From NCBI RefSeq assembly GCF_005887635.2, contig NZ_CP040818.1, positions 1,766,501-1,830,500 on the forward strand: DNA of 64,000 bases, given 5' to 3'. A program made the position numbers and the translations under genes. This document shows, piece after piece, positions 1 to 64,000 of this stretch. The number at the start of each line of letters is the position of its first letter. Positions within the stretch are counted from its first letter, which is position 1. The notes beneath the pieces are model-generated. The model was not told the origin of the DNA. It was given only the letters and a program-made list of their open reading frames with translations, and ran no database searches. The stretch comes from Paroceanicella profunda (GTDB lineage: Bacteria > Pseudomonadota > Alphaproteobacteria > Rhodobacterales > Rhodobacteraceae).

Positions 1-1
1 C

Positions 2-373
2 CCGATGCGCAAGTGGATCGACGCGGGCCTGCAGCCCTCCGCCTCCACCGATTGCCCGGTGACGCGGATCAACCCCTTCCCGACCATGTACGCGATGATC
101 GCGCGCAAGAGCGACACCGGCTCCGTGCTCGGCGCCGCCGAGGCGCTGAGCGTGGCCGAGGCGCTGCACGCCTACACCTACGCCTCCGCCTATGCGGCGA
201 AGGAAGAGGGCATCAAGGGCCGGCTGGTGCCGGGGCAGCTTGCCGACGTGGCCGTGCTCACCCGCGACATCTTCGAGGTGGATGAGGCGGAGATCCCGTC
301 GCTCACCTGCGACATCACGATCCTGGGCGGCGAAGTCGTCTACGAACGCGAAAAGGAGCTCGAGACCGCATGA
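2..373 (+). CDS. YtcJ-like amidohydrolase, 3' end only
   Basis: Only the last 123 codons are present; the reading frame is open from base 2, so the gene begins upstream of the window. The piece shows the C-terminal end of an Amidohydro_3/YtcJ-type metal-dependent hydrolase: a metal-ligand Asp in ASTDCPV, then a conserved helix (SVAEALHAYTYASAYA), and the final small beta-sandwich with KGRLVPGQLADVAVL and ITILGGEVVYER. Such enzymes hydrolyse amide or cyclic amide bonds, and the substrate cannot be read from this fragment. The stop overlaps the next start in an ATGA, so it is translationally coupled to an oligopeptide-type permease. That suggests it acts on whatever this transporter imports (inference). 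The family call is fairly secure; the specificity is unknown. Confidence 0.85.
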   Translation, partial: PMRKWIDAGLQPSASTDCPVTRINPFPTMYAMIARKSDTGSVLGAAEALSVAEALHAYTYASAYAAKEEGIKGRLVPGQLADVAVLTRDIFEVDEAEIPSLTCDITILGGEVVYEREKELETA

Positions 374-1308
374 TCGGGCAGATCGCCAACCGGCTTCTCC
401 TGTCCATTCCGGTGCTCTTCGGGGTGCTGCTGCTGGGGTTCATGCTCCTGCAGCTCGTCCCCGGAGACCCGGCGGTGGTGCTTGCCGGCCCAGCCGCGCC
501 CCCCGAGGTGCTCGATGCCATCCGCAAGGACATGGGCCTGGACCAGCCGGTCCTCGTCCAGTTCTGGCACTATCTCAGCCGCGTCGCCGGCGGGGACATG
601 GGCCGGTCGCTCATCTCCAACAAGACCGTGCTGAGCGAGCTTGGCGGCGCCATCGTCCCCACGGTGGAGCTGATGGTCGGCTGCCTGTTCTGGTCGATCC
701 CGCTGGGGATCGGCATGGGCACGCTGGCCGCGGTGAAGCGCGGCTCGATCATCGACCGCCTGGTGATGGCGCTGTCGGTGGGCGGCGTGTCGCTGCCGAT
801 CTTCTTCATCTGCCTGCTCGCCATCCAGTTCTTCGGCGTCTACTGGCCGATCTTCCCGTTCATCGGGCGCGGCGGGCCGTTCTGGACCTATGACGGCTTC
901 ATGCACCTGGTGCTGCCCGCCGTCTCGCTGGGGCTGATCTTCATCGGGCCGGTGGCGCGGATGACCCGCTCCTCGGTGCTGGAGGTGCTCAAGCTCGACC
1001 ATGTGCGCACCGCGCGGGCCAAGGGCCTGTCGGAGCGCTCGGTGATCCTGCGCCACGGGCTGCGCAACGCGCTCATCCCGGTGGTCACGCTGGTGGGGCT
1101 GCAGGCGGGCTACCTGCTGGGCGGCGCCATCGTGACGGAGACGATCTTCTCCTGGCCCGGCATCGGGCGGCTGGCGGTGGGGGCGATCCTGTCGAGCGAC
1201 TTCCCGGTGGCACAGGGCACCATCCTCGTGCTGGCGCTGTCCTTCATCGTGATCAACCTGATCGTCGACGTGCTCTACGCACTGCTGGATCCGAGGGTGC
1301 AGGGATGA
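370..1308 (+). CDS. Oligopeptide-type ABC transporter permease (DppB/OppB-like)
   Basis: This 312-residue inner-membrane permease belongs to the peptide/nickel (PepT) class. It starts at the ATG inside the ATGA that ends the amidohydrolase, and it has the expected length. The N-terminus carries the family helix (LLLSIPVLFGVLLLGFML) followed by PGDPAVVLAGP, which matches the conserved DppB start. Several hydrophobic segments follow. The EAA-like loop that contacts the ATPases lies near residues 212-235 (RTARAKGLSERSV, GLRNALIPV). It would pair with the next gene, whose start overlaps its stop, also in an ATGA. The imported solute is probably a peptide or a small amide-containing compound, judged from the flanking amidohydrolases (inference). 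Confidence 0.93.
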   Translation: MIGQIANRLLLSIPVLFGVLLLGFMLLQLVPGDPAVVLAGPAAPPEVLDAIRKDMGLDQPVLVQFWHYLSRVAGGDMGRSLISNKTVLSELGGAIVPTVELMVGCLFWSIPLGIGMGTLAAVKRGSIIDRLVMALSVGGVSLPIFFICLLAIQFFGVYWPIFPFIGRGGPFWTYDGFMHLVLPAVSLGLIFIGPVARMTRSSVLEVLKLDHVRTARAKGLSERSVILRHGLRNALIPVVTLVGLQAGYLLGGAIVTETIFSWPGIGRLAVGAILSSDFPVAQGTILVLALSFIVINLIVDVLYALLDPRVQG

Positions 1309-2216
1309 CCATGACCGCTGACGCAACCACCCCCCCCGAGACCGCGACCCCGGAGGACGCGGCCCCCCCGCGCCGCGCCCCCTGGTGGCGGCGCCTGCTG
1401 CGCGACCGGGCGGCGGCGGCGGCGCTGATCCTGCTGGCGCTCATCGTGCTGGCCGCGGTCTTCGCCCCGCTGATCTCGCCGGTGGACCCCTACGCGAACT
1501 CGCGCAACGTGATGATCCCGCCGATCTGGTCGGACCGGGGCATGGCCGAGCACCTTCTGGGCACCGACGGGCAGGGCCGCGACATTCTCTCGCGCCTGTT
1601 CTACGGCACCCGTGTCACCCTGCTGATCGGGCTGATCGGCATGGGGCTGGGCGGGGTGATCGGCTCGCTCATGGGGCTGATCTCCGCCTTCTACCCGCGG
1701 CTGGACCCGTGGATCATGCGGGTGGTGGACATGATGCTCTCCTTCCCCGCCATCCTGCTCGGCCTCGCGCTGGTGGCGGTGATGGGGCAGGGGGTGGTGC
1801 CGGTCACCATCGCGCTGGGGGTGGCCTCCATCCCCGATTGCGCGCGCATCGCCCGCGGCATCGCGGTGGGCATCATGAAGCAGGAGTTCATCGAGGCGGG
1901 CCGGGCCGTGGGCCTTTCCGACCTCACGCTGTTCACCCGCTACCTGCTGCGCAACGCCATCTCCTCCATCATGATCTTCATGAGCCTGCGCTTCGGCCAG
2001 CTCATCCTGCTCGGGGCGGCGCTGAGCTTCCTCGGGCTGGGCGCCCGGCCGCCGCAGGCGGAGCTGGGCATGATGGCCGCCCAGGGGCGCGACTACCTGC
2101 TGTTCGCGCCGCATATCGCGGTGATCCCTTCCGTTCTCATCTTCCTGATCGTGCTCTGCGCCAACGTGGCCGGCGACGCGCTCAGGGACGTGCTCGATCC
2201 TCGCCTCCGGGGCTGA
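1305..2216 (+). CDS. Oligopeptide-type ABC transporter permease (DppC/OppC-like)
   Basis: This 303-residue permease is the DppC-type partner of the preceding DppB-like subunit. The N-terminal tail is Pro/Thr/Ala rich, then comes the usual first membrane helix after a short Arg-rich stretch (RRLLRDRAAAAALILLAL). The motif LGTDGQGRDILSRLFYGTR, typical of DppC proteins, lies near residues 84-102, and the EAA loop (EAGRAVGLSD, RYLLRNAISS) near residues 197-222. It is translationally coupled to the upstream permease by a 4-base overlap. The next gene, the binding protein, begins 65 bases downstream. Membrane topology and pairing follow the family; the substrate is not known. Confidence 0.93.
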   Translation: MTMTADATTPPETATPEDAAPPRRAPWWRRLLRDRAAAAALILLALIVLAAVFAPLISPVDPYANSRNVMIPPIWSDRGMAEHLLGTDGQGRDILSRLFYGTRVTLLIGLIGMGLGGVIGSLMGLISAFYPRLDPWIMRVVDMMLSFPAILLGLALVAVMGQGVVPVTIALGVASIPDCARIARGIAVGIMKQEFIEAGRAVGLSDLTLFTRYLLRNAISSIMIFMSLRFGQLILLGAALSFLGLGARPPQAELGMMAAQGRDYLLFAPHIAVIPSVLIFLIVLCANVAGDALRDVLDPRLRG

Positions 2217-2281
2217 CACCCCGGGGCGGGCAACACCAGAAGCCGCACACGCGGTCCGTTACAACAAGGAGAGTCCCGACA

Positions 2282-3865
2282 ATGTCCTTCTCACCCATCA
2301 GACTGGGCTTCGCGGCCGCGCTGGCGCTGGGTGCGCCGGCGATCGCCGCTGCCCAGAGCTCCGTGACCATCGTGCGCGAGGTCGACAGCAACAACTACGA
2401 CCCGCAGAAGTCCACCGCGCGCGCCGCCTCCGAGGTGCTGTTCATGATGGGCGACACGCTGGTGGGCCTCGACCCGGACATGAAGACCGTGGTGCCCATG
2501 CTCGCCGAGAGCTGGGACATGTCCGACGACGGCCTCACCTACACCTTCCACCTCAAGGACGGCGTGAGCTTCTGCGACGGCAAGAAGATGACCGCGGAGG
2601 ACGTGGTCTACACCTTCGACCGCTGGCTGGACCCGGCCACGAAGTCCCCCGTCGCCTGGCGCGCCGGCGAGGTGGAGAGCGTCACGGCGCCCGATCCGCT
2701 CACCGTGGTCTACCAGCTCAAGGCCCCGCATTCGGAGCTGCTCTACCAGCTCACCCAGTCCTTTGCGACCATCATCGACAAGGCGAACGTGGAAGCCCTG
2801 GGCCCGGATTTCGGCGTGACCGGCTTCAACGGCACCGGCCCGTTCTGCTGGAAGGAATGGACCCCGCGCAACACGATGACCCTCACCAAGCACGAGGGCT
2901 ACACTTGGGGTCCCCCCATCTATGACACGCCGGACGCGCAGGTGGACGAGATCACCTGGCAGATCGTGCCGGAGGAGAACACCCGCACCGTTGCCGTGCT
3001 GACCGGCCAGTCCGAGATCACCCAGTACGTGCCCTACATCGCCATGTCGCAGCTGCGTGCGGCCCCGAACGTGAATGTCGAGCAGTCCGACGCCGCGTTC
3101 TGGACCTACTTCATCGGCTTCAAGGTCGACAAGCCGACCGTGGCGGACCCGGTGGTGCGCGAGGCGATCAACCTCGCCGTGAACCAGGCGGCCATCGCCG
3201 AGGACCTGTATTTCGGCGAAGTGCAGCCGGCGTATTCCTACGTCTCCGAAGGCGCGCTGGACTGGAACCATGCCATCGACGACGAGCTGCCGAAATACGA
3301 CCCCGAGAAGGCGATCGCCATCCTGGAGGCCGACGGCTGGAAGCTGAACTCCGATGGCGTGCGCGAGAAGGACGGCGTGACGCTGCAGCCGCTCGCCTAT
3401 GTCTTCGCCGGCTCCACCTGGTCGAAGCTGGCCGAGGCCGTGCAGGCGGACCTGCTGAAGGTCGGCATCGACATGCAGATCCAGTCCTTCGACGCCACCA
3501 TCGCCTGGGGCAAGCTGGCGACGCAGGAATTCGACATGTTCGGCATGTCCTTCCCCTACGTTTCCTCGGGTGACGCGCTGAACCTGTACTTCCGCTCCAC
3601 CAACATCCCCAGCCCGAACCGGATGAACTGGAACGATTCGGAGACCGACACCCTGCTGCGCGCCGGCCTCACCGCGACCGATGACGCCGACCGCGCCGAG
3701 GCCTACGGCGAAGTGCTCAAGAAGGTCCACGAGGCCTATGTGTGGCTGCCGCTCTACCATGAGCCGATGACCATCGCCTCCTCGACCAAGCTCAAGCCCG
3801 TCGTGCCGCACAACCTCTACGGTTGCGGCCTCTACAAGGGCATCGGCATCGCCTACGCCGACTGA
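2282..3865 (+). CDS. ABC transporter substrate-binding protein, family 5
   Basis: This 527-residue periplasmic solute-binding protein of the SBP_bac_5 (DppA/OppA) family captures the solute for the two upstream permeases. The start is the ATG at 2282, preceded by AAGGAG at about 8 bases and followed by a clear Sec signal peptide (hydrophobic GFAAALALGAPAIAAAQ, cleavage after AAA or AAQ). The mature part shows family hallmarks: Y-DPQKS near the N-terminus, PMLAESWDMSDDGLTYTFHLKDGVSF with FCDGK, and EDVVYTFDRW. An upstream-extended open frame exists but runs antisense or out of phase through the permease gene and was not used. It sits unusually between the permease and ATPase genes. A stem-loop follows it. 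Specificity is unknown. Confidence 0.93.
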   Translation: MSFSPIRLGFAAALALGAPAIAAAQSSVTIVREVDSNNYDPQKSTARAASEVLFMMGDTLVGLDPDMKTVVPMLAESWDMSDDGLTYTFHLKDGVSFCDGKKMTAEDVVYTFDRWLDPATKSPVAWRAGEVESVTAPDPLTVVYQLKAPHSELLYQLTQSFATIIDKANVEALGPDFGVTGFNGTGPFCWKEWTPRNTMTLTKHEGYTWGPPIYDTPDAQVDEITWQIVPEENTRTVAVLTGQSEITQYVPYIAMSQLRAAPNVNVEQSDAAFWTYFIGFKVDKPTVADPVVREAINLAVNQAAIAEDLYFGEVQPAYSYVSEGALDWNHAIDDELPKYDPEKAIAILEADGWKLNSDGVREKDGVTLQPLAYVFAGSTWSKLAEAVQADLLKVGIDMQIQSFDATIAWGKLATQEFDMFGMSFPYVSSGDALNLYFRSTNIPSPNRMNWNDSETDTLLRAGLTATDDADRAEAYGEVLKKVHEAYVWLPLYHEPMTIASSTKLKPVVPHNLYGCGLYKGIGIAYAD

Positions 3866-3881
3866 TCCTCCGGCAGGAGAC

Positions 3882-3905
3882 GCCGGCCCCCGCACGGGGG
3901 CCGGC
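3882..3905 (+). promoter_or_regulatory. Intercistronic stem-loop after the binding-protein gene
   Basis: A perfect 10-bp GC stem (GCCGGCCCCC / GGGGGCCGGC) closes a 4-base loop, 16 bases after the stop codon of the binding-protein gene. No T tract follows, so it is probably not a full terminator. It is better read as an mRNA-stabilising or partial-attenuation element that lets the binding protein be made in excess over the downstream genes, a common arrangement in ABC operons (inference). Confidence 0.6.
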
Positions 3906-3934
3906 CACCCAACCCCACGGAAAGATGAAGTGAC

Positions 3935-5380
3935 ATGACCGCTACCACCGTGATCCGCAATGCCGACTGGATCATCGCCTGGGACGAGGCCGCCGGCGCG
4001 CATTGCTACCTGCAGGGCCAGGACATCGCCTTCTCGGGCAACGCGCTCATCCAGGTGGGCGGCCAGTACGACGGTGAGGCCGACACGGAGATCGACGGCC
4101 GCGGCCGGCTGGTCAGCCCCGGCCTGGTCAACATCCATTCCCACCCCTCCTCCGAGGCGATGAACAAGGGCATGCTGGACGAGCTGGGCAGCCCGCGGCT
4201 CTACATGTCCTCGCTCTACGAATTCATGCCGCTGTTCCGCCCGGACGCCGAGGGCGTGGCGGATTGCGTGCGCGTGGCGCTCTCCGAGGCGCTGCTCTCC
4301 GGTGTCACCACGCTGGTCGACCTTTCGGTGGCACACCCGCAGTGGCTGGACCTGATGGCCCAGTCCGGCCTGCGCAGCGTCATCGCCCCCATGTACCGCT
4401 CCGCCCGCTGGTTCACGAAGAACGGCCATTCCGTGGACTACGAGTGGGACGAGGCCGCCGGCCGCGCCGCGATGGAGACCGCGCTCGAGGTGGTCGCCGC
4501 CGCCGAGGCGCATCCCTCCGGCCGGCTCTCGGGCATGATCGCGCCCTCGCAGATCGACACCTGCACGCCCGATCTCATCCGCGACAGTTTCGATGCCGCG
4601 CAGGAGCGGGGGCTGAAGATGCAGCTCCACGCCGCGCAGAGCATGGTGGAGTTCCACGAGATCACCCGCCGCCACGGCCGCACCCCCTTCCAGTGGCTCG
4701 ACGACCTGGGCGTGCTGAAGGACGGGGCGATCATCGGCCACGGCATCTTCCTCAACGACCACCCGAGCGCGAACTGGCCGCAGGCGGAGGATTTCGCCCT
4801 GCTGAAGGCCTCCGGCGCCGCGGTGGCCCATTGCCCCACCGTCTTCCAGCGCCGCGGCATTACCATGCGCACCGTGGGCCGCTACATCCGCGCCGGCATC
4901 CCGGTGGGCATCGGCACGGACACCTTCCCCCACAACATGCTGGAGGAAATGCGCAACGCGCTCACCAACTCCCGCGTGATGTCCCAGAACGTCTATGACC
5001 TGCGCACCTCGGACATCTACAACGCCGCCACCGTGGGCGGCGCCGCGATCCTCGGGCGTAGCGACATCGGCCGCCTCGCCCCCGGCGCGAAGGCGGATTT
5101 CTTCATGGTCGACGTGAAGCACCCGGCCATGCGCCCGCTGCGCGACCCGGTGCAGTCCCTCGTCTACACCGCCGCGGAGCGCGCGCTGAAGGACGTCTGG
5201 GTGGACGGCCGCCAGGTGGTGCGCGAGGGCGCGGTGCTGGCCTTCGACCTCGACGCCGCGCTGGACGGGCTGGAGGCAGCGCAGCGCCGTGCCGAGCAGG
5301 CCTTCTCCGCGCTCGATTTCGCCGGCCGCAGCCATGACGAGGCGGTCCCCTTCGCATTCCCGATCCGGAGCGACGCATGA
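3935..5380 (+). CDS. Amidohydrolase / chlorohydrolase-like deaminase
   Basis: This 481-residue cytoplasmic metal-dependent hydrolase belongs to the ATZ/TRZ/cytosine-deaminase branch of the amidohydrolase superfamily. Metal ligands are recognisable: HxH in NIHSHP (about residue 67), His in QLHAAQ (about 232), His in GHGIF (about 269) and Asp in [14 protein letters not shown] (about 330). The C-terminus has the usual [16 protein letters not shown] sandwich strand. Start ATG at 3935 follows AAAGATGAAGTGAC, a modest ribosome site. It lies between the binding-protein and ATPase genes of the transporter operon and its stop overlaps the next start. It probably processes the imported compound by deamination or amide/ether hydrolysis, but the substrate is not readable. 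Confidence 0.88.
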
Positions 5381-6405
5381 GCGAGACCGCCCTCCACGCC
5401 CCCTCCGCCCCGCCGGTGGCCGACCCCGACATCCTGCTCGACGTGCGTGACCTGCAGGTGCATTTCGACACCGAGGCCGGCACCTTCCGCGCCGTGGACG
5501 GGGTGAGCTTCTCCGTGAAGCGCGGCAAGACGCTGGGCATCGTGGGCGAGAGCGGCTGCGGAAAGTCGGTCACCTCCGCCGGCATCATGCGCCTGGTGCC
5601 GATGCCCCCGGGCCGCTTCGCCGGCGGCGAGGTGATCTTCGACGGCCGCGACCTGCTCAAGCTCTCCGAGCGCGACATGCGCCGGATGCGCGGCGGCCGC
5701 ATCGGGATGATCTTCCAGGAGCCGATGACCGCGCTGAACCCGGTCTACCGCATCGGCGACCAGATCATCGAGAGCCTGCGGGTGCATTCCGGCCTCAGCC
5801 GGGCGGATTCGCGCAAGCGCGCCATCGAACTGCTCGACCTGGTGCGCCTGCCCTCGCCGGAAAAGCGGGTGGACGACTTCCCCCACCAGCTTTCCGGCGG
5901 CCAGCGCCAGCGCGTGATGATCGCCCTCGCGCTTGCCAACGACCCCGAGCTGCTGATCGCCGACGAGCCGACGACCGCGCTCGACGTCACCATCCAGGCC
6001 CAGATCCTCGAGCTGATGCGCGACCTCTCGGCGCGCACCGGCTCGGCCATCGTGCTCATCACGCACGACCTCGGCGTGGTGGCGGAGACCTGTGACGACG
6101 TGGTGGTGATGTATGCCGGCCGGGTGGTGGAGCGCGCGCCGGTGGCGGCACTCTTCGCTGCGCCCCAGCACCCCTACACCATCGGCCTGATGGCGGCTGT
6201 GCCGCGGCTTGACATCCAGTCCGACCGGCTGGAGACCATACCCGGCTCCGTGCCGCCGCCCTACGCGAAGATCGACGGCTGCCGCTTCGCCTCGCGCTGC
6301 CCGGTGGCCACCGACCAGTGCCGCGCCGAGCTGCCGCCGCTGCGCGAGCTCGCCCCCGGCCATTCCGTCGCCTGCTGGCGCGCGCCCCTGGAGGATGTGG
6401 CATGA
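5377..6405 (+). CDS. Oligopeptide-type ABC transporter ATPase (DppD-like)
   Basis: This 342-residue ATP-binding subunit is of the DppD/OppD type. Walker A GESGCGKS lies near residues 58-65, the ABC signature LSGGQRQR near 171, and Walker B with the catalytic Glu in [12 protein letters not shown] near 192-203. The C-terminal oligopeptide-ABC extension ends in the cysteine-rich motif [14 protein letters not shown], which in this family can bind an iron-sulfur cluster. It overlaps the amidohydrolase upstream and the second ATPase downstream by 4 bases each, so the three are translationally coupled. It is expected to form a heterodimer with the next gene product on the cytoplasmic face of the two permeases. 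Confidence 0.95.
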
Positions 6406-7466
6406 GCACGGTTCTCGAAGTCTCGAACCTCACGAAGCATTTCCCGGTGCGCCGCGGCCTGCTGCGCCGGCAGGTCGGCGCCGTGCAGGCGGTGAGCGAC
6501 GTGAGCTTCTCCGTGAAGGCCGGCGAGACGCTGGCCATCGTGGGGGAGAGCGGCTGCGGCAAGTCCACCACCGGCCGCGCCCTGCTGCGCCTGCTGGAGC
6601 CGAGCGCAGGCTCGGTGAAGCTCGACGGCGAGGAGATCACCGCCCTGCCGCCCTCGCGGCTGCGCGCCGCGCGCCGGCAGATGCAGATGGTCTTCCAGGA
6701 CCCGTTCGGCTCGCTCAACCCGCGCATGACCGTGCGCGAGATCCTCGTCGAGCCGATGGTGCTGCATGGCATCGCCAGCGGCGCGCGGGCGGATGCCCGG
6801 GTTTCCGAACTGCTGCGCACCGTGGGCCTCGCGCCCTATCACGCGGAGCGCTACCCGCACGAGTTCTCCGGCGGCCAGCGCCAGCGCATCTGCATCGCCC
6901 GGGCGCTTGCCACCCGGCCGCGGCTGATCGTGTGCGACGAGCCGGTCTCGGCGCTCGACGTCTCGGTGCAGGCGCAGATCGTGAACCTGCTGCAGGACCT
7001 GCAGCGGGAGTTCGGCCTGACGTATGTCTTCATCAGCCACGATCTCGCCGTGGTGCGCCACATCGCGACCCGCGTGGCGGTGATGTATCTCGGCCGCATC
7101 GTGGAGGAGGCGGAGACCTCCGCCCTCTTCGCGGACCCGCGCCACCCCTACACCCGCGCCCTGATCGCCGCCGCCCCGCGCCCGGCGCCCGGCGCGGTGG
7201 TGGGCCGCGAGGCGGTGCGGGGCGATGCGCCGAGCGCGCTGAACCCGCCCTCGGGCTGCGCCTTCCACCCGCGATGCCCGCTCGCCACCGAACGCTGCAA
7301 GACGGAACGCCCGGAGCTGCGCGCCTTCGGCGGCAACACCGTGGCGTGCCATCATGCGGAACAGGCCGAGCCGCTGCCGCTGGCCGCCGCGGGCTCCGCG
7401 CCCTCCGCGCTGCTCACCCGGCGTCTGGAGGTGCTGGCCCGCGCCCGCGCCGCCAACGCCGCCTGA
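6402..7466 (+). CDS. Oligopeptide-type ABC transporter ATPase (DppF-like)
   Basis: The 354-residue second ATPase completes the importer. The start is the ATG at 6402 ([16 protein letters not shown]) overlapping the previous stop. An in-frame upstream ATG would reach back into the DppD-like gene and was rejected. The [15 protein letters not shown] beginning is characteristic of DppF. Walker A GESGCGKS lies near residue 49, the signature FSGGQRQR near 155 and Walker [13 protein letters not shown] near 175. The C-terminal motif is [19 protein letters not shown]. It is the last gene of the operon; a weak hairpin and the convergent metR gene follow. Function follows the family; the substrate is unassigned. 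Confidence 0.95.
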
Positions 7467-7533
7467 GTGCCTCCGGCAGGGGCAGGCCGGCGCCGCGCGC
7501 CGCTCGGGCCGGGGACACCGGAGTGACAAAGGG

Positions 7534-7563
7534 GAAGGGGTCGCAATGGGCGGCCCCTTCTTC
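7534..7563. terminator. Possible bidirectional terminator between the ABC operon and metR
   Basis: GAAGGGG at 7534-7540 pairs with CCCCTTC at 7554-7560 around a 13-base loop, followed by TTC. It is the only convincing hairpin in the 234-base convergent gap between the DppF-like gene and metR. The stem is short and the T tract poor, so this is a tentative call. Confidence 0.3.
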
Positions 7564-7700
7564 GTCATGGGCGGCAGCGCCCGGCATCGGCATCCCGGCC
7601 GCTGCGCGTCAACCGGCTGCGAGGTGCCGTGGCAGGAGGGGCATGGCCGAAGCGTCATGGCCGCGTCATGGGGCGCGCAACGGCGCGTGGGCCGGCCCGC

Positions 7701-8600
7701 TCAGTCGGCCCGTCCGCCGTTCCACTCCCGCGCCGCGGCGATGAAATCGGCGAGATAGGCGCGCCCGGCCTCCTCCGTGCGGTGGGCGGCGAAGAGCGTG
7801 CGGTGCAGGCCCTGCGTGCCCAGCGAGCGCCGCGCCAGGTTCGTGTCCCGCGCCGCCGCGCGCAGCACCCAGTCCGGCAGCACCGAGACGCCCTTGCCGC
7901 TGGCCACCAGCAGCAGGATGACCGCCGTCAGCTCCACCGGCCGCACGTCCGCGGGCTCCACCCCCGCCGGGCCGAGGAAGCCGGTGAACACGTCCAGCCG
8001 CCCGCGCTCCACCGGGTATGTGATCAGCGTCTGGTCGCGGAAATCCTCCGGCTCGATCAACGGCTTGGTGGCGAGGGGATGGCCGGGCGCCGCCACCAGC
8101 AGCCCCTCGTAGCCGAACAGCGGCGCGAACATCACGTCGCCCGCCTCCACCGGGTCCGAGGAGATCACCAGGTCCACCAGCCCGCGCTGCAGCGCCGGGA
8201 TCGCCTCGAAGCTGAGCCCGACGCGGATGTCGATCTCCACCTCCGGCCAGCGGGAGCGGAACCCCTCCAGCACCGGCAGCAGCCATTCGAAACAGGCGTG
8301 GCACTCGATGGCGATCAGCATGCGCCCGCTCTGCCCGCCGGCCATGCGGGTGAGGTCTTCCTCCAGCGCCTCGATCTCCGGCAACAGGCGCTGGGCCGCC
8401 TCCAGCACCTTCGCCCCCGCCGCGGTGAGCCGCAGGGGCCGTGAGTTGCGCATGTAGAGGTCCAGCCCCAGCAGCGCCTCCAATCCCTTGATCTGGTGCG
8501 ACAGCGCGGATTGCGTGACGCAGAGCGTGTCCGCCGCCCGGGCGAGGCTGCCCTTCTCGTGAATGGCGCGCAGGCAGCGCAGGTGGCGCAGGTCAATCAT
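7701..8600 (-). CDS. metR: LysR-type activator of methionine synthesis, MetR
   Basis: This 299-residue LysR-family regulator is divergent from metE. The N-terminal winged HTH (residues about 3-60) reads DLRHLRCLRAIHEKGSLARA and TQSALSHQIKGLE. The effector domain has the MetR hallmark IAIECHACFEWL and the stretch TYPVERGRLDVFTGFLGPAGV, close to E. coli MetR, which binds homocysteine. The start at 8600 (MIDLRHL) was preferred over upstream ATGs at 8615 and 8630 because GGAG sits 9 bases before it and E. coli MetR begins at the equivalent residue. It should activate metE and repress itself through the two boxes in the 119-base gap (established for enterobacteria, inferred here). Confidence 0.92.
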   Translation of the reverse strand: MIDLRHLRCLRAIHEKGSLARAADTLCVTQSALSHQIKGLEALLGLDLYMRNSRPLRLTAAGAKVLEAAQRLLPEIEALEEDLTRMAGGQSGRMLIAIECHACFEWLLPVLEGFRSRWPEVEIDIRVGLSFEAIPALQRGLVDLVISSDPVEAGDVMFAPLFGYEGLLVAAPGHPLATKPLIEPEDFRDQTLITYPVERGRLDVFTGFLGPAGVEPADVRPVELTAVILLLVASGKGVSVLPDWVLRAAARDTNLARRSLGTQGLHRTLFAAHRTEEAGRAYLADFIAAAREWNGGRAD

Positions 8601-8616
8601 CCGGGGGGTCTCCATG

Positions 8617-8629
8617 TGAGCGAACCTCA
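8617..8629. promoter_or_regulatory. Second, weaker MetR box
   Basis: TGAGCGAACCTCA is an inverted repeat of the form TGAG-N5-CTCA, one mismatch per half from the MetR consensus TGAA-N5-TTCA. Its centre lies 31 bp (about three helical turns) from the better box at 8648-8660, and it sits just upstream of metR codon 1. The spacing suggests a tandem pair bound cooperatively. Confidence 0.55.
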
Positions 8630-8647
8630 TCTTGTCTATGAAAACAA

Positions 8648-8660
8648 TGAAGTTGATTCA
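8648..8660. promoter_or_regulatory. MetR box, perfect consensus
   Basis: TGAAGTTGATTCA matches the MetR consensus TGAA-N5-TTCA exactly. It lies 59 bases before the metE start and 47 bases before the metR start, where an activator of metE and repressor of metR would be expected. No riboswitch fits in the short metE leader. Confidence 0.8.
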
Positions 8661-8719
8661 ACTCCCGTCTCCGCCGACAAACTGGCCACAGAAGACACAG
8701 ACATCCGGAGACCCCCGAC

Positions 8720-11023
8720 ATGCCCATGATCCACACGCTCGGCGCCCCGCGCATCGGCCCCCGCCGTGAGCTGAAGACCGCGCTGGAAGCCTATTGGGCC
8801 GGGGAGATCGACGCAGCCGCGCTGGAGGAGGCGGGCCGCGACATCCGCCGCCGCAACCGCGCCGACCAGCGCGCCGCCGGCCTGTCCTTCGTCACCGTGG
8901 GGGATTTCTCGTTCTACGACCACGTGCTGGACATGTCGGCCACGCTGGGCGTGGTGCCGGAACGCTTTGGGGCGGCGGAGGCGGAGGTCTCGCTGGACAC
9001 GCGCTTCCGCATGGCCCGGGGCCGCGCGCCCTCCGGCGCCCCGGCCCGGGCCTGCGCGATGAAGAAATGGTTCGACACCAACTACCACTACATCCGCCCG
9101 GAGCTGGAGCCCGGCACCCGCATCCGCCTCGCCTCCACCCGGCTGCTCGACGAGGCCGCGGAGGCGCTGGCGGAGGGCCATCCGGTGAAGGCGGTGCTGC
9201 CCGGCCCGGTGACCTGGGCCTGGCTGGCGCGCGAGAGCGCGGGCGGCCCCACCCGGCTCGGCTGCCTGCCGGCGGTGGCGGAGGTCTATGCCGAGCTGAT
9301 CGGCCGGCTGGCCGGCCTGGGCGTGAACTGGGTGCAGCTGGACGAGCCGGTGCTGGCCACCGACCTGTCCGGGGAGTGGCGCGCCGCCTTCGCGCCGGTT
9401 TACGCCCGGCTGGCCGGGCAGGGCGCGCGGCTGCTGCTGGCGGCCTACTTCGGCCCGCTGGCGGAGAATTTCGACCTGGTGCGGGCCCTGCCGGTGGACG
9501 GGCTGCACCTCGACGCCCTGCGCGGCGGGGACGAGCTGGAGCGCGTGGCGGCGGACTGGCCGGCACCGAAGGTGCTCTCCGCCGGTATCGTGGACGGGCG
9601 CAATGTCTGGCGCTGCGATCTCGACGCGGCGCGCGCCCGGCTCGCCCCGCTGGCCGATGCGCTGGGCGCGCGGCTGTGGCTGGCGCCGTCCTGCGCGCTG
9701 CTGCACGTGCCGGTGGATCTCGCGCAGGAGGAGGAGCTGGACCCGGAGCTGGCCTCCTGGCTGGCCTTCGCGCGGCAGAAGCTCGACGAGCTCGCCCTGC
9801 TCTCCGCCGCGCTGGAGGATGCGGGCGCGCCGGGGGTGGCGGAGGCGCTGGCCCGCTCCCGCGCGGCCCTGGCGGCGCGCCGGACCTCGCATCGCACGCG
9901 CAACCCGGACGTGCGCGCGGCCGCCGCGGCGGTGACCGCGGAAATGGCCCGTCGCGCCAGCCCGCATGCCGAGCGCGCCGTGCTGCAGCGCGCCCGGCTG
10001 AACCTGCCGCTGCTGCCCACCACCACCATCGGCTCCTTCCCGCAGACCGCGGAGATCCGCGCCGCGCGGGCCGCGCGCCGGCGTGGCGAGATCGACGAGG
10101 CCGCCTACCTGCGCCGCATCGGGGCGGCCACGAAGGAGACCATCGCGAAGCAGGAGGAGATCGGGCTCGACGTGCTGGTGCATGGCGAGGCGGAGCGTAA
10201 CGACATGGTGGAGTATTTCGGCGAGCAGTTGCAGGGCTTCGCCTTCACACGGCATGGCTGGGTGCAATCCTACGGCTCGCGCTGCGTGAAGCCGCCGATC
10301 CTGCATGGCGATGTCTCCCGCCCGCGCGCGATGACGGTGGACTGGACGGTCTACGCCCAGTCGCTCACCCCGCGCCCGGTGAAGGGCATGCTCACCGGCC
10401 CTGTGACGCTGCTGAACTGGTCCTTCGTGCGCGACGACCAGCCGCGCGCCGAGACCTGCGCGCAGATCGCCCTCGCCCTGCGCGCCGAGGTGAGCGACCT
10501 GGAGACGGTGGGCATCCGCATCATCCAGATCGACGAGGCCGCCTTCCGCGAGGGCCTGCCGCTGCGCGCCGCCGACCGGGCGGAGTATCTGCGCTGGGCG
10601 GCGGAGGCCTTCCGCCTCACCGCCGGCGTGGTGGGCGACGCGACGCAGATCCACAGCCACATGTGCTACTCGGAGTTCAACGACATCATCGACGCGGTGG
10701 CCGGCATGGACGCCGACGTGGTGACCATCGAGAGCTCGCGCTCGGACATGGAGCTGCTCGACGCCTTCCGCGACTACGATTACCCCAACGAGATCGGGCC
10801 GGGCATCTGGGACATCCACTCGCCCAACGTGCCCTCGGCGCAGGAGATGGCCGGGCTGCTGCGCAAGGCGGCCGGGCGGATCGCGGCCTCGCGGCTCTGG
10901 GTGAACCCCGACTGCGGGCTGAAGACGCGCGGCTGGGCCGAGGTGGAGCCCGCCCTGCGCAACATGGTGGCGGCGGCGCAGGCGCTGCGCGCGGAGATGG
11001 CCGAGGTGTCGGCCGCCGAATAG
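8720..11023 (+). CDS. metE: Cobalamin-independent methionine synthase
   Basis: The 767-residue enzyme transfers the methyl group of 5-methyltetrahydropteroyltri-L-glutamate to homocysteine in the last step of methionine synthesis. Length and both halves are typical. The N-terminal duplicated barrel starts [20 protein letters not shown], and the catalytic barrel begins [12 protein letters not shown]. The zinc ligands are His647 and Cys649 (HMCYSEF), Glu671 ([10 protein letters not shown]) and Cys732 ([11 protein letters not shown]); all four are displaced by six from the E. coli ligands. The start at 8720 has GGAG about 9 bases upstream. It is divergent from metR. B12-independent synthesis implies methionine production does not rely on cobalamin supply. 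Confidence 0.98.
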
Positions 11024-11040
11024 GCGCCGGCCCGCGGCCC

Positions 11041-11076
11041 GGACCCCCGTCATATCCCCAGACCCTCCGGGGGTCC
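11041..11076 (+). terminator. Possible metE terminator hairpin
   Basis: GGACCCCC at 11041-11048 pairs with GGGGGTCC at 11069-11076, 18 bases after the metE stop, with an alternative nested stem (GACCC/GGGTC). No T run follows. It could slow or end transcription but is weaker than a classical intrinsic terminator. Confidence 0.3.
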
Positions 11077-11424
11077 GCAGATGCGCCGTCGGTCCCCCCG
11101 GGCCGGCGGCGCATCCATGACCGGGTGCCGGCTCAGTCTGTGGCGGGTCCTCGCGGACTGCGGGGAGGCGCGCGGGGGCCTGGCGCGGCCGGCCCGGGCC
11201 GGCAGGTCGGCCGCGGGCCGTGGGGCGCAGTGATCCGGGGCAGTCCGGCCCGGCGGGGCCGGCCTGACGCTTCGCGCGAGCGGATCGGCCGACACCGAAT
11301 GTCCCGCCCGTCGCAGGCGATCCCGCGCCGCATCACCATCGCGTCTCGAAGGAGGCAGGCTGCCGTCGGGGGCCGGGACCGTCCGATCGGTGGCTTGACA
11401 TGCGGGAGCGCGGGTGAGAGCCGG

Positions 11425-11500
11425 CGGCTCTCCGGCTCTCCGGCTCTCCGGCTCTCCGGCTCTCCGGCTCTCCGGCTCTCCGGCTCTCCGGCTCTCCGGC
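11425..11500. repeat. 8-bp tandem repeat, 9.5 copies, in the metE/kinase gap
   Basis: The octamer CGGCTCTC repeats without error nine and a half times. It lies in the 659-base convergent gap between metE and the stress kinase gene. The rest of the gap is GC-rich with no convincing gene: open frames across it have repeat-driven, low-complexity translations. The perfect identity of the copies suggests recent slippage or strong homogenisation, so copy number may vary between isolates. Confidence 0.95.
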
Positions 11501-11682
11501 GCGCGCGGGTGCCCGCATGAGGGAGGATGTGACAGGCGGAACGCGGGTGCCGGCGCGCATGATGGGGGGGCCCCGGCGCGGATGGCGACGCTGTCCGCGC
11601 GGCAGGGTCACCGCAGGCCGGGGAGGGGCGGGGGGCAGTCCCGCCTGCCGTGGGGGGGCGCCTCGCGCTCTCCCGCGCAGTG

Positions 11683-13443
11683 TCAGGCGGGGGTGCTCCG
11701 GCGTGCGGAGGGGGCGAAGGGGGCGCGCAGGCCGAGGGGTTCGAGATCGAATGTCAGGCTCACGTGGAAGAAGTCATCCGTCGTGTCCTGCCGCAGGGTG
11801 GCGTAGAGCTGGCCGGCGAAACCCTCGATGAGGTGGGAGCCGACCCCAGTGCTCTGGGCCAGCGGCTGCGCGTCCGGCGCTGCCGTCATGGAGTTCGACA
11901 CCCGCAGGGTCACCCGGCCGGTGTCGATCTCGCGCAGGCTCACCTTCAGCGTGCCGCCATTGGCGCCGAGCCCGTGCTTGATGGCGTTGGTCACCGTCTC
12001 GCTCACGAAGAGGGTCACCGGCACGGCCTGGTCCGGGGTGAGCTCGACGGGGGCGATGTCGAGCACCGTCTGCACCTTGCCGGAGGTGTCCACCGCCGCG
12101 TGCACCAGGTTCTGCACGATGTCGGACAGGACGGTGTCGGCGCGGATGGACACGAAATCCGCCGAGGTGTAGAGCCGGGCATGCACGGCCGCGAGGCTGG
12201 ACACCCGCTCCTGCAGCCGCTTCAGCGCATTGCGCACGTCTCCCGAGCGGGAGTGGCGCACCTGCATGTTCATGATGCTCACGATGAGCTGGAGGTTGTT
12301 CTTCACCCGGTGATTGATCTCGCGCAGCAGGATGGTCTTCTCCTCCAGCGCGCGCTGCTGCTCGGTCTCGTCCTGGGTGATGGTGGAGGTGAGCGAGGCG
12401 AAGCGCGAGCCGAGGGCGCGGATCTCCTCCGGGGCGTCGCGCAGGATCAGCCCCTCGATGTTGCGCTTGCCGCCCTCGAACTCCGACATCATCCGCACCA
12501 GCCGCGTCACGTGGCGGATCACCAGCCGGTGCATCGCGAGATAGGACACCGCGAGCCCGATGAGCCACATCGTCACCGGCACGATCAGCGCGCTGAACAC
12601 GTCGGCGAAAGCGCTGGGCTGGCCGTTGGCGGTGCTCCAGGTGGCGACGGCGTAGATGTCGCCGTCCAGCACGCTCGCCACCGAGAAGGTGCTGGTCCGC
12701 CCGTCGGCGAGCGGTGCGACGAAGGTGGAGCCGCCGCCCTGCAGATGCGGCTTCAGCGCCCAGGCCGGGGGCAGCTCGATGCGGGACTTCTCCTCCTTGC
12801 GCCGGGCGACGACGTTCCCGTCACCATCGACCAGCACCATGTCGAACACATTCTCGCCGTCCTGCGCCAGCGCCCGCGCGGTCACCACGCCGTAGGGGAT
12901 GGAGATCATCAGGAAGCCGCGCACCGTGCCGCCTTCGCTGATCGGCTCGGTGATCTGCAGGATCTTCTGCTTCGAGACCGGGCCGTATTCCAGCACCCGG
13001 GCCATCGGCCGCGGACGCTCCAGCAACCGCACGAAGCGCGCGTTCTTGCTCAGGTCGAACCCGTCGCCGGAGGAGACACAGTTCATCTTGCCGTCCAGCC
13101 CGATGAACCCGGCGAAGGTGTAGGTGACAGAGCGCGAGGCGAACTGCTCCAGCGTGTCGCTGCACAGCGGGCTGTCGGGCCCGGCGTGCAGCGCCGCGGT
13201 GCCGAGCGCGCGCGCGACCCCGCGCGCCGTGTCGATGATCGCGCTCTCCACGCCGGCGGCATGGATCGTCTCGCCCAGGAGCGCGGCCGCCTGAAGCTTC
13301 CGGCCTTCCTCGACCGAATTCAGCGCCTGCAGCACGGCGATCACGCCGATCGGAAACACCGCGATGGTGAGCAGGAAGGCAATCTGCTTGTAGAGGCTGG
13401 CATTCCGGACCCGGGAAAACTGCCTCGGCCAGCCTGGTTTCAT
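11683..13443 (-). CDS. Membrane HisKA_2 sensor kinase of the general stress response (PhyK-like)
   Basis: A 586-residue sensor kinase. One membrane helix lies near residues 18-40 (QIAFLLTIAVFPIGVIAVL), followed by a periplasmic Cache/CHASE-like sensor of about 240 residues. A second helix lies near 285-305 and then a HAMP-like linker. The HisKA_2 motif REINHRVKNNLQLIVSI has its phospho-acceptor at His378. The ATPase domain follows (VSETVTNAIKHGLGANG, then GVGSHLIEGFAGQL). The start ATG overlaps the ecfG stop in an ATGA. In this class of kinases the phosphoryl group goes to PhyR, which then titrates NepR off EcfG; position next to ecfG, nepR and phyR supports that role (inference). The stimulus is unknown. 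Confidence 0.9.
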   Translation of the reverse strand: MKPGWPRQFSRVRNASLYKQIAFLLTIAVFPIGVIAVLQALNSVEEGRKLQAAALLGETIHAAGVESAIIDTARGVARALGTAALHAGPDSPLCSDTLEQFASRSVTYTFAGFIGLDGKMNCVSSGDGFDLSKNARFVRLLERPRPMARVLEYGPVSKQKILQITEPISEGGTVRGFLMISIPYGVVTARALAQDGENVFDMVLVDGDGNVVARRKEEKSRIELPPAWALKPHLQGGGSTFVAPLADGRTSTFSVASVLDGDIYAVATWSTANGQPSAFADVFSALIVPVTMWLIGLAVSYLAMHRLVIRHVTRLVRMMSEFEGGKRNIEGLILRDAPEEIRALGSRFASLTSTITQDETEQQRALEEKTILLREINHRVKNNLQLIVSIMNMQVRHSRSGDVRNALKRLQERVSSLAAVHARLYTSADFVSIRADTVLSDIVQNLVHAAVDTSGKVQTVLDIAPVELTPDQAVPVTLFVSETVTNAIKHGLGANGGTLKVSLREIDTGRVTLRVSNSMTAAPDAQPLAQSTGVGSHLIEGFAGQLYATLRQDTTDDFFHVSLTFDLEPLGLRAPFAPSARRSTPA

Positions 13444-13991
13444 GAGAGTGTGGATGCCGAGAGGACAGCCAGTGTCGACGCGTCGGCCGTCCCGATCTCC
13501 TCGGCGGACATCTCCATGATCTGGGCCAGCTTCGTGCGGCCCCGGTTCACCCGGCTCTTCATCGTGCCGATGGCGCAGTCGCAGATGCGCGCGGCCTCCT
13601 CATAGGAGAAGCCGGAGGCGCCCACGAGGATCAGTGCCTCGCGCTGGTCGTCGGGCAGGGTGGAGAAGGCCTTCTTGAAGTCGTTGAACTCCATGGCCGA
13701 ATCCTGCGTGGGCTTCTGCATCAGCTTGCCGGAGAACACGCCGTCCACGTCCTGCACCTCGCGCTTTCCCTTGCGCATGTTCGAATAGAAGGTGTTGCGC
13801 AGGATGATGAACAGCCAGGCGCGCAGGTTGGTTCCTTCCTTGAACTTGTCGAAATTCGTCCAGGCCTTCACGATGGTATCCTGCACGAGATCGTCCGCGG
13901 CGGAATGATCGCGGGTGAGCGAGCGCGCAAAGGCGCGCATCGACGGGATCAGCGTGACCAGTTCTTCGCGGGGGTCAAGCTTATCGGTCAT
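13440..13991 (-). CDS. ecfG: ECF sigma factor of the general stress response, EcfG
   Basis: This 183-residue ECF15-type sigma factor shows region 2 with DHSAADDLVQDTIVKAWTNFDKF and LRAWLFIILRNTFYSNMRK, and region 4 with LPDDQREALILVGASGFSYEEAARI and GTMKSRVNRGRTKL. The GTMKSRVNRGR helix contacts the -35 element GGAAC in the family. Its start overlaps the end of nepR by 11 bases and its stop overlaps the kinase start, so nepR, ecfG and kinase form one translationally coupled unit. Promoter motifs with GGAAC-N16/17-CGTT occur upstream of nepR, phyR and a small membrane-protein gene in this window, consistent with autoregulation. It acts on RNA polymerase in the cytoplasm. Confidence 0.95.
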   Translation of the reverse strand: MTDKLDPREELVTLIPSMRAFARSLTRDHSAADDLVQDTIVKAWTNFDKFKEGTNLRAWLFIILRNTFYSNMRKGKREVQDVDGVFSGKLMQKPTQDSAMEFNDFKKAFSTLPDDQREALILVGASGFSYEEAARICDCAIGTMKSRVNRGRTKLAQIMEMSAEEIGTADASTLAVLSASTLS

Positions 13992-14163
13992 CGTCGGACT
14001 TTCCCTTGGGCTCGCCCGCCTTCAGCTGGGCAAGAAGGTCCGTGAACCGGTCCGGCAGCGCCTCGGACACGGCCTCATTGTAGACTTTCCGCAAGTTCTC
14101 CTCGATTTGCCGGTCGATCGCATCGCGACCCGGATCAGCGGCAGACAGATCTTTCCGCACCAT
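13981..14163 (-). CDS. nepR: Anti-sigma factor NepR
   Basis: A 60-residue protein that holds EcfG inactive until phosphorylated PhyR binds it. The core motif IDRQIEENLRKVYNEAVSEALPDRFTDLLAQL matches the two-helix NepR family, with the characteristic lengths between the helices. The start at 14163 (MVRKDLSAAD) was chosen because it gives the usual NepR length and AGGG lies about 7 bases upstream. A longer open frame reaching 14313 would run through the divergent promoter and into phyR and was rejected. It is the first gene of the nepR-ecfG-kinase unit and opposes phyR across a 109-base gap. Confidence 0.92.
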   Translation of the reverse strand: MVRKDLSAADPGRDAIDRQIEENLRKVYNEAVSEALPDRFTDLLAQLKAGEPKGKSDDDR

Positions 14164-14203
14164 TTCGAACCCTAACTTTTTTGCGCAGCGCATTCGCGTG
14201 TTG

Positions 14204-14229
14204 GGAACCAAACGCACCGACGCTGCGTT
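14204..14229 (+). promoter_or_regulatory. EcfG-type promoter of phyR
   Basis: GGAAC at 14204-14208, a 17-base spacer, then CGTT at 14226-14229 fit the alphaproteobacterial general-stress promoter exactly. Transcription would start near 14236, leaving a leader of about 37 bases with a good ribosome site (GAGAGGA) before the phyR ATG at 14273. Confidence 0.85.
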
Positions 14230-14235
14230 GGTTCC
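14211..14235 (-). promoter_or_regulatory. EcfG-type promoter of nepR-ecfG-kinase
   Basis: Read on the minus strand: GGAAC (14235-14231), a 16-base spacer, CGTT (14214-14211). Transcription would start near 14204 and reach nepR at 14163. This promoter lies almost entirely on top of the opposing phyR promoter; the two together form a near-perfect inverted repeat. Confidence 0.85.
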
Positions 14236-14272
14236 CCCAATGAGCTCAAAAAATCCTGAGAGGACTTTGTAA

Positions 14273-15091
14273 ATGCCCCAGGCCCAGACCGCCACCGATC
14301 TGTCTTCCACCATCGCGGCGGAATTGCCTTACCTCCGTCGCTATGCCCGTGCCCTCACCGGCACCCAGGCGCGCGGAGACGGGTATGCCGCGGCCACTCT
14401 CGAAGCGCTGATCGCGGATCGCGAAGCCTTCGACGTGTCGCTCGCGCCGCGCGTTGCCCTCTTCAAGGTCTTCCACACGATCTGGAGCACCTCGGGCGGC
14501 GCCATCGAGGAGCCGGCGGAGGACATCGACCCGCTGGAGCGGGTGGCGCAGCAGCGTCTGGCCGACCTCACCCCACATACGCGTGAGGCCGTGCTGCTGA
14601 GTGCGCTGGAAGGATTCGGGACACCGGAGATCTCCGCAGTGATGAACGTATCCGAAGCCGAGGCAGACAATCTGGTCCGCATTGGTGAAGAAGAAGTTAA
14701 GAGCCGCCTCACCGGCCGCATCCTGATCATCGAGGACGAGCCGATCATCGCCATGGACATCCGCTCCATCGTGACCGCGATGGACCACGCCTGTGTCGGC
14801 ATCGCCCGCACCCGCGACGAGGCGGTGCGCATGTATGCCGAGAACGAGGTCGACCTCGTGCTGGCCGACATCCAGCTCGCCGACGGCTCCTCGGGCATCG
14901 ACGCCGCGCATGACATCCTCAGCGTGAATTCGGCCACTCCGATCATCTTCATCACCGCCTTCCCCGAGCGCCTGCTCACCGGCGAGCGCCCGGAGCCGAC
15001 GTTCCTGATCTCCAAGCCCTTCAAGGAAGAGCAGGTGCGGGCCGCCGTCAGCCAGGCGCTGTTCTTCTCCTCCACGGCGCGGATGAGCTGA
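14273..15091 (+). CDS. phyR: General stress response regulator PhyR
   Basis: This 272-residue two-domain regulator has a sigma-factor-like N-terminal half (LPYLRRYARALTGTQARGD, and a region-4-like TREAVLLSALEGFGTPEISAVMNVS) that mimics EcfG for NepR binding, and a C-terminal receiver domain. The receiver shows IIEDEPIIAMDI, the phosphoacceptor Asp199 in LADIQLADGSSGID, the conserved Thr in FITAFPE, and Lys in SKPF. When phosphorylated, PhyR exposes the sigma-like half and sequesters NepR. Start at 14273 with an upstream GAGAGGA. It is divergent from nepR and shares the overlapping EcfG promoter region. A strong bidirectional terminator separates it from dps. Confidence 0.97.
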   Translation: MPQAQTATDLSSTIAAELPYLRRYARALTGTQARGDGYAAATLEALIADREAFDVSLAPRVALFKVFHTIWSTSGGAIEEPAEDIDPLERVAQQRLADLTPHTREAVLLSALEGFGTPEISAVMNVSEAEADNLVRIGEEEVKSRLTGRILIIEDEPIIAMDIRSIVTAMDHACVGIARTRDEAVRMYAENEVDLVLADIQLADGSSGIDAAHDILSVNSATPIIFITAFPERLLTGERPEPTFLISKPFKEEQVRAAVSQALFFSSTARMS

Positions 15092-15130
15092 GCGCCCGTT
15101 CCCCGGGTTCCGGCCCCGGCGGGAGACATG

Positions 15131-15166
15131 AAAAGCCCCCCGGCCGTGTGGCCGGGGGGCTTTTTT
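15131..15166. terminator. Bidirectional intrinsic terminator between phyR and dps
   Basis: AAAAGCCCCCCGGCC, a GTGT loop and GGCCGGGGGGCTTTTTT make an 11-bp GC stem flanked by A4 and T6. It can terminate both converging transcripts, phyR from the left and dps from the right. This is the clearest rho-independent terminator in the window. Confidence 0.93.
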
Positions 15167-15220
15167 CGTGCGGTGGTCAGGGCGCGCGCCGGTCTCGCCT
15201 CGCCCGTCATGCCTCGCCCG

Positions 15221-15724
15221 TCACGCTTCGTCAGTCATCGCCCGCAGCATCCAGGCGGCCTTCTCGTGCACGGAGGAGCGCGCGATGGCGAGGTCGCCGG
15301 TCACGTCGTCGTCATTGTCCTCGGCGAGGCGGATCAGCTTGTGGAGCCGCTTGGCAAGCTGCTCGTGGTCCTTGCGCAGGTCGTCGATCATCTCGCCGGC
15401 GGAGGGGCGCTTGTCGAGATCCTTGACCGCGGAATTGCTGGCCATGTCGGCGAAGCGCATCGGGGTCACCTGGCCGAGGGCGCGGATCCGTTCGGCCAGC
15501 ACGTCGGCGGCCTCGAACAGGTCCTGGTACTGCTCCTCGGTGAGGTGGTGGATCGAGTAGAACAGCGGCCCGGTCACGTTCCAGTGGTAGGTGTGGGTCT
15601 TGAACAGCAGGCGGTAGGTGTCCGCCAGAACTTCCTCCAGTCCGGCAGCCACCTTGGCGCGGTGGGTCACGCCGGTGTCCATCGAACGGGTTGCGGTCGG
15701 GGTAGCCTTGAGGGGCGAAGCCAT
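15221..15724 (-). CDS. dps: Dps family ferritin-like DNA protection protein
   Basis: A 167-residue Dps-type protein. These proteins form dodecamers that oxidise and store iron using peroxide and can protect DNA. Ferroxidase residues typical of the family are visible: His in FKTHTYHWNVTGPLF, then Asp and Glu in HHLTEEQYQDLFEAADVLAERI. The remaining helices follow in order (SAGEMIDDLRKDHEQLAKRLHKLI, then DLAIARSSVHEKAAWMLRAM). The start at 15724 has AAGGAAG nearby upstream. It converges on phyR and sits beside the stress locus, where Dps genes are often controlled by EcfG. However, no GGAAC-CGTT promoter was found in the 210 bases upstream, so regulation is open. Confidence 0.93.
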   Translation of the reverse strand: MASPLKATPTATRSMDTGVTHRAKVAAGLEEVLADTYRLLFKTHTYHWNVTGPLFYSIHHLTEEQYQDLFEAADVLAERIRALGQVTPMRFADMASNSAVKDLDKRPSAGEMIDDLRKDHEQLAKRLHKLIRLAEDNDDDVTGDLAIARSSVHEKAAWMLRAMTDEA

Positions 15725-15934
15725 GATGCTTCCTTTCGTCGGGTGGTAGGCGCGCCCTGTCGCCCGGCGGAACCGGGGGCGCGGGGCGCGCGGGAGCCAT
15801 GAGGGGGCAGGGGCCGGCAGGGCTGTGCCGGTCCGGCGTCATGGCGGCGATGTGGGGGTACGGGAGGCGGCTTCCCCGAACGCGCGGGGTGCCGGCCTCG
15901 AAGCCGTGCCGGTTCCAGAACCGGCGCGGGGGTC

Positions 15935-16111
15935 TCACATGCGCGGCGGCTGACCGCGAACGGCACGCGCCACGAGCGCGATCACGAACAGAACCAGGAA
16001 CACGAAGAACAGGATCTGCGCGATACCCGCGGAAGCCGATGCAATGCCGCCAAAGCCGAATACGGCCGCGACAATCGCCACGATCAGGAAGACAACAGCC
16101 CAGTACAGCAT
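15935..16111 (-). CDS. Small membrane protein, DUF1328/UPF0391
   Basis: This 58-residue protein has two hydrophobic helices ([22 protein letters not shown] and [20 protein letters not shown]) and a short basic tail ([11 protein letters not shown]), the standard DUF1328 pattern. The start at 16111 has GGAG 9 bases upstream. A longer in-frame extension to 16342 is low-complexity and would read through the promoter, so it was rejected. A perfect EcfG-type promoter lies about 30 bases before the start. Function is unknown; the family is often found among envelope and general-stress genes. Confidence 0.92.
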
Positions 16112-16142
16112 CTTTTCAACTCCTGTAATTTCATGGCAGGGT

Positions 16143-16168
16143 AACGTGAGGCGGCGTGGAAAAGTTCC
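16143..16168 (-). promoter_or_regulatory. EcfG-type promoter of the DUF1328 gene
   Basis: On the minus strand GGAAC (16168-16164), 17-base spacer, CGTT (16146-16143) match the general stress consensus fully. The predicted start near 16136 leaves a 25-base leader that still contains the GGAG ribosome site. Confidence 0.85.
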
Positions 16169-16599
16169 AACCTCCGGCGAGAATCCGTTCGGGGCGCCGG
16201 TGGGGACCCGCGAACCACGCCCAGGCGGAACACGGTCAGCTCGCATGCGGTGACCGTGACGCTGAGCGCAGTCCCGAATGCGCTGCGGGCCGGGGCGGGG
16301 ACATGAGGCGGGCACGCCCGGGCGCGGGGGCGGGCACGGCACGCGGGGCCGCCGGACGGTCTGCCCCCAAGCCTGATCAGGCGCGGGGCAGGTGGTTCAC
16401 GTGGCCCGGGTGGCCACGCAAGCATGCGCAGGGTTCGTGCCGCCTGCGCGCGTGTGAACGGCGATGCGGGGCCGCGCTGCCCTCGGCTTAGGCCGACGGG
16501 GCGTGCCGGGCGCGGGGCGATGTCCTGAAGGAGGTGCGGCCGGACGTTCCGGGATGCATCGAGGAATTGTGTGGGCCGCGGAATATTTGACCGGCACCG
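16169..16599. other. Intergenic stretch between two stress genes
   Basis: The 569-base divergent gap between the DUF1328 and DUF883 genes has an EcfG-type promoter at each end. Nothing convincing was seen in this middle part: short open frames are Arg/Ala/Gly-rich with no ribosome site and no family motif. No tandem array was noticed here, unlike most other gaps of this size. Confidence 0.6.
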
Positions 16600-16624
16600 G
16601 GAACGTTCCCCTCCGGCCGGAGTT
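16600..16624 (+). promoter_or_regulatory. Probable EcfG-type promoter of the DUF883 gene
   Basis: GGAAC at 16600-16604, a 16-base spacer and AGTT at 16621-16624 give a full -35 and a -10 with one change from CGTT. Predicted start near 16632, about 50 bases before the ATG at 16681, which has AGGAG upstream. Less certain than the other two sites because of the -10 mismatch. Confidence 0.6.
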
Positions 16625-16680
16625 TTACCAACGAGTTCCAGCCGCCGAGGCTGGCCAACCCGACATCAAGGAGAGTTCAC

Positions 16681-17028
16681 ATGGCTCAGGTCGCTTCGAA
16701 ACTGCCCACCGCTGTTGACGAGGTCCGTGCGGATGCAACGACCGAACAGCTTTCAATGCAGATCAACTCGCTGAAGGCCGACATGGCCGACATCGCGTCG
16801 ACCCTGCGCTCCCTCGGCGTGCAGCGTGTGGACCAGGCGACCGACGCCGCCCGCGCCAAGGCGGATGCGGCCGCCGCTGCCGGCCGCGATGCCGCGCACG
16901 AGGCCCGTCTGGCCGCCGAGCGTCTCGGGGAAAACATGTCGTCCTCCATCAAGGACCGTCCGTTCACCGCCATCGCGATCGCGGCGGGCGTGGGGCTTGC
17001 CGTCGGCTTCCTCTCGGGCCGCAAGTAA
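16681..17028 (+). CDS. DUF883 (YqjD/ElaB-like) membrane-anchored protein
   Basis: This 115-residue protein has a long Ala-rich amphipathic helix with heptad character (about residues 20-85; LKADMADIASTLRSLG, ARAKADAAAAAGRDAAHEARLAAERL) and a single C-terminal membrane helix (FTAIAIAAGVGLAVGFLSGRK). This is the DUF883 architecture; E. coli YqjD and ElaB are inner-membrane, ribosome-associated stationary-phase proteins. The start has AGGAG 8 bases upstream. A GTG-started YqjE-like gene follows after 9 bases, as in the E. coli yqjDE pair. A probable EcfG promoter precedes it. Function in this organism is inferred only. Confidence 0.88.
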   Translation: MAQVASKLPTAVDEVRADATTEQLSMQINSLKADMADIASTLRSLGVQRVDQATDAARAKADAAAAAGRDAAHEARLAAERLGENMSSSIKDRPFTAIAIAAGVGLAVGFLSGRK

Positions 17029-17037
17029 GGTCGGGGC

Positions 17038-17382
17038 GTGCTCGGGCGCATCATCTCCGATGTCGAGCTTGCCGTGGCGCGTCTCGGCAGCCAGGCCTTC
17101 TGGACCGGGCTGATGGCGCTTGCGCTGCTGGCCGGGCTGTCGTTCCTGACAGCCGGGGTCTGGAGCGTGATCGCGGCGCGGCACGGCGCGGCAGAGGCCT
17201 CGCTCCTCGTGGGGGCGGGCTTCGTGGTGATCGCGGGCGTGCTGTTCCTCATCACGCGCCGTATCGCCCGACAGCGCCGCCTGGCCGCGATGCGCGCCCG
17301 GGCACGCAACGGCGCTGACGCGGCCACGCTGGCCGAGACCTTCCTCGTCGCGATGGAAACCGGCCGCGCCATGCGCCGCTGA
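17038..17382 (+). CDS. YqjE-like (phage holin superfamily III) membrane protein
   Basis: This 114-residue protein has two adjacent membrane helices (TGLMALALLAGLSFLTAGVWSVIAA, then ASLLVGAGFVVIAGVLFLI) followed by a strongly basic cytoplasmic helix (RRIARQRRLAAMRARAR). The start is GTG at 17038, 9 bases after the DUF883 stop, so both are probably cotranscribed and controlled by the same stress promoter. The gene order matches yqjD-yqjE of enterobacteria. Molecular role is unknown. A strong terminator follows. Confidence 0.8.
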   Translation: MLGRIISDVELAVARLGSQAFWTGLMALALLAGLSFLTAGVWSVIAARHGAAEASLLVGAGFVVIAGVLFLITRRIARQRRLAAMRARARNGADAATLAETFLVAMETGRAMRR

Positions 17383-17408
17383 CCCCTTTCGCGACGGATG
17401 ACATCCGA

Positions 17409-17439
17409 AGCGCCGGCCCGGTGACGGGCCGGCGCTTTT
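17409..17439 (+). terminator. Intrinsic terminator after the YqjE-like gene
   Basis: AGCGCCGGCCCG, a GTGA loop and CGGGCCGGCGCT form a perfect 12-bp stem followed by TTT, 27 bases after the stop codon. It should end the DUF883-YqjE transcript. Confidence 0.85.
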
Positions 17440-17708
17440 GCGTTGCGGGCACCGCGTGACGCAGGGGGAAGGAGATGCGGCGCGCGGCGGGGGTGCGCGA
17501 TTCCGCGAGACGCGCGTACCGGCGCCGGGCGCGGCGAAGACATGCACGTCGCGACGGAGGCCGGCTGCATGGGCCCCGCCGACGCGTCATCACGGTCAAC
17601 ATGCAAAGGGCCGGCTGGCGTCCCGATCCGGCCCGGGTGGCGCGCGGCCCCGATCGCTCGCGGCCCCGCTGATGAACAGGCGGGCTCCTCGTGCATTCCA
17701 TCAGCCTT

Positions 17709-17875
17709 GCATCGGGTCGACCCCGGGCCCTGCTTGCGCCGCATCGGGCTGACCGCCGATCCCGCCGGCCCAGCATCGGGTTGCCCCCGGGTCCCACCGG
17801 CCTCGCATCGGGTTGCCTCCGGGCCCCGCCTGCCATGCATCGGGCTGAAGCGGGCTCCCGCCGGCCCTGCATGGG
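17709..17875. repeat. 32-bp imperfect tandem repeat, 5 copies plus a partial
   Basis: Five head-to-tail units of exactly 32 bp, each beginning GCATCGGG (17709, 17741, 17773, 17805, 17837), then GCATGGG at 17869. Units differ at about a quarter of positions. There are no unique spacers, so this is not a CRISPR. It occupies most of the convergent gap 17440-17933 between the YqjE-like gene and xylB, in which no gene is supported. Confidence 0.9.
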
Positions 17876-17933
17876 AGAGGGGGGCCTGCGCGGCGTGTCT
17901 TCGGGTCTCTCGCGCCCCGCTCGGGGCGCGGGC

Positions 17934-19381
17934 TCAGGCGTGGGCCACGTCGGGCCAGGCCTCGCGGTAGCGGGTGAGGCGTTCGGGCCAGAAACTGTCG
18001 CTCCGCGGGGTGATCTCGCGCTCGGGCACCGGGCGGGTCATCACCGCGTCGATGCTCTCCCCCGTGGCGCAGATCGCCAGGCGGGCCGCGCCGATTGCCG
18101 CGCCGAAATCGCCCTTGCCGGGCAGGGCGATGGTCACCTGGCCCGCGTCGGCGATGGCCTGCAGCCAGTAGGTGGAGCGCGCGCCGCCGCCCACGGCGTA
18201 GAGCAGGTGCGGCGCGGTGCCGCCCTCCGTGAGCGCCTGCACGCAATCGGCCAGCGACGCGGCGACCCCGCTCAGCACCGCGCGGGCCAGGGCGCCGATG
18301 TCGGTGCTGCGCGACAGGCCGGTGAAGGCGCCGCGGGCGGTTGCGTCGTTCCAGGGCGTGCGCTCGCCGGAGAGATAGGGCAGGAACAGCGGGTCGGCGG
18401 ACGAGAAGGGCTGCTCCGCGGCCAGTTCGACAAGCCGGGCCGGGCCCTGGCCGGTGATCTCGGAAAGCCAGTTCAGGCTGTCGGTGGCCGAGAGGGTGAC
18501 GCCCATCTGGTGCCAAGTGTGCGGCACGGCGTGGCAGAAGGTGTGCACCGCGCGGCCCGGGTTGGCGCCGGCATCGGCCGTGGCGACGAACACCACCCCG
18601 GAGGTGCCGAGCGACAGGAACCCCGTGCCGGCAGTGACCGCGCCCACGCCGCAGGCCGAGGCCGCGTTGTCTCCGCCGCCGCCCGCGATCACCGGCGCCG
18701 GGCCGGTGATGCCCCAGCGCGCGCAAAGCTCCGCGCGCAGCGCGCCGCCGGGCGCGCTGCCCTCCACCAGCCGGGGCATCTGCGCCAGCGTGAGGCCGGT
18801 CGCCTCCAGCAGCGCGGGCGACCAGCAGCGCCCGGCGATGTCCAGCCACAGGGTGCCGGCGCTGTCGGAGAGGTCGGAGACATGCTCGCCGGAGAGGCGC
18901 AGCCGCAGGTAGTCCTTCGGCAGCAGCACCTTCGCCACCCGGGCGAAGACCTCCGGTTCATGGCGGCGCACCCATTCGAGCTTCGGCGCGGTGAAGCCCG
19001 GCATCACGACGTTGCCGCCGATGCCGCGGAAGTCGGCCCGTGCCTCCAGCTCCGCGCATTCCGCCGCCGAGCGGCCGTCGTTCCACAGGATGGCCGGGCG
19101 CAGCACGGTGTCTGCGGCGTCGAGCAGCGTGGCGCCGTGCATCTGGCCGGAGAGGCCGATGGCCGAGAGCGCCGCCATCTCGGCCGGGAAGCGGGTGGCG
19201 AGGGCGTCGAGCGTTTCCTCCGCCGCGCGCCACCAGGCCTCGGGGTCCTGCTCGGACCAGCCGGGATGCGGGCGCGAGACCTCGAGCGCCGCATGCGCGT
19301 CGCCGATCACCCGCTGCGCCGCGTCCACGAGGACGGTCTTCACCCCCGAGGTGCCGAGGTCGATGCCCGCGAAGACACTCA

Positions 19382-19382
<1 letters not shown>
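17934..19382 (-). CDS. xylB: Xylulokinase
   Basis: This 482-residue FGGY-family sugar kinase phosphorylates D-xylulose to xylulose 5-phosphate. The start MSVFAGIDLGTSGVKTVLVD is the canonical phosphate-1 motif. Substrate residues appear in SGQMHGATLLD and ILWNDGRS, the ATP side in SLGTSGVVFVATADAG, and the C-terminal AVGGGARSTYWLQ is standard. It starts at 19382, overlapping the mtlK stop. It is the last gene of the polyol operon. D-arabitol oxidised by the upstream mannitol-type dehydrogenase would yield its substrate, as described for Rhodobacter. No fructokinase gene follows in this window. Confidence 0.95.
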
Positions 19383-20856
<1,474 letters not shown>

Positions 20857-20860
<4 letters not shown>

Positions 20861-21495
20861 GCAGCGATCCTTTCACGGATGGCGGAGGCAAGGTCATCGA
20901 TGGTGGCGCAGGCCGTCGCGCCGGCCGGGGCGGCCATCGGGGACTGCGGCCAGAACAGGGTGGTCATGCCGGCGGCAATTCCGGCAGCGGCGCCGGTGAG
21001 GCTGTCCTCCACGGCGATGCAGTCGCCCGGCTCGGCCCCGACGAGCCAGGCGGCGCGCAGGTAGGGTTCCGGGTCCGGCTTGCCGCGGCGCACGTCGTTG
21101 CGGCTCACGGTCAGCAGGCCCGGGCGGGTGAGACCCACGGCGTCGAGGTTCACCCCGACCACGATGCGGTCGGAGTTCGACACCACGGCCTGGGCCACCC
21201 CCTCCGCGCGCAGGGCCTCGAACAGCTCCAGCGCGCCGGGCCGGCCCTGCAGCCCGGGCACGAGCGTGAGGTAGGTCTCGTATTTCAGCGCCAGCCACTC
21301 CGGCAGCGCCAGCGGCAGGCCCAGCCGCTCCACCGCCCAGGCGTGCACCGAACGCGCGTCCATGCCCACGACATGCTCGTGCAGGTCGTCCGGCGGGGTG
21401 ATCCCGCTGGCGGCCAGGGCGTTCAGCAACGCGGCCTCGTGCATCGGCTCGCTGTCGACCAGCGTGCCGTCCATGTCCCAGAAAATCGCTTTCAT
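20857..21495 (-). CDS. HAD-superfamily sugar phosphatase-like protein
   Basis: This 212-residue HAD subfamily IA hydrolase has motif I DMDGTLVDSEP (nucleophile Asp8, acid Asp10), motif II Ser in VVSNSDR, motif III Lys in RRGKPDPEPYLRA and motif IV in CIAVEDSLTGAAAG. It resembles beta-phosphoglucomutase/phosphatase enzymes acting on phosphosugars or polyol phosphates. It lies between smoS and mtlK with a 4-base gap and a 4-base overlap, so it belongs to the polyol operon. A housekeeping role removing toxic sugar phosphates is plausible (inference); the exact substrate is not readable. Confidence 0.85.
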
Positions 21496-21499
21496 GTGC

Positions 21500-22272
21500 T
21501 CAGCTCATCCAGTTGCCGCCATCGACGTTGTACGTCTGGGCAACGATATAGTCCGCGTCGCGTGACGCGAGGAAGACGGCCATTCCGGTGAGGTCCTCGG
21601 CCGTGCCCATGCGCCCGTAGGGCACGGCGGCGCCGACACGGGCCTTCTTCTCGCCGGGGGCGAGGCCCTCGTGTTTCGCGAAGAAGGCGTCCACCCCGTC
21701 CCAGTGCTCGCCGTCCACCACGCCGGGGGCGATGGCGTTCACGTTGATGCCGTGGCGGATCAGGTCCAGCCCGGCGGACTGGGTGAGGGAGATGATCGCG
21801 GCCTTGGTGGCGCAGTAGACCGCCACCAGCGGCTCGCCGCGGCGGCCGGCCTGGCTGGCCATGTTGATGATGCGCCCGCCGCGGCCCTGCGCGATCATCA
21901 GTTTCGCCGCGGCCTGCAGGGTGAACAGCGCCCCGGCCACGTTCACCGCCATCAGCCGGTCATAGGCGGCGCGCTCGATCTCCACCGTGGGGGAGGCGTA
22001 GAACAGCGCCGCGTTGTTGACCAGGATGTCCAGCCCGCCGGCGGTGGCGGAGACCTCGGCCATGGCCGCGTCGATGCTCTCCTGCCGGGTGACGTCGAGA
22101 TGGACCGCATAGGCCTGCGGGCCGATGCCGGAAGCCGTGGCGGTCGCGCGGTCCATGTCGATGTCCCCGATCGCCACGCGGGCGCCCTCGCGCACATAGG
22201 CGGCGGCAAAGGCCGCGCCGATGCCGCGCGCGGCGCCGGTGATCAGGGCCGACTTGCCCTCGAGCCGTCCCA

Positions 22273-22273
<1 letters not shown>
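21500..22273 (-). CDS. smoS: Sorbitol dehydrogenase, short-chain type (SmoS)
   Basis: This 257-residue classical SDR enzyme oxidises D-sorbitol to D-fructose with NAD. TGAARGIG (residues 12-19) binds the cofactor, NNAA lies near 87, and the catalytic triad is Ser140, Tyr153 and Lys157 (YCATK). The C-terminus NVDGGNWMS is usual for this class. The start at 22273 shares a base with the smoK stop; a longer in-frame extension into smoK was rejected. Position directly after the ABC ATPase gene matches Rhodobacter sphaeroides, where SmoS follows SmoK. Together with MtlK it feeds fructose into central metabolism. Confidence 0.93.
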
Positions 22274-23271
<998 letters not shown>

Positions 23272-23288
23272 TCTTCCTGTCCCTGTTC

Positions 23289-24119
23289 TTACTTGACCGC
23301 GCCGAAGGTCAGTCCGCGCACGAGTTGTTTCTGGCTGAACCAGCCCATCACCAGGATGGGCGCGATGGCGAGCATGGAGGCTGCCGAGAGCTTCGACCAG
23401 AACAGCCCCTCCGGGCTCGAGTACTGGGCGATCATCGCCGTGAGCGGCGCCGCGTTCGACGTGGTCAGCAGCACCGTCCAGAACGCCTCGTTCCAGGCGA
23501 GGATGATGTTCAGCAGCAGGGTGGAGGCGATGCCCGGCACCGCCATGGGGGCCAGGACGTAGACGATCTCCTTGCCCAGCGTGGCCCCGTCCATCCGCGC
23601 CGCCTCCAGGATCTCGCCGGGGATCTCCTTGAAGTAGGTGAACAGCATCCACACGATGATCGGCAGGTTCATCAGCATCAGCACGATGACCAGCCCGGTG
23701 CGGGTGTCCATCAGCCCGGTGTCGCGGAACAGCAGGGTGATCGGCACCAGCACGCCCACCGCCGGCAGCATCTTGGTGGAGAGCATCCACATCAGGATGT
23801 CCTTGGTGCGCTTGGTGGGGGTGAAGGCCATCGACCAGGCCGCCGGGATGGCGATCAGCAGCCCCAGCGCCGTGGAGCCGAGCGAGATCACCACCGAGTT
23901 CATCGCGTGGTGGAAGTAGTCCGACCGGTCGTTCACGGTGAGGTAGTTCTCCAGCGTCCAGTCGAAGGACAGGAAGCTGGGCGGCATGGCGATGGCCTCG
24001 CCCTCGGTCTTGAAGCTGGTGAGGAAGGTCCACAGGATCGGGAAGAACAGCGTGAGCCCGATGAGCCAGCCGATCGCGGTGAAGACCAGTTTGCGGTTCG
24101 TTGTGACGCCCCGTGCCAT
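23289..24119 (-). CDS. smoG: Polyol ABC transporter permease (MalG type)
   Basis: This 276-residue inner-membrane permease shows six predicted helices and the CUT1 EAA loop [26 protein letters not shown]. It ends [16 protein letters not shown], the classic MalG-type C-terminus that enters the transporter core. It is 3 bases downstream of smoF and 17 bases upstream of smoK. It pairs with SmoF to form the pore for sorbitol and mannitol. Confidence 0.95.
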
Positions 24120-24122
24120 GCC

Positions 24123-24995
24123 TCAGGCCTCCAGGTTCTTGCCGATCATCCGGATGAGGAAGATCGCGACGATGTTGGCGAGGATGATGGCGATGACACC
24201 GCCGGCGGAGGCAGCGCCCGCGTCGTAGAACAGGAGTGCCTGCATGTAGATGAGATAGGTGAGGTTCGTGCTCTCGGTGCCCGGGCCGCCGTTCGTGGTC
24301 ACGAAGATCTCGGCGAAGACGGAGAGCAGGAAGATCGTCTCGATCAGCACCACCACGGTGAGCGCGCGCGCCAGATGCGGCAGGGTGATGTGCCAGAAGA
24401 TCGAGAAGATGCCCGCACCGTCCATCTCCGCGGCTTCCTTCTGGTCCTGGTCGAGGGACTGGAGCGCGGTGAGGATGATGAGCGTGGCGAAGGGCAGCCA
24501 GGCCCAGGACACGATGATGGTGACCGAGAGCAGCGGAAGCTGCGCCAGCCAGTCCACCGGCTGCAGCCCCACAGCCCGCGCGACCCAGGCGAACAGCCCG
24601 TTCACCGGGTGCATCAGCATGTTCTTCCACACCAGCGCCGAGACGGTGGGCATCACGAAGAACGGTGCGATCACCAGCAGGCGCACGATGCCCTGCCCGA
24701 AGAAGGGCTGGTCCAGCAGGATGGCGAGGAAGGTGCCGCCCCCCACGGTGACCAGCAGCGTGCCGCCCACCAGCAGCAGCGTGTTCACCAGGGAGTCCCA
24801 GAAGGCCGGGTCTTCCACGAAGAACTGGTAGTTGAGGAAGCCGATCCACTCCTCCGTGCCCGGCATCAGCAGGTTGTAGCGCAGGAACGAGAAGTAGAGC
24901 GTCATCGCCAGCGGTACGATCATCCAGCACAGCAGCAGGATTACCGATGGTGTGAGCATGAGCCGTGCCGAGGCGCGCGTGTGTAGGGTTGCCAT
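24123..24995 (-). CDS. smoF: Polyol ABC transporter permease (MalF type)
   Basis: This 290-residue permease of the MalF class. The beginning [28 protein letters not shown] is typical of sugar-ABC first permeases, and the EAA-like loop reads [27 protein letters not shown] large GC-rich gap of 255 bases with a strong hairpin separates it from the binding-protein gene smoE upstream, while only 3 bases separate it from smoG. It is the partner of SmoG in the polyol importer. Confidence 0.95.
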
Positions 24996-25185
24996 TGCCT
25001 GTCATTCCTCCCCGGGGGTGGTTGCCGCGCCCCGCGTGATCTTTTCCCCGCCTGTGCCATCCGGCCCCGCCGGCCGGGGGGCGATGTCGCTTCGCGGGCT
25101 GCCCCGGGGGCCTCTCTGCCCGGGGGAAGGGAGCCGACCGGGCAGACCCGGGGCAGCCGCGAAGCTCTGGGCGTGGGGCCCATTT

Positions 25186-25234
25186 CCGCTCCCGGCCCCG
25201 CGCGGGGCCGGGGAAGGCGCAGCCCCGGGAGCGG
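25186..25234 (-). promoter_or_regulatory. Nested hairpin between smoE and smoF
   Basis: Outer arms CCGCTCCCGG (25186-25195) and CCGGGAGCGG (25225-25234) pair perfectly, and a perfect 20-bp palindrome fills 25192-25211 as a competing inner hairpin. It begins 17 bases after the smoE stop on the minus strand and has no T tract. It is best read as an mRNA 3'-end stabiliser or partial terminator giving more binding protein than permease. Confidence 0.7.
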
Positions 25235-25250
25235 GGCGGCGCCGGTCCGC

Positions 25251-26561
25251 TTACTTGAGGTAGCCGCCCTTCGTCATCTCACGCTTGGTGAGCATCTGGG
25301 CGTTCTGCAGGGCCTGGTCGACCGAGACCGACCCGGCGAGGGCCGCGGAGAACTGCTGGCCCACCGCGGTGCCGATGCCCTGGAACTCCGGAATGGCGAC
25401 GAACTGCACGCCCACGTAGGGAACGGGGTCGACGGTGGGGTGCTTCGGGTCGGCGGCGTTGATGCTGTCCAGCGTCATCTTCGCGAAGGGCGCGGCCTCC
25501 TGGTACTCCGGGTTCTCGTACAGCGACTTGCGGGTGCCCGGCGGCACGTTCGCCCAGCCCTCCTCGGAGGCGACGAGCTCGGCATAGTCCTTCGAGGTGG
25601 CCCAGGCGATGAACTTCTGCGCCGCCTCGGTCTTGGCGGAGCCGGCCGGGATGGCGAGGTTCCAGGCCCAGAGCCAGTTGGAGCGCTTGCCCAGGCCCTT
25701 GTCGGGCGCCAGCGCGAAGCCGACCTTGTCGGCCACCGAGCTCTCGTCGGGGTTGGTCACGAAGGAGGCGGCCACGGTGGCGTCGATCCACATGCCGCAC
25801 TTGCCGGTCTGGAACAGGGCGAGGTTCTCGTTGAACCCGTTCGAGGAGGCACCCGGGGGGCCGTAGTTCTGCATCAGGTCGACGTAATCGGTGATGGTGG
25901 CCTTCCAGGCCTCGCCGTCGAACTGCGGGTTCCAGTTCTCGTCGAACCAGCGCGCGCCGTAGCTGTTGGCCATCGCGGAGAGGAAGGCCATGTTCTCGCC
26001 CCAGCCGGCCTTGCCGCGCAGGCAGATGCCGTAGACCTCGCCGTCCTTGTCGGTCATCGCCTCGGCGGCCTGCTTGATGAAGTCCCAGGTGGGGGCGTCG
26101 GGCATCTCGAGGCCCGCCTTCTCCATCAGGTCGGTGCGGTACATCACCATGGAGCTCTCGCCGTAGAAGGGCGCGGCGTAGAGCTCGCTGTCGGTGGTGA
26201 GGCCGTCGCGGATGGCGGGCAGCAGGTCGTCGACGTCATAGCTCGCGTCGAACTTCAGCGGCACCAGCCAGCCCTGCTTCGACCAGATCGGAACCTCGTA
26301 GGTGCCGATGGTCATGATGTCGTACTGGCCGCCCTTGGTGGCGATGTCGGTGGTGACCTTCTGGCGGAGAACGTTCTCCTCCATCGTCACCCATTCCACG
26401 TCGATGTCGGGATTGGCCTCGGTGAACGCGCCGGTGAGCTTCTGCATCCGGATCATGTCGCCGTTGTTCACGGTGGCGATGGTCAGCGTCTCGGCACCGG
26501 CAAGGGCCGAGGATGCGAGCAAGGCTCCGACAGCGAGCCCGAGCGTTTTGGAATATGTCAC
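25251..26561 (-). CDS. smoE: Sorbitol/mannitol-binding protein of the ABC transporter
   Basis: This 436-residue periplasmic binding protein of family 1. A Sec signal peptide ([23 protein letters not shown], cleaved before ETLTIATVN) precedes [17 protein letters not shown], which is the pattern of the polyol-binding SmoE/MtlE group. [25 protein letters not shown] is also family-typical. It is the promoter-proximal gene of the eight-gene polyol operon smoE-F-G-K-S-HAD-mtlK-xylB. The start at 26561 has AGGAGG-like GGGAGG upstream. Two inverted repeats at 26604-26624 and 26642-26670 are candidate operators. Confidence 0.95.
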
Positions 26562-26603
26562 GTTTTTTCCTCCCAGAAGGCATTCTTCGCGCCTCTGTTT
26601 ATA

Positions 26604-26624
26604 TTACTCATTCTGATTGAGTAA
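26604..26624. promoter_or_regulatory. Inverted repeat upstream of smoE, candidate operator
   Basis: TTACTCA and TGAGTAA are separated by 7 bases, a perfect two-arm dyad 43 bases before the smoE start in an AT-rich pocket. Position over the presumed promoter suggests a repressor or activator site for the polyol operon. The matching regulator gene is not in this window. Confidence 0.6.
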
Positions 26625-26641
26625 ATACCCTGAGTCAATCT

Positions 26642-26670
26642 CGAGGCATTTTTGAACCCGGATTCAATAT
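26642..26670. promoter_or_regulatory. Shared operator-like element, copy A
   Basis: The core TTGAAC-CCGG-ATTCAA is a near-palindrome (26652-26667) within a longer conserved block CGAG-N2-ATTTTTGAACC-N5-TTCAATAT. The same block occurs at 58541-58569. Here it lies 81-109 bases upstream of smoE and 145 bases upstream of the divergent amine oxidase gene. It probably binds a dimeric regulator (inference). Confidence 0.65.
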
Positions 26671-26814
26671 CCCGGCGAAGGGCCCCGGGCCGAGGCGGGC
26701 GCGACCGGGCTGCCGACCCGCCGGCGTCCGGCCCGCCCCGGCCCCGGGGCGCGTGACACGCGCGGGCAGGCCGGGTACGAAGGCTGGGTTTCCCACGGCT
26801 TTCAGGAGCATGGC

Positions 26815-28464
26815 ATGAGCGGCACACTCACGATGTTCGGGCCGGACTTCCCCTTCGCCTACGATGACTGGCTCGGTCATCCCGCCGGGCTGGGGCGCAT
26901 TCCGGCACAGCGGCACGGGGCCCGGGTGGCGATCGTCGGGGCGGGAATTTCCGGGCTGGTGGCGGGCTACGAGCTGATGCGCCTCGGCCTCTGCCCGGTG
27001 CTCTACGAATCGGGGGAGATCGGCGGACGGCTGCGCTCGCGCGCCTTCGAGGGGGCCGACGGGGTGGTGGCGGAGCTGGGCGGGATGCGCTTTCCCGCGT
27101 CCTCCGCCGGGTTCTGGCACTACGCGGGGCTGGCCGGCGTCACCTCCCGGCCGTTCCCGAACCCGCTCACGCCCGCCGCCGGCTCCACCGTCATCGACCT
27201 GGAGGGCGAGACCCATTACGCCGAGACGCTGGACGACCTGCCGCCGATCTTCCGCGAGGTGGCCGCCGCCTATGACGCGGCGCTGGAGGAGGGCGCCCGC
27301 CTCTCCGACCTGCAGACCGCCATCCGCATGCGCGACGCACCCCGGGTGGCGGAGATCTGGGCGCCCATCGTGCGGGACTGGGACGAGCGGACCTTCTACG
27401 ATTTCATCGTCTCCTCGCGGGCCTTCCGCGCGCTGAGCTTCCGCCACCGCGAGCTGTTCGGCCAGGTGGGCTTCGGCACCGGCGGCTGGGACAGCGATTT
27501 CCCCAACTCCATGCTGGAGATCCTGCGCGTGGCCGTCACCGGCCAGGACGAGAACCAGCGCCTGGTCGTGGGCGGGGTGGAGCAGGTGCCCCAGGCCCTG
27601 TGGCGCCACGCGCCGGAGCGGCTGGCGCACTGGCCGGACGGCACCACCCTCGCGGCCCTGAACGGCGGCGCCACGCGCCCCGGTGTCACCCGCATCGCGC
27701 GGGAGGGCGACGCCATCGCCGTGACGGACCGCTGGGGCCGCACGGAGCGCTTCGACGCCGTGATCGCCACCTGCCAGAGCTGGCTGCTCACCACCGCCAT
27801 CGAGACCGAGGAGAGCCTGTTCGACCACAAGCTGTGGATGGCGCTGGACCGCACCCGCTACATGCAGAGCTCGAAGACCTTCGTGATGGTCGACCGTCCG
27901 TTCTGGCAGGACCGGGACCCGGAGACCGGCCGCCAGGCCATGTCGATGACGCTGACCGACCGGCTCACCCGCGGCACCTATCTCTTCGACAACGGGCCGG
28001 GCAAGCCGGGTGTCATCTGCCTCACCTATTCCTGGATGTCCGACGCGCTGAAGATGCTGCCGCTGCCGGTGGACCGGCGGGTGGAACTGGCGCTGGGCGC
28101 ACTGTCGAAGATCTATCCGAAGGTCGACATCGCCTCCCATATCCTCGGCGACCCGATCACGGTGAGCTGGGAGAGCGACCCCAATTTCCTCGGCGCCTTC
28201 AAGGGCGCGCTGCCCGGCCATTACCGCTACAACCACCGCATGTTCCGGCATTTCATGCAGGACGGCCTGCCGCCGGAACAGCGTGGCCTGTTCCTGTGCG
28301 GGGACGACGTGAGCTGGACACCGGGCTGGGTGGAGGGCGCGGTGCAGACCGCGCTCAACGCCGTCTGGGGCGTGATGCATCAGTTCGGCGGGGCCTGCGA
28401 CGCGGAAAACCCCGGGCCCGGGGACGTCTGGCCAACCCGCGCCCCGGTGCGCCTGCCCTGCTGA
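26815..28464 (+). CDS. Flavin amine oxidase, tryptophan 2-monooxygenase-like
   Basis: This 549-residue FAD enzyme is of the bacterial tryptophan 2-monooxygenase (IaaM)/L-amino-acid oxidase group. The N-terminal region has MFGPDFPFAYDDWL, then the dinucleotide motif VAIVGAGISGLVAGYEL (about residues 38-54), GRLRSR and GGMRFP. The family-specific GTGGWDSDFPNSMLEI and GGVEQVP lie in the middle. The FAD-binding C-terminal motif is LFLCGDDVSWTPGWVEGAVQTALNAV. IaaM converts tryptophan to indole-3-acetamide with CO2 loss; no acetamide hydrolase (iaaH) sits next to it. It could be an oxidase for another amino acid. The start has CAGGAG 6 bases upstream. Confidence 0.85.
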   Translation: MSGTLTMFGPDFPFAYDDWLGHPAGLGRIPAQRHGARVAIVGAGISGLVAGYELMRLGLCPVLYESGEIGGRLRSRAFEGADGVVAELGGMRFPASSAGFWHYAGLAGVTSRPFPNPLTPAAGSTVIDLEGETHYAETLDDLPPIFREVAAAYDAALEEGARLSDLQTAIRMRDAPRVAEIWAPIVRDWDERTFYDFIVSSRAFRALSFRHRELFGQVGFGTGGWDSDFPNSMLEILRVAVTGQDENQRLVVGGVEQVPQALWRHAPERLAHWPDGTTLAALNGGATRPGVTRIAREGDAIAVTDRWGRTERFDAVIATCQSWLLTTAIETEESLFDHKLWMALDRTRYMQSSKTFVMVDRPFWQDRDPETGRQAMSMTLTDRLTRGTYLFDNGPGKPGVICLTYSWMSDALKMLPLPVDRRVELALGALSKIYPKVDIASHILGDPITVSWESDPNFLGAFKGALPGHYRYNHRMFRHFMQDGLPPEQRGLFLCGDDVSWTPGWVEGAVQTALNAVWGVMHQFGGACDAENPGPGDVWPTRAPVRLPC

Positions 28465-28622
28465 CGCTTGCGCGGCCCGCGGCGCGGATTCGGCTGCCCC
28501 CGGGCGGCCGGCCCGGCCCGACGCTTCCTCCCCCCCGGCCGACGCTTCCCCGCGTGGCTGTCCCCGGCAGCCCCTTCCCGCGCGTCCGTTCCGGTCGACG
28601 TTCCCTGCCGGCCCGTTCCGTC

Positions 28623-28730
28623 CCCGCGCGTCCGTTCCGGTCGACCATCCGTGCGCGCCCGTTCCGGTCGACCATCCGTGCGCGCCCGTTCCGGTCGACC
28701 ATTCGTGCGCGCCCGTTCCGGTCGACCCTC
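28623..28730. repeat. 27-bp tandem repeat, 4 copies
   Basis: Four nearly identical 27-bp units centred on CCGTTCCGGTCGACC (starts 28623, 28650, 28677, 28704), with one substitution in most units. They lie in the 745-base gap 28465-29209 between the amine oxidase and the GGDEF-EAL gene. The rest of the gap contains further degenerate relatives (TTCCCGCG..., CCTCCGGCC...) but no supported gene. Because 27 is a multiple of three, a repeated nonapeptide reading is open in some frames, but there is no ribosome site or codon pattern to support it. Confidence 0.9.
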
Positions 28731-29209
28731 CCCGCGTGGCCGCCTCCGGCCAGCCTTCCCTGCGCGGCCGTCTCCGGCCGACGCGTGGCCTTTGCTGCGG
28801 CCCGTCCGGCGCTTTCTGCCGATCCCCGGCGCCCCCTGACGGGGAGAGGCAAGGCCCCCGTCGCCCGGCGCCGTGCCGGAGCCCGGGCTTTCATGCCGTG
28901 CCGCGGCTGGCCCCGCCCCCGGGTGCGGCATTGGCGGGGCATGACGGCGTAGAGGGGCACACCCCTTGCCGCGCAGCCGTCCGGGCGCGGCCCGCGGTGC
29001 GGGGCACGGAGGCACACGGTCTCGGGGGCGTGGCCCGGGGGCGGTGCGCACTGCGCGCGCAGGACTCCTCGCAAGGTGCGTTCCTTCCGCCGCCGGGCGC
29101 AGTTCCGCGGCAGCGGAATCGCGGTTTGCACCCGCGGGCAGGGGCGACTAATGTGGTTAACGTGCCGGTCCGGTGGGGCGCGTCGCGACCTGCCAGGGAA
29201 AGTTGAAGC

Positions 29210-32200
29210 ATGAACGATTTGTCCCGAGTTCACGCCCCCGGGGACGGCGCTGTCGCGCTCGGGGAGGCGTTGCGCGAGGCGCCGGTGGCGCTGCTGGCAG
29301 CCACGCTCGTCAGCCTGGCGAATCTCGCCCTGTGCAGCCTGTCCTCTCCCAATGTCTGGATCCCGACCGGCCTTGCCGTGGCGCTGCTCTGCGCCCGCCC
29401 GGGAACCGACCTGCGCGTGGCCCTGCCGGCGGCGCTGGCCGGGCTGGGGCTGGGCGGGCTCGGCGGCGCGGTGCTGTTCGACAGCCCCGTGGCGACGGCG
29501 CCGGTGCGGATGTTCGAACTGCTGCTGGCCGTCGGGCTGCTGCGGCTGGACCGGAGCTTCGGCCCCGCGCGGGACATGGCCGCGGGCGCGCTGCGCCTGC
29601 TCGGGGCGCAACTGCTGCTGGTGCCGGCGGCCACGGCGCTCGCGCTCAGGGCCGGGATGGCGGCCTGGCCGGAGCAGTTCGGCGCCGTGTCGCCGGAGGG
29701 CTGGTGGGCCGGGTCGCTGGCCGGGATGGTGATGCTGGCGCCCGTCGGGCTGGGCTATCGCTACCGCCACACCCGGCGCCTGCGCACCGCACGCTGGCTG
29801 GGCTGGACCGCGACGCTGGTGGTGGCGTCGATGGCGGTCTCGGCCACGGCGCTGCTGCTGTTCGCCTATCCGTTCGTGGTGATTTCCCTGCCGATGATCG
29901 CGGCGGCGCTGTTCTGCGGGCCGTTGCGCACGGGCATCGTGGGCGGGGCATCGGTGGGCACCATCCTGGCGCTGGCGGTGCTGGGGCTGCGGGTGGAGGC
30001 CACGCCCGAGCAGTTCGCCATGCAGGCCATCGCGGTGGCGCTTGCCACCGTGCCGCCCTTCCTGCTGTCGCTGCTGCGCGAGGACCTGCTGGCCAAGAAG
30101 GCCGGCATCCGCCGCAGCGACGAGATTTTCCGCCGCGCCATGCAGGATTCGGCCATCGGCATGGCCATCGTCGGCCCCGACGGCCGCTTCCTGCGCATCA
30201 ACGACGCGCTGGAGCGGATGCTGGGCTACACGCCGGAGGTGCTGTCCGCGCTCACCTTCGAGGACATCACCCACCCGGACGACCTGTCGCATGACAAGGA
30301 GCTGCTGAGGGAGCTGGTGTCCGGCAAGCGCGAGACCTACCGCTACGAGAAGCGCTACCGGCACGCCGACGGCCGCTACGTCTGGGGCCAGCTTGCCGTG
30401 AGCCTGGTGCGGCGTGAGTCCGACGGCGGGGTGGATTACTTCATCTCCCAGATCGTGAGCACCGACGACCGCAAGCGCGCGGAGGCCGAGCTCACCGCGG
30501 CGCATGAGCGCCTGGACCTCGCGGTGAGCGCCGCCAATGTGGGCATCTGGGAATACGACATCGAAACCGGTGTCACCACCTGGGACGCCCGGATGCACGC
30601 GCTCTACGGCACCCGGCCCGGCGCCTTCCCGCTCCAGCGCGGCACCTGGGCGGGGCTGGCGCATCCCGATGACGCGCCGCTGGCGCGCAGCCAGCTCCAG
30701 CAGGCCATCGAGAGCCGCGGCCGGCTGGACATGACGGTGCGCATGCGCCGGCCCGGCATGGCCGAGAGCTGGCGCACCATGCGCACGCAGGGCCATTTCG
30801 TGCCCGGAAATGACGGCCCCGACCGGATGCTGGGCACCCATTGGGACATCACCGAGGATGTGCTGCTCACCGAGGCGCTCTACCAGGAGAAGGAGCGCCT
30901 GCGCATCACCCTCACCTCGATCGGCGATGCGGTGGTGAGCACGGATGCGGAGGGCAACGTGCTGTTCCTGAACCCGGTGGCCGCCCGGCTGCTGGGCTAC
31001 CGCCTCGAGGAGGTCGAGGGCCGGCCGCTGTCGGAGATCTTCCACCTGGTGGAGGAGGACACGCTGGACCCGGTGGCAAGCCCCGTGGAGGCCTGCCTGC
31101 GCACCGGAATGCCGCAGACCCTGCCGGAGAACACCCTGCTGGTGAGCCGCAGCGGCAACCATGTCCCGATCACCGACAGCGCCGCGCCGGTGCGCACCGC
31201 GGACGGCACCGTGGTCGGCGCCGTGCTGGTGTTCCAGGACACCACCAACACCCGCGCGCTGCAGCGCGAGCTGGCCTACCGGGCGCGGCGCGACCCGCTC
31301 ACCGGCCTGCTCAACCGGTTCTCCTTCGAGGAGACGCTGGAGGCGACCCATGCCCAGATGCAGCGTGACCGCCGGCCCTTCGCCCTGTGCTACATCGACC
31401 TCGACCGCTTCAAGATCGTGAATGACACCGCCGGGCACCAGGCCGGGGACCGACTGCTGCGCGACGTCGCCCGGCTGATGGCGACCACCCTGCGCGCGCA
31501 GGACAGGCTGGCGCGCATCGGCGGCGACGAATTCGCCGTCATCCTGCCCGACTGCACCCGCGCCACCGTGGAATCCGTGTGCCGGCGCATCCTGGAGGCG
31601 GTGCGCGACTTCCGCTTCGCCTGGGAGGGAGAGAGCTACGCGGTGAGCGCGAGCATCGGCATCGCGATGATCACCGACCCGGCGATGACCCCGCAGGAGA
31701 TCGTCCAGCAGGCCGATGTCGCCTGCTACGCGGCGAAATCCTCCGGCCGCGACCGCCTGAGCCTCTACGACGAGGCCACCGGAGACGCGGGGCGCCGCCA
31801 CCGCGAGATCCAGGTCGCCTCCGGCATCCGCGAGGCGATCGAGCAGGACCGGCTGGTGCTCTACGCGCAGGACATCGTGCCGCTGCAGCCCGGCGCCGCG
31901 CCGGGCGCGCGCCACATCGAGGTGCTGGTGCGCCTGCGCGACCGCGAGGGGCACATCCACCTGCCGGCCGCCTTCATTCCGGCCGCCGAGCGCTATGACC
32001 TGATGGGCAATGTCGACCGCTGGGTGATCAGCCGCGTGCTGGAGCGCCACGGCCGCGAGATCGGCGCGCTGCCCGGCGGCTGGGTGGCGATCAACCTCTC
32101 GGCCAATTCGCTCAACGACCCCACGCTGGGAGACTTCCTGCGCGACGCGCTGGCGCAGTCCGGGATGCCTCCCGAACGGCTGTGCCTGGAGATCACCGAG

Positions 32201-32617
32201 ACGGCGCTGATCAGCAATCTCACCGAGGCGAAGGGCTTCGTGGAGGCGATGCGCGGCCTGGGCGTGCGGCTGGCGCTGGACGATTTCGGCACCGGGCTGA
32301 GTTCCTTCTCCTACCTGCGCCAGTTCCCGGTGGATTACGTGAAGATCGACGGTGCCTTCGTGAGCAACATCGCCACCAGCAAGCTGGACCGGCGCGTGGT
32401 CGAATCGATCAACGACATCAGCCATGCCATCGGCGCGCAGACCATCGCGGAATTCGTGGGCTCGCAGGAGGTGACGGCCCTGCTGGCCGATATCGGCGTC
32501 GACTTCGGGCAGGGCCATCACATCGGCCACCCGCGCCCGATCTCGGACTGCCTGCAGACGCCGGCGCACTGGCCGCAACACCCGGCCCTTGGCCCCGCCG
32601 AGACGCTGCAGGGCTGA
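29210..32617 (+). CDS. MASE1-PAS-GGDEF-EAL cyclic-di-GMP protein
   Basis: This 1135-residue membrane signalling protein. Residues 1-285 form a MASE1-like multi-helix sensor. PAS domains follow at about 305-425 (SDEIFRRAMQDSAIGMAIVGPDGRF), 430-555 and 565-690 (ITLTSIGDAVVSTDAEGNVLFLNPVA). The cyclase motif GGDEF is at 771-775 with an intact inhibitory site RAQD at 762-765. The EAL domain begins near 835; its signature is E904-V-L instead of EAL, while DDFGTGLSSFSYL (1024 on) and AEFVG keep the acidic metal ligands. Both synthesis and hydrolysis of c-di-GMP are therefore possible. It is a lone gene between repeat-filled gaps. Confidence 0.93.
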   Translation: MNDLSRVHAPGDGAVALGEALREAPVALLAATLVSLANLALCSLSSPNVWIPTGLAVALLCARPGTDLRVALPAALAGLGLGGLGGAVLFDSPVATAPVRMFELLLAVGLLRLDRSFGPARDMAAGALRLLGAQLLLVPAATALALRAGMAAWPEQFGAVSPEGWWAGSLAGMVMLAPVGLGYRYRHTRRLRTARWLGWTATLVVASMAVSATALLLFAYPFVVISLPMIAAALFCGPLRTGIVGGASVGTILALAVLGLRVEATPEQFAMQAIAVALATVPPFLLSLLREDLLAKKAGIRRSDEIFRRAMQDSAIGMAIVGPDGRFLRINDALERMLGYTPEVLSALTFEDITHPDDLSHDKELLRELVSGKRETYRYEKRYRHADGRYVWGQLAVSLVRRESDGGVDYFISQIVSTDDRKRAEAELTAAHERLDLAVSAANVGIWEYDIETGVTTWDARMHALYGTRPGAFPLQRGTWAGLAHPDDAPLARSQLQQAIESRGRLDMTVRMRRPGMAESWRTMRTQGHFVPGNDGPDRMLGTHWDITEDVLLTEALYQEKERLRITLTSIGDAVVSTDAEGNVLFLNPVAARLLGYRLEEVEGRPLSEIFHLVEEDTLDPVASPVEACLRTGMPQTLPENTLLVSRSGNHVPITDSAAPVRTADGTVVGAVLVFQDTTNTRALQRELAYRARRDPLTGLLNRFSFEETLEATHAQMQRDRRPFALCYIDLDRFKIVNDTAGHQAGDRLLRDVARLMATTLRAQDRLARIGGDEFAVILPDCTRATVESVCRRILEAVRDFRFAWEGESYAVSASIGIAMITDPAMTPQEIVQQADVACYAAKSSGRDRLSLYDEATGDAGRRHREIQVASGIREAIEQDRLVLYAQDIVPLQPGAAPGARHIEVLVRLRDREGHIHLPAAFIPAAERYDLMGNVDRWVISRVLERHGREIGALPGGWVAINLSANSLNDPTLGDFLRDALAQSGMPPERLCLEITETALISNLTEAKGFVEAMRGLGVRLALDDFGTGLSSFSYLRQFPVDYVKIDGAFVSNIATSKLDRRVVESINDISHAIGAQTIAEFVGSQEVTALLADIGVDFGQGHHIGHPRPISDCLQTPAHWPQHPALGPAETLQG

Positions 32618-32656
32618 TCGGAACCCCGCCGCACACGTTCGTCACTCAGGCCTGCC

Positions 32657-32761
32657 GTCCACGCGTGCCGTGCACGCCTGTCGGGCACGCGTGCCGTGCA
32701 CGCCTGTCGGGCACGCGTGCCGTGCACGCCTGTCGGGCACGCGTGCCGTGCACGCCTGTCG
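32657..32761. repeat. 26-bp tandem repeat, about 4 copies
   Basis: Units GTGCACGCCTGTCGGGCACG+CGTGCC start at 32670, 32696 and 32722, identical to each other, with a partial unit on each side. They fill much of the gap 32618-33025 between the GGDEF-EAL gene and hemN, immediately upstream of the FNR-type box. No gene is supported in the gap. Confidence 0.92.
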
Positions 32762-32976
32762 CTCAGGACCATTGCGCCGCCTGTCCCTCGCCCTCGCCGC
32801 GCACCTCCGTCGCGCGCGCCTGATACAGTCAGAACGCAGCGGGCACCGCACGCACCTCGCGCCGGCGCCGCCGGCATCGATGCGAACGCCGCTCCGGGCG
32901 CGCGGGAGAAATCGGGCGCCGTGGCGCCCCCGCCTGCGCGGCGCCCGCTGTCTTGCGAGACAGCCCGGCGCGGCAG

Positions 32977-32990
32977 TTGATCCGGATCAA
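32977..32990. promoter_or_regulatory. FNR-type box upstream of hemN
   Basis: TTGATCCGGATCAA is a perfect palindrome matching TTGAT-N4-ATCAA, the binding site of FNR/Anr/FnrL. It is centred about 42 bases before the hemN start. In Rhodobacter, FnrL activates hemN under low oxygen; the same is expected here. Confidence 0.85.
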
Positions 32991-33025
32991 GGCGCCGGGG
33001 CGGCCGGGGCCCGAAAAGGGGCGGC

Positions 33026-34381
33026 ATGACCCAGGTCCTTGCCAGATACGCCACCGAGCGGGCCCCGCGCTACACCAGCTACCCCACCGCGCCGCAGTTC
33101 ACCCCGGCGGTGGACGGTGCGGTGATGGCCGGCTGGCTCTCCGAACTCGACCCCGGAACCGAGCTGTCGCTCTACCTCCACGTGCCCTTCTGCCGGCAGG
33201 TCTGCTGGTACTGCGCCTGCAACATGAAGCTCGCCGCCCGGCCGGAGCCGGTGCTGGCCTATGCCGAAACCCTCAAGCGCGAGATTTCCCGGCTGGCGGA
33301 GCTGCTGCCGGCGCGGATGCGGGTGTCGCAGGTGCATTGGGGCGGCGGCACGCCCACCGCGATGCCCGCGCAGGCGCTGGGCGCGGTGATGGACCTGCTG
33401 CAGGCGCGCTTCGACATCGGCGCGGAGGCGGAGATCGCCTTCGAGCTCGACCCCCGCACCACGACGCCGGAAATGGTGCGCCAGCTTGCCGGCCTCGGCG
33501 CCACCCGCGCTTCGCTGGGCGTGCAGGAATTCGACGCGAAGGTGCAGGCGGCGGTGAACCGCGTGCAGCCCTTCGGCCAGGTGCGCGACACGGTGGAGGC
33601 CCTGCGCGCCGCCGGGGTGGGGGCGCTGAGCTTCGACCTGATCTACGGGCTGCCGCACCAGTCTCCCGACACCATCGCGCAGACCATGGCCCGCACGGCG
33701 GAGCTGGCGCCGGGGCGGGTGGCGCTGTTCGGCTATGCGCATGTGCCCTGGATGGCGCGCAACCAGCGCATGTTGCCCGAGGCGGCGCTGCCCGACGCCG
33801 CGGCCCGGGTGACCCAGGCCACCCTGGCCGCGGAGCTGCTGGAGCGCAGCGGCTACCTGCGCATCGGCCTCGACCATTTCGCCCGGCCGGAGGACAGCAT
33901 GGCCATCGCCGCCGCCGAAGGCCGCCTGCGCCGCAACTTCCAGGGCTATACGGTGGACCGGGCCGGGGCGCTGATCGGGCTGGGGGCCAGCGCCATTTCC
34001 GCCCTGCCGCAGGGCTACGCCCAGAATGCCGGCGAAACCCGCGCCTGGACCCGCGGCGTGGACGTCGGCCTGCCGCCGGTGGTCCGCGGCGTGGCGCTGA
34101 CGCCGGAGGACCGGCTGCGCGGCGCGGTCATCGAACGGCTGATGTGCGACCTGGCGGTGACGCCCGAAGCGCTCGCCCGCCGCCACGGCTTCGCGCCGGA
34201 GCATTTCGCCCCGGAGATGGCCCGGCTGCGCGAGCTCGCGCGGGACGGGCTGGTGCACCTCGGCGCGGACGGCCGGGTGACGATCCCGCCGCCGATGCGC
34301 CCGGCGCTGCGGCTGGTGGCCGCGGTGTTCGACGCGTACCTGCCGCAGGTCGGCACGCTGCGCCACGCCGCCGCCGTGTGA
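33026..34381 (+). CDS. hemN: Oxygen-independent coproporphyrinogen III oxidase
   Basis: This 451-residue radical SAM enzyme converts coproporphyrinogen III to protoporphyrinogen IX without oxygen in haem and bacteriochlorophyll synthesis. The [4Fe-4S] motif CX3CX2CXC is present at Cys56, Cys60, Cys63 and Cys65 (FCRQVCWYCAC). The beginning PRYTSYPTAPQFTPAV and the motif VHWGGGTPTAM are HemN hallmarks, with IGLDHFARPEDSMAIA further on. Length matches true HemN, not the shorter HemW. An FNR-type site just upstream implies induction under low oxygen. GGGGCGGC precedes the ATG. It is monocistronic. Confidence 0.97.
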   Translation: MTQVLARYATERAPRYTSYPTAPQFTPAVDGAVMAGWLSELDPGTELSLYLHVPFCRQVCWYCACNMKLAARPEPVLAYAETLKREISRLAELLPARMRVSQVHWGGGTPTAMPAQALGAVMDLLQARFDIGAEAEIAFELDPRTTTPEMVRQLAGLGATRASLGVQEFDAKVQAAVNRVQPFGQVRDTVEALRAAGVGALSFDLIYGLPHQSPDTIAQTMARTAELAPGRVALFGYAHVPWMARNQRMLPEAALPDAAARVTQATLAAELLERSGYLRIGLDHFARPEDSMAIAAAEGRLRRNFQGYTVDRAGALIGLGASAISALPQGYAQNAGETRAWTRGVDVGLPPVVRGVALTPEDRLRGAVIERLMCDLAVTPEALARRHGFAPEHFAPEMARLRELARDGLVHLGADGRVTIPPPMRPALRLVAAVFDAYLPQVGTLRHAAAV

Positions 34382-34517
34382 TGCCAGTGATGCCACCGGG
34401 GCGCGGGCACGCCGGCGCGGGACGTGCAGAAGCTGTGGGGGGGCAGGGCCAGCGGCCATCCGGCGCGGCACGCGCCGGCGCGCATGCCGGCCATTGTTCC
34501 GGGCCCTGGCCCGGCCG

Positions 34518-34890
34518 GAGGAGCGGCTCAGCGATCCCGCGCTGCGCCCGGGGCTACGCGGGCAGGGTGGGCGGACACCCCGGGGGTGCCTCAGCCCGGT
34601 CGCAGGGGTCGGCGGGCAGGGCGCCGGTCCGGAGCGGCAGGGCGGGAGCGGCTCAGGGAGCCGGTGCTGCGCCCGGGATGACGCGGACAGGGGGCCGGGG
34701 ACACCCCGGTGCGCCGCTGTCCGGCCCGCGCGAGGGAAGGCGGGCTAGCCTGCGCGCCTCTCTCCGGTCCGCGCGGGGGAAGGCGGGCAACCAGCAGGGG
34801 CGCCTCTCTCCGCTCCGCGCGGGGAGGAAGTCGGACACCCCGGGGCGGCTCTGTCCGGTCCGCTTGGGCGAAGGCGGGCAGGGCGCCGGT
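34518..34890. repeat. Degenerate repeats in the hemN/rlmN gap
   Basis: In the convergent gap 34382-34935 a block of about 72 bp at 34518 is repeated at 34643 with roughly four fifths identity (GAGCGGCTCAG...TGCGCCCGG...GGACACCCCGG). From 34705 to 34890 a unit of 41-47 bp with the core CTCTCTCCGGTCCGCGCGGG recurs four times. No gene, ribosome site or terminator with a T tract is visible. Confidence 0.7.
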
Positions 34891-34935
34891 CCGGAGCGGC
34901 GGGGCGGCGCGGGGGCGCGCGCGCCTGCCGGGGGA

Positions 34936-36111
<1,176 letters not shown>

Positions 36112-36330
36112 GGCGATGTCCTGATCCGGGTCTGAACGGGTGGCACGGCATGCGCCCCGAAGCCGGCGGGCGCGCGAAAGCGGGTACATAACACCGCGTG
36201 CGCCAAAAGGCCAGTGGCCCTGCCCGTCGCCCGCCCAGGGCCCGAGGCCCAGCCGCATCATGACCGCGTGATCGTACCATGACATCGCTCGTCTCCCCGA
36301 CGGTTGCTCTTGCAGGCAGGAGACACGAGC

Positions 36331-36356
36331 CCTGCTGACAGACCCGTGTCAGCAGG
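36331..36356. promoter_or_regulatory. Perfect dyad upstream of the YafY/WYL regulator
   Basis: CCTGCTGACA and TGTCAGCAGG are perfect 10-base arms around GACCCG, 86 bases before the regulator start. Such a long dyad next to a HTH gene is a strong candidate for autoregulation. The other side of the 331-base gap (36112-36330) contains only the presumed rlmN promoter region and no gene. Confidence 0.7.
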
Positions 36357-36442
36357 GGATGCTAGGGTGGCGGCAGGACGGGGCGCCGCCGCGCCGCCCG
36401 TCCGCGGGCAGGGGCCCGGCGCGCAGCCACTGGCGAGGACAG

Positions 36443-37150
36443 ATGAACAGGACGACCCGGCTTTTCGAGACCATCCAGATCCTGCGCGCGGCCTGCGCCC
36501 CGGTCACGGCCCAGGCGCTGGCCGAGGCGCTGGAAGTGTCGCGGCGCACCGTCTACCGCGACATCGCCGCCCTGCAGGCCATGCGCACCCCGATCGAGGG
36601 CGCGGCGGGGCTGGGCTACATGATGCGTCGCGGCTATGACCTGCCGCCGCTGAACTTCGATGCGGAGGAACTGGAGGCGCTGCGCGTGGGCCTTTCCATG
36701 CTGGCGCGCACCGGCGACAGCGCCCTGCAGCGCGCGGCGCGGCGGGTGCAGAAGAAGGTCGACGGGCTGGGCGCGCCGGCGCGCTGGCTGCAGGTGGCGC
36801 CCTGGGGCGCGCCCCAGGACGACCCGGCCCTGGGCTGCGTCGCCATCGCCACGCTGCGCGCCGCCATCCGGGAGGAGCGCAAGCTCAAGCTCACCTATGT
36901 GGACGCCGCCGGCGCGGAAACGGTGCGCGTGGTGCGCCCCGTCGCGCTCATCTATCACCTCGAATGCGTGATGGTGGCCGGCTGGTGCGAATTGCGCGGC
37001 GCCTTCCGGCACTTCCGCTCCGACCGCATCCACGGCTGCCACGCGCTGGAGGCGCGGTTCACCGGCCAGGGCGAGACCCTGCGCGCCCTGTGGCAGGAGC
37101 AGCAGGACAACCCGGCCCCTCACCCCGGCGAGAGCAGCGCCCGCGCCTGA
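36443..37150 (+). CDS. YafY-family HTH/WYL transcriptional regulator
   Basis: This 235-residue regulator has an N-terminal HTH_11 domain (NRTTRLFETIQILRAACAPVTAQALAEALEVSRRTVYRDIAALQ, residues 2-45) and a WYL-type ligand-sensing domain (about 125-225), with KLTYVDAAGAETVRVVRPVALIYHLECVMVAGWCELRGAFRHFRSDRI. In this family the WYL core senses small ligands or nucleic acid. The start at 36443 has GAGGACAG upstream and begins where family members do; a reading from 36359 was rejected since it includes the dyad region. No target gene is adjacent, so its role is open beyond likely autoregulation. Confidence 0.88.
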   Translation: MNRTTRLFETIQILRAACAPVTAQALAEALEVSRRTVYRDIAALQAMRTPIEGAAGLGYMMRRGYDLPPLNFDAEELEALRVGLSMLARTGDSALQRAARRVQKKVDGLGAPARWLQVAPWGAPQDDPALGCVAIATLRAAIREERKLKLTYVDAAGAETVRVVRPVALIYHLECVMVAGWCELRGAFRHFRSDRIHGCHALEARFTGQGETLRALWQEQQDNPAPHPGESSARA

Positions 37151-37214
37151 CCCCGCATGCCGGTGCGCACCGCAGGACCGGCCATCCCGATGGCATCGGA
37201 AAGCACCCCCGCGC

Positions 37215-37815
37215 GATCGGCGCGCGGCTCACCCCGCCGCATGGCGCCGTCCCGGGGGCTGGTCCAGCGGCGCGGGGGCCCACGGCCCCGAAGGGGCGCG
37301 GGAGCGGTGCACGGTCGAGCCTGTGGCATGGAGGTGTGTGGGAGCTGGCTCCCGTCTGGTCAGGGGCCACGGCGGGAGAAGGGGCATGGCCGGGCTCCGC
37401 GCGGCCGATCCCGCCGCATAACGGTGTGTGCGAGGGGCTGCTCCCCGTCAGGCCAGGGGCCAGGCCGGTGAACGGGCCAGGCCGGATCGGTGTGCGGCTG
37501 ACCGCGCCGCATGGCGGTGTGTGGGGAGTGGTCCCCGTCAGGTCAGGGTCCAAGGCAGTGAAGGAATATGGCCGGATCGGTGTGCGGCTGACCGCGCCGC
37601 ATGGCGGTGTGCGCGGGGCGTGGTCCCCGTCAGGTCAGGAACCAAGGCGGTGAAGGAACATGGCGGGATCGATGGGCGGCTGACTGCGCCGCATGGCGAT
37701 GTGTGCGGAGAGTCGTCCCCGTCATGCCAGAGGCCAAGTCGGTGAACGGGCAGGCGAGATCGGTGCGCGGCTGGGCGCGCCGCACGGTGATGTGCGCGGG
37801 GGCTGGCCCCGCCGC
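37215..37815. repeat. About 90-bp degenerate tandem repeat, 6-7 copies
   Basis: Units of 90-92 bp recur, best seen as GGATCGGTGTGCGGCTGACC+GCGCCGCATGGCGGTGTG followed by a short GGTCCCCGTCAGG block; the best-aligned starts are 37484, 37574, 37666 and 37757, with worn copies on the 5' side from about 37215. They fill most of the 861-base convergent gap 37151-38011. An open frame runs across several copies but has no ribosome site and a repeat-driven composition, so no gene is called. Nothing else was seen between 37815 and 38011. Confidence 0.85.
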
Positions 37816-38011
37816 GCCGGGCCCCGGGGCATCGGACCGGGCGTCGTGAGGCGTGCGGGCGGCTGCCCCTCGCCGCAGGGCGAGAGCAACTGCGGCATCA
37901 GCCCGGGCCCGGCGCACGGGGCCCGCATCGGGGGCCCCGCGCGCGAAGGGCGCGCCATTCCGCCCGGGCCCGACGTGCAGGGCCAGGGCGGTGACGGCGG
38001 TGGTCAGAGGC

Positions 38012-38548
38012 TCAGCGGCAGAGGTCCTGCGCCGCGTCGAGCGCCGCGGAGAAGCCCTTGAGGGAGAAGGTGTCGACCGTGGTCGTGCCGCGCTGCGACA
38101 CGCCGGTGAGCACCGCCACCGCGCCGCGGCGCATGGAGCCGACCACCTTGTCATCCTCGGAGGGCGAGGACATCCAGCCCCATTCGCCATCGGTGAACAG
38201 ATCGAAGCTGCCCGAACCGATGCGCACGCTCACCTTGCTGTCCTTCTTCAGCGGATAGCCGGCGGTGAAGCTGACCTCGTTCTTCACGCTGTCGCCCGGG
38301 CGCACGGAGACCATCAGCAGGATGTCGCCCCGGCTCACCGAGCTGGTGACGTCGCGGCCGCCGCGCTGCGCCTTCCAGCCCGTCGGAGCGGAGACGATCC
38401 AGCATTCCTTCGCGTTATCGGCCTTGAACACGCTCCAGTCCGCCTTCGCGTCGACCCGGGTTTCGGCCGCGGCATCCGCCATGGAGCCGCCAAGGGCCCC
38501 GGCAACCAGCACCGACGCTCCGATCATTCTCCAGTCCATCACTCTCAT
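38012..38548 (-). CDS. Invasion-associated locus B (IalB)-like secreted protein
   Basis: This 178-residue exported protein has a signal peptide (MDWRMIGASVLVAGALGGSMADAAA) and a mature part with the IalB pattern: DWSVFKADNAKECWIVSAP, RGDILLMVSVRPGDSVKNEVSFTAGYPL, FDLFTDGEWGWM and GTTTVDTFSLKGFSAALDAAQDLC. Two cysteines, one in KECW and one at the C-terminus, probably form a disulfide. IalB was first described in Bartonella, but relatives are widespread in free-living Rhodobacterales and their role there is unknown. The start at 38548 has GGAG 6 bases upstream. It is monocistronic. Confidence 0.85.
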   Translation of the reverse strand: MRVMDWRMIGASVLVAGALGGSMADAAAETRVDAKADWSVFKADNAKECWIVSAPTGWKAQRGGRDVTSSVSRGDILLMVSVRPGDSVKNEVSFTAGYPLKKDSKVSVRIGSGSFDLFTDGEWGWMSSPSEDDKVVGSMRRGAVAVLTGVSQRGTTTVDTFSLKGFSAALDAAQDLCR

Positions 38549-39208
38549 CTGCTACTCCGCCTCTTTTCGGTTCGGCCGGTCTCCGTCGCACGGCGGGCGC
38601 ACCTGCGGCGCGGTCCGGCCGGACATACCGGTTCGGCAGGACACCCGTCCTGCCCGGCTCTGTTATGATCTGCGAGCGCAATGTACCGAAAAACCATGGC
38701 GGAACGCTACCCCCGTTTGGAACACGGGATCGGGAGCGGCCAACCCGGCCCGGATCGCGGCCCCGGCCCCCCTTCCGGAGCCTGCCGCCCGCCCCCCCCT
38801 CCGGCCGCCTCCGCACCCGGATCATCCGGGGGCGCACCGCGCGTCATCGCCCGAGCCGCCCGCGGGTGGCAGCGCCCCGCGCCGCCCGCCGGCGGCAGGA
38901 CCCCGCGTCGCGACCGGCGGTGCCGCGTAAACCGGTGAGCCTTCGCGCCCCCGCCCGTTCCCGGCCCATCGGCCGCATGCTCCGGCATCCGGCCGCTTGC
39001 GCCGTCGCGGGAAAGCGCCCGGCGCCGTCCCACCCGGGAGCCGGTGACGGCGGCACCGCGCCGCGCTTTCGGCGCGCTAACCTCCCGGCCTTGCGGTTCC
39101 GGCCAGGGGCCGCGCCGGTCCGGCAGGTGGCCGTGCCCTCCGGAGCAGGCCTGACGTGCCGGCGGAGAGGAGCCCGCGGCGGCAGGGCCGCGCGCGGCAC
39201 CGGGCAGC

Positions 39209-39300
39209 CCCCGGTGGCAGTGCCGCGCGGTGTACCGGAGGGCCTCCCGGTGGCAGTGCCGCGGGGTGTACCGGGGTGCCTCTCGGTGGCGCGCAGCGGG
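39209..39300. repeat. 36-bp repeat, 2-3 copies, in the IalB/asparaginase gap
   Basis: CCCGGTGGCAGTGCCGCG recurs 36 bp apart (about 39209 and 39246) with a third worn copy (CTCGGTGGCGCGCAGCGG). It lies within the 896-base divergent gap 38549-39444. Otherwise the gap is GC-rich with no supported gene; a weak promoter for the IalB-like gene (minus strand, TTCGGT-N17-CATAAC at 38690-38662) is possible. Confidence 0.65.
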
Positions 39301-39444
39301 CCGCCGGGGAGGGTCCCCGCCCGGTAGGGCGCATGCCGGCCGACGGCAGTCCGGCGCACGCCCCGCGCCGGCCCCGGTCCGATTGCTTTTCCGCGCGCTT
39401 TGGCCCAGATGGGGTGAGAAACCTGAGCAGGGGAGAGCGCCACC

Positions 39445-40461
39445 ATGGCCGAAGCCGCAGCACTCGTCGAAATCACCCGGGGTCCCTTCGTGGAGGGCAC
39501 CCACCGCGGCCACGCGGTCGTCTGCGATGCGCGCGGCAGCGTGCTGGCGGCTTGGGGCGACCCGGAGCGCATCACCCTGCCGCGCTCCTCGGTGAAGATC
39601 CTGCAGGCGATGCCGCTGGTCGAGAGCGGCGCCGCGGACACTGCCGGTCTGGGCACCGAGCAGCTCGCCCTCGCCTGCGCCTCGCACAACGGGGCCGCGA
39701 TCCACACAGACCGGGTCGCGGCCTGGCTCGACGGGCTGGGCCTGGGCGAGCAGGACCTGCGCTGCGGGGCGCAGATGCCCGATGACGGCCCGGCCCGGCA
39801 GGCCCTGCGCGCCGCCGGCCAGGGCCCGTGCCAGTTCCACAACAACTGCTCGGGCAAGCACGCGGGCTTCCTCACCCTCAACCGCCATCTGGGCGGCGAC
39901 GCGCAGTACGTGGACCCCGCCCACCCGGTGCAGCGCGCCGTGCTCGACGCGTTCGAGGGGCTGACCGGCGAGACCTCGCCCGGCTTCGGCATCGACGGCT
40001 GCTCCGCCCCCAATTTCGCCGCCAGCCTGCGCGGCATCGCGGCGGCAATGGCCCGCATCGCCGGGGCCGAGACGGTGCTCGATGGCACCCGGCGCGACGC
40101 GGCCATCCGCCTGCGCGAGGCCATGGCGCTGCATCCGCTGCTGATCGCGGGCGAGGGCCGGGCCTGTTCCGAGCTGGTCGCCAGCCTGGGCAAGGGGGCC
40201 GTGGTCAAGACCGGGGCCGAGGGCGTGTTCATCGCCATCCTGCCGGAGCAGGGCCTCGGCGTCGCGCTCAAGATCGAGGACGGCGCCACCCGCGCCTCGG
40301 AATGTGCCCTCGCGGCGCTGCTCGTGCGGCTGGGCGTGGCCGATCCCGCCCACCCGATGGTGGAGAAGCGCCTCAACCCGCATCAGCTCAACCGCGCGGC
40401 CACGGTGACCGGCGAGATCCGCCCCACCGCGGCGTTCTACGCCGGCGGCGCACCGCTCTGA
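39445..40461 (+). CDS. Asparaginase, Rhizobium etli type (class 3)
   Basis: This 338-residue asparaginase belongs to the rhizobial family unrelated to the bacterial type I/II enzymes. PRSSVKILQAMPLVESGAAD contains the Ser-Ser-x-Lys core, and ACASHNG, FHNNCSGKHAGFL and IDGCSAPNFA carry the conserved Cys/Lys residues of the zinc and active site. It hydrolyses L-asparagine to aspartate and ammonia in the cytoplasm. The start at 39445 follows GGGAGAGCGCCACC. It stands alone between two long repeat-bearing gaps, so there is no operon context. Confidence 0.9.
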   Translation: MAEAAALVEITRGPFVEGTHRGHAVVCDARGSVLAAWGDPERITLPRSSVKILQAMPLVESGAADTAGLGTEQLALACASHNGAAIHTDRVAAWLDGLGLGEQDLRCGAQMPDDGPARQALRAAGQGPCQFHNNCSGKHAGFLTLNRHLGGDAQYVDPAHPVQRAVLDAFEGLTGETSPGFGIDGCSAPNFAASLRGIAAAMARIAGAETVLDGTRRDAAIRLREAMALHPLLIAGEGRACSELVASLGKGAVVKTGAEGVFIAILPEQGLGVALKIEDGATRASECALAALLVRLGVADPAHPMVEKRLNPHQLNRAATVTGEIRPTAAFYAGGAPL

Positions 40462-40614
40462 GCCAGCGCCGCGCGCCGGACCCGCGGTGCGCGGTCGATC
40501 TCCCGCCATGCGGCCGGGGCGCGGCCGTTGCCACCGCGGCCTCCCCCTGACGCGCGTCGCGGCAGGAGGCGGAGCGGACCGAAGCCGCGCAGGCCCCGTC
40601 GCCCCCCGGTCCCC

Positions 40615-40819
40615 GATGCCGCGCGGGCAGCGGCGCTCCCGGACCCCGGATGCCACACGGGCAGCGGCGCTCCCGGCCTCCGGATGCCGCACGGGCGGCG
40701 TTGCACCCCGGGGCCCAGATGCCGCGCGGGCGGCGTTGCCCCCGGGGCTCGGATGCCACGAGGACAGTGCCGCTCCCGGCCCCTGGACGCCGCACGGGCG
40801 GCGTCGCCCCCGGGGCCCC
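40615..40819. repeat. 34-bp imperfect tandem repeat, 6 copies
   Basis: Units beginning GATGCC (GACGCC in the last) start at 40615, 40649, 40683, 40718, 40752 and 40786, giving a strict 34-35 bp period. They share a CGGGC-GCG core and a run of CCCGG, with about a quarter of positions variable. The gap 40462-41140 between the asparaginase and the esterase has no other feature seen. Confidence 0.9.
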
Positions 40820-41140
40820 TTGGCCGCGGCGGGCCGCTTCCGGGATGTCTTCCGCATTGACCCCCGTGACCATGGGCCGGTGACGCCTCCTGCATGCGCG
40901 TCGGGGCGATGTCGGATCGGTGCGCGCGGCGGTTCGAACGCGTTCGGCCCCGGGCGGTGGCGGGTCTTCGGCCATGAAGGCAGGTCCGTGCGGGCCTGCC
41001 GGGTTCACGGGAGGTAGCGCGCGGCACCGCGCATCGCCCGTGGTACCTGCCCCGCCTCGGGCGGCGCCTGCGACGCGCCCGGGCCGGGGCGCGGGGTGAT
41101 CAAGGGCGAATCGGGTGTGGCATGTGCCGGCGCATCGGGG

Positions 41141-41172
41141 CAGGATCAGGGGTTCGAACCCGGGAGATCCTG
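41141..41172 (+). promoter_or_regulatory. Hairpin that contains the esterase ribosome site
   Basis: CAGGATC (41141-41147) pairs with GATCCTG (41166-41172), and an inner perfect palindrome GGGTTCGAACCC occupies 41150-41161. The Shine-Dalgarno GGGAG (41162-41166) of the gene starting at 41176 lies in the 3' arm region. The structure could limit translation unless opened. Confidence 0.5.
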
Positions 41173-41175
41173 TTC

Positions 41176-42132
41176 ATGCGACGCAAGACACCGGCGCCCG
41201 CGCGGCGCCGCCACTCCGCCCCCTACCGCCGCGGCACGCCGGGGCAGCGCCGGGTGCTGCGCGCCCTGCGAATCCTACGCATGGTGCTGCGCGGCTTCGG
41301 CGTCGGCGCGCTGGTGCCGGCGCTCTGGCTGGCGGGGCCGGGGCGGCTGGCGGCGCAGGATTGCGCCGGGGCGGAGGCCTGCTCGCTGCCCGGGGGCGTG
41401 TATTTCGCCGAGGCGCCGGCGGAGGGGCTGGCGCGCGGCGCGCTGATCTTCCTGCATGGCTACGGCGGGTCCGGGGCGGCGGAGATCGGCGATCGCGGGC
41501 TGGTGGAGGCGGTGACGGCGCGCGGCTATGCCTTCGTCGCGCCCGATGGCCTGCCGCGTCCGGGCGGCGGCACGGCGAAGTCCTGGAACGCCACCGGCAC
41601 ACCCGGCGCGCGTGACGACATCGCCTTCCTTCGGGAGGTGGCGCAGGACGCGGCGGCGCGCTTCGGCTTCCCGCGAGACCGGGTGCTGCTGGCCGGGTTT
41701 TCCGCCGGGGGGATGATGGTCTGGCGGGTGGCCTGCGCCGAGCCGCAGGCCTTCGCCGCCTATGCGCCGGTGTCCGGCCAGCTGTGGCGCCCGCTGCCGC
41801 AGGCCTGCGCCGGGCCGGTGAAGCTGATGCACACCCACGGCTGGGCGGACCCGGTGGTGCCGCTGGAGGGCCGGGCCGTGGGCGGCGGCGCGCTGGTGCA
41901 GGGCAATCTCTTCGCGGCGCTGGCGCTGCTGCGGCGCGCCTCCGGCTGCGCCACGGATGCGCCGGACACGGACGGCTACACCGCGCAGGGCGTGTTCCTC
42001 GGCCGGCGCTGGAGCGCCTGTGCGCCGGGGGCGGAGCTGGAGCTGGTGCTGCACCCGGGCGGGCACGCGGTGCCGCAGGGCTGGAGCGGCCGCGCGCTGG
42101 CCTGGTTCGAGAAACAATCGCCTGCCGAATAG
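41176..42132 (+). CDS. PHB-depolymerase/feruloyl-esterase-like exported hydrolase
   Basis: This 318-residue alpha/beta hydrolase is of the LpqC/polyhydroxybutyrate depolymerase group. The catalytic Ser lies in LAGFSAGGMMVWR, Asp in HTHGWADPVVPLEG and His in HPGGHAVPQGW; the oxyanion region is FLHGYGGSG. The N-terminus has an unusual Arg-rich stretch of about 35 residues before a hydrophobic segment ending AAQDC, so it is probably exported or anchored. The start at 41176 is favoured by GGGAG 9 bases upstream; a later ATG at 41281 would give a conventional signal peptide but lacks a ribosome site. Substrate (polyester, feruloyl or acetyl ester) is not readable. Confidence 0.8.
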   Translation: MRRKTPAPARRRHSAPYRRGTPGQRRVLRALRILRMVLRGFGVGALVPALWLAGPGRLAAQDCAGAEACSLPGGVYFAEAPAEGLARGALIFLHGYGGSGAAEIGDRGLVEAVTARGYAFVAPDGLPRPGGGTAKSWNATGTPGARDDIAFLREVAQDAAARFGFPRDRVLLAGFSAGGMMVWRVACAEPQAFAAYAPVSGQLWRPLPQACAGPVKLMHTHGWADPVVPLEGRAVGGGALVQGNLFAALALLRRASGCATDAPDTDGYTAQGVFLGRRWSACAPGAELELVLHPGGHAVPQGWSGRALAWFEKQSPAE

Positions 42133-42138
42133 GCCGTC

Positions 42139-42167
42139 TTGCGCAATTTTCAGGCAGGGCCTAAATA
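42139..42167 (+). promoter_or_regulatory. Probable sigma-70 promoter of leuC
   Basis: TTGCGC, a 17-base spacer and TAAATA lie 212 bases before leuC in the 246-base gap after the esterase gene. The leader would be long, but no leucine-rich leader peptide or clear attenuator is seen; a 28-codon reading from 42175 contains only two Leu codons. Confidence 0.4.
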
Positions 42168-42378
42168 GGCTGCCATGAGTCACGTTGGGAACATCTCCGA
42201 TCATTCCCGGCTTCCCTGGAGGTTCCACGGGGAGCGGCTTTCGGTATCCGCCGGAGGCTGAGGCTTCCCGCGTGGCGCGCCTTCCGCGCCCGACCGGCGC
42301 GGCCGCCCGCGCCCAGCCGTCGCCAGGGTCGTCCCGACCCGATCGTGACCTTCGCCAGACCATCCGGGAGAAAACCCC

Positions 42379-43800
42379 ATGACCGCCGACCACACCAGCG
42401 CCCCGCGGACCCTCTATGACAAGATCTGGGACGACCATCTCGTCGAGCAGGCCGAGGACGGCACCTGCCTGCTCTACATCGACCGCCATCTCGTGCATGA
42501 GGTGACCAGCCCGCAGGCCTTCGAGGGGCTGCGCATGACCGGCCGCTCCGTGCGCCGGCCCGAGGCGACCGTCGCCGTTCCCGACCACAACGTGCCCACC
42601 GACGAGGCGCGCGTGCACGAGATCGTGAACGAGGAAAGCCGCATCCAGGTGGACACGCTGAAGGCCAATGCCGAGGCGGCGGGCATCGAGTATTATGGCG
42701 TGGACGACATCCGCCAGGGCATCGTGCACATCATCGGCCCCGAGCAGGGCTGGACCCAACCGGGGATGACCATCGTGTGCGGGGACAGCCACACCGCCAC
42801 CCACGGCGCCTTTGGCGCGCTCGCGCATGGCATCGGCACCTCGGAGGTGGAGCATGTGCTCGCCACCCAGACGCTGATCCAGAAGAAGTCCAAGAACATG
42901 AAGGTGGAGGTGAACGGCGCGCTGCCGCTGGGCGTCACCGCCAAGGACATCACCCTGTCGATCATCGGCGAGACCGGCACCGCCGGGGGCACCGGCTACG
43001 TGATCGAGTATTGCGGCGACGCGATCCGCGGCCTCTCCATGGAGGGGCGGATGACCGTGTGCAACATGGCCATCGAGGGCGGTGCGCGCGCCGGCATCAT
43101 CGCGCCCGACGAGAAGACCTTCCAGTACGTGATGGGCCGCCCGAAAGCGCCGAAGGGTGCCGCATGGGAGGCCGCGGTGGCCTACTGGAAGACGCTCTTC
43201 ACCGACGAGGGCGCGCATTTCGACAAGGTGGTCACGCTGGACGCGGCGAAGATCGCCCCAGTCGTCACCTGGGGCACCAGCCCGGAGGACGTGCTGCCGA
43301 TCACCGCGCTGGTCCCCGCGCCGGGTGACTTCAAGGGCGGCAAGCAGGACGCCGCCGCCCGCTCGCTCGAATACATGGGGCTGACGCCGGGCATGCGCCT
43401 GCAGGACGTGGAGATCGACACGGTGTTCATCGGCTCGTGCACCAACGGCCGCATCGAGGACCTGCGCGAAGTGGCGAAGGTCATGGAGGGCCGCCGCGTG
43501 AAGGACGGCATCCGCGCCATGATCGTGCCCGGCTCCGGCCTGGTGCGGGCGCAGGCCGAGGAGGAGGGCATCGCGCAGAAGCTCATCGAGGCGGGCTTCG
43601 AATGGCGCATGGCCGGCTGCTCGATGTGCCTGGGCATGAACCCCGACCAGTTGAAGGCCGGCGAGCGCTGCGCTTCCACCTCGAACCGCAACTTCGAGGG
43701 CCGGCAGGGCAAGGGCGGGCGCACGCATCTGCTCTCCCCCGCCATGGCCGCCGCCGCCGCCGTCACCGGCCGGCTGACGGACGTGCGCGAGCTGGTCTGA
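42379..43800 (+). CDS. leuC: 3-isopropylmalate dehydratase large subunit
   Basis: This 473-residue large subunit, with LeuD, isomerises 2- to 3-isopropylmalate through a [4Fe-4S] cluster in leucine synthesis. The cluster ligands are Cys354 ([11 protein letters not shown]), Cys414 and Cys417 ([11 protein letters not shown]). The beginning [14 protein letters not shown] and VPDHNVPT are family-typical, and [31 protein letters not shown] is a signature. It is separated from leuD by a converging MFS gene, an arrangement seen in Rhodobacterales. GGGAGAAAACCCC precedes the ATG. Confidence 0.98.
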
Positions 43801-44010
43801 ACGCCCCGGGGCGGGCCCGCGCGGCCCGTCCCCTCCCCGACGAGAGGTGTGACTGCGGATGATCGGCCCGGCCCCCGACAGCCTGCGCCCCGGCGCCCCG
43901 GACCCGCTCCGGGGCCCCGCGGAGCCCTGCGTGTCGTGCGGAGCGGGGCGCGCAGGGCAGGAGGCCCCGGGGCAGGCCCGGGGCGCCGGTCACCCCGGGC
44001 AGGGCGGCCG

Positions 44011-44082
44011 ATTCCGGTTCGGCCGGGGCGGGCGCTTCCGGTCCGGGCAGGGCGAGAGGTTCCGGCCGGGCGGGCGCGTCGC
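44011..44082. repeat. 24-bp repeat, 3 copies, between leuC and the MFS gene
   Basis: TTCCGG-centred units recur at exactly 24 bp (44011, 44035, 44059) with Gly/Arg-type GC-rich flanks, ending at the stop of the MFS gene. The convergent gap 43801-44083 has no other feature seen. Confidence 0.65.
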
Positions 44083-44083
44083 C

Positions 44084-45292
44084 TCAGCCGGCCCGACCGC
44101 GCAGCGCCAGCCGCAGGAAGACGGCGGATATGGCGAAGCACCACAGGCCCAGCACCACGCTCTGGCCGGGAAAATCCACGCCCGCGTCGATCAGCACGCC
44201 GGTGATGCCCGGGCCGATGGCGGTGGAGAACACCATGGCCGTGGAGGCCACCGCCCGCACCGCCCCGAGGTGCCGGGTGCCGTAGAGCACCGGCAGATAG
44301 GCGCCCCAGAGCGCGTTCTGCGTGCCTTGCGTGACGGCGAGCAGCGCCAGCGTGACGAACCATGTCCAGAGGCCCTCGTCCAGCCCCAGGGTGATGGCGC
44401 CGAGGCCCATGGGCAGCAGGAACACGGGCAGCAGGCGCGCCGCGCCCACCCGGTCGATCACCGCGCCCCCCAGCAGCCCGGCCACCAGCGTCACCCCGGC
44501 GTAGAGCGGGTAGGCCGGCGCGAGCCAGGTCATCTCCCAGCCCTTCACCGCGGCGATGTGCACCTGGTGGAAGAACACCACCGTGCCGATGAAGCCCGGT
44601 GTCAGCATTCCCGGCAGCAGCAGCCAGAACAGGCGGTGGCGCAGCACCTCCGGCCGGGTCCAGTGCCGGCCTTCGAGGCCGGGCACCTCCTCCGTCCCGG
44701 CGCTGCTGCCCTGCGGGCTGCGCTTCTGCGACAGCAGCCAGCCCAGCAGCGGCGCGAAGCCGAGGAGCAGCACCAGCGCCACCCCGCCCCAGACCATGCG
44801 CCAGCTCAGCACGGCGAGCAGGGCGATGACCAGCGGCGGCAGCAGCATCTCGGCCAGCGCGTAGCCGAGGCTCGCGATGGAGATCGCCCGGCCCCGGTGC
44901 GCGCGGAACCAGCGCGCCATGGTGGTGACGGCGATATGCGTCATCATCCCCTGGCCGCAGAAGCGCAGCCCGAAGATCAGCACCGCCAGCAGCCAGACGG
45001 AATTGCCGAGCGCCATGCCCGCCGCCACGGCGGCGAAGAGCGCGAGGATGCCCGGGGCGAGCCGCCCCGGCGCGATGTCATCTGCCATCCGGCCCTGCCG
45101 GAACAGCAGCGCGGCCGAGGCCAGGGTGGCTGCGGCATAGAGGCCGCCCCATTGCCCGTCGGTCAGCCCGTAGGCGGCCTTTATCTCGCCCGCGAAGAGC
45201 GCGATGAACCAGGTCTGGCCGAAGGCCGAAGCGAAGGTGAGAAGGAGCCCGGCGCCGAGCCAGCGCAGGTTGCCCCGAAGAAACGTGATCAT
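44084..45292 (-). CDS. MFS transporter
   Basis: This 402-residue major facilitator protein has about twelve hydrophobic helices. The loop-2 motif appears as RQGRMADDIAPGRLAP (a degenerate GxLaDrxG), and the long central loop is KRSPQGSSAGTEEVPGLEGRHW between helices 6 and 7. RFCGQGMMTHIAVTTMARWF resembles the oxalate/formate antiporter-like and monocarboxylate transporter group. The start at 45292 (MITFLRGNLRW) was chosen over an extension to 45370, which lacks hydrophobic or family features. It lies antisense between leuC and leuD. Substrate is unknown; organic acids are possible. Confidence 0.88.
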   Translation of the reverse strand: MITFLRGNLRWLGAGLLLTFASAFGQTWFIALFAGEIKAAYGLTDGQWGGLYAAATLASAALLFRQGRMADDIAPGRLAPGILALFAAVAAGMALGNSVWLLAVLIFGLRFCGQGMMTHIAVTTMARWFRAHRGRAISIASLGYALAEMLLPPLVIALLAVLSWRMVWGGVALVLLLGFAPLLGWLLSQKRSPQGSSAGTEEVPGLEGRHWTRPEVLRHRLFWLLLPGMLTPGFIGTVVFFHQVHIAAVKGWEMTWLAPAYPLYAGVTLVAGLLGGAVIDRVGAARLLPVFLLPMGLGAITLGLDEGLWTWFVTLALLAVTQGTQNALWGAYLPVLYGTRHLGAVRAVASTAMVFSTAIGPGITGVLIDAGVDFPGQSVVLGLWCFAISAVFLRLALRGRAG

Positions 45293-45384
45293 GTTCCAAG
45301 CTCTAGGGCAGTGCCCGCGCGCGTGCCAGCCCCATTCGCGGCCCCGACCGGGGCCGCACCCGACATCCAAGGAGGAGACACCTG

Positions 45385-45990
45385 ATGGAGAAGTTCACCA
45401 CCCTCACCGGGGTTGCGGCACCGATGCCGCAGATCAACATCGACACCGACATGATCATCCCCAAGCAGTTCCTGAAGACGATCAAGCGCTCGGGGCTGGG
45501 CAAGAACCTGTTCGACGAGATGCGCTACCTCGACGACGGCTCGGAGAACCCGGAGTTCGTGCTGAACAAGCCCGCCTACCGCGAGGCGAAGATCCTCGTG
45601 ACCGGCGAGAACTTCGGCTGCGGCTCCTCGCGCGAGCATGCGCCCTGGGCGCTGCTGGACTTCGGCATCCGCTGCGTGCTGGCGCCCAGCTTCGCCGACA
45701 TCTTCTTCAACAACTGCTTCAAGAACGGCATCCTGCCGATCGTGCTGCCGCAGGAGCAGATCGATCTGCTGATGGACGATGCGGGCCGCGGCGCCAATGC
45801 CATCGTCTCCATCGACCTGGAGAACCAGACCATCACCGGCCCGGACGGCGGCAAGATCTCCTTCGAGGTGGACCAGTTCCGCAAGCACTGCCTGCTGAAC
45901 GGGCTCGACGACATCGGGCTGACCATGGAGAAGGGCGCGGCCATCGACGATTTCGAGGCCCGGACCCACGCCGCGCGGCCCTGGCTCTGA
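45385..45990 (+). CDS. leuD: 3-isopropylmalate dehydratase small subunit
   Basis: This 201-residue small subunit completes isopropylmalate isomerase with LeuC. The start [31 protein letters not shown] and [17 protein letters not shown] are the family signatures, the latter forming the substrate loop. GGAGGAG lies 8 bases before the ATG. It is 93 bases downstream of the divergent MFS start and 25 bases upstream of a secreted phosphoesterase-like gene, which may share its transcript. Confidence 0.98.
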
Positions 45991-46015
45991 GCCCGGGCGC
46001 CGCCCTCCTGCCGCC

Positions 46016-47206
46016 ATGCCCGGTGTTCTCGCGCGCATAGCCTGCCTGCTGGCGGGCCTTGTCTGCCTCCCGGCCCTGGCCGGGGCGCAGACGCCCCCGG
46101 CGCCCGCGCCGGGCAGCCTGCGCGTGGCGGTCTACAACGTGGCGCTGTCGCGGCGCGGCGCCGGCGTGCTGTGGCGCGACCTCGACCGGGTGCGGGACGG
46201 GCGCGGCGACGCGCAGATCGAGGCGCTGCTGCAGGTCATCCCCCGGCTCGGCGCCGATGTCCTGGTGCTGACCGAGTTCGACCATGACCCGGAGGGGCAG
46301 GCGCTCGGCGCCTTCACGGCCCTGCTGCAGGCGCCGCCCGGCGCGGATGCGCCCGCCATCGCCTATCCGCACCGGTTCGCCGGGCCGGTGAACAGCGGCC
46401 AGCCCTCCGGCATCGACCTTGACGGCGACGGCAGAACCGACGGCCGGGCGGACGCCTGGGGGTTCGGCGCCTTCCCGGGGCAGAAGGGCATGGCGGTGCT
46501 GAGCCGCTTCCCGCTCGGCCCGGTCACCGGGTTCCGCGGCCTGCGCTGGCGCGCGCTGCCCGGCCATCACCTGCCGCTGCGCGAGGACGGCACGCCGTTC
46601 CCCTCCGAGGCGGCGCAGGCGGCGATGCGGCTCTCCTCGCGCGCGCACTGGGTGGTGCCGGTGCAACTGCCGGGCGGCGTGGCCGAGCTGCTCGTCAGCC
46701 ATGCCTCCGCGCCGGTCTTCGACGATGCGCATGACCTCAACGGCCGGCGCAACGCCGACGAGATCCGCTTCTGGCAGCTCTGGCTCGACGGCACCGGTTT
46801 TCGCGCCGACAGCGGCGAGACCGTGGTCCGCGGGCCCGCGCCGGTGCTGCTGGCCGGCACGCTCAACGCCGACCCGTTCGACGGCGCCGGCGCGCAGGAG
46901 GCGATTGCCGCCCTGCTCGCCCACCCCGCCCTGCAGGACCCCGGGCCCGAGGGCCCGGGCGGCGTGGCGGCGGCGGGGCAGGGGGCGAACGCGGCCCATC
47001 GCGGCCCGCCCGCCCGCGACACCGCCGATTTCCGCGACACGCCGGCCCCGGGCAACCTGCGGGTAGACTACCTGCTGCCCGACGCGCGCTTCACCGTCAC
47101 CGCCAGCGGCGTGTGGTGGCCGGCGGAGGGCGAGGAGGCAGCCCTGCTCGCCGCCGCCTCCGACCACCGCCCGGTCTGGGTGGACCTGAAGCCGCCCGCG
47201 CCCTGA
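46016..47206 (+). CDS. Secreted endonuclease/exonuclease/phosphatase family protein
   Basis: This 396-residue protein has a Sec signal peptide (ARIACLLAGLVCLPALAGAQ) and an EEP (DNase I-like) fold: LRVAVYNVALSR near the start, VLVLTEFDHDPEGQAL with the metal-binding Glu, then GMAVLSRFPL, LLAGTLNADPFDGAG (usual GDFN-type motif here as GTLNADP) and a C-terminal SDHRPVWVDL with the catalytic Asp-His. An inserted segment with DLDGDGRTDG resembles a calcium-binding loop. Targets could be extracellular nucleic acid or phosphoesters. It follows leuD by 25 bases and precedes leuB; this location recurs in Rhodobacterales (as remembered, not checked). Confidence 0.82.
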   Translation: MPGVLARIACLLAGLVCLPALAGAQTPPAPAPGSLRVAVYNVALSRRGAGVLWRDLDRVRDGRGDAQIEALLQVIPRLGADVLVLTEFDHDPEGQALGAFTALLQAPPGADAPAIAYPHRFAGPVNSGQPSGIDLDGDGRTDGRADAWGFGAFPGQKGMAVLSRFPLGPVTGFRGLRWRALPGHHLPLREDGTPFPSEAAQAAMRLSSRAHWVVPVQLPGGVAELLVSHASAPVFDDAHDLNGRRNADEIRFWQLWLDGTGFRADSGETVVRGPAPVLLAGTLNADPFDGAGAQEAIAALLAHPALQDPGPEGPGGVAAAGQGANAAHRGPPARDTADFRDTPAPGNLRVDYLLPDARFTVTASGVWWPAEGEEAALLAAASDHRPVWVDLKPPAP

Positions 47207-47302
47207 CGCGCCCCCGACACCGGCCGCGCCCCCGGGCTTGACCGGGCCGGCCCCCGCCTCTACCCCAGTTCGAAAACCTGAAAACTCCGAGGAAGACACG
47301 AA

Positions 47303-48409
47303 ATGCCAACCCCCTCCCTGCTCATCCTGCCCGGCGACGGCATCGGCCCCGAAGTGATGGCGGAGGTGCGCCGGATCATCGACTGGTACGGCGCGAAGCG
47401 CGGCCTCGTCTTCGACGTGACCGAGGACCTGGTGGGTGGCTGCGCCTATGACGCGCACGGCACCCCGCTCACCGACGCCACCATGGCGAAGGCGCAGGAG
47501 GTGGACGCGGTGCTGCTCGGCGCCGTGGGCGGCCCGAAATACGACGATCTGGACTTCTCGGTGAAGCCCGAGCGCGGCCTGCTGCGCCTGCGCAAGGAGA
47601 TGGACCTCTACGCAAACCTGCGCCCGGCCCAGTGCTTCGACGCGCTGGCCGATTTCTCCTCGCTCAAGCGCGAGGTGGTGGCCGGGCTCGACATCCTGAT
47701 CCTGCGCGAGCTCACTTCCGGCATCTACTTCGGCGAGCCGCGCGGCATCATCCGGGAAGGCAACGAGCGCGTGGGGATCAACACCCAGCGCTACACCGAG
47801 AGCGAGATCGCCCGCATCGCCCGCTCCGCCTTCGAGCTGGCGCGCAAGCGCTCCAACAAGGTCTGCTCCATGGAGAAGGCCAACGTGATGGAATCCGGCA
47901 TCCTCTGGCGCCAGGTGGTGACCGAGATCCACCAGGCCGAGTACCCGGACGTGGAGCTGAGCCACATGTATGCCGATGCCGGCGCCATGCAGCTCTCGCG
48001 CTGGCCCAAGCAGTTCGACGTGATCGTGACCGACAACCTGTTCGGCGACCTGCTGTCCGACCTCGCGGCGATGCTCACCGGCAGCTTGGGCATGCTGCCC
48101 TCCGCCTCGCTGGGCGCGCCGATGGCCAATGGCCGGCCGAAGGCGCTCTACGAGCCGGTGCACGGCTCCGCCCCGGACATCGCCGGCCAGGAGAAGGCGA
48201 ACCCGATCGCCTGCATCCTCTCCTTCGCCATGGCGCTGCGCTACTCCTTCGACAAGGGCGATGAGGCCGAACGGCTGGAGAAGGCCGTGGAGGCCGTGCT
48301 CGCCAAGGGCTACCGCACGCCGGACCTGATGGCGGCGGAGGGCGGAACGCAGGTCACCACGAAGGGCATGGGCGACGCGATCCTCGCGGCGCTCGACGAG
48401 AGCCTGTGA
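47303..48409 (+). CDS. leuB: 3-isopropylmalate dehydrogenase
   Basis: This 368-residue enzyme oxidises and decarboxylates 3-isopropylmalate to 2-oxoisocaproate with [20 protein letters not shown] opens the protein; [14 protein letters not shown], the catalytic Tyr in [10 protein letters not shown], Lys in KANVMESG, and [28 protein letters not shown] are all present. The NAD-binding [14 protein letters not shown] shows the usual C-terminal loop. AGGAAG precedes the ATG. The stop overlaps the GTG start of a GNAT acetyltransferase, so the two are coupled. Confidence 0.98.
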
Positions 48410-48882
48410 GCGCGGAGCTCTTCCACCCCGGTGCAGGGGAGGCGGCCGCGCTCGGCCGTCTCCTCGACGAGGTGAACGCGCATTACCACATCGCGCCGCT
48501 CGGCGCCGCGGCGCGGCGCGGGCAGGTGGAGCGCATGCTCTCGGGCGGACATGTCGAGATCCTGATGGCGCGGGACGCGGAGGGCCCGGTGGGCCTCGCG
48601 GTCTACACCTTCCTCGACCCGGCCGGGGCGGAGGGCCCGGCGCTCTACATGAAGGAGCTCTACGTCTCGCCCCGGGCGCGGGGCAGCGGCCTGGGGCGGC
48701 GCATGATGGCCCGCCTGGCCGACATCGCCACCGCGAAGGGCTGTGCCCGGATGGACTGGACGACCGAGCGCTGGAACGAGGGCGCGCTGCGCTTCTACGC
48801 CGCGCTGGGGGCGGAGCTGCAGGAGCAGAAGGTGTACTTCCGCCTCGGCGCCCCGGCGCTGGCCGCGCTCGCGAAGGGCTGA
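48406..48882 (+). CDS. GNAT family N-acetyltransferase
   Basis: This 158-residue GNAT protein has the acetyl-CoA loop [24 protein letters not shown] (R/Q-x-x-G-x-G/A) at about residues 88-111, preceded by [11 protein letters not shown] and followed by [30 protein letters not shown]. It starts with GTG at 48406, overlapping the leuB stop, the only evidence for this start but consistent with the domain boundary. The acceptor substrate is unknown; coupling to leuB may be incidental. Confidence 0.87.
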
Positions 48883-48964
48883 GGGCCCGCAGGCGCATCA
48901 CCGGTTGACGCGGCCCGGCCCGGCCGCGACTGTGGAGCACTTTTTCGCAGACCGGAGGCCCAGC

Positions 48965-49735
48965 ATGTCGATCTTCTACAGGGGCACCGCGCCGGACGGT
49001 CCCGGACCGCTGGCCAGGCCCGCGACCGTTGCAGAGATGTTCCCGCACGCCGAGGCGCAGGACGATGACCTGCGCCTGCTCAACGAGGAGCTCACGCTCT
49101 GGCAGGGCACGGTGATCCTGCCCGGCGACATCGCGCGCATCGACGTGCCTCCGGGCCAGTATTTCCTCGACGGCACCGACACCGACCGCCTGAACGAGCT
49201 GGTCCAGGGCGAGATCTGGGAGGGCACCCTGGGCAGCCTGTCGCCCACCAGCTACCCGCCGGCCTACGTGGGCGGCTGGAACCTCGACCTGAGCTGGCTG
49301 GAGCGCGGGAACGTCGATCTCACCGCCGCGCGCAAACTGGACCCGGACGCGCTGCTGGCCGCCGAGCATGCCCGGATCAGCGCCGCCGCAGCGACGGGCG
49401 CCGCGGGGGGCGAGCCGGACCACACGCTGCTCGGCTGGGCGATCCTGCCGCGGTTCGACGCCGCGCGCCGGGTGCTGAGCTGGGCCACGGAGAAGATGTG
49501 GTCGGACGAGGACGGGCCGGTCCTGAGCCTCAACATCCACTGGTTCGGCCGGACCGGGAACATCGTGGGCGTGCTGATCGCGGACATGGACCAGATCGAC
49601 GAGGTGACCGAGGCACTGCCCGGCTTCATCGACATGGTGCATTTCGCCGAAGGGTGCCGGCACGAGGATTTCGACCCCGCCCGCGACCGCGCCTGCGACG
49701 TCGGCCCCCGCGCCCTCATCTGCGGCACGGACTGA
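48965..49735 (+). CDS. DUF2167-like protein, apparently shortened
   Basis: This 256-residue protein resembles DUF2167: TVILPGDIARIDVPPGQYFLDGTDTDRLNELVQ, LGWAILPRFDAARRVLSWATEKMW, LSLNIHWFGRTGNIVGVLIADMDQIDEV and FAEGCRHEDFDPARDRACDVGPRALI. Typical members, as remembered, also have an N-terminal signal peptide and C-terminal membrane helices; neither is present here, and the sequence stops inside what would be the region before the helices. The last 15 or so codons are the first unit of a 92-bp tandem array that continues beyond the stop. GGAGG precedes the start. Possibly a truncated or remodelled gene; function unknown. Confidence 0.7.
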   Translation: MSIFYRGTAPDGPGPLARPATVAEMFPHAEAQDDDLRLLNEELTLWQGTVILPGDIARIDVPPGQYFLDGTDTDRLNELVQGEIWEGTLGSLSPTSYPPAYVGGWNLDLSWLERGNVDLTAARKLDPDALLAAEHARISAAAATGAAGGEPDHTLLGWAILPRFDAARRVLSWATEKMWSDEDGPVLSLNIHWFGRTGNIVGVLIADMDQIDEVTEALPGFIDMVHFAEGCRHEDFDPARDRACDVGPRALICGTD

Positions 49736-50028
49736 GCCTCGGGGCAAGGTGCCGCTCGACGGCCGGACCGGGCGGGGACCGCGCCTGCGACGTCTGCCCC
49801 GGTGCCCTGATCTCCGGCACGGACGGGCACCCCCGGGCAAGGCGCCGCTCGATGGCCGAACCGGGTAGGGTCCGCGCCTGCGACGTCTGCCCCCGTGCCC
49901 TGATCCGCGACACAGACTGAACCCCGGGGCAAGGCGCCGCTCGACGGCCGGACCGGGCGGAGGCCGCGCCTGCGATGTCGGCCCGCGTGCCCTCATCCGC
50001 GGCACGGACTGGCACCCCGGGGCAAAGG
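49653..50028. repeat. 92-bp tandem repeat that begins inside a coding gene
   Basis: The block GCCTGCGACGTC...GCCCTGATC...GGCACGGAC recurs with starts at 49691 (inside the DUF2167-like gene, up to its TGA), 49783, 49876 and 49968, a period of 92-93 bp. The intervening half (GGGGCAAGGCGCCGCTCGAC+GGCCGGACCGGGCGG) is shared by copies 2-4 and recognisably related to the coding sequence upstream of copy 1. Copies are roughly 85-90 per cent alike by eye. Confidence 0.9.
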
Positions 50029-50494
50029 CACGGACCGGGCGGCGGGCGGCCCCGCCCTCACCGGCGATTGCACTGACCTGCACCTCCGGCTGAAATGCCC
50101 GGTCCGTGAGGCGCGCCACCCCGTGGCACGGCAGCCCCGGCCCGGCCGTGAGCCCGGGAAGCGCCCCCCGCACCCTGCGCCTTCGTGCGCCCGGTGAAAC
50201 CGGCATAGGCAGGCGCGCCGCCGGTCGGGCGCGGGGGTGGGGCGGTATCTCCGAGGGACCTGCGTTGCCCCGGTCAGGCGGGCACGCCTGATCGTGGCAC
50301 CAGCGGCGGCGCCGGGCGGACACCGCGCGGGCCCTGCCGACGGTTCGGCGCCGGGCACGCGGGGCCGTCTGCCGGTCCCTCTGGCAATCCGCTGTTGGGG
50401 GTTGACCGGCCTCGCCGGCGCGCGCGGGGCTTGCCGGGGCGCCAGCGCGAGGGTTGCCGGCGTCAGTGCCGCCGGCTCCGGGGTGGAGTCAGCG
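50029..50494. other. Intergenic remainder after the 92-bp array
   Basis: The rest of the 759-base convergent gap holds no recognisable gene, RNA or array. It is GC-rich, with a few short palindromic stretches such as GGCGCGCCGCC; open frames are Arg/Pro/Ala-rich and lack ribosome sites. Confidence 0.55.
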
Positions 50495-50845
50495 TCAGGG
50501 CAGCACGAGCAGGAACGTGTCCGATGACCAGCCGCTTTGCAGGTCGCGGGCATGGATGACCACCTCGCGGACACCTTCGGGGATGGCGACGCGGGGCAGG
50601 GAGCGGGTGAAGGGCTGCTCGGTCACATGCGGATGCAACAGCTTGCGGGTGCCCAGCACGGTGCCGTCGCGCAGCCGCACCTCCCATGTGTCGGCGTAAT
50701 GGTCCCAGCCGGTGTCGTCATGGCGCAGGGTCACGTCGATGCGCCAGCCCTGCGGCCCGGGAACGGCGCGGGCATCGACGATCCGCACCTCGCTGGCGCC
50801 CGCCGGGCCGGCCAGCAGGGCCAGGGCAACCGCCGCGAGGCGCAT
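50495..50845 (-). CDS. Small exported conserved protein
   Basis: A 116-residue reading starting MRLAAVALALLAGPAGASEV, a compact signal peptide, then VRIVDARAVPGPQGWRIDVTLRHDDTGWDHYADTWEVRLRDGTVLGTRKLLHPHVTEQPFTRSL and ending WSSDTFLLVLP. I remember similar conserved hypothetical periplasmic proteins with the DTGWDHYAD and LLHPHVxEQPFTRS motifs but no function. The start is uncertain: ATGs at 50887 and 50923 are in frame, and only the latter has a weak GGGGA ribosome site. A 14-bp palindrome (TCGCATGCATGCGA, 50882-50895) overlaps the candidate starts. Divergent from asd. Confidence 0.7.
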   Translation of the reverse strand: MRLAAVALALLAGPAGASEVRIVDARAVPGPQGWRIDVTLRHDDTGWDHYADTWEVRLRDGTVLGTRKLLHPHVTEQPFTRSLPRVAIPEGVREVVIHARDLQSGWSSDTFLLVLP

Positions 50846-50987
50846 CGCGGCGGCGGAGGGCAGGGCGTGGGGCCGGCAGTTTCGCATGCATGCGAGAATA
50901 TCGCATCCCGGCCCGATTGGCATTCACAATTCCCCGCGCATGCGGTAGGGAACGCCGTTCGCAATACCCAGCCAGGAGTAAGAGGAG

Positions 50988-52010
50988 ATGGGTTACAAGG
51001 TCGTCGTCGCGGGTGCCACGGGCAATGTGGGCCGCGAAATGCTGAACATCCTCGCCGAGCGGGAATTCCCCGTCGACGAGATCGCCGCGCTTGCCTCGCG
51101 CAAGTCGCTCGGCACGGAGTGCAGCTTTGGTGACCGAACTCTCAAGACCCAGGACCTCGACACGTTCGATTTCACCGGCTGGGACATGGCGCTCTTCGCC
51201 ATCGGCTCCGACGCGACGAAGAAATACGCGCCGAAGGCCGCCGCCGCGGGCTGCGTGGTGATCGACAATTCGTCGCTCTACCGCTACGACCCCGACGTGC
51301 CGCTGATCGTGCCCGAGGTGAACCCGGACGCGATCGAGGGCTACGCGAAGAAGAACATCATCGCCAACCCCAACTGCTCCACGGCGCAGATGGTGGTGGT
51401 GCTGAAGCCGCTGCATGACCGCGCGAAGATCAGGCGCGTCGTCGTCTCCACCTACCAGTCGGTCTCCGGCTCGGGCAAGGAGGCGATGGACGAGCTGTGG
51501 CTGCAGACCAAGGGCATGTACGTGCCCGGCCAGGAAGTGGCGCCGAAAGTCTATCCCAAGCAGATCGCCTTCAACGTGATTCCCCATATCGACGTCTTCA
51601 TGGAAGACGGCACGACCAAGGAAGAGTGGAAGATGGTCGCCGAGACCAAGAAGATCGTCGACAAGGCGATCAAGGTCACGGCCACCTGCGTGCGCGTTCC
51701 GGTGTTCGTGGGCCATTCCGAGTCGATCAACATCGAGTTCGAGGACTTCCTCGACGAGGACGAGGCCCGTGACATCCTGCGCGAGGCCCCGGGCTGCATG
51801 GTGATCGACAAGCGCGAGGACGGCGGCTACATCACCCCCGTCGAATGCGTGGGCGACTATGCCACCTACATCAGCCGCATCCGCCAGGACGGCACGATCG
51901 AGAACGGCCTGAACATGTGGGTCGTCTCCGACAACCTGCGCAAGGGCGCCGCCCTGAACGCGGTGCAGATCGCCGAACTGCTCGGCCGCCGCTGCCTGAA
52001 GAAGGGCTGA
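50988..52010 (+). CDS. asd: Aspartate-semialdehyde dehydrogenase
   Basis: This 340-residue enzyme makes aspartate semialdehyde, the branch-point for lysine/diaminopimelate, threonine and methionine. MGYKVVVAGATGNVGREML binds NADP, ASRKSLGTE follows, and the active-site Cys130 lies in NPNCSTAQMVV. The acid/base His and substrate residues are in VPVFVGHSESINIEFE. A doubled AGGAG-like site (AGGAGTAAGAGGAG) precedes the ATG. Its position after the leu genes is common in Rhodobacterales. Confidence 0.97.
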   Translation: MGYKVVVAGATGNVGREMLNILAEREFPVDEIAALASRKSLGTECSFGDRTLKTQDLDTFDFTGWDMALFAIGSDATKKYAPKAAAAGCVVIDNSSLYRYDPDVPLIVPEVNPDAIEGYAKKNIIANPNCSTAQMVVVLKPLHDRAKIRRVVVSTYQSVSGSGKEAMDELWLQTKGMYVPGQEVAPKVYPKQIAFNVIPHIDVFMEDGTTKEEWKMVAETKKIVDKAIKVTATCVRVPVFVGHSESINIEFEDFLDEDEARDILREAPGCMVIDKREDGGYITPVECVGDYATYISRIRQDGTIENGLNMWVVSDNLRKGAALNAVQIAELLGRRCLKKG

Positions 52011-52375
52011 AGCCCACCGGCCGGGGCCCCGCCCCGGCCATTTCCCGCCCCCCTTGACGCTCCGCCCCGGCGATGTCCGCTTCCCCGAGGCCCGGCCAGA
52101 CCATTTCCCGGTGCCGGAGCCTTGCTGGCGGATAACCCTCACCGGGGCCATCGCGGCGGGTTTTTCCGGTCCTCGGAGCCTCCCTCCGGCCCCTGATGGC
52201 CCGCCTTCCGGCCAGGCCCGTTGTCCCCGGCATTTCCGCTCCCGGCTGGTCAGGCGCGCCCGGAGCCGCGCCGCGATCCCCGCTGCCGCGCTGGGGCCGC
52301 ATCGCGGAGGCTCCCCCTTGCCGGGGCGCCGCTCCCGGGGCTACCCTCGCGCGCCCGCCGCAGGAGATGCCCCAG
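52011..52375. other. Intergenic stretch between asd and the esterase gene
   Basis: In these 365 bases I see no gene, terminator with T tract, or tandem array. An in-frame upstream extension of the next gene (from 52196) is Pro/Arg/Ala-rich and has no family similarity. The GGAG at 52363-52366 is the ribosome site of the next gene. Confidence 0.55.
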
Positions 52376-53368
52376 ATGCCCCACCTCACCGAGACGCCGG
52401 ACCTGACCACGCTCCCCGGCGCGCCGGATTATTCCGTGCTCCTCGATGCCGAGATCCGCGCCTTCATCGCGCGCACCGGCTCCTTCTACCCCCCGGACAC
52501 CGCCGGCTTCACCGCGCCCGAGCAGCGCCGGGTGTATGACCGCATGGCGGAGGCCTTCCACGCCGGCCGGCCGGAGGGGGTGGCCGTCGCGGAGCGGGTG
52601 ATCGTCTCCGGCGACACGGAGATCCCGGTGCGGCGCTACACGCCGCGCGGCACGCCCGGGGCGCAGGTGGTCTATTATCACGGCGGGGGGGTCGTGGTCG
52701 GCGGGCTGGAAAGCCATGACGACGTCTGCGCCGAGATCGCCGCGCGCACCGGCTTCATCGTCACCTCGGTGGACTATCGTCTCGCGCCGGAGCACCGCCA
52801 CCCGGCCGCCTTCGAGGACGCGCTGGCCGCCTTTCGCGCCGTGGCCGGGCAGAGCGAGGTGCCCGTGCTCCTGTGCGGCGACAGCGCCGGCGGAAACCTT
52901 GCCGCCGCCACCGCCCATGCCACCCGGGAGGACCAGCGCCGCCCGGCGGGGCAGGTGCTGATCTATCCCGGGCTGGGCGGGGACATGTCGCGCGGATCGT
53001 ACCGGACCCATGCGCATGCGCCGATGCTCACCCTCGCGGACCTGTACGCCTACCGCGACATCCGCGGCGCCGCTGCCGACCCCGGCGCGCCGGACCCCAC
53101 GCTGGCGCCGCTTTCGGACACGGATTTCACCGGCCTGCCGCCCACGCTGGCGCTCGGCGCGGAATGCGACCCGCTCTGCGACGATTGCGCGGCCTATGCC
53201 GCGGCCATCCGCGCCGCCGGGGGGCAGGCGCAGGCGCATGTGGAGAAGGGGCTGGTACACGGCCACCTGCGCGCGCGCCACGTCTCCGCCCGGGCGGGGG
53301 AGAGCTTCTCGCGGGTGATTGCCGGGCTGACGAGCCTTGCCGCAGGCGGGCTGCCCCCGGCGGGCTGA
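52376..53368 (+). CDS. Alpha/beta hydrolase, HSL (bacterial hormone-sensitive lipase) family
   Basis: This 330-residue esterase has the HSL oxyanion motif YYHGGGVVVGGLESHD (about residues 100-114), SVDYRLAPEHRHPAAFEDA, and the nucleophile elbow LLCGDSAGGNLAAA. The catalytic Asp and His are in GAECDPLCDDCAAYA and KGLVHGHLRA. The start at 52376 is set by GGAG 9 bases upstream; the ATG at 52367 touches that site and is unlikely. It hydrolyses short-chain esters or related acyl compounds. It converges on the second peptide-type ABC operon with a gap of only 55 bases. Confidence 0.88.
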   Translation: MPHLTETPDLTTLPGAPDYSVLLDAEIRAFIARTGSFYPPDTAGFTAPEQRRVYDRMAEAFHAGRPEGVAVAERVIVSGDTEIPVRRYTPRGTPGAQVVYYHGGGVVVGGLESHDDVCAEIAARTGFIVTSVDYRLAPEHRHPAAFEDALAAFRAVAGQSEVPVLLCGDSAGGNLAAATAHATREDQRRPAGQVLIYPGLGGDMSRGSYRTHAHAPMLTLADLYAYRDIRGAAADPGAPDPTLAPLSDTDFTGLPPTLALGAECDPLCDDCAAYAAAIRAAGGQAQAHVEKGLVHGHLRARHVSARAGESFSRVIAGLTSLAAGGLPPAG

Positions 53369-53423
53369 GCGGCGTCCGCGCGCTCCGGCGCCCCGCCCCG
53401 GAGGGGAGGCGCCGGGCGTGGGA

Positions 53424-55058
53424 TCAGTTGCCCGAACTCGCCATGCGGCGGCGGCTGATGGCCTCCTCCAGCCAGCCCAGGTGCATCTCCGGCACGGAGG
53501 AGAGCAGCAGCTCCGTGTAGGCGTCGAAGGGCGGTGCGAGCACCGTGCTCTTCGGGCCGTAGCGCACCAGCTCGCCGCGATACATCACCGCGATCTGGTC
53601 GGCGATGGCGCGCACGGTGGCGAGGTCATGCGTGATGAACAGGTAGGCCACCTGCTCCTTCGCCTGCAGGTTCAGCAACAGCTTCAGGATGCCGTCGGCC
53701 ACCAGCGGGTCGAGCGCGCTGGTCACCTCGTCGCAGATGATGAGCTTGGGTTTCGCCGCCAGCGCGCGGGCGATGCACACGCGCTGCTTCTGCCCGCCGG
53801 AAAGCTCGGCCGGGTAGCGGTCGATGAAGCCCTCGCCCATCTCGATCTGCTCCAGCAGCTCGCGGATGCGGGCCTCCTTCGCCTTGCCGCGCAGGCCGAA
53901 GTAGAACTCCAGTGGCCGTCCGATGATGGTGCGCACCGTCTGGCGCGGGTTCATCGCCGTGTCGGCCATCTGGTAGATCATCTGCAGCTCGCGCAGGTCA
54001 TCGCGCGTGCGCTGGGGCAGGGCGGGGCTCAGCGTGCGGCCCTCGAAGCGGATCTCGCCTTCCGAGGGCGGCAGCAGCCCGGTGATCACCCGCGCGAGGG
54101 TGGACTTGCCGGAGCCGCTCTCGCCCACCACCGCCAGCGTGTGGCCCGGCTCGATCGACACGCTCACGTTCCTGAGCACCTTCACCGCGCCCGCGTAGGC
54201 CGCGGTGATGCCGGTCACCTCCAGCACGGGCGTGCCGGCGGGCGCCTTTTCCTCATGCTCGATGGAGCGCACGGAGACCAGGGCCTGCGTGTACGCCTCC
54301 CGCGGGGCGTTGATGATCTGGTCCGTGGTGCCGTGTTCGACCATCTCTCCCTGGCGCAGCACCATGATCTCGTCGGAGACCTGGGCGACCACGGCAAGGT
54401 CATGGGTGATGTAGAGCGCGGCCACCCCGGTGTCGCGGATCGCCTCCTTGATGGCGGCGAGCACGTCGATCTGGGTGGTGACGTCGAGCGCGGTGGTCGG
54501 CTCGTCGAACACGATGAGGTCCGGCTGCGGGCAGAGCGCCATCGCCGTCATCGCGCGCTGGAGCTGGCCGCCGGAGACCTGATGCGGGAAGCGGTTGCCG
54601 AAGGTCTCCGGGTTCGGCAGGCCCAGCTTGGCGAACAGCGCCTTCGCTCGGGCCTCCGCCTCCTCGCGGGAGGCGAGTTTGTGGCGCAGGGTGGTCTCGA
54701 TCACCTGTTCCATCAGCCGCTGCGCCGGGTTGAACGCGGCGGCGGCGGATTGCGCCACGTAGGAGACCTCGCGGCCCCGGATGCTGCGCAGCCCGCCGGG
54801 CCCGGCCTTCAGGATGTCGCGCCCGTTCAGGAACACCTCGCCGCCGGTGATGCGCACCCCGCCGCGGCCGTAGCCGAGCGGGGAGAGCCCGATGGTGGAT
54901 TTGCCCGCCCCGGATTCGCCGATCAGCCCCAGCACCTTGCCCTTTTCGAGCGTGAGCGAGACGCCGTGGACGATGGTGATGTCGCGCGGCTCCTCCCCCG
55001 GGGGGGTGACGGTGGCGCCGATCTTCAGGTTGCGGATGTCGAGGAGCATGTCAGCCAC
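53424..55058 (-). CDS. Fused double-ATPase of a peptide-type ABC transporter
   Basis: This 544-residue protein contains two complete ATPase modules in one chain, as in GsiA and YejF: DppD-like N-half (Walker A GESGAGKS about residue 47, signature VSGGQLQRAMTAMAL, Walker [13 protein letters not shown]) and DppF-like C-half (Walker A GESGSGKS, signature LSGGQKQRVCIARAL, Walker B LIICDEVTSALD). The C-half Walker B has Glu-Val where most have Glu-Pro. It starts at 55058, overlapping the permease stop by 8 bases, and is the last gene of the minus-strand operon. It powers uptake through the two upstream permeases. Confidence 0.94.
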   Translation of the reverse strand: MADMLLDIRNLKIGATVTPPGEEPRDITIVHGVSLTLEKGKVLGLIGESGAGKSTIGLSPLGYGRGGVRITGGEVFLNGRDILKAGPGGLRSIRGREVSYVAQSAAAAFNPAQRLMEQVIETTLRHKLASREEAEARAKALFAKLGLPNPETFGNRFPHQVSGGQLQRAMTAMALCPQPDLIVFDEPTTALDVTTQIDVLAAIKEAIRDTGVAALYITHDLAVVAQVSDEIMVLRQGEMVEHGTTDQIINAPREAYTQALVSVRSIEHEEKAPAGTPVLEVTGITAAYAGAVKVLRNVSVSIEPGHTLAVVGESGSGKSTLARVITGLLPPSEGEIRFEGRTLSPALPQRTRDDLRELQMIYQMADTAMNPRQTVRTIIGRPLEFYFGLRGKAKEARIRELLEQIEMGEGFIDRYPAELSGGQKQRVCIARALAAKPKLIICDEVTSALDPLVADGILKLLLNLQAKEQVAYLFITHDLATVRAIADQIAVMYRGELVRYGPKSTVLAPPFDAYTELLLSSVPEMHLGWLEEAISRRRMASSGN

Positions 55059-55875
55059 TGCGGCCTCCCTTGAGATCGGTGGTGCGGTTCAGGACCCAGT
55101 CGGCGACGAGGTTCACCGAGATGGCGAGCACGGCGATGGCCGCGGCCGGGTAGAGCCCGGCGCCGATGCCGAACACGATGCCGTCCTTGTTCTCGCGCAC
55201 CATGCCGCCCCAGTCCGCCGCCGGCGGCTGGACGCCGAGGCCGAGGAAGGAGAGCGAGGAGAGGAACAGCACCGCGAAGATGAAGCGCAGGCCGAACTCC
55301 GCCACCAGCGGCGAGAGCGCGTTGGGCAGGATCTCGCGGAAGATGATCCAGGCCGTGCGCTCGCCGCGCAGCCGGGCGGCCTCCACGAAATCCATCACCC
55401 CGATGTCCACCGCCACCGCGCGGGCGAGGCGGAAGACCCGGGTGGATTCCACCAGCCCCATCACCAGCACCAGCGTGAGCACGTCCGCCTCCACGACCGA
55501 GAGCACCACCAGCGCGAGGATGAGCGAGGGGATCGCCATCACCAGGTCGACGAGGCGCGAGAGCACCTGGTCCAGCCAGCCCCCGGCCACGGCGGCCAGG
55601 AAGCCAAGCACCGCGCCGGAGACGAAGGCCAGCGCCGAGGCGAGGGCGGCGATGAGCATCGTGGTGCGCGCGCCGTAGATCATCCGGCTCAGCAGGTCGC
55701 GGCCCAGGTTGTCGCCCCCCAGCCAGTAGTCGGAGGAGGAGGGGGCCCAGACATCCGTGACCGTCTGGTTCAGCCCGTAGGGCGCGATCCAGGGCGCGAA
55801 CACCGCCACGAAGACGAAGGCGAAGGTGAGCACCAGGCCGATCCAGGCGCTTGTCGGGATACGGCGCCAACTCAT
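55051..55875 (-). CDS. Peptide-type ABC transporter permease (DppC-like)
   Basis: This 274-residue permease. LGGDNLGRDLLSRMIYGARTTMLIA is the DppC signature, and EAARLRGERTAWIIFREILPNALSPLV is the EAA loop. About six membrane helices are visible. Its start overlaps the stop of the DppB-like gene in an ATGA arrangement, and its stop overlaps the fused ATPase start. It belongs to the same operon as the downstream ATPase and upstream binding protein. Confidence 0.94.
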   Translation of the reverse strand: MSWRRIPTSAWIGLVLTFAFVFVAVFAPWIAPYGLNQTVTDVWAPSSSDYWLGGDNLGRDLLSRMIYGARTTMLIAALASALAFVSGAVLGFLAAVAGGWLDQVLSRLVDLVMAIPSLILALVVLSVVEADVLTLVLVMGLVESTRVFRLARAVAVDIGVMDFVEAARLRGERTAWIIFREILPNALSPLVAEFGLRFIFAVLFLSSLSFLGLGVQPPAADWGGMVRENKDGIVFGIGAGLYPAAAIAVLAISVNLVADWVLNRTTDLKGGRSG

Positions 55876-56828
55876 TTCGGGTGCCTCAGTCTGGGGTTGG
55901 AGATGATCGCGACCACGTCGGCCACCATGTTGAGCAGGATGTAGACGGCGGCGAAGATCAGCCCGCAGGCCTGCACCACCGGCACGTCGCGCTTGGACAC
56001 GTGGTCCACCAGGTACTGCCCCATGCCGGGATAGACGAAGATCACCTCCACCACCACGACACCCACGACGAGATAGGCGAGGTTGATCATCACCACGTTC
56101 ACGATGGGCGCGATGGCGTTCGGGAAGGCGTGCTTGCGGATGATGGTGAAGGCGCGCAGGCCCTTCAGCTCCGCGGTCTCGATATAGGCGGACTGCATCA
56201 CGTTGAGGATGGCGGCGCGGGTCATGCGCATCATGTGCGCCAGCACCACCAGCGTGAGGGTGAGCGCGGGCATGGCCACGGTTTCCAGCCGGTCGAGGAA
56301 GCTCATCGAATCGTAGACCGTGGCGACCGAGGGCAGCCAGCGCAGCTGCACGCCGACGAAGAAGATCAGCACGTAGCCGATGAAGAACTCCGGCAGCGAG
56401 ATCGAGGCGAGCGAGAGCCCGGAGATCAGCTTGTCCGGCCAGCGCCCGCGGTAGCGCACGGAGACGAGCCCCAGCAGGATGGCCAGCGGCACGGCGATCA
56501 CCGCCGCGACGCCGGCGAGGAACAGCGTGTTGCCCAGCCGCTTGCCCAGCGAGGTGGCGATGTCCTGCCCGTTGGAGAGCGCGGTGCCGAGATCGCCGTG
56601 CAGCATGCCGCCCAGCCAGGCGAAGTAGCGCGTGACCGCGGGTTGATCGAGCCCCAGCTCGGCGCGCTTGTTCGCCAGCGCCTCGGGGGTGGCAGACTGG
56701 CCCAGGATTGCCTGGGCCACGTCACCGGGGAGGATCTGGGTGGCGGCGAAAATCATCACCGACACCGCCAGAAGGAGAAGGAGCCCCATCGCGACGCGCT
56801 GGAGCACCAGTCTCAGAAGAAGGCCCAT
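55872..56828 (-). CDS. Peptide-type ABC transporter permease (DppB-like)
   Basis: This 318-residue permease. The N-terminal LLLLLAVSVMIFAATQILPGDVAQAILGQ with PGD is DppB-typical; the EAA loop is IETAELKGLRAFTIIRKHAFPNAIAPIV. It follows the binding-protein gene by 9 bases and overlaps the DppC-like gene by 4. It forms the second half of the membrane pore. Confidence 0.94.
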   Translation of the reverse strand: MGLLLRLVLQRVAMGLLLLLAVSVMIFAATQILPGDVAQAILGQSATPEALANKRAELGLDQPAVTRYFAWLGGMLHGDLGTALSNGQDIATSLGKRLGNTLFLAGVAAVIAVPLAILLGLVSVRYRGRWPDKLISGLSLASISLPEFFIGYVLIFFVGVQLRWLPSVATVYDSMSFLDRLETVAMPALTLTLVVLAHMMRMTRAAILNVMQSAYIETAELKGLRAFTIIRKHAFPNAIAPIVNVVMINLAYLVVGVVVVEVIFVYPGMGQYLVDHVSKRDVPVVQACGLIFAAVYILLNMVADVVAIISNPRLRHPK

Positions 56829-56837
56829 GCCCCCGCC

Positions 56838-58427
56838 TCAGCCCATGAGCCAGGTCTTGGACAGGGCGTAGCCGTTCATCATGGTCTGGGCGCCGTCTTC
56901 TTCCCAGCCGCCGATCCTGTCGGACACCGCCTCGATCCAGTCGTTGAACATCGGCAGGATAAGCCCGCCCTCGTTGCGCACCATGAGGGCCGCATCGTGG
57001 TACATGCTCTTGCGCTTCGCCTCGTCCAGCTCGGCCTTGGCCTTGGTGATGAGCGCGTCGAACTCCGGGCGCTTGAAGCGGGTGTCGTTCCAGTCCGCAG
57101 AGGAGATGTAGGCGGTGGAGTACATCTGGTCCTGCACCGGGCGGCCGCCCCAGTAGGAGGCGCAGAAGGGCTGCTTGTTCCACACTTCGGACCAGTAGCC
57201 GTCACCCGGCTCGCGCTTCACGTCGATGGTGATGCCGGCCGCCGAGGCGTGTTGCTGGAAGAGCTGCGCCGCATCCACCGCGCCGGGGAAGGCCACGTCG
57301 GAGGTCTGCAGCACGATCGGGCCGGAATGGCCGGACTTCTTGTAGTAATGCGCCGCTTCCTCGGGGTCGTAGGCGCGCTGCTCGATGTCGGCGGGGAACA
57401 GCGGATAGGCGGAGTTGATCGGGAAGTCGTTGCCCACCGTGCCGTAGCCGCGCAGGATCTTGTCGACCATGTCCTCGCGGTTGATGGCGAGCTTGAGGGC
57501 CATGCGCAGGTCGTTGTTGTCGAAGGGCGCGGTGTCGCAATGCATGATGAACACGTAATGGCCGCGGCCGGCGGTGTTCTTCACGGTCACGCCCGGTACG
57601 CGCTTGATCAGGTCGACGATCTTCGGCTCGACGTTGTTGATCATGTGCACCTGGCCGGACTGCAGGGCCGCGGTGCGGGCGGTGGCGTCGTTGATCACGG
57701 TGATTTCCACCTGGTCGGCGAAGCCGCGGTTGCCCGCATCCCAGAAGTTCGCGAACTTCTCGGCGCCGTGGCGCACGCCGGGCTCGTTCACCGTCACCTT
57801 GTAGGCGCCGGCGGAGATGCCGGCGTCCGGCGCATCCTTGCCGCCGCCCGGCTGGATGATGAGGTGGTAATCGGCCAGCAGGTAGGGCAGGTCGGCGTTG
57901 GCCTCCTTGAGGGAGATCACCAGTTCCTTGCCGTTCACCTGCATGGTGTCGATGCCGCGCATGATGCCCAGGGCGCCGGACTCCGACTTCTCGTTGGAGT
58001 GGCGGTCGAGCGTGTCGAACACGTCCTGGGCGGTCACGGTCTTGCCGTTGTGGAATTCCACGCCGTCGCGGATCTTGAAGGTCCAGGTCTTCGCGTCGGA
58101 GGAGGCGCCCCATTCCTCGGCGATGCGCGGCTCCAGCGCGCCGGTGGGCCCGACCTCGACGATCTTCTCGCCCCAGGTCTGGCCGAAGACGAAGGGAACC
58201 TGGCTCAGGAAGGTGGCGGGGTCCAGGCTGTTGGTGCTCTCGCCGCCCACCATGCCGGCCTTGATCAGGCCGCCCGTCACCGGGTCGGCCGCCCGGGCCA
58301 CGGAGGCCAGCAGCGTGCCGGCAGAGGAGGCCGTGAGCCCGAGCGCTGCGGCGCGGCCCATGAAGTGCCGGCGGCTCACACCGCCGCGGACAACCTGCCG
58401 GCCGAGATGTTCGAGTTCGTTGGTCAT
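56838..58427 (-). CDS. Peptide-type ABC transporter substrate-binding protein with Tat-like signal
   Basis: This 529-residue SBP_bac_5 protein. The start at 58427 (MTNELEHLGRQVVRGGVSRRHFMGRAAALGL) puts a twin-arginine-like motif SRRHFMG about 20 residues from the start before a hydrophobic run and ASVARA cleavage region, so export may use the Tat path. The mature part has GTLLASVARAADPVTG, LEPRIAEEWGASSDAKTWTFKIRDGVEFHNGKTVTAQDV, the family 5 motif. An extension to 58535 lies upstream of the natural start and was rejected. It is the first gene of the transporter operon; a palindromic element shared with the smoE region lies 114-142 bases upstream. Confidence 0.94.
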   Translation of the reverse strand: MTNELEHLGRQVVRGGVSRRHFMGRAAALGLTASSAGTLLASVARAADPVTGGLIKAGMVGGESTNSLDPATFLSQVPFVFGQTWGEKIVEVGPTGALEPRIAEEWGASSDAKTWTFKIRDGVEFHNGKTVTAQDVFDTLDRHSNEKSESGALGIMRGIDTMQVNGKELVISLKEANADLPYLLADYHLIIQPGGGKDAPDAGISAGAYKVTVNEPGVRHGAEKFANFWDAGNRGFADQVEITVINDATARTAALQSGQVHMINNVEPKIVDLIKRVPGVTVKNTAGRGHYVFIMHCDTAPFDNNDLRMALKLAINREDMVDKILRGYGTVGNDFPINSAYPLFPADIEQRAYDPEEAAHYYKKSGHSGPIVLQTSDVAFPGAVDAAQLFQQHASAAGITIDVKREPGDGYWSEVWNKQPFCASYWGGRPVQDQMYSTAYISSADWNDTRFKRPEFDALITKAKAELDEAKRKSMYHDAALMVRNEGGLILPMFNDWIEAVSDRIGGWEEDGAQTMMNGYALSKTWLMG

Positions 58428-58540
58428 GCTTCCCTGTCTCCTGTTGAGTGCGGCGGCGGACGCCGCGCGAATTGATTGGCGCTTCTGCGGGCAAGGCCGG
58501 ACGCGCTGCCTCACAGAGTGCCATGACGATTTCATCAGGG

Positions 58541-58569
58541 CGAGTTATTTTTGAACCGCCGTTCAATAT
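58541..58569. promoter_or_regulatory. Shared operator-like element, copy B
   Basis: TTGAAC-CGCC-GTTCAA (58551-58566) is a perfect 16-bp palindrome inside the block CGAG-N2-ATTTTTGAACC-N5-TTCAATAT, identical in layout to 26642-26670. It sits upstream of the binding-protein gene and in the same orientation relative to that gene as copy A has to smoE. Confidence 0.7.
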
Positions 58570-58987
58570 GCACGCGGGCTCAAGGCCAGCGCGCGACAGC
58601 TCGCACCCGGGATGTTCAGGTCGGATCGGATGGCAGGGTGTAGCCCGAACAGGGGGTTGGGGTCAAACCCGCAGCGGTCGCGCGGTCCGGCCCCCGGCCG
58701 GCGCGGCGCCGCCGGTCCGGAACCCCGCTGCCCGGAAACGCGGCAGGCCGGCCCCCGCGCGGTGGAATCGCGGCGCGAAACCGCCGCCGCGCCACCCGCC
58801 TCCCGGCCGCCATCCTCCGCCCCGGAATCGCTCCCGAACCGCCGCGCCCTCATGCCGCGCGCCCGTGTCGCGCGCCGCTCAGTCGCCCGCCGCCTTCCGG
58901 CCCACAAGCGTGAGGCACCGGAGGTTGCCGTCAGGCGATCTCTGCGCGGCCTCCGGCTGACGCGCAGCGCGCGTTTGTCGGGGCCGC

Positions 58988-59211
58988 GCAGCAGACACCG
59001 GCAGCAGACACCGGCAGCAGACACCGGCAGCAGACACCGGCAGCAGACACCGGCAGCAGACACCGGCAGCAGACACCGGCAGCAGACACCGGCAGCAGAC
59101 ACCGGCAGCAGACACCGGCAGCAGACACCGGCAGCAGACACCGGCAGCAGACACCGGCAGCAGACACCGGCAGCAGACACCGGCAGCAGACACCGGCAGC
59201 AGACACCGGCC
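58988..59211. repeat. 13-bp tandem repeat, 17 copies
   Basis: The unit GCAGCAGACACCG repeats 17 times; sixteen copies are identical and the fourteenth carries one extra CAG. It fills the middle of the gap 58570-59242 between the binding-protein gene and the acylase gene, starting 31 bases past the acylase stop. No gene is supported here: because 13 is not a multiple of 3, every frame reads the same 13-residue repeat. Upstream (58570-58987) nothing else was seen. Confidence 0.97.
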
Positions 59212-59242
59212 GCGGCGCCGGAGTGCCGGAGGCGCTCCGGGA

Positions 59243-61240
59243 TCAGGACCAGTCGCGCGGGATGCGTTCGTCGTAGCTGCGGCGGAACACTTCGGTGTCG
59301 CCCTCGGTGGCCACCACCTCGCCGGTGATGCGGAAGGCGTCCGCGTCGGAGGTGATGGCGGTGCGCGCCACGGTGCGGAGCTGCCAGTCGCCCCGGCCGT
59401 GGGTCTGCTCCCAGACCGCCTCGCCCCGGGCGGAAAGCGGGTCGTCGGGGTGGATCGACCAGGTCTCCGCCACCCAGGAGCCGTTCTCCAGCCCGTGGTC
59501 GGCGTCGCGCACCGCGCCGAAGTCGTCGCGCAGGTGCAGGGTCACGGTGCCGGTCTTCTGGTCGGTCTCGATGCGCCGGGAGTTGGAGGCCGGCCGCAGG
59601 GTGTCCACCGCCCAGGGAGCCGCGGCCTCCGGGGCCTCGAAGCTCCACTCGGCGCCTTCCGCCAGCTTGCGCTTCGGCAGGCGCACCCGGCCCTCCAGCA
59701 GGGTGAGCGTGGCCTGCTCCGGCGCCGGCCAGACCATCGGCCAGTAGGCCGAGGACACCGCCACGCGCAGCCGGTGCCCGGCGGGCACGCGCCAGGCGAT
59801 GTCGTCGAGCTTCAGCCGGATCTCGTACTCCCGCCCGGGCTCCAGCAGCTCCGGCGCCTCCTGGCTGTCGCGCATGGTGAGGTTCAGCACGCCCCAGGTG
59901 ATGCGGGTGGAGGCGCCGTCGGGGTGGACGTCGTTCAGCCGCACGCAGACCTGCGCCTTCGGCCTGTCGGCCTTCAGGCGCAGCACCACCTCCGGCCCGC
60001 CGACGATGTCCATCGGCTCGGAGAGCGCCGGGCTGTCGAAACAGGCGGAGAGCGCGTCGTCGCGGCGCTGGTCGTCGGGCAGCTCCGGCCCCCAGTAGAT
60101 CGCGCAATACTCGCCGCCGTGCAGGCCGCAGTCCGCCGGGGAGCGCACCAGGGCGGAGAAGGGCGCCGGGCGTTCGGCGAGGCTGCCGCCCGGGCCCATG
60201 TGCAGCACCGCTTCCAGCAGGCCGGGAGCGGGCCACTCCGCCTCCGCGATCCACCGGCCGGGGCGGGTGTCATACCAGGTCTGCGGGCGCACGCTGTCCA
60301 TGAGGTAGAGGCGCATGTCCGGGTCGGCCTCCACGCCGGTGTCCTCGCCCTTCAGCCAGTGGTCCCACCAGCGCTTCATCTCCTGCAGGAAGCCGATCGG
60401 CTCGGGCTTCGCGAAATGCGGGTACTTGTGGATCCAGGGGCCGATGATGCCCTTGGCCGGGGCCTTGAGGTTGCTCACCAGTCGCGAGACGGTGTTCTTG
60501 TAGGCATCACCCCAGCCGCCCACGGCCAGAACCGCGGCCTCGATGGCGTCGTAATCCTCGCAGACCGAGCCGTGCTTCCAGTACGCGTCCCGGGTCTGGT
60601 GCGCGGCCCATATGGCGTGGAGCATCGGGTTCGTCTCCGTCCGCTGCATCCACAGCTCGCGCCAGTCCGGGCGCAGGGCCGGGTCCGGCGGGCGCGGGGT
60701 GAAGGAGAGCATCGTCGCCCCCCAGCCCAGCAGCTCGGCCAGCGGCAGGCCGCCCTTGTAATGCACGTCGTCGTTGAAGCGGTCATCGGTGGAGCACATG
60801 GTGACGATGGCCTTCAGCGCCGGCGGGCGCAGGGCCGCGACCTGCAGCGCGTTGAACCCGCCCCAGGAGATGCCCATCATCCCCACCTTTCCGCTGCACC
60901 AGGGCTGGGCGGCGATCCAGGCGATGGCATCGCAGGCGTCCTGCAGCTCCTGCGCGGTGTACTCGTCCTCCATCAGGCCTTCGCTGTCGCCGTTGCCGCG
61001 CATGTCGATGCGGATGCAGGCATAGCCGTGGCCGGCGAGCCAGGGATGGGTCAGGCAGTCGCGCGCCGTGGTGCCGTCGCGCTTGCGGTAGGGCAGGTGC
61101 TCCACGATGGCCGGAACCGGGCGGGCGGCGGCGTCCGCGGGCATCCAGACCCGGGCCGAGAGGCGGCAGCCATCCGGCATCACGATGGCCATGTCGGGGG
61201 TCTCGACCACCTCGTGGGGGAATTGCGTCACCGTCTTCAT
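59243..61240 (-). CDS. CocE/NonD-type hydrolase (X-Pro dipeptidyl peptidase-like acylase)
   Basis: This 665-residue serine hydrolase. The S15/CocE catalytic domain shows EHLPYRKRDGTTARD, DMRGNGDSEG and the nucleophile in MGISWGGFNALQVA; Asp and His lie in the second part (VGGWGDAYKN, then GPWIHKYPH). The C-terminal jelly-roll domain follows (residues about 370-660; EIRLKLDDIAWRVPAGHRLRVAVSSAYWP). Relatives cleave acyl, ester or X-Pro dipeptide bonds. The start at 61240 is set by GGAGG 5 bases upstream. It lies on the same strand upstream of the peptide-type ABC operon, suggesting a linked substrate (inference). Confidence 0.9.
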   Translation of the reverse strand: MKTVTQFPHEVVETPDMAIVMPDGCRLSARVWMPADAAARPVPAIVEHLPYRKRDGTTARDCLTHPWLAGHGYACIRIDMRGNGDSEGLMEDEYTAQELQDACDAIAWIAAQPWCSGKVGMMGISWGGFNALQVAALRPPALKAIVTMCSTDDRFNDDVHYKGGLPLAELLGWGATMLSFTPRPPDPALRPDWRELWMQRTETNPMLHAIWAAHQTRDAYWKHGSVCEDYDAIEAAVLAVGGWGDAYKNTVSRLVSNLKAPAKGIIGPWIHKYPHFAKPEPIGFLQEMKRWWDHWLKGEDTGVEADPDMRLYLMDSVRPQTWYDTRPGRWIAEAEWPAPGLLEAVLHMGPGGSLAERPAPFSALVRSPADCGLHGGEYCAIYWGPELPDDQRRDDALSACFDSPALSEPMDIVGGPEVVLRLKADRPKAQVCVRLNDVHPDGASTRITWGVLNLTMRDSQEAPELLEPGREYEIRLKLDDIAWRVPAGHRLRVAVSSAYWPMVWPAPEQATLTLLEGRVRLPKRKLAEGAEWSFEAPEAAAPWAVDTLRPASNSRRIETDQKTGTVTLHLRDDFGAVRDADHGLENGSWVAETWSIHPDDPLSARGEAVWEQTHGRGDWQLRTVARTAITSDADAFRITGEVVATEGDTEVFRRSYDERIPRDWS

Positions 61241-61554
61241 GCCTGCCTCCATGCTGCGCCCGGCCCGCGCCGGCCGGGACCGCGCACCCTAGCCCCGCCT
61301 CCCGCAAGAGAAAAGGGCCGGGCCCGCAAAACCCGCCCCCCGGAAGGCCGTGCCCGACACCTTCCTGCGCGGACGCGCGTCCCGTCGCCCCGGGCCGGGG
61401 GGACGGGGGCCGGGCAAGGACACACCCTGCCCTCCGGCGCGGGCCGTCGCCCGCCCTCCACGGCCCGGCCAGTAAGGGCTGCTGGCCCTGCGCCGGGGTC
61501 GAGGCGTTGCGATGCTGCCGGGCGGTCGGAGCTGCCCGGGAGGCGAGAGGCGCG

Positions 61555-61960
61555 CGAGGCGAAGCCGGGCGCAGAAGGGTGCCGGGGAGCGGGCGGCGCG
61601 TGATGTGAGGCCGGGCGCGCAAGGGAGCGGGGGGGGGGTAGGAGGCGGCTGGTGCGAAGCCGGGCGCGCAAGGGTGCCGGGGAGCGGGCGGCCTGTGGTG
61701 TGAGGCCGGGTACGCGAGGGTTCCCGGGAGCAGGCGGCCCGTGATGCGAAGCCGGGTGCACAGGGGTACCGGGGGGCGGGAGGCGCGTGGTGTGAGGCCG
61801 GGTGCGCAAGGGAGCGGGGGGGCGGGAGGCCCGTGATGCGAAGCCGGGTGCACAGGGGTACCGGGGGGGCGGGAGGCGCGTGGCGTGAGGCCGGGTGCGC
61901 AGGCGTGCCGGGGAGCGGGAGGCGCGTGATGCGAGGCCGGGCGCGGAAGGGTGCGGCGTG
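61555..61960. repeat. About 46-bp tandem repeat, 9 copies
   Basis: Units beginning GAAGCCGGG or GAGGCCGGG start near 61559, 61605, 61657, 61703, 61748, 61795, 61841, 61888 and 61935. GAAGCC and GAGGCC types alternate for most of the array, giving a 92-bp higher-order period. G runs of 5-9 bases separate units. The array is within the 1149-base divergent gap 61241-62389 between the acylase and trkH; no gene is supported in the gap. Confidence 0.92.
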
Positions 61961-62389
61961 GGTGGGCCGGCCCACGCGAACGGCATCACGGCGCCCGGCC
62001 CGGTGTGGCCCGGCGGCCGGGCGCGGGGCTTGGCGGAGCGATGCCGCCGGGCGCACAGGGCGTGTCGGGGCACATCAGCCGGAGGCGCGCGGCGGGAACG
62101 GCCCGGTTCGTCGGGCCGGGGCGGGCGCGCCCCTGTCGCCCGGGCTGCGCGGGGCCGGTATGCGCGGCGGGTCGTCCGGCAGGCCGAGACCGCGCGGCGG
62201 GGCGCCGGGCGGGGAATTCGGCGCGCGGGGAGTTGACCTCCTCGTGGCGCTCTGCTCTCTGATCCCGGGCCCCGCGAGACCGAAAGTGCGACAGCGCCGG
62301 CCCGGCAGAACAGAGGATGAGCGCCCCGTGCTTCACAACCGCAGCCTGCCCGCGCCCCGACCGGGCCGCGCCGCGACGGGAGCGCGCGC

Positions 62390-63844
62390 ATGAGCCTCGT
62401 GGTGGAATTCCGCAGCGCGTTGCACGTGGTGGCGGTGGTATCGCTGGCACTGGCCGCGATCATGCTCGCCCCGGCGGGAATGGGCCTGTCGCTGGGCTGG
62501 CCGGGGGCGAACTCGTTCCTCGTCAGCGCGGTGATGGTGGGTGTGGTGTCGCTGATGGTGGCGGTGTCCACCTGGGGCGCGCGGCGGCCCGACCTCACCG
62601 CCCGGTTCGGCTTCATGCTGGTGAACCTTCTGTGGTGGATCTCCCCGGCCGTCTGCGCCGTGCCGCTGATGCTGGGGCCGGCGCAGCTGAGCTTCGTGGA
62701 TGCCTATTTCGAATCGGTCTCCGGTATGACGACCACCGGCTCCACCGTGATGACCGGGCTGGACGGGTTCGACCACGCCACCCTGCTGTGGCGCTCCATC
62801 GTGCAATGGCTGGGCGGGCTGGGCATGCTCTCGCTCGGGCTGATCCTGCTGCCTTTCCTCTCCGTGGGCGGCATGCAGCTGTTCCGGATGGAAAGCTCCG
62901 ACCGCGCCGACAAGCCGCTGCCCCGCTTCGTGGCGCTCTCGAAGGTGATCCTGCTGGTCTATGTCGGGCTGACGCTGGCCTGCGCCGGGCTCTACTCGCT
63001 GGCCGGCATGAGCGGGTTCGACGCCTTCAACCACGCCTTCACAACGCTCTCCACCGGCGGCTATTCCACCCATGACGCCTCGATGGGGTATTTCACCGGC
63101 ACCGGCGTGCTGTGGGTGGGCACGGTGTTCATGATCGCCGGCAGCCTGCCGTTCAGCCTCTACATCGTGCTGATCTTCTCGCGCCACCGCATGGGGGTGG
63201 ACCCGCAGGTGCGGGTGTTCATCAGCATCATCGTGGTGGCCACGGCGCTGCTGTTCTTCGGGCGCTCGGGCGACGACGCCCACGGCCTGCACGCCCTGGC
63301 GCAGGACGCGTTCAACGTGACATCGGTGATCACCACCACCGGCTACGCGGCGGGGGACTACACGGTCTGGGGCACGCTGGCGGTGCCGCTTTTCTACGTG
63401 CTCACCTTCCTCGGCGGCTGCGCGGGCTCCACGGCGGGCGGGCTGAAGACCTACCGGCTCATCGTGATGATGGAACTCATCCGTACCTCGCTGGCCGAAC
63501 TGCTGCACCCGCGCGGCGTGTTCCCGATGCGCTACGGCAACCGGCAGATCGCACCGGACATCTTCCGCTCCGCCCTCGTCATGATGATGGCCTTCATCGC
63601 CACGCTGGGGGTGCTCACCATCCTGCTGGGCGCCTGCGGGCTGGACTTCCTCACCGCGCTCACCGGGGCGGTGACCGCGCTCACCAACGTCGGCCCGGGC
63701 CTGGGCGACATCATCGGCCCCGCGGGGAACTTCGCGCCGCTGCCCGACACGGCGAAGATCCTGCTCGCCATCGGCATGGTGCTGGGGCGGCTGGAGATCC
63801 TCGGCTCGCTGGTGCTGCTCTCGCCGCTCTTCTGGCGGACCTGA
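62390..63844 (+). CDS. trkH: TrkH-type potassium uptake protein
   Basis: This 484-residue potassium channel-like transporter has four pore repeats with the expected filter residues: MTTTGSTVM, LSTGGYST, TTTGYAAGD and LTNVGPGLG. FGGCAG-type GGCAGSTAGGLKTYR and the C-terminal IGMVLGRLEILGSLVLLSPLFW are TrkH signatures. It needs the cytoplasmic NAD-binding subunit TrkA, which is not in this window. GGGAG lies 8 bases before the ATG. It is separated from the acylase gene by a repeat-filled gap. Confidence 0.95.
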   Translation: MSLVVEFRSALHVVAVVSLALAAIMLAPAGMGLSLGWPGANSFLVSAVMVGVVSLMVAVSTWGARRPDLTARFGFMLVNLLWWISPAVCAVPLMLGPAQLSFVDAYFESVSGMTTTGSTVMTGLDGFDHATLLWRSIVQWLGGLGMLSLGLILLPFLSVGGMQLFRMESSDRADKPLPRFVALSKVILLVYVGLTLACAGLYSLAGMSGFDAFNHAFTTLSTGGYSTHDASMGYFTGTGVLWVGTVFMIAGSLPFSLYIVLIFSRHRMGVDPQVRVFISIIVVATALLFFGRSGDDAHGLHALAQDAFNVTSVITTTGYAAGDYTVWGTLAVPLFYVLTFLGGCAGSTAGGLKTYRLIVMMELIRTSLAELLHPRGVFPMRYGNRQIAPDIFRSALVMMMAFIATLGVLTILLGACGLDFLTALTGAVTALTNVGPGLGDIIGPAGNFAPLPDTAKILLAIGMVLGRLEILGSLVLLSPLFWRT

Positions 63845-64000
63845 GGGCTCGGCGCGGCAGGGGCGGCTTGCTCCGCCTTCCGGCCGGGGGGCCACTCACG
63901 CAGGAAGGTGAGACTGCCCCCGGCTGTCGCCATCCCGCCCGGCGCGGCGGGGCTCCGGCGGCGGCTCGCTTCGCCTTGCGGCCGAGCGTGCGCTCGCGCA
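63845..64000. other. Intergenic sequence at the window edge
   Basis: The last 156 bases after trkH hold no supported gene. A worn repetition (GGCTTGCTCCGCCTTCCGGC, later GGCTCGCTTCGCCTTGCGGC) about 97 bases apart hints at another degenerate repeat that may continue past the edge. Confidence 0.5.

Follow-up and report, generated by a model that had tools for sequence, protein, structure and literature searches.

How can the releaser and the restraint of one sigma factor be transcribed from the same few bases of DNA? The question is raised by a locus of Paroceanicella profunda, analyzed here within a stretch of 64,000 nucleotides (the window), in which the predicted promoters of phyR and of nepR-ecfG occupy one short segment. 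In alphaproteobacteria, the nepR-ecfG and phyR units are divergent and both are driven by EcfG (PMC8103513, PMC4814048), and it has been suggested earlier that co-regulation of the two keeps a useful stoichiometry (PMC4814048). The EcfG consensus has been given as GGAAC-N16-17-C/GGTT (PMC12148442), GAAC-N16,17-C/GGTT (PMC4814048), and GGAAC-N16-CGTT (PMC7083833).

Judged by their profile matches, the identities of PhyR, NepR, the ECF sigma factor, and the HWE/HisKA2 kinase are secure (Table 1). Their arrangement is that of a PhyR-NepR-EcfG general stress response locus, with nepR-ecfG divergent from phyR and an HWE kinase present. The nepR start was picked by eye from a ribosome-site-like AGGG, and another in-frame ATG lies upstream. 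Several further features were noted around these genes. The neighbor of phyR is a ferritin-like gene (15221-15724, minus strand; PF00210) with a Dps-type reading, plausible as a stress gene; the genome motif search found no exact EcfG site ahead of it. Directly 3' of phyR, a G+C-rich hairpin with a T run (15131-15167) was seen by eye and was not reported by the terminator scan. A perfect 8-base tandem repeat, CGGCTCTC, runs for 9.5 copies (11425-11500) in the gap that separates the kinase gene from the methionine synthase gene (8720-11023).

Table 1. Positions in the window of the predicted promoter elements and of the genes around them
Feature	Position	Strand	Basis and remarks
Predicted interlocked bidirectional EcfG promoter	14203..14236	.	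dyad 14203-14216 / 14224-14236, 7-nt center
Predicted phyR-ward -35, GGAAC	14204..14208	+	sequence and motif search; 1.8-2.0 bits/base in the two commonest spacing classes
Predicted phyR-ward -10, CGTT	14226..14229	+	spacer 17; sequence, motif search, family loci
Predicted nepR-ward -35, GGAAC	14231..14235 (read 14235-14231)	-	sequence, motif search, family loci; absent from loci L044 and L065
Predicted nepR-ward -10, CGTT	14211..14214 (read 14214-14211)	-	spacer 16; sequence, motif search, family loci
phyR, anti-anti-sigma response regulator, 272 aa	14273..15091	+	ORF; PF22029, PF22233, PF00072; NF006623
nepR, anti-sigma factor	13981..14163	-	ORF 13981-14313; PF18557 NepR
ecfG, ECF sigma factor of the general stress response, 183 aa	13440..13991	-	PF04542, PF08281; NF009198
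HWE/HisKA2 sensor kinase gene, overlapping the end of ecfG	11683..13443	-	PF07568, PF07536; NF051872 PhyK below cut-off
Third EcfG-type site, one-way, GGAAC-N17-CGTT, ahead of the DUF1328 gene	16143..16168	-	G000:C1:1782643-1782668
DUF1328 gene	15935-16111	-	PF07043

A preliminary description of this DNA had placed two EcfG promoters on opposite strands between nepR-ecfG and phyR, and their coordinates proved exact both in the sequence and in an EcfG pattern search of the window's genome, which listed both sites (G000:C1:1780704-1780729 on the plus strand and 1780711-1780735 on the minus strand). Both strands fit the published consensus, with CGTT following GGAAC after 17 nt (plus) or 16 nt (minus). 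As also described there, the -35 of each promoter lies beside the -10 of the other; the two are one or two bases apart, and the near-perfect inverted repeat formed by this symmetric overlap is real: all 13 bases of the right arm (14224-14236) are paired, while the left arm (14203-14216) carries one extra A. The dyad was not listed when the window was scanned with a gapless inverted-repeat finder, which is expected because of the extra A. The plus-strand -10 ends 43 nt before the phyR ATG (14273), and the minus-strand -10 lies 47 nt from the preferred nepR ATG (14163). A search of 14000-15300 for a sigma-70-like promoter found none. Two further observations concern the flanks. An outer inverted repeat, TTTTTTGCGC / GCTCAAAAAA (14177-14186 and 14244-14253), flanks the interlock off-center, and an A-rich stretch beyond the right -35 is also visible in the family profiles.

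We consider it quite probable that this 32-bp segment is a bidirectional promoter for EcfG RNA polymerase with mutually exclusive docking. Here and in many relatives, nepR-ecfG and phyR probably start from this common 32-base stretch, which would serve one use at a time. Two complete EcfG promoters pointing opposite ways would be interwoven, with the -10 of each lying in the spacer of the other and the -35 of each just past the -10 of the other. Under stress, PhyR would be phosphorylated and would remove NepR from EcfG, following the published pathway (PMC8103513), and EcfG polymerase could then bind the segment in either orientation. Rightward docking would lead to phyR, and leftward docking to nepR-ecfG and probably the kinase gene. 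We infer both the dependence on EcfG and the start sites at the segment. Both transcripts are expected to begin close to the segment's outer edges and hence not to overlap. A polymerase bound in one orientation is strongly expected to exclude the other, because the core of each promoter falls within the footprint of the other. Initiations would thus be split between the releaser and the restraint plus sigma factor, in a mean proportion that would be set by the promoter strengths and not by the amount of free EcfG.

A lone EcfG motif is weak evidence, because the motif with spacers of 15-18 matched the window's genome 109 times, compared with 94 matches for the backwards pattern. The interlocked pair was found in none of 26,800 dinucleotide shuffles of the family's nepR-phyR regions. 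Furthermore, exact interlock patterns were found in 41 of 198 genomes of the family (Rhodobacteraceae), a sample taken from a larger group. Many of the 198 lack a full-length PhyR match, so that the share among PhyR-bearing genomes is higher. In each of the 41 genomes, the pattern occurred in one place, 28-121 bases from a PhyR match. The pattern in which two bases separate the plus -10 from the opposing -35 was present in 39 genomes, that with a single base in 10, and both in 8, while backwards-control interlock patterns had no match in any of the 198 family genomes. On the strength of the shuffles and of these controls, chance pairing was rejected.

The symmetry that the preliminary description singled out is kept among relatives. 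The family sample comprised 136 non-redundant loci, in 134 of which nepR was found divergent from phyR. The loci were collected from PhyR searches of the family, genus, and order (the order contributing 25 new loci from a longer list), from 60 extra stretches, and from named contigs, where family members among the best 80 of 553 were taken and L172-L199, L202, and L205 were counted as family, although some of these are labeled Neomegalonema or merely Alphaproteobacteria bacterium. Partial PhyR matches (e.g., G114, G142, G022, G031, and G171:C2) and a distant paralogue (L102; 41% identity) were excluded. A pair was scored when the first bases of the two -35s lay 29-32 apart, both spacers were 16 or 17, and at most 2 of 18 positions mismatched. 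By this rule, whose thresholds were fixed after the first loci had been inspected, 114 of the 134 loci with a divergent nepR carry the pair, 55 of them perfectly; the 114 loci are kin and therefore do not represent 114 independent events. Among the named loci, L177 (Acidimangrovimonas sediminis) holds an exact pair and L173 (Limimaricola pyoseonensis) a pair with one mismatch. When spacers of 15-18 were permitted, 16 or 17 was still used by 80 of 83 plus sites and 82 of 83 minus sites in the family pairs. Among the 20 loci without a full pair, three have both -35s at the right distance, 13 have the nepR-ward promoter only, two have both promoters placed otherwise, and two have neither; pairing is therefore dispensable.

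Offsets of 31 with (16,16) spacers and of 32 with (17,17) spacers define the two commonest spacing classes, which together hold 76 of the 114 paired loci (44 + 32). In both classes, the two -35s and the GTT of the two -10s reach 1.7-2.0 bits and the center 0-0.3, where selection of loci by the core positions inflates the core values and leaves the empty center unaffected; the profiles of the smaller classes are noisier. In the other genome of the genus (G198, locus L031), four bases of the segment differ, all within 14216-14223 and outside the four elements. Conservation of the overlap alone is no proof of selection for overlap, because the constraint on each promoter by itself freezes the arrangement.

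Beyond the family, a class sample of 64 loci was divided into 35 with a divergent nepR and 29 in which none was detected. Of the former, 13 are back to back, four are interlocked (three from family f42 and one from f149), and 18 are neither; of the latter, 27 show no geometry, one is interlocked (L157), and one is back to back. The back-to-back form, in which the -35s lie close together as GTTCC-N6 to N9-GGAAC (typically N8, once N13), is the commonest recognized arrangement outside the family and is a second recurrent way to put the nepR and phyR promoters close to each other. At loci L107, L109, L113, L119, L120, L122, L125, L126, L129, L131, and L232, the back-to-back -35s are 6-9 bases apart, and several back-to-back loci have T runs after the -35s (GGAACTTTTTTT). 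None of 49 named loci outside the family, taken among the best 80 of 553, was interlocked by the pair rule. An offset-26 pairing at Sphingomonas and f37 loci was dropped as a candidate: in the Sphingomonas loci examined, its left half GAAACC reads as the nepR-ward -10 (GGTTTC), and no phyR-ward -35 was seen. In f37 (L136, L140, and L141), GGAACC lies 26 bases from an opposed GGTTCC ahead of phyR, an arrangement in which a GGTT -10 could sit inside the opposing -35.

In family f42, five of the six readable PhyR loci are interlocked (L252-L256), with CATT as the plus -10 and with a center that is conserved too (GGGGAAGGCCCC-like); in the sixth (L257) the opposing -35 is absent, and a seventh locus is partial. 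In a quick PhyR tree, f42 lies across a branch of 100% SH-aLRT from the window's family. Over 115 rows, this tree implies 9 changes between the interlocked and non-interlocked states, gains and losses together, and it places the interlock in early-branching lineages of the family, the window's included, with inheritance thereafter. The tree thus suggests an independent origin of the f42 interlock, yet f42 and the window's family as one clade were not rejected (p-AU 0.283; 81 rows after removal of long branches and thinning), so that no independent origin is claimed.

How far the shared site would matter for regulation was explored with a steady-state toy model (1500 random parameter sets, arbitrary parameters) and with a firing simulation with equal promoters. 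In the toy model, the phyR:nepR initiation ratio was constant with signal at a shared site (log2 range, 0.00), whereas with separate promoters it drifted (log2 range: median, 0.26; 95th percentile, 3.97). In the firing simulation, the two directions were anticorrelated at a busy shared site (-0.21 to -0.25) and uncorrelated with separate sites (about 0). Under busy conditions, output was 16.5-16.8 firings per interval at the shared site versus 24.9-25.2 at separate sites, and the variance of the difference over the mean was 1.94-1.95 versus 0.98-1.37. This larger short-term imbalance counts against a ratio lock in single cells. The locked PhyR:NepR ratio that had been proposed for this locus thus survives in part: the mean initiation ratio stays constant in the toy model, but the momentary ratio does not, and its imbalance grows when the site is busy.

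Our further suggestion is that the segment may be a selected stoichiometric splitter, which would make the EcfG polymerase take a single orientation at each docking and so hold the mean output of PhyR constant against that of NepR-EcfG at every stress level, and that this coupling has more than one origin, with the interlocked form in Rhodobacteraceae and f42 and the back-to-back form with adjoining -35s elsewhere; we regard this combined claim as tentative and rather doubtful. One observation speaks against the bidirectional promoter that we propose: in Rhodobacter sphaeroides, membrane stress was reported to raise ecfG mRNA in a PhyR-dependent manner, with phyR mRNA hardly changed (PMC5830050), a pattern that does not look like a fixed split if that species has the interlock.

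A rival account, which we hold somewhat short of probable, is that the overlap is frozen and has no regulatory effect: the promoters would be real, would have come to overlap once in an ancestor, would since have been inseparable, and would fire too rarely to interfere. The geometry is self-freezing: inserting or deleting bases in either gap changes the length of one spacer, and doing so in the center changes both. The concentration of loci in two spacing classes, as well as the inheritance of the interlock from early-branching lineages in the quick tree, agree with such a history. As reported for E. coli bidirectional promoters, competition arose only when one direction was strongly activated, and all five promoters tested were too weak for it at the basal level (PMC12825309); competition therefore needs busy promoters. 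Against a frozen overlap, the same geometry recurs in f42 across the well-supported branch, with the reservation that one clade was not rejected, and stress induction could push activity into the competing range.

The dyad could also be the operator of a dimeric repressor or activator, with the EcfG matches incidental or secondary. Both the near-perfect inverted repeat and the conserved center in f42 are what such an operator might show. However, among loci of the window's family that belong to the two commonest classes, it is the center that is nearly empty and the EcfG elements, with spacers of 16 or 17, that are kept. In addition, L044 and L065, the two family loci for which a divergent nepR was not detected, retain one promoter without the symmetry. 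We therefore consider an operator highly unlikely.

Next, we asked whether both halves of the segment are promoters. If only one direction were used, the other half would reflect an extended, fortuitously symmetric -35/-10 preference of EcfG. As a one-way control, we took the EcfG promoter ahead of the DUF1328 gene at 28 loci, three of them outside the family (L106, L113, and L125); an EcfG site with at most one mismatch was found in 25 of the 28. The bases AAC directly follow the -35 in one of these 25 one-way promoters, compared with 105 (plus) and 107 (minus) of the 114 interlocks, whose selection required an opposing -10 with no more than one mismatch; the unselected bounds, 105 and 107 of 134, are still far above 1/25. 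A generic extended -35 was rejected on this comparison, with one caveat from the Sphingomonas loci examined, where CAACG often follows the nepR-ward -35 although no phyR-ward -35 was seen, so that AAC after a -35 is possible without an opposing promoter. Many of the Sphingomonas-type loci examined (e.g., L208, L225, and L241) carry a nepR-ward GGAACC(A/T)(A/T)CG...GGTTTC. The CAACG at such loci is what a single-direction promoter has in its favor; the rarity of AAC in the one-way promoters speaks against it, as do the full -35/-10 pairs on both strands, at offsets of 29-32, in 114 of 134 family loci, and we judge it very improbable indeed. L044 and L065 retain the phyR-ward promoter and lack the opposing -35, a natural loss that agrees with two promoters. 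Since these two loci are phyR-ward only and 13 others are nepR-ward only, each half can disappear without the other, and symmetry for its own sake is not what is being kept. Collectively, the comparisons support the view that both sites look like working EcfG promoters, as predicted from their motifs.

The preliminary description had also raised a toggle, a bistable switch between PhyR-rich and NepR-rich states; exclusive docking, which the anatomy makes probable, would suit such a switch, and some bistability appeared in the toy model when the site was shared (18 of 1500 parameter sets), but the same sigma factor activates both promoters and more sets were bistable when the sites were separate (87 of 1500), so that we rejected the toggle as a likely working and find it scarcely credible. 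We know of no product of either side, PhyR or NepR-EcfG, that favors its own direction. Because a shared site made the mean ratio constant, the short-term imbalance larger, and bistability rarer in the models, a toggle is unlikely; a divider of initiations, with the mean ratio fixed and the momentary ratio not, fits better.

The bidirectional EcfG promoter that we propose shares much with known systems. The divergent EcfG-dependent nepR-ecfG and phyR promoters of other alphaproteobacteria (PMC8103513, PMC4814048) have the same genes, sigma factor, motif, and autoregulation; no overlap is mentioned in the text compared, whereas here the two are interlocked. Among related bacteria, general stress response loci have been treated in Rubellimicrobium thermophilum, where EcfG promoters were predicted at these loci (PMC12148442), and in R. 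sphaeroides, where starts mapped by differential RNA sequencing put the nepR-ecfG promoter on DNA opposite annotated phyR coding sequence (PMC5830050). In the text compared from these reports, no overlap is described. Warman, Grainger, and colleagues described bidirectional promoters in E. coli and other prokaryotes (PMC12825309), which are likewise pseudo-symmetric and take polymerase in two orientations; there, one binding event excludes the other and divergent mRNAs are made. What makes those promoters symmetric is a sigma-70 -10 element used in both directions. By their definition, the divergent starts lie within one shared -10 or on either side of it, and the distance between starts is most often 18 bp, with 10 and 23 bp also common. 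In contrast, two complete ECF promoters would be interleaved here with no element shared, and their -10s are separate (14211-14214 and 14226-14229). We predict a distance of about 30-35 bp between the starts, and a single site of this kind is conserved across much of a bacterial family. In the open-access literature searched, we found no description of the interlocked ECF form. Divergent EcfG-driven units and exclusive pseudo-symmetric sigma-70 promoters are thus known, and the conserved interlocked ECF form is apparently new with respect to that literature.

A titration switch built from a sigma factor, an anti-sigma factor, and an anti-anti-sigma factor depends on the ratio of its parts. If the docking site is shared, the mean initiation ratio would be fixed at any level of active sigma factor, with no extra regulator. 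If true, this would carry the bidirectional promoter beyond sigma-70 to an ECF sigma factor. In this family, where one site is conserved at over 100 related loci and either half has been lost naturally at some loci, the effect of the overlap can be tested. Annotators also learn from the arrangement what signals a nepR-phyR gap of the family can be expected to hold.
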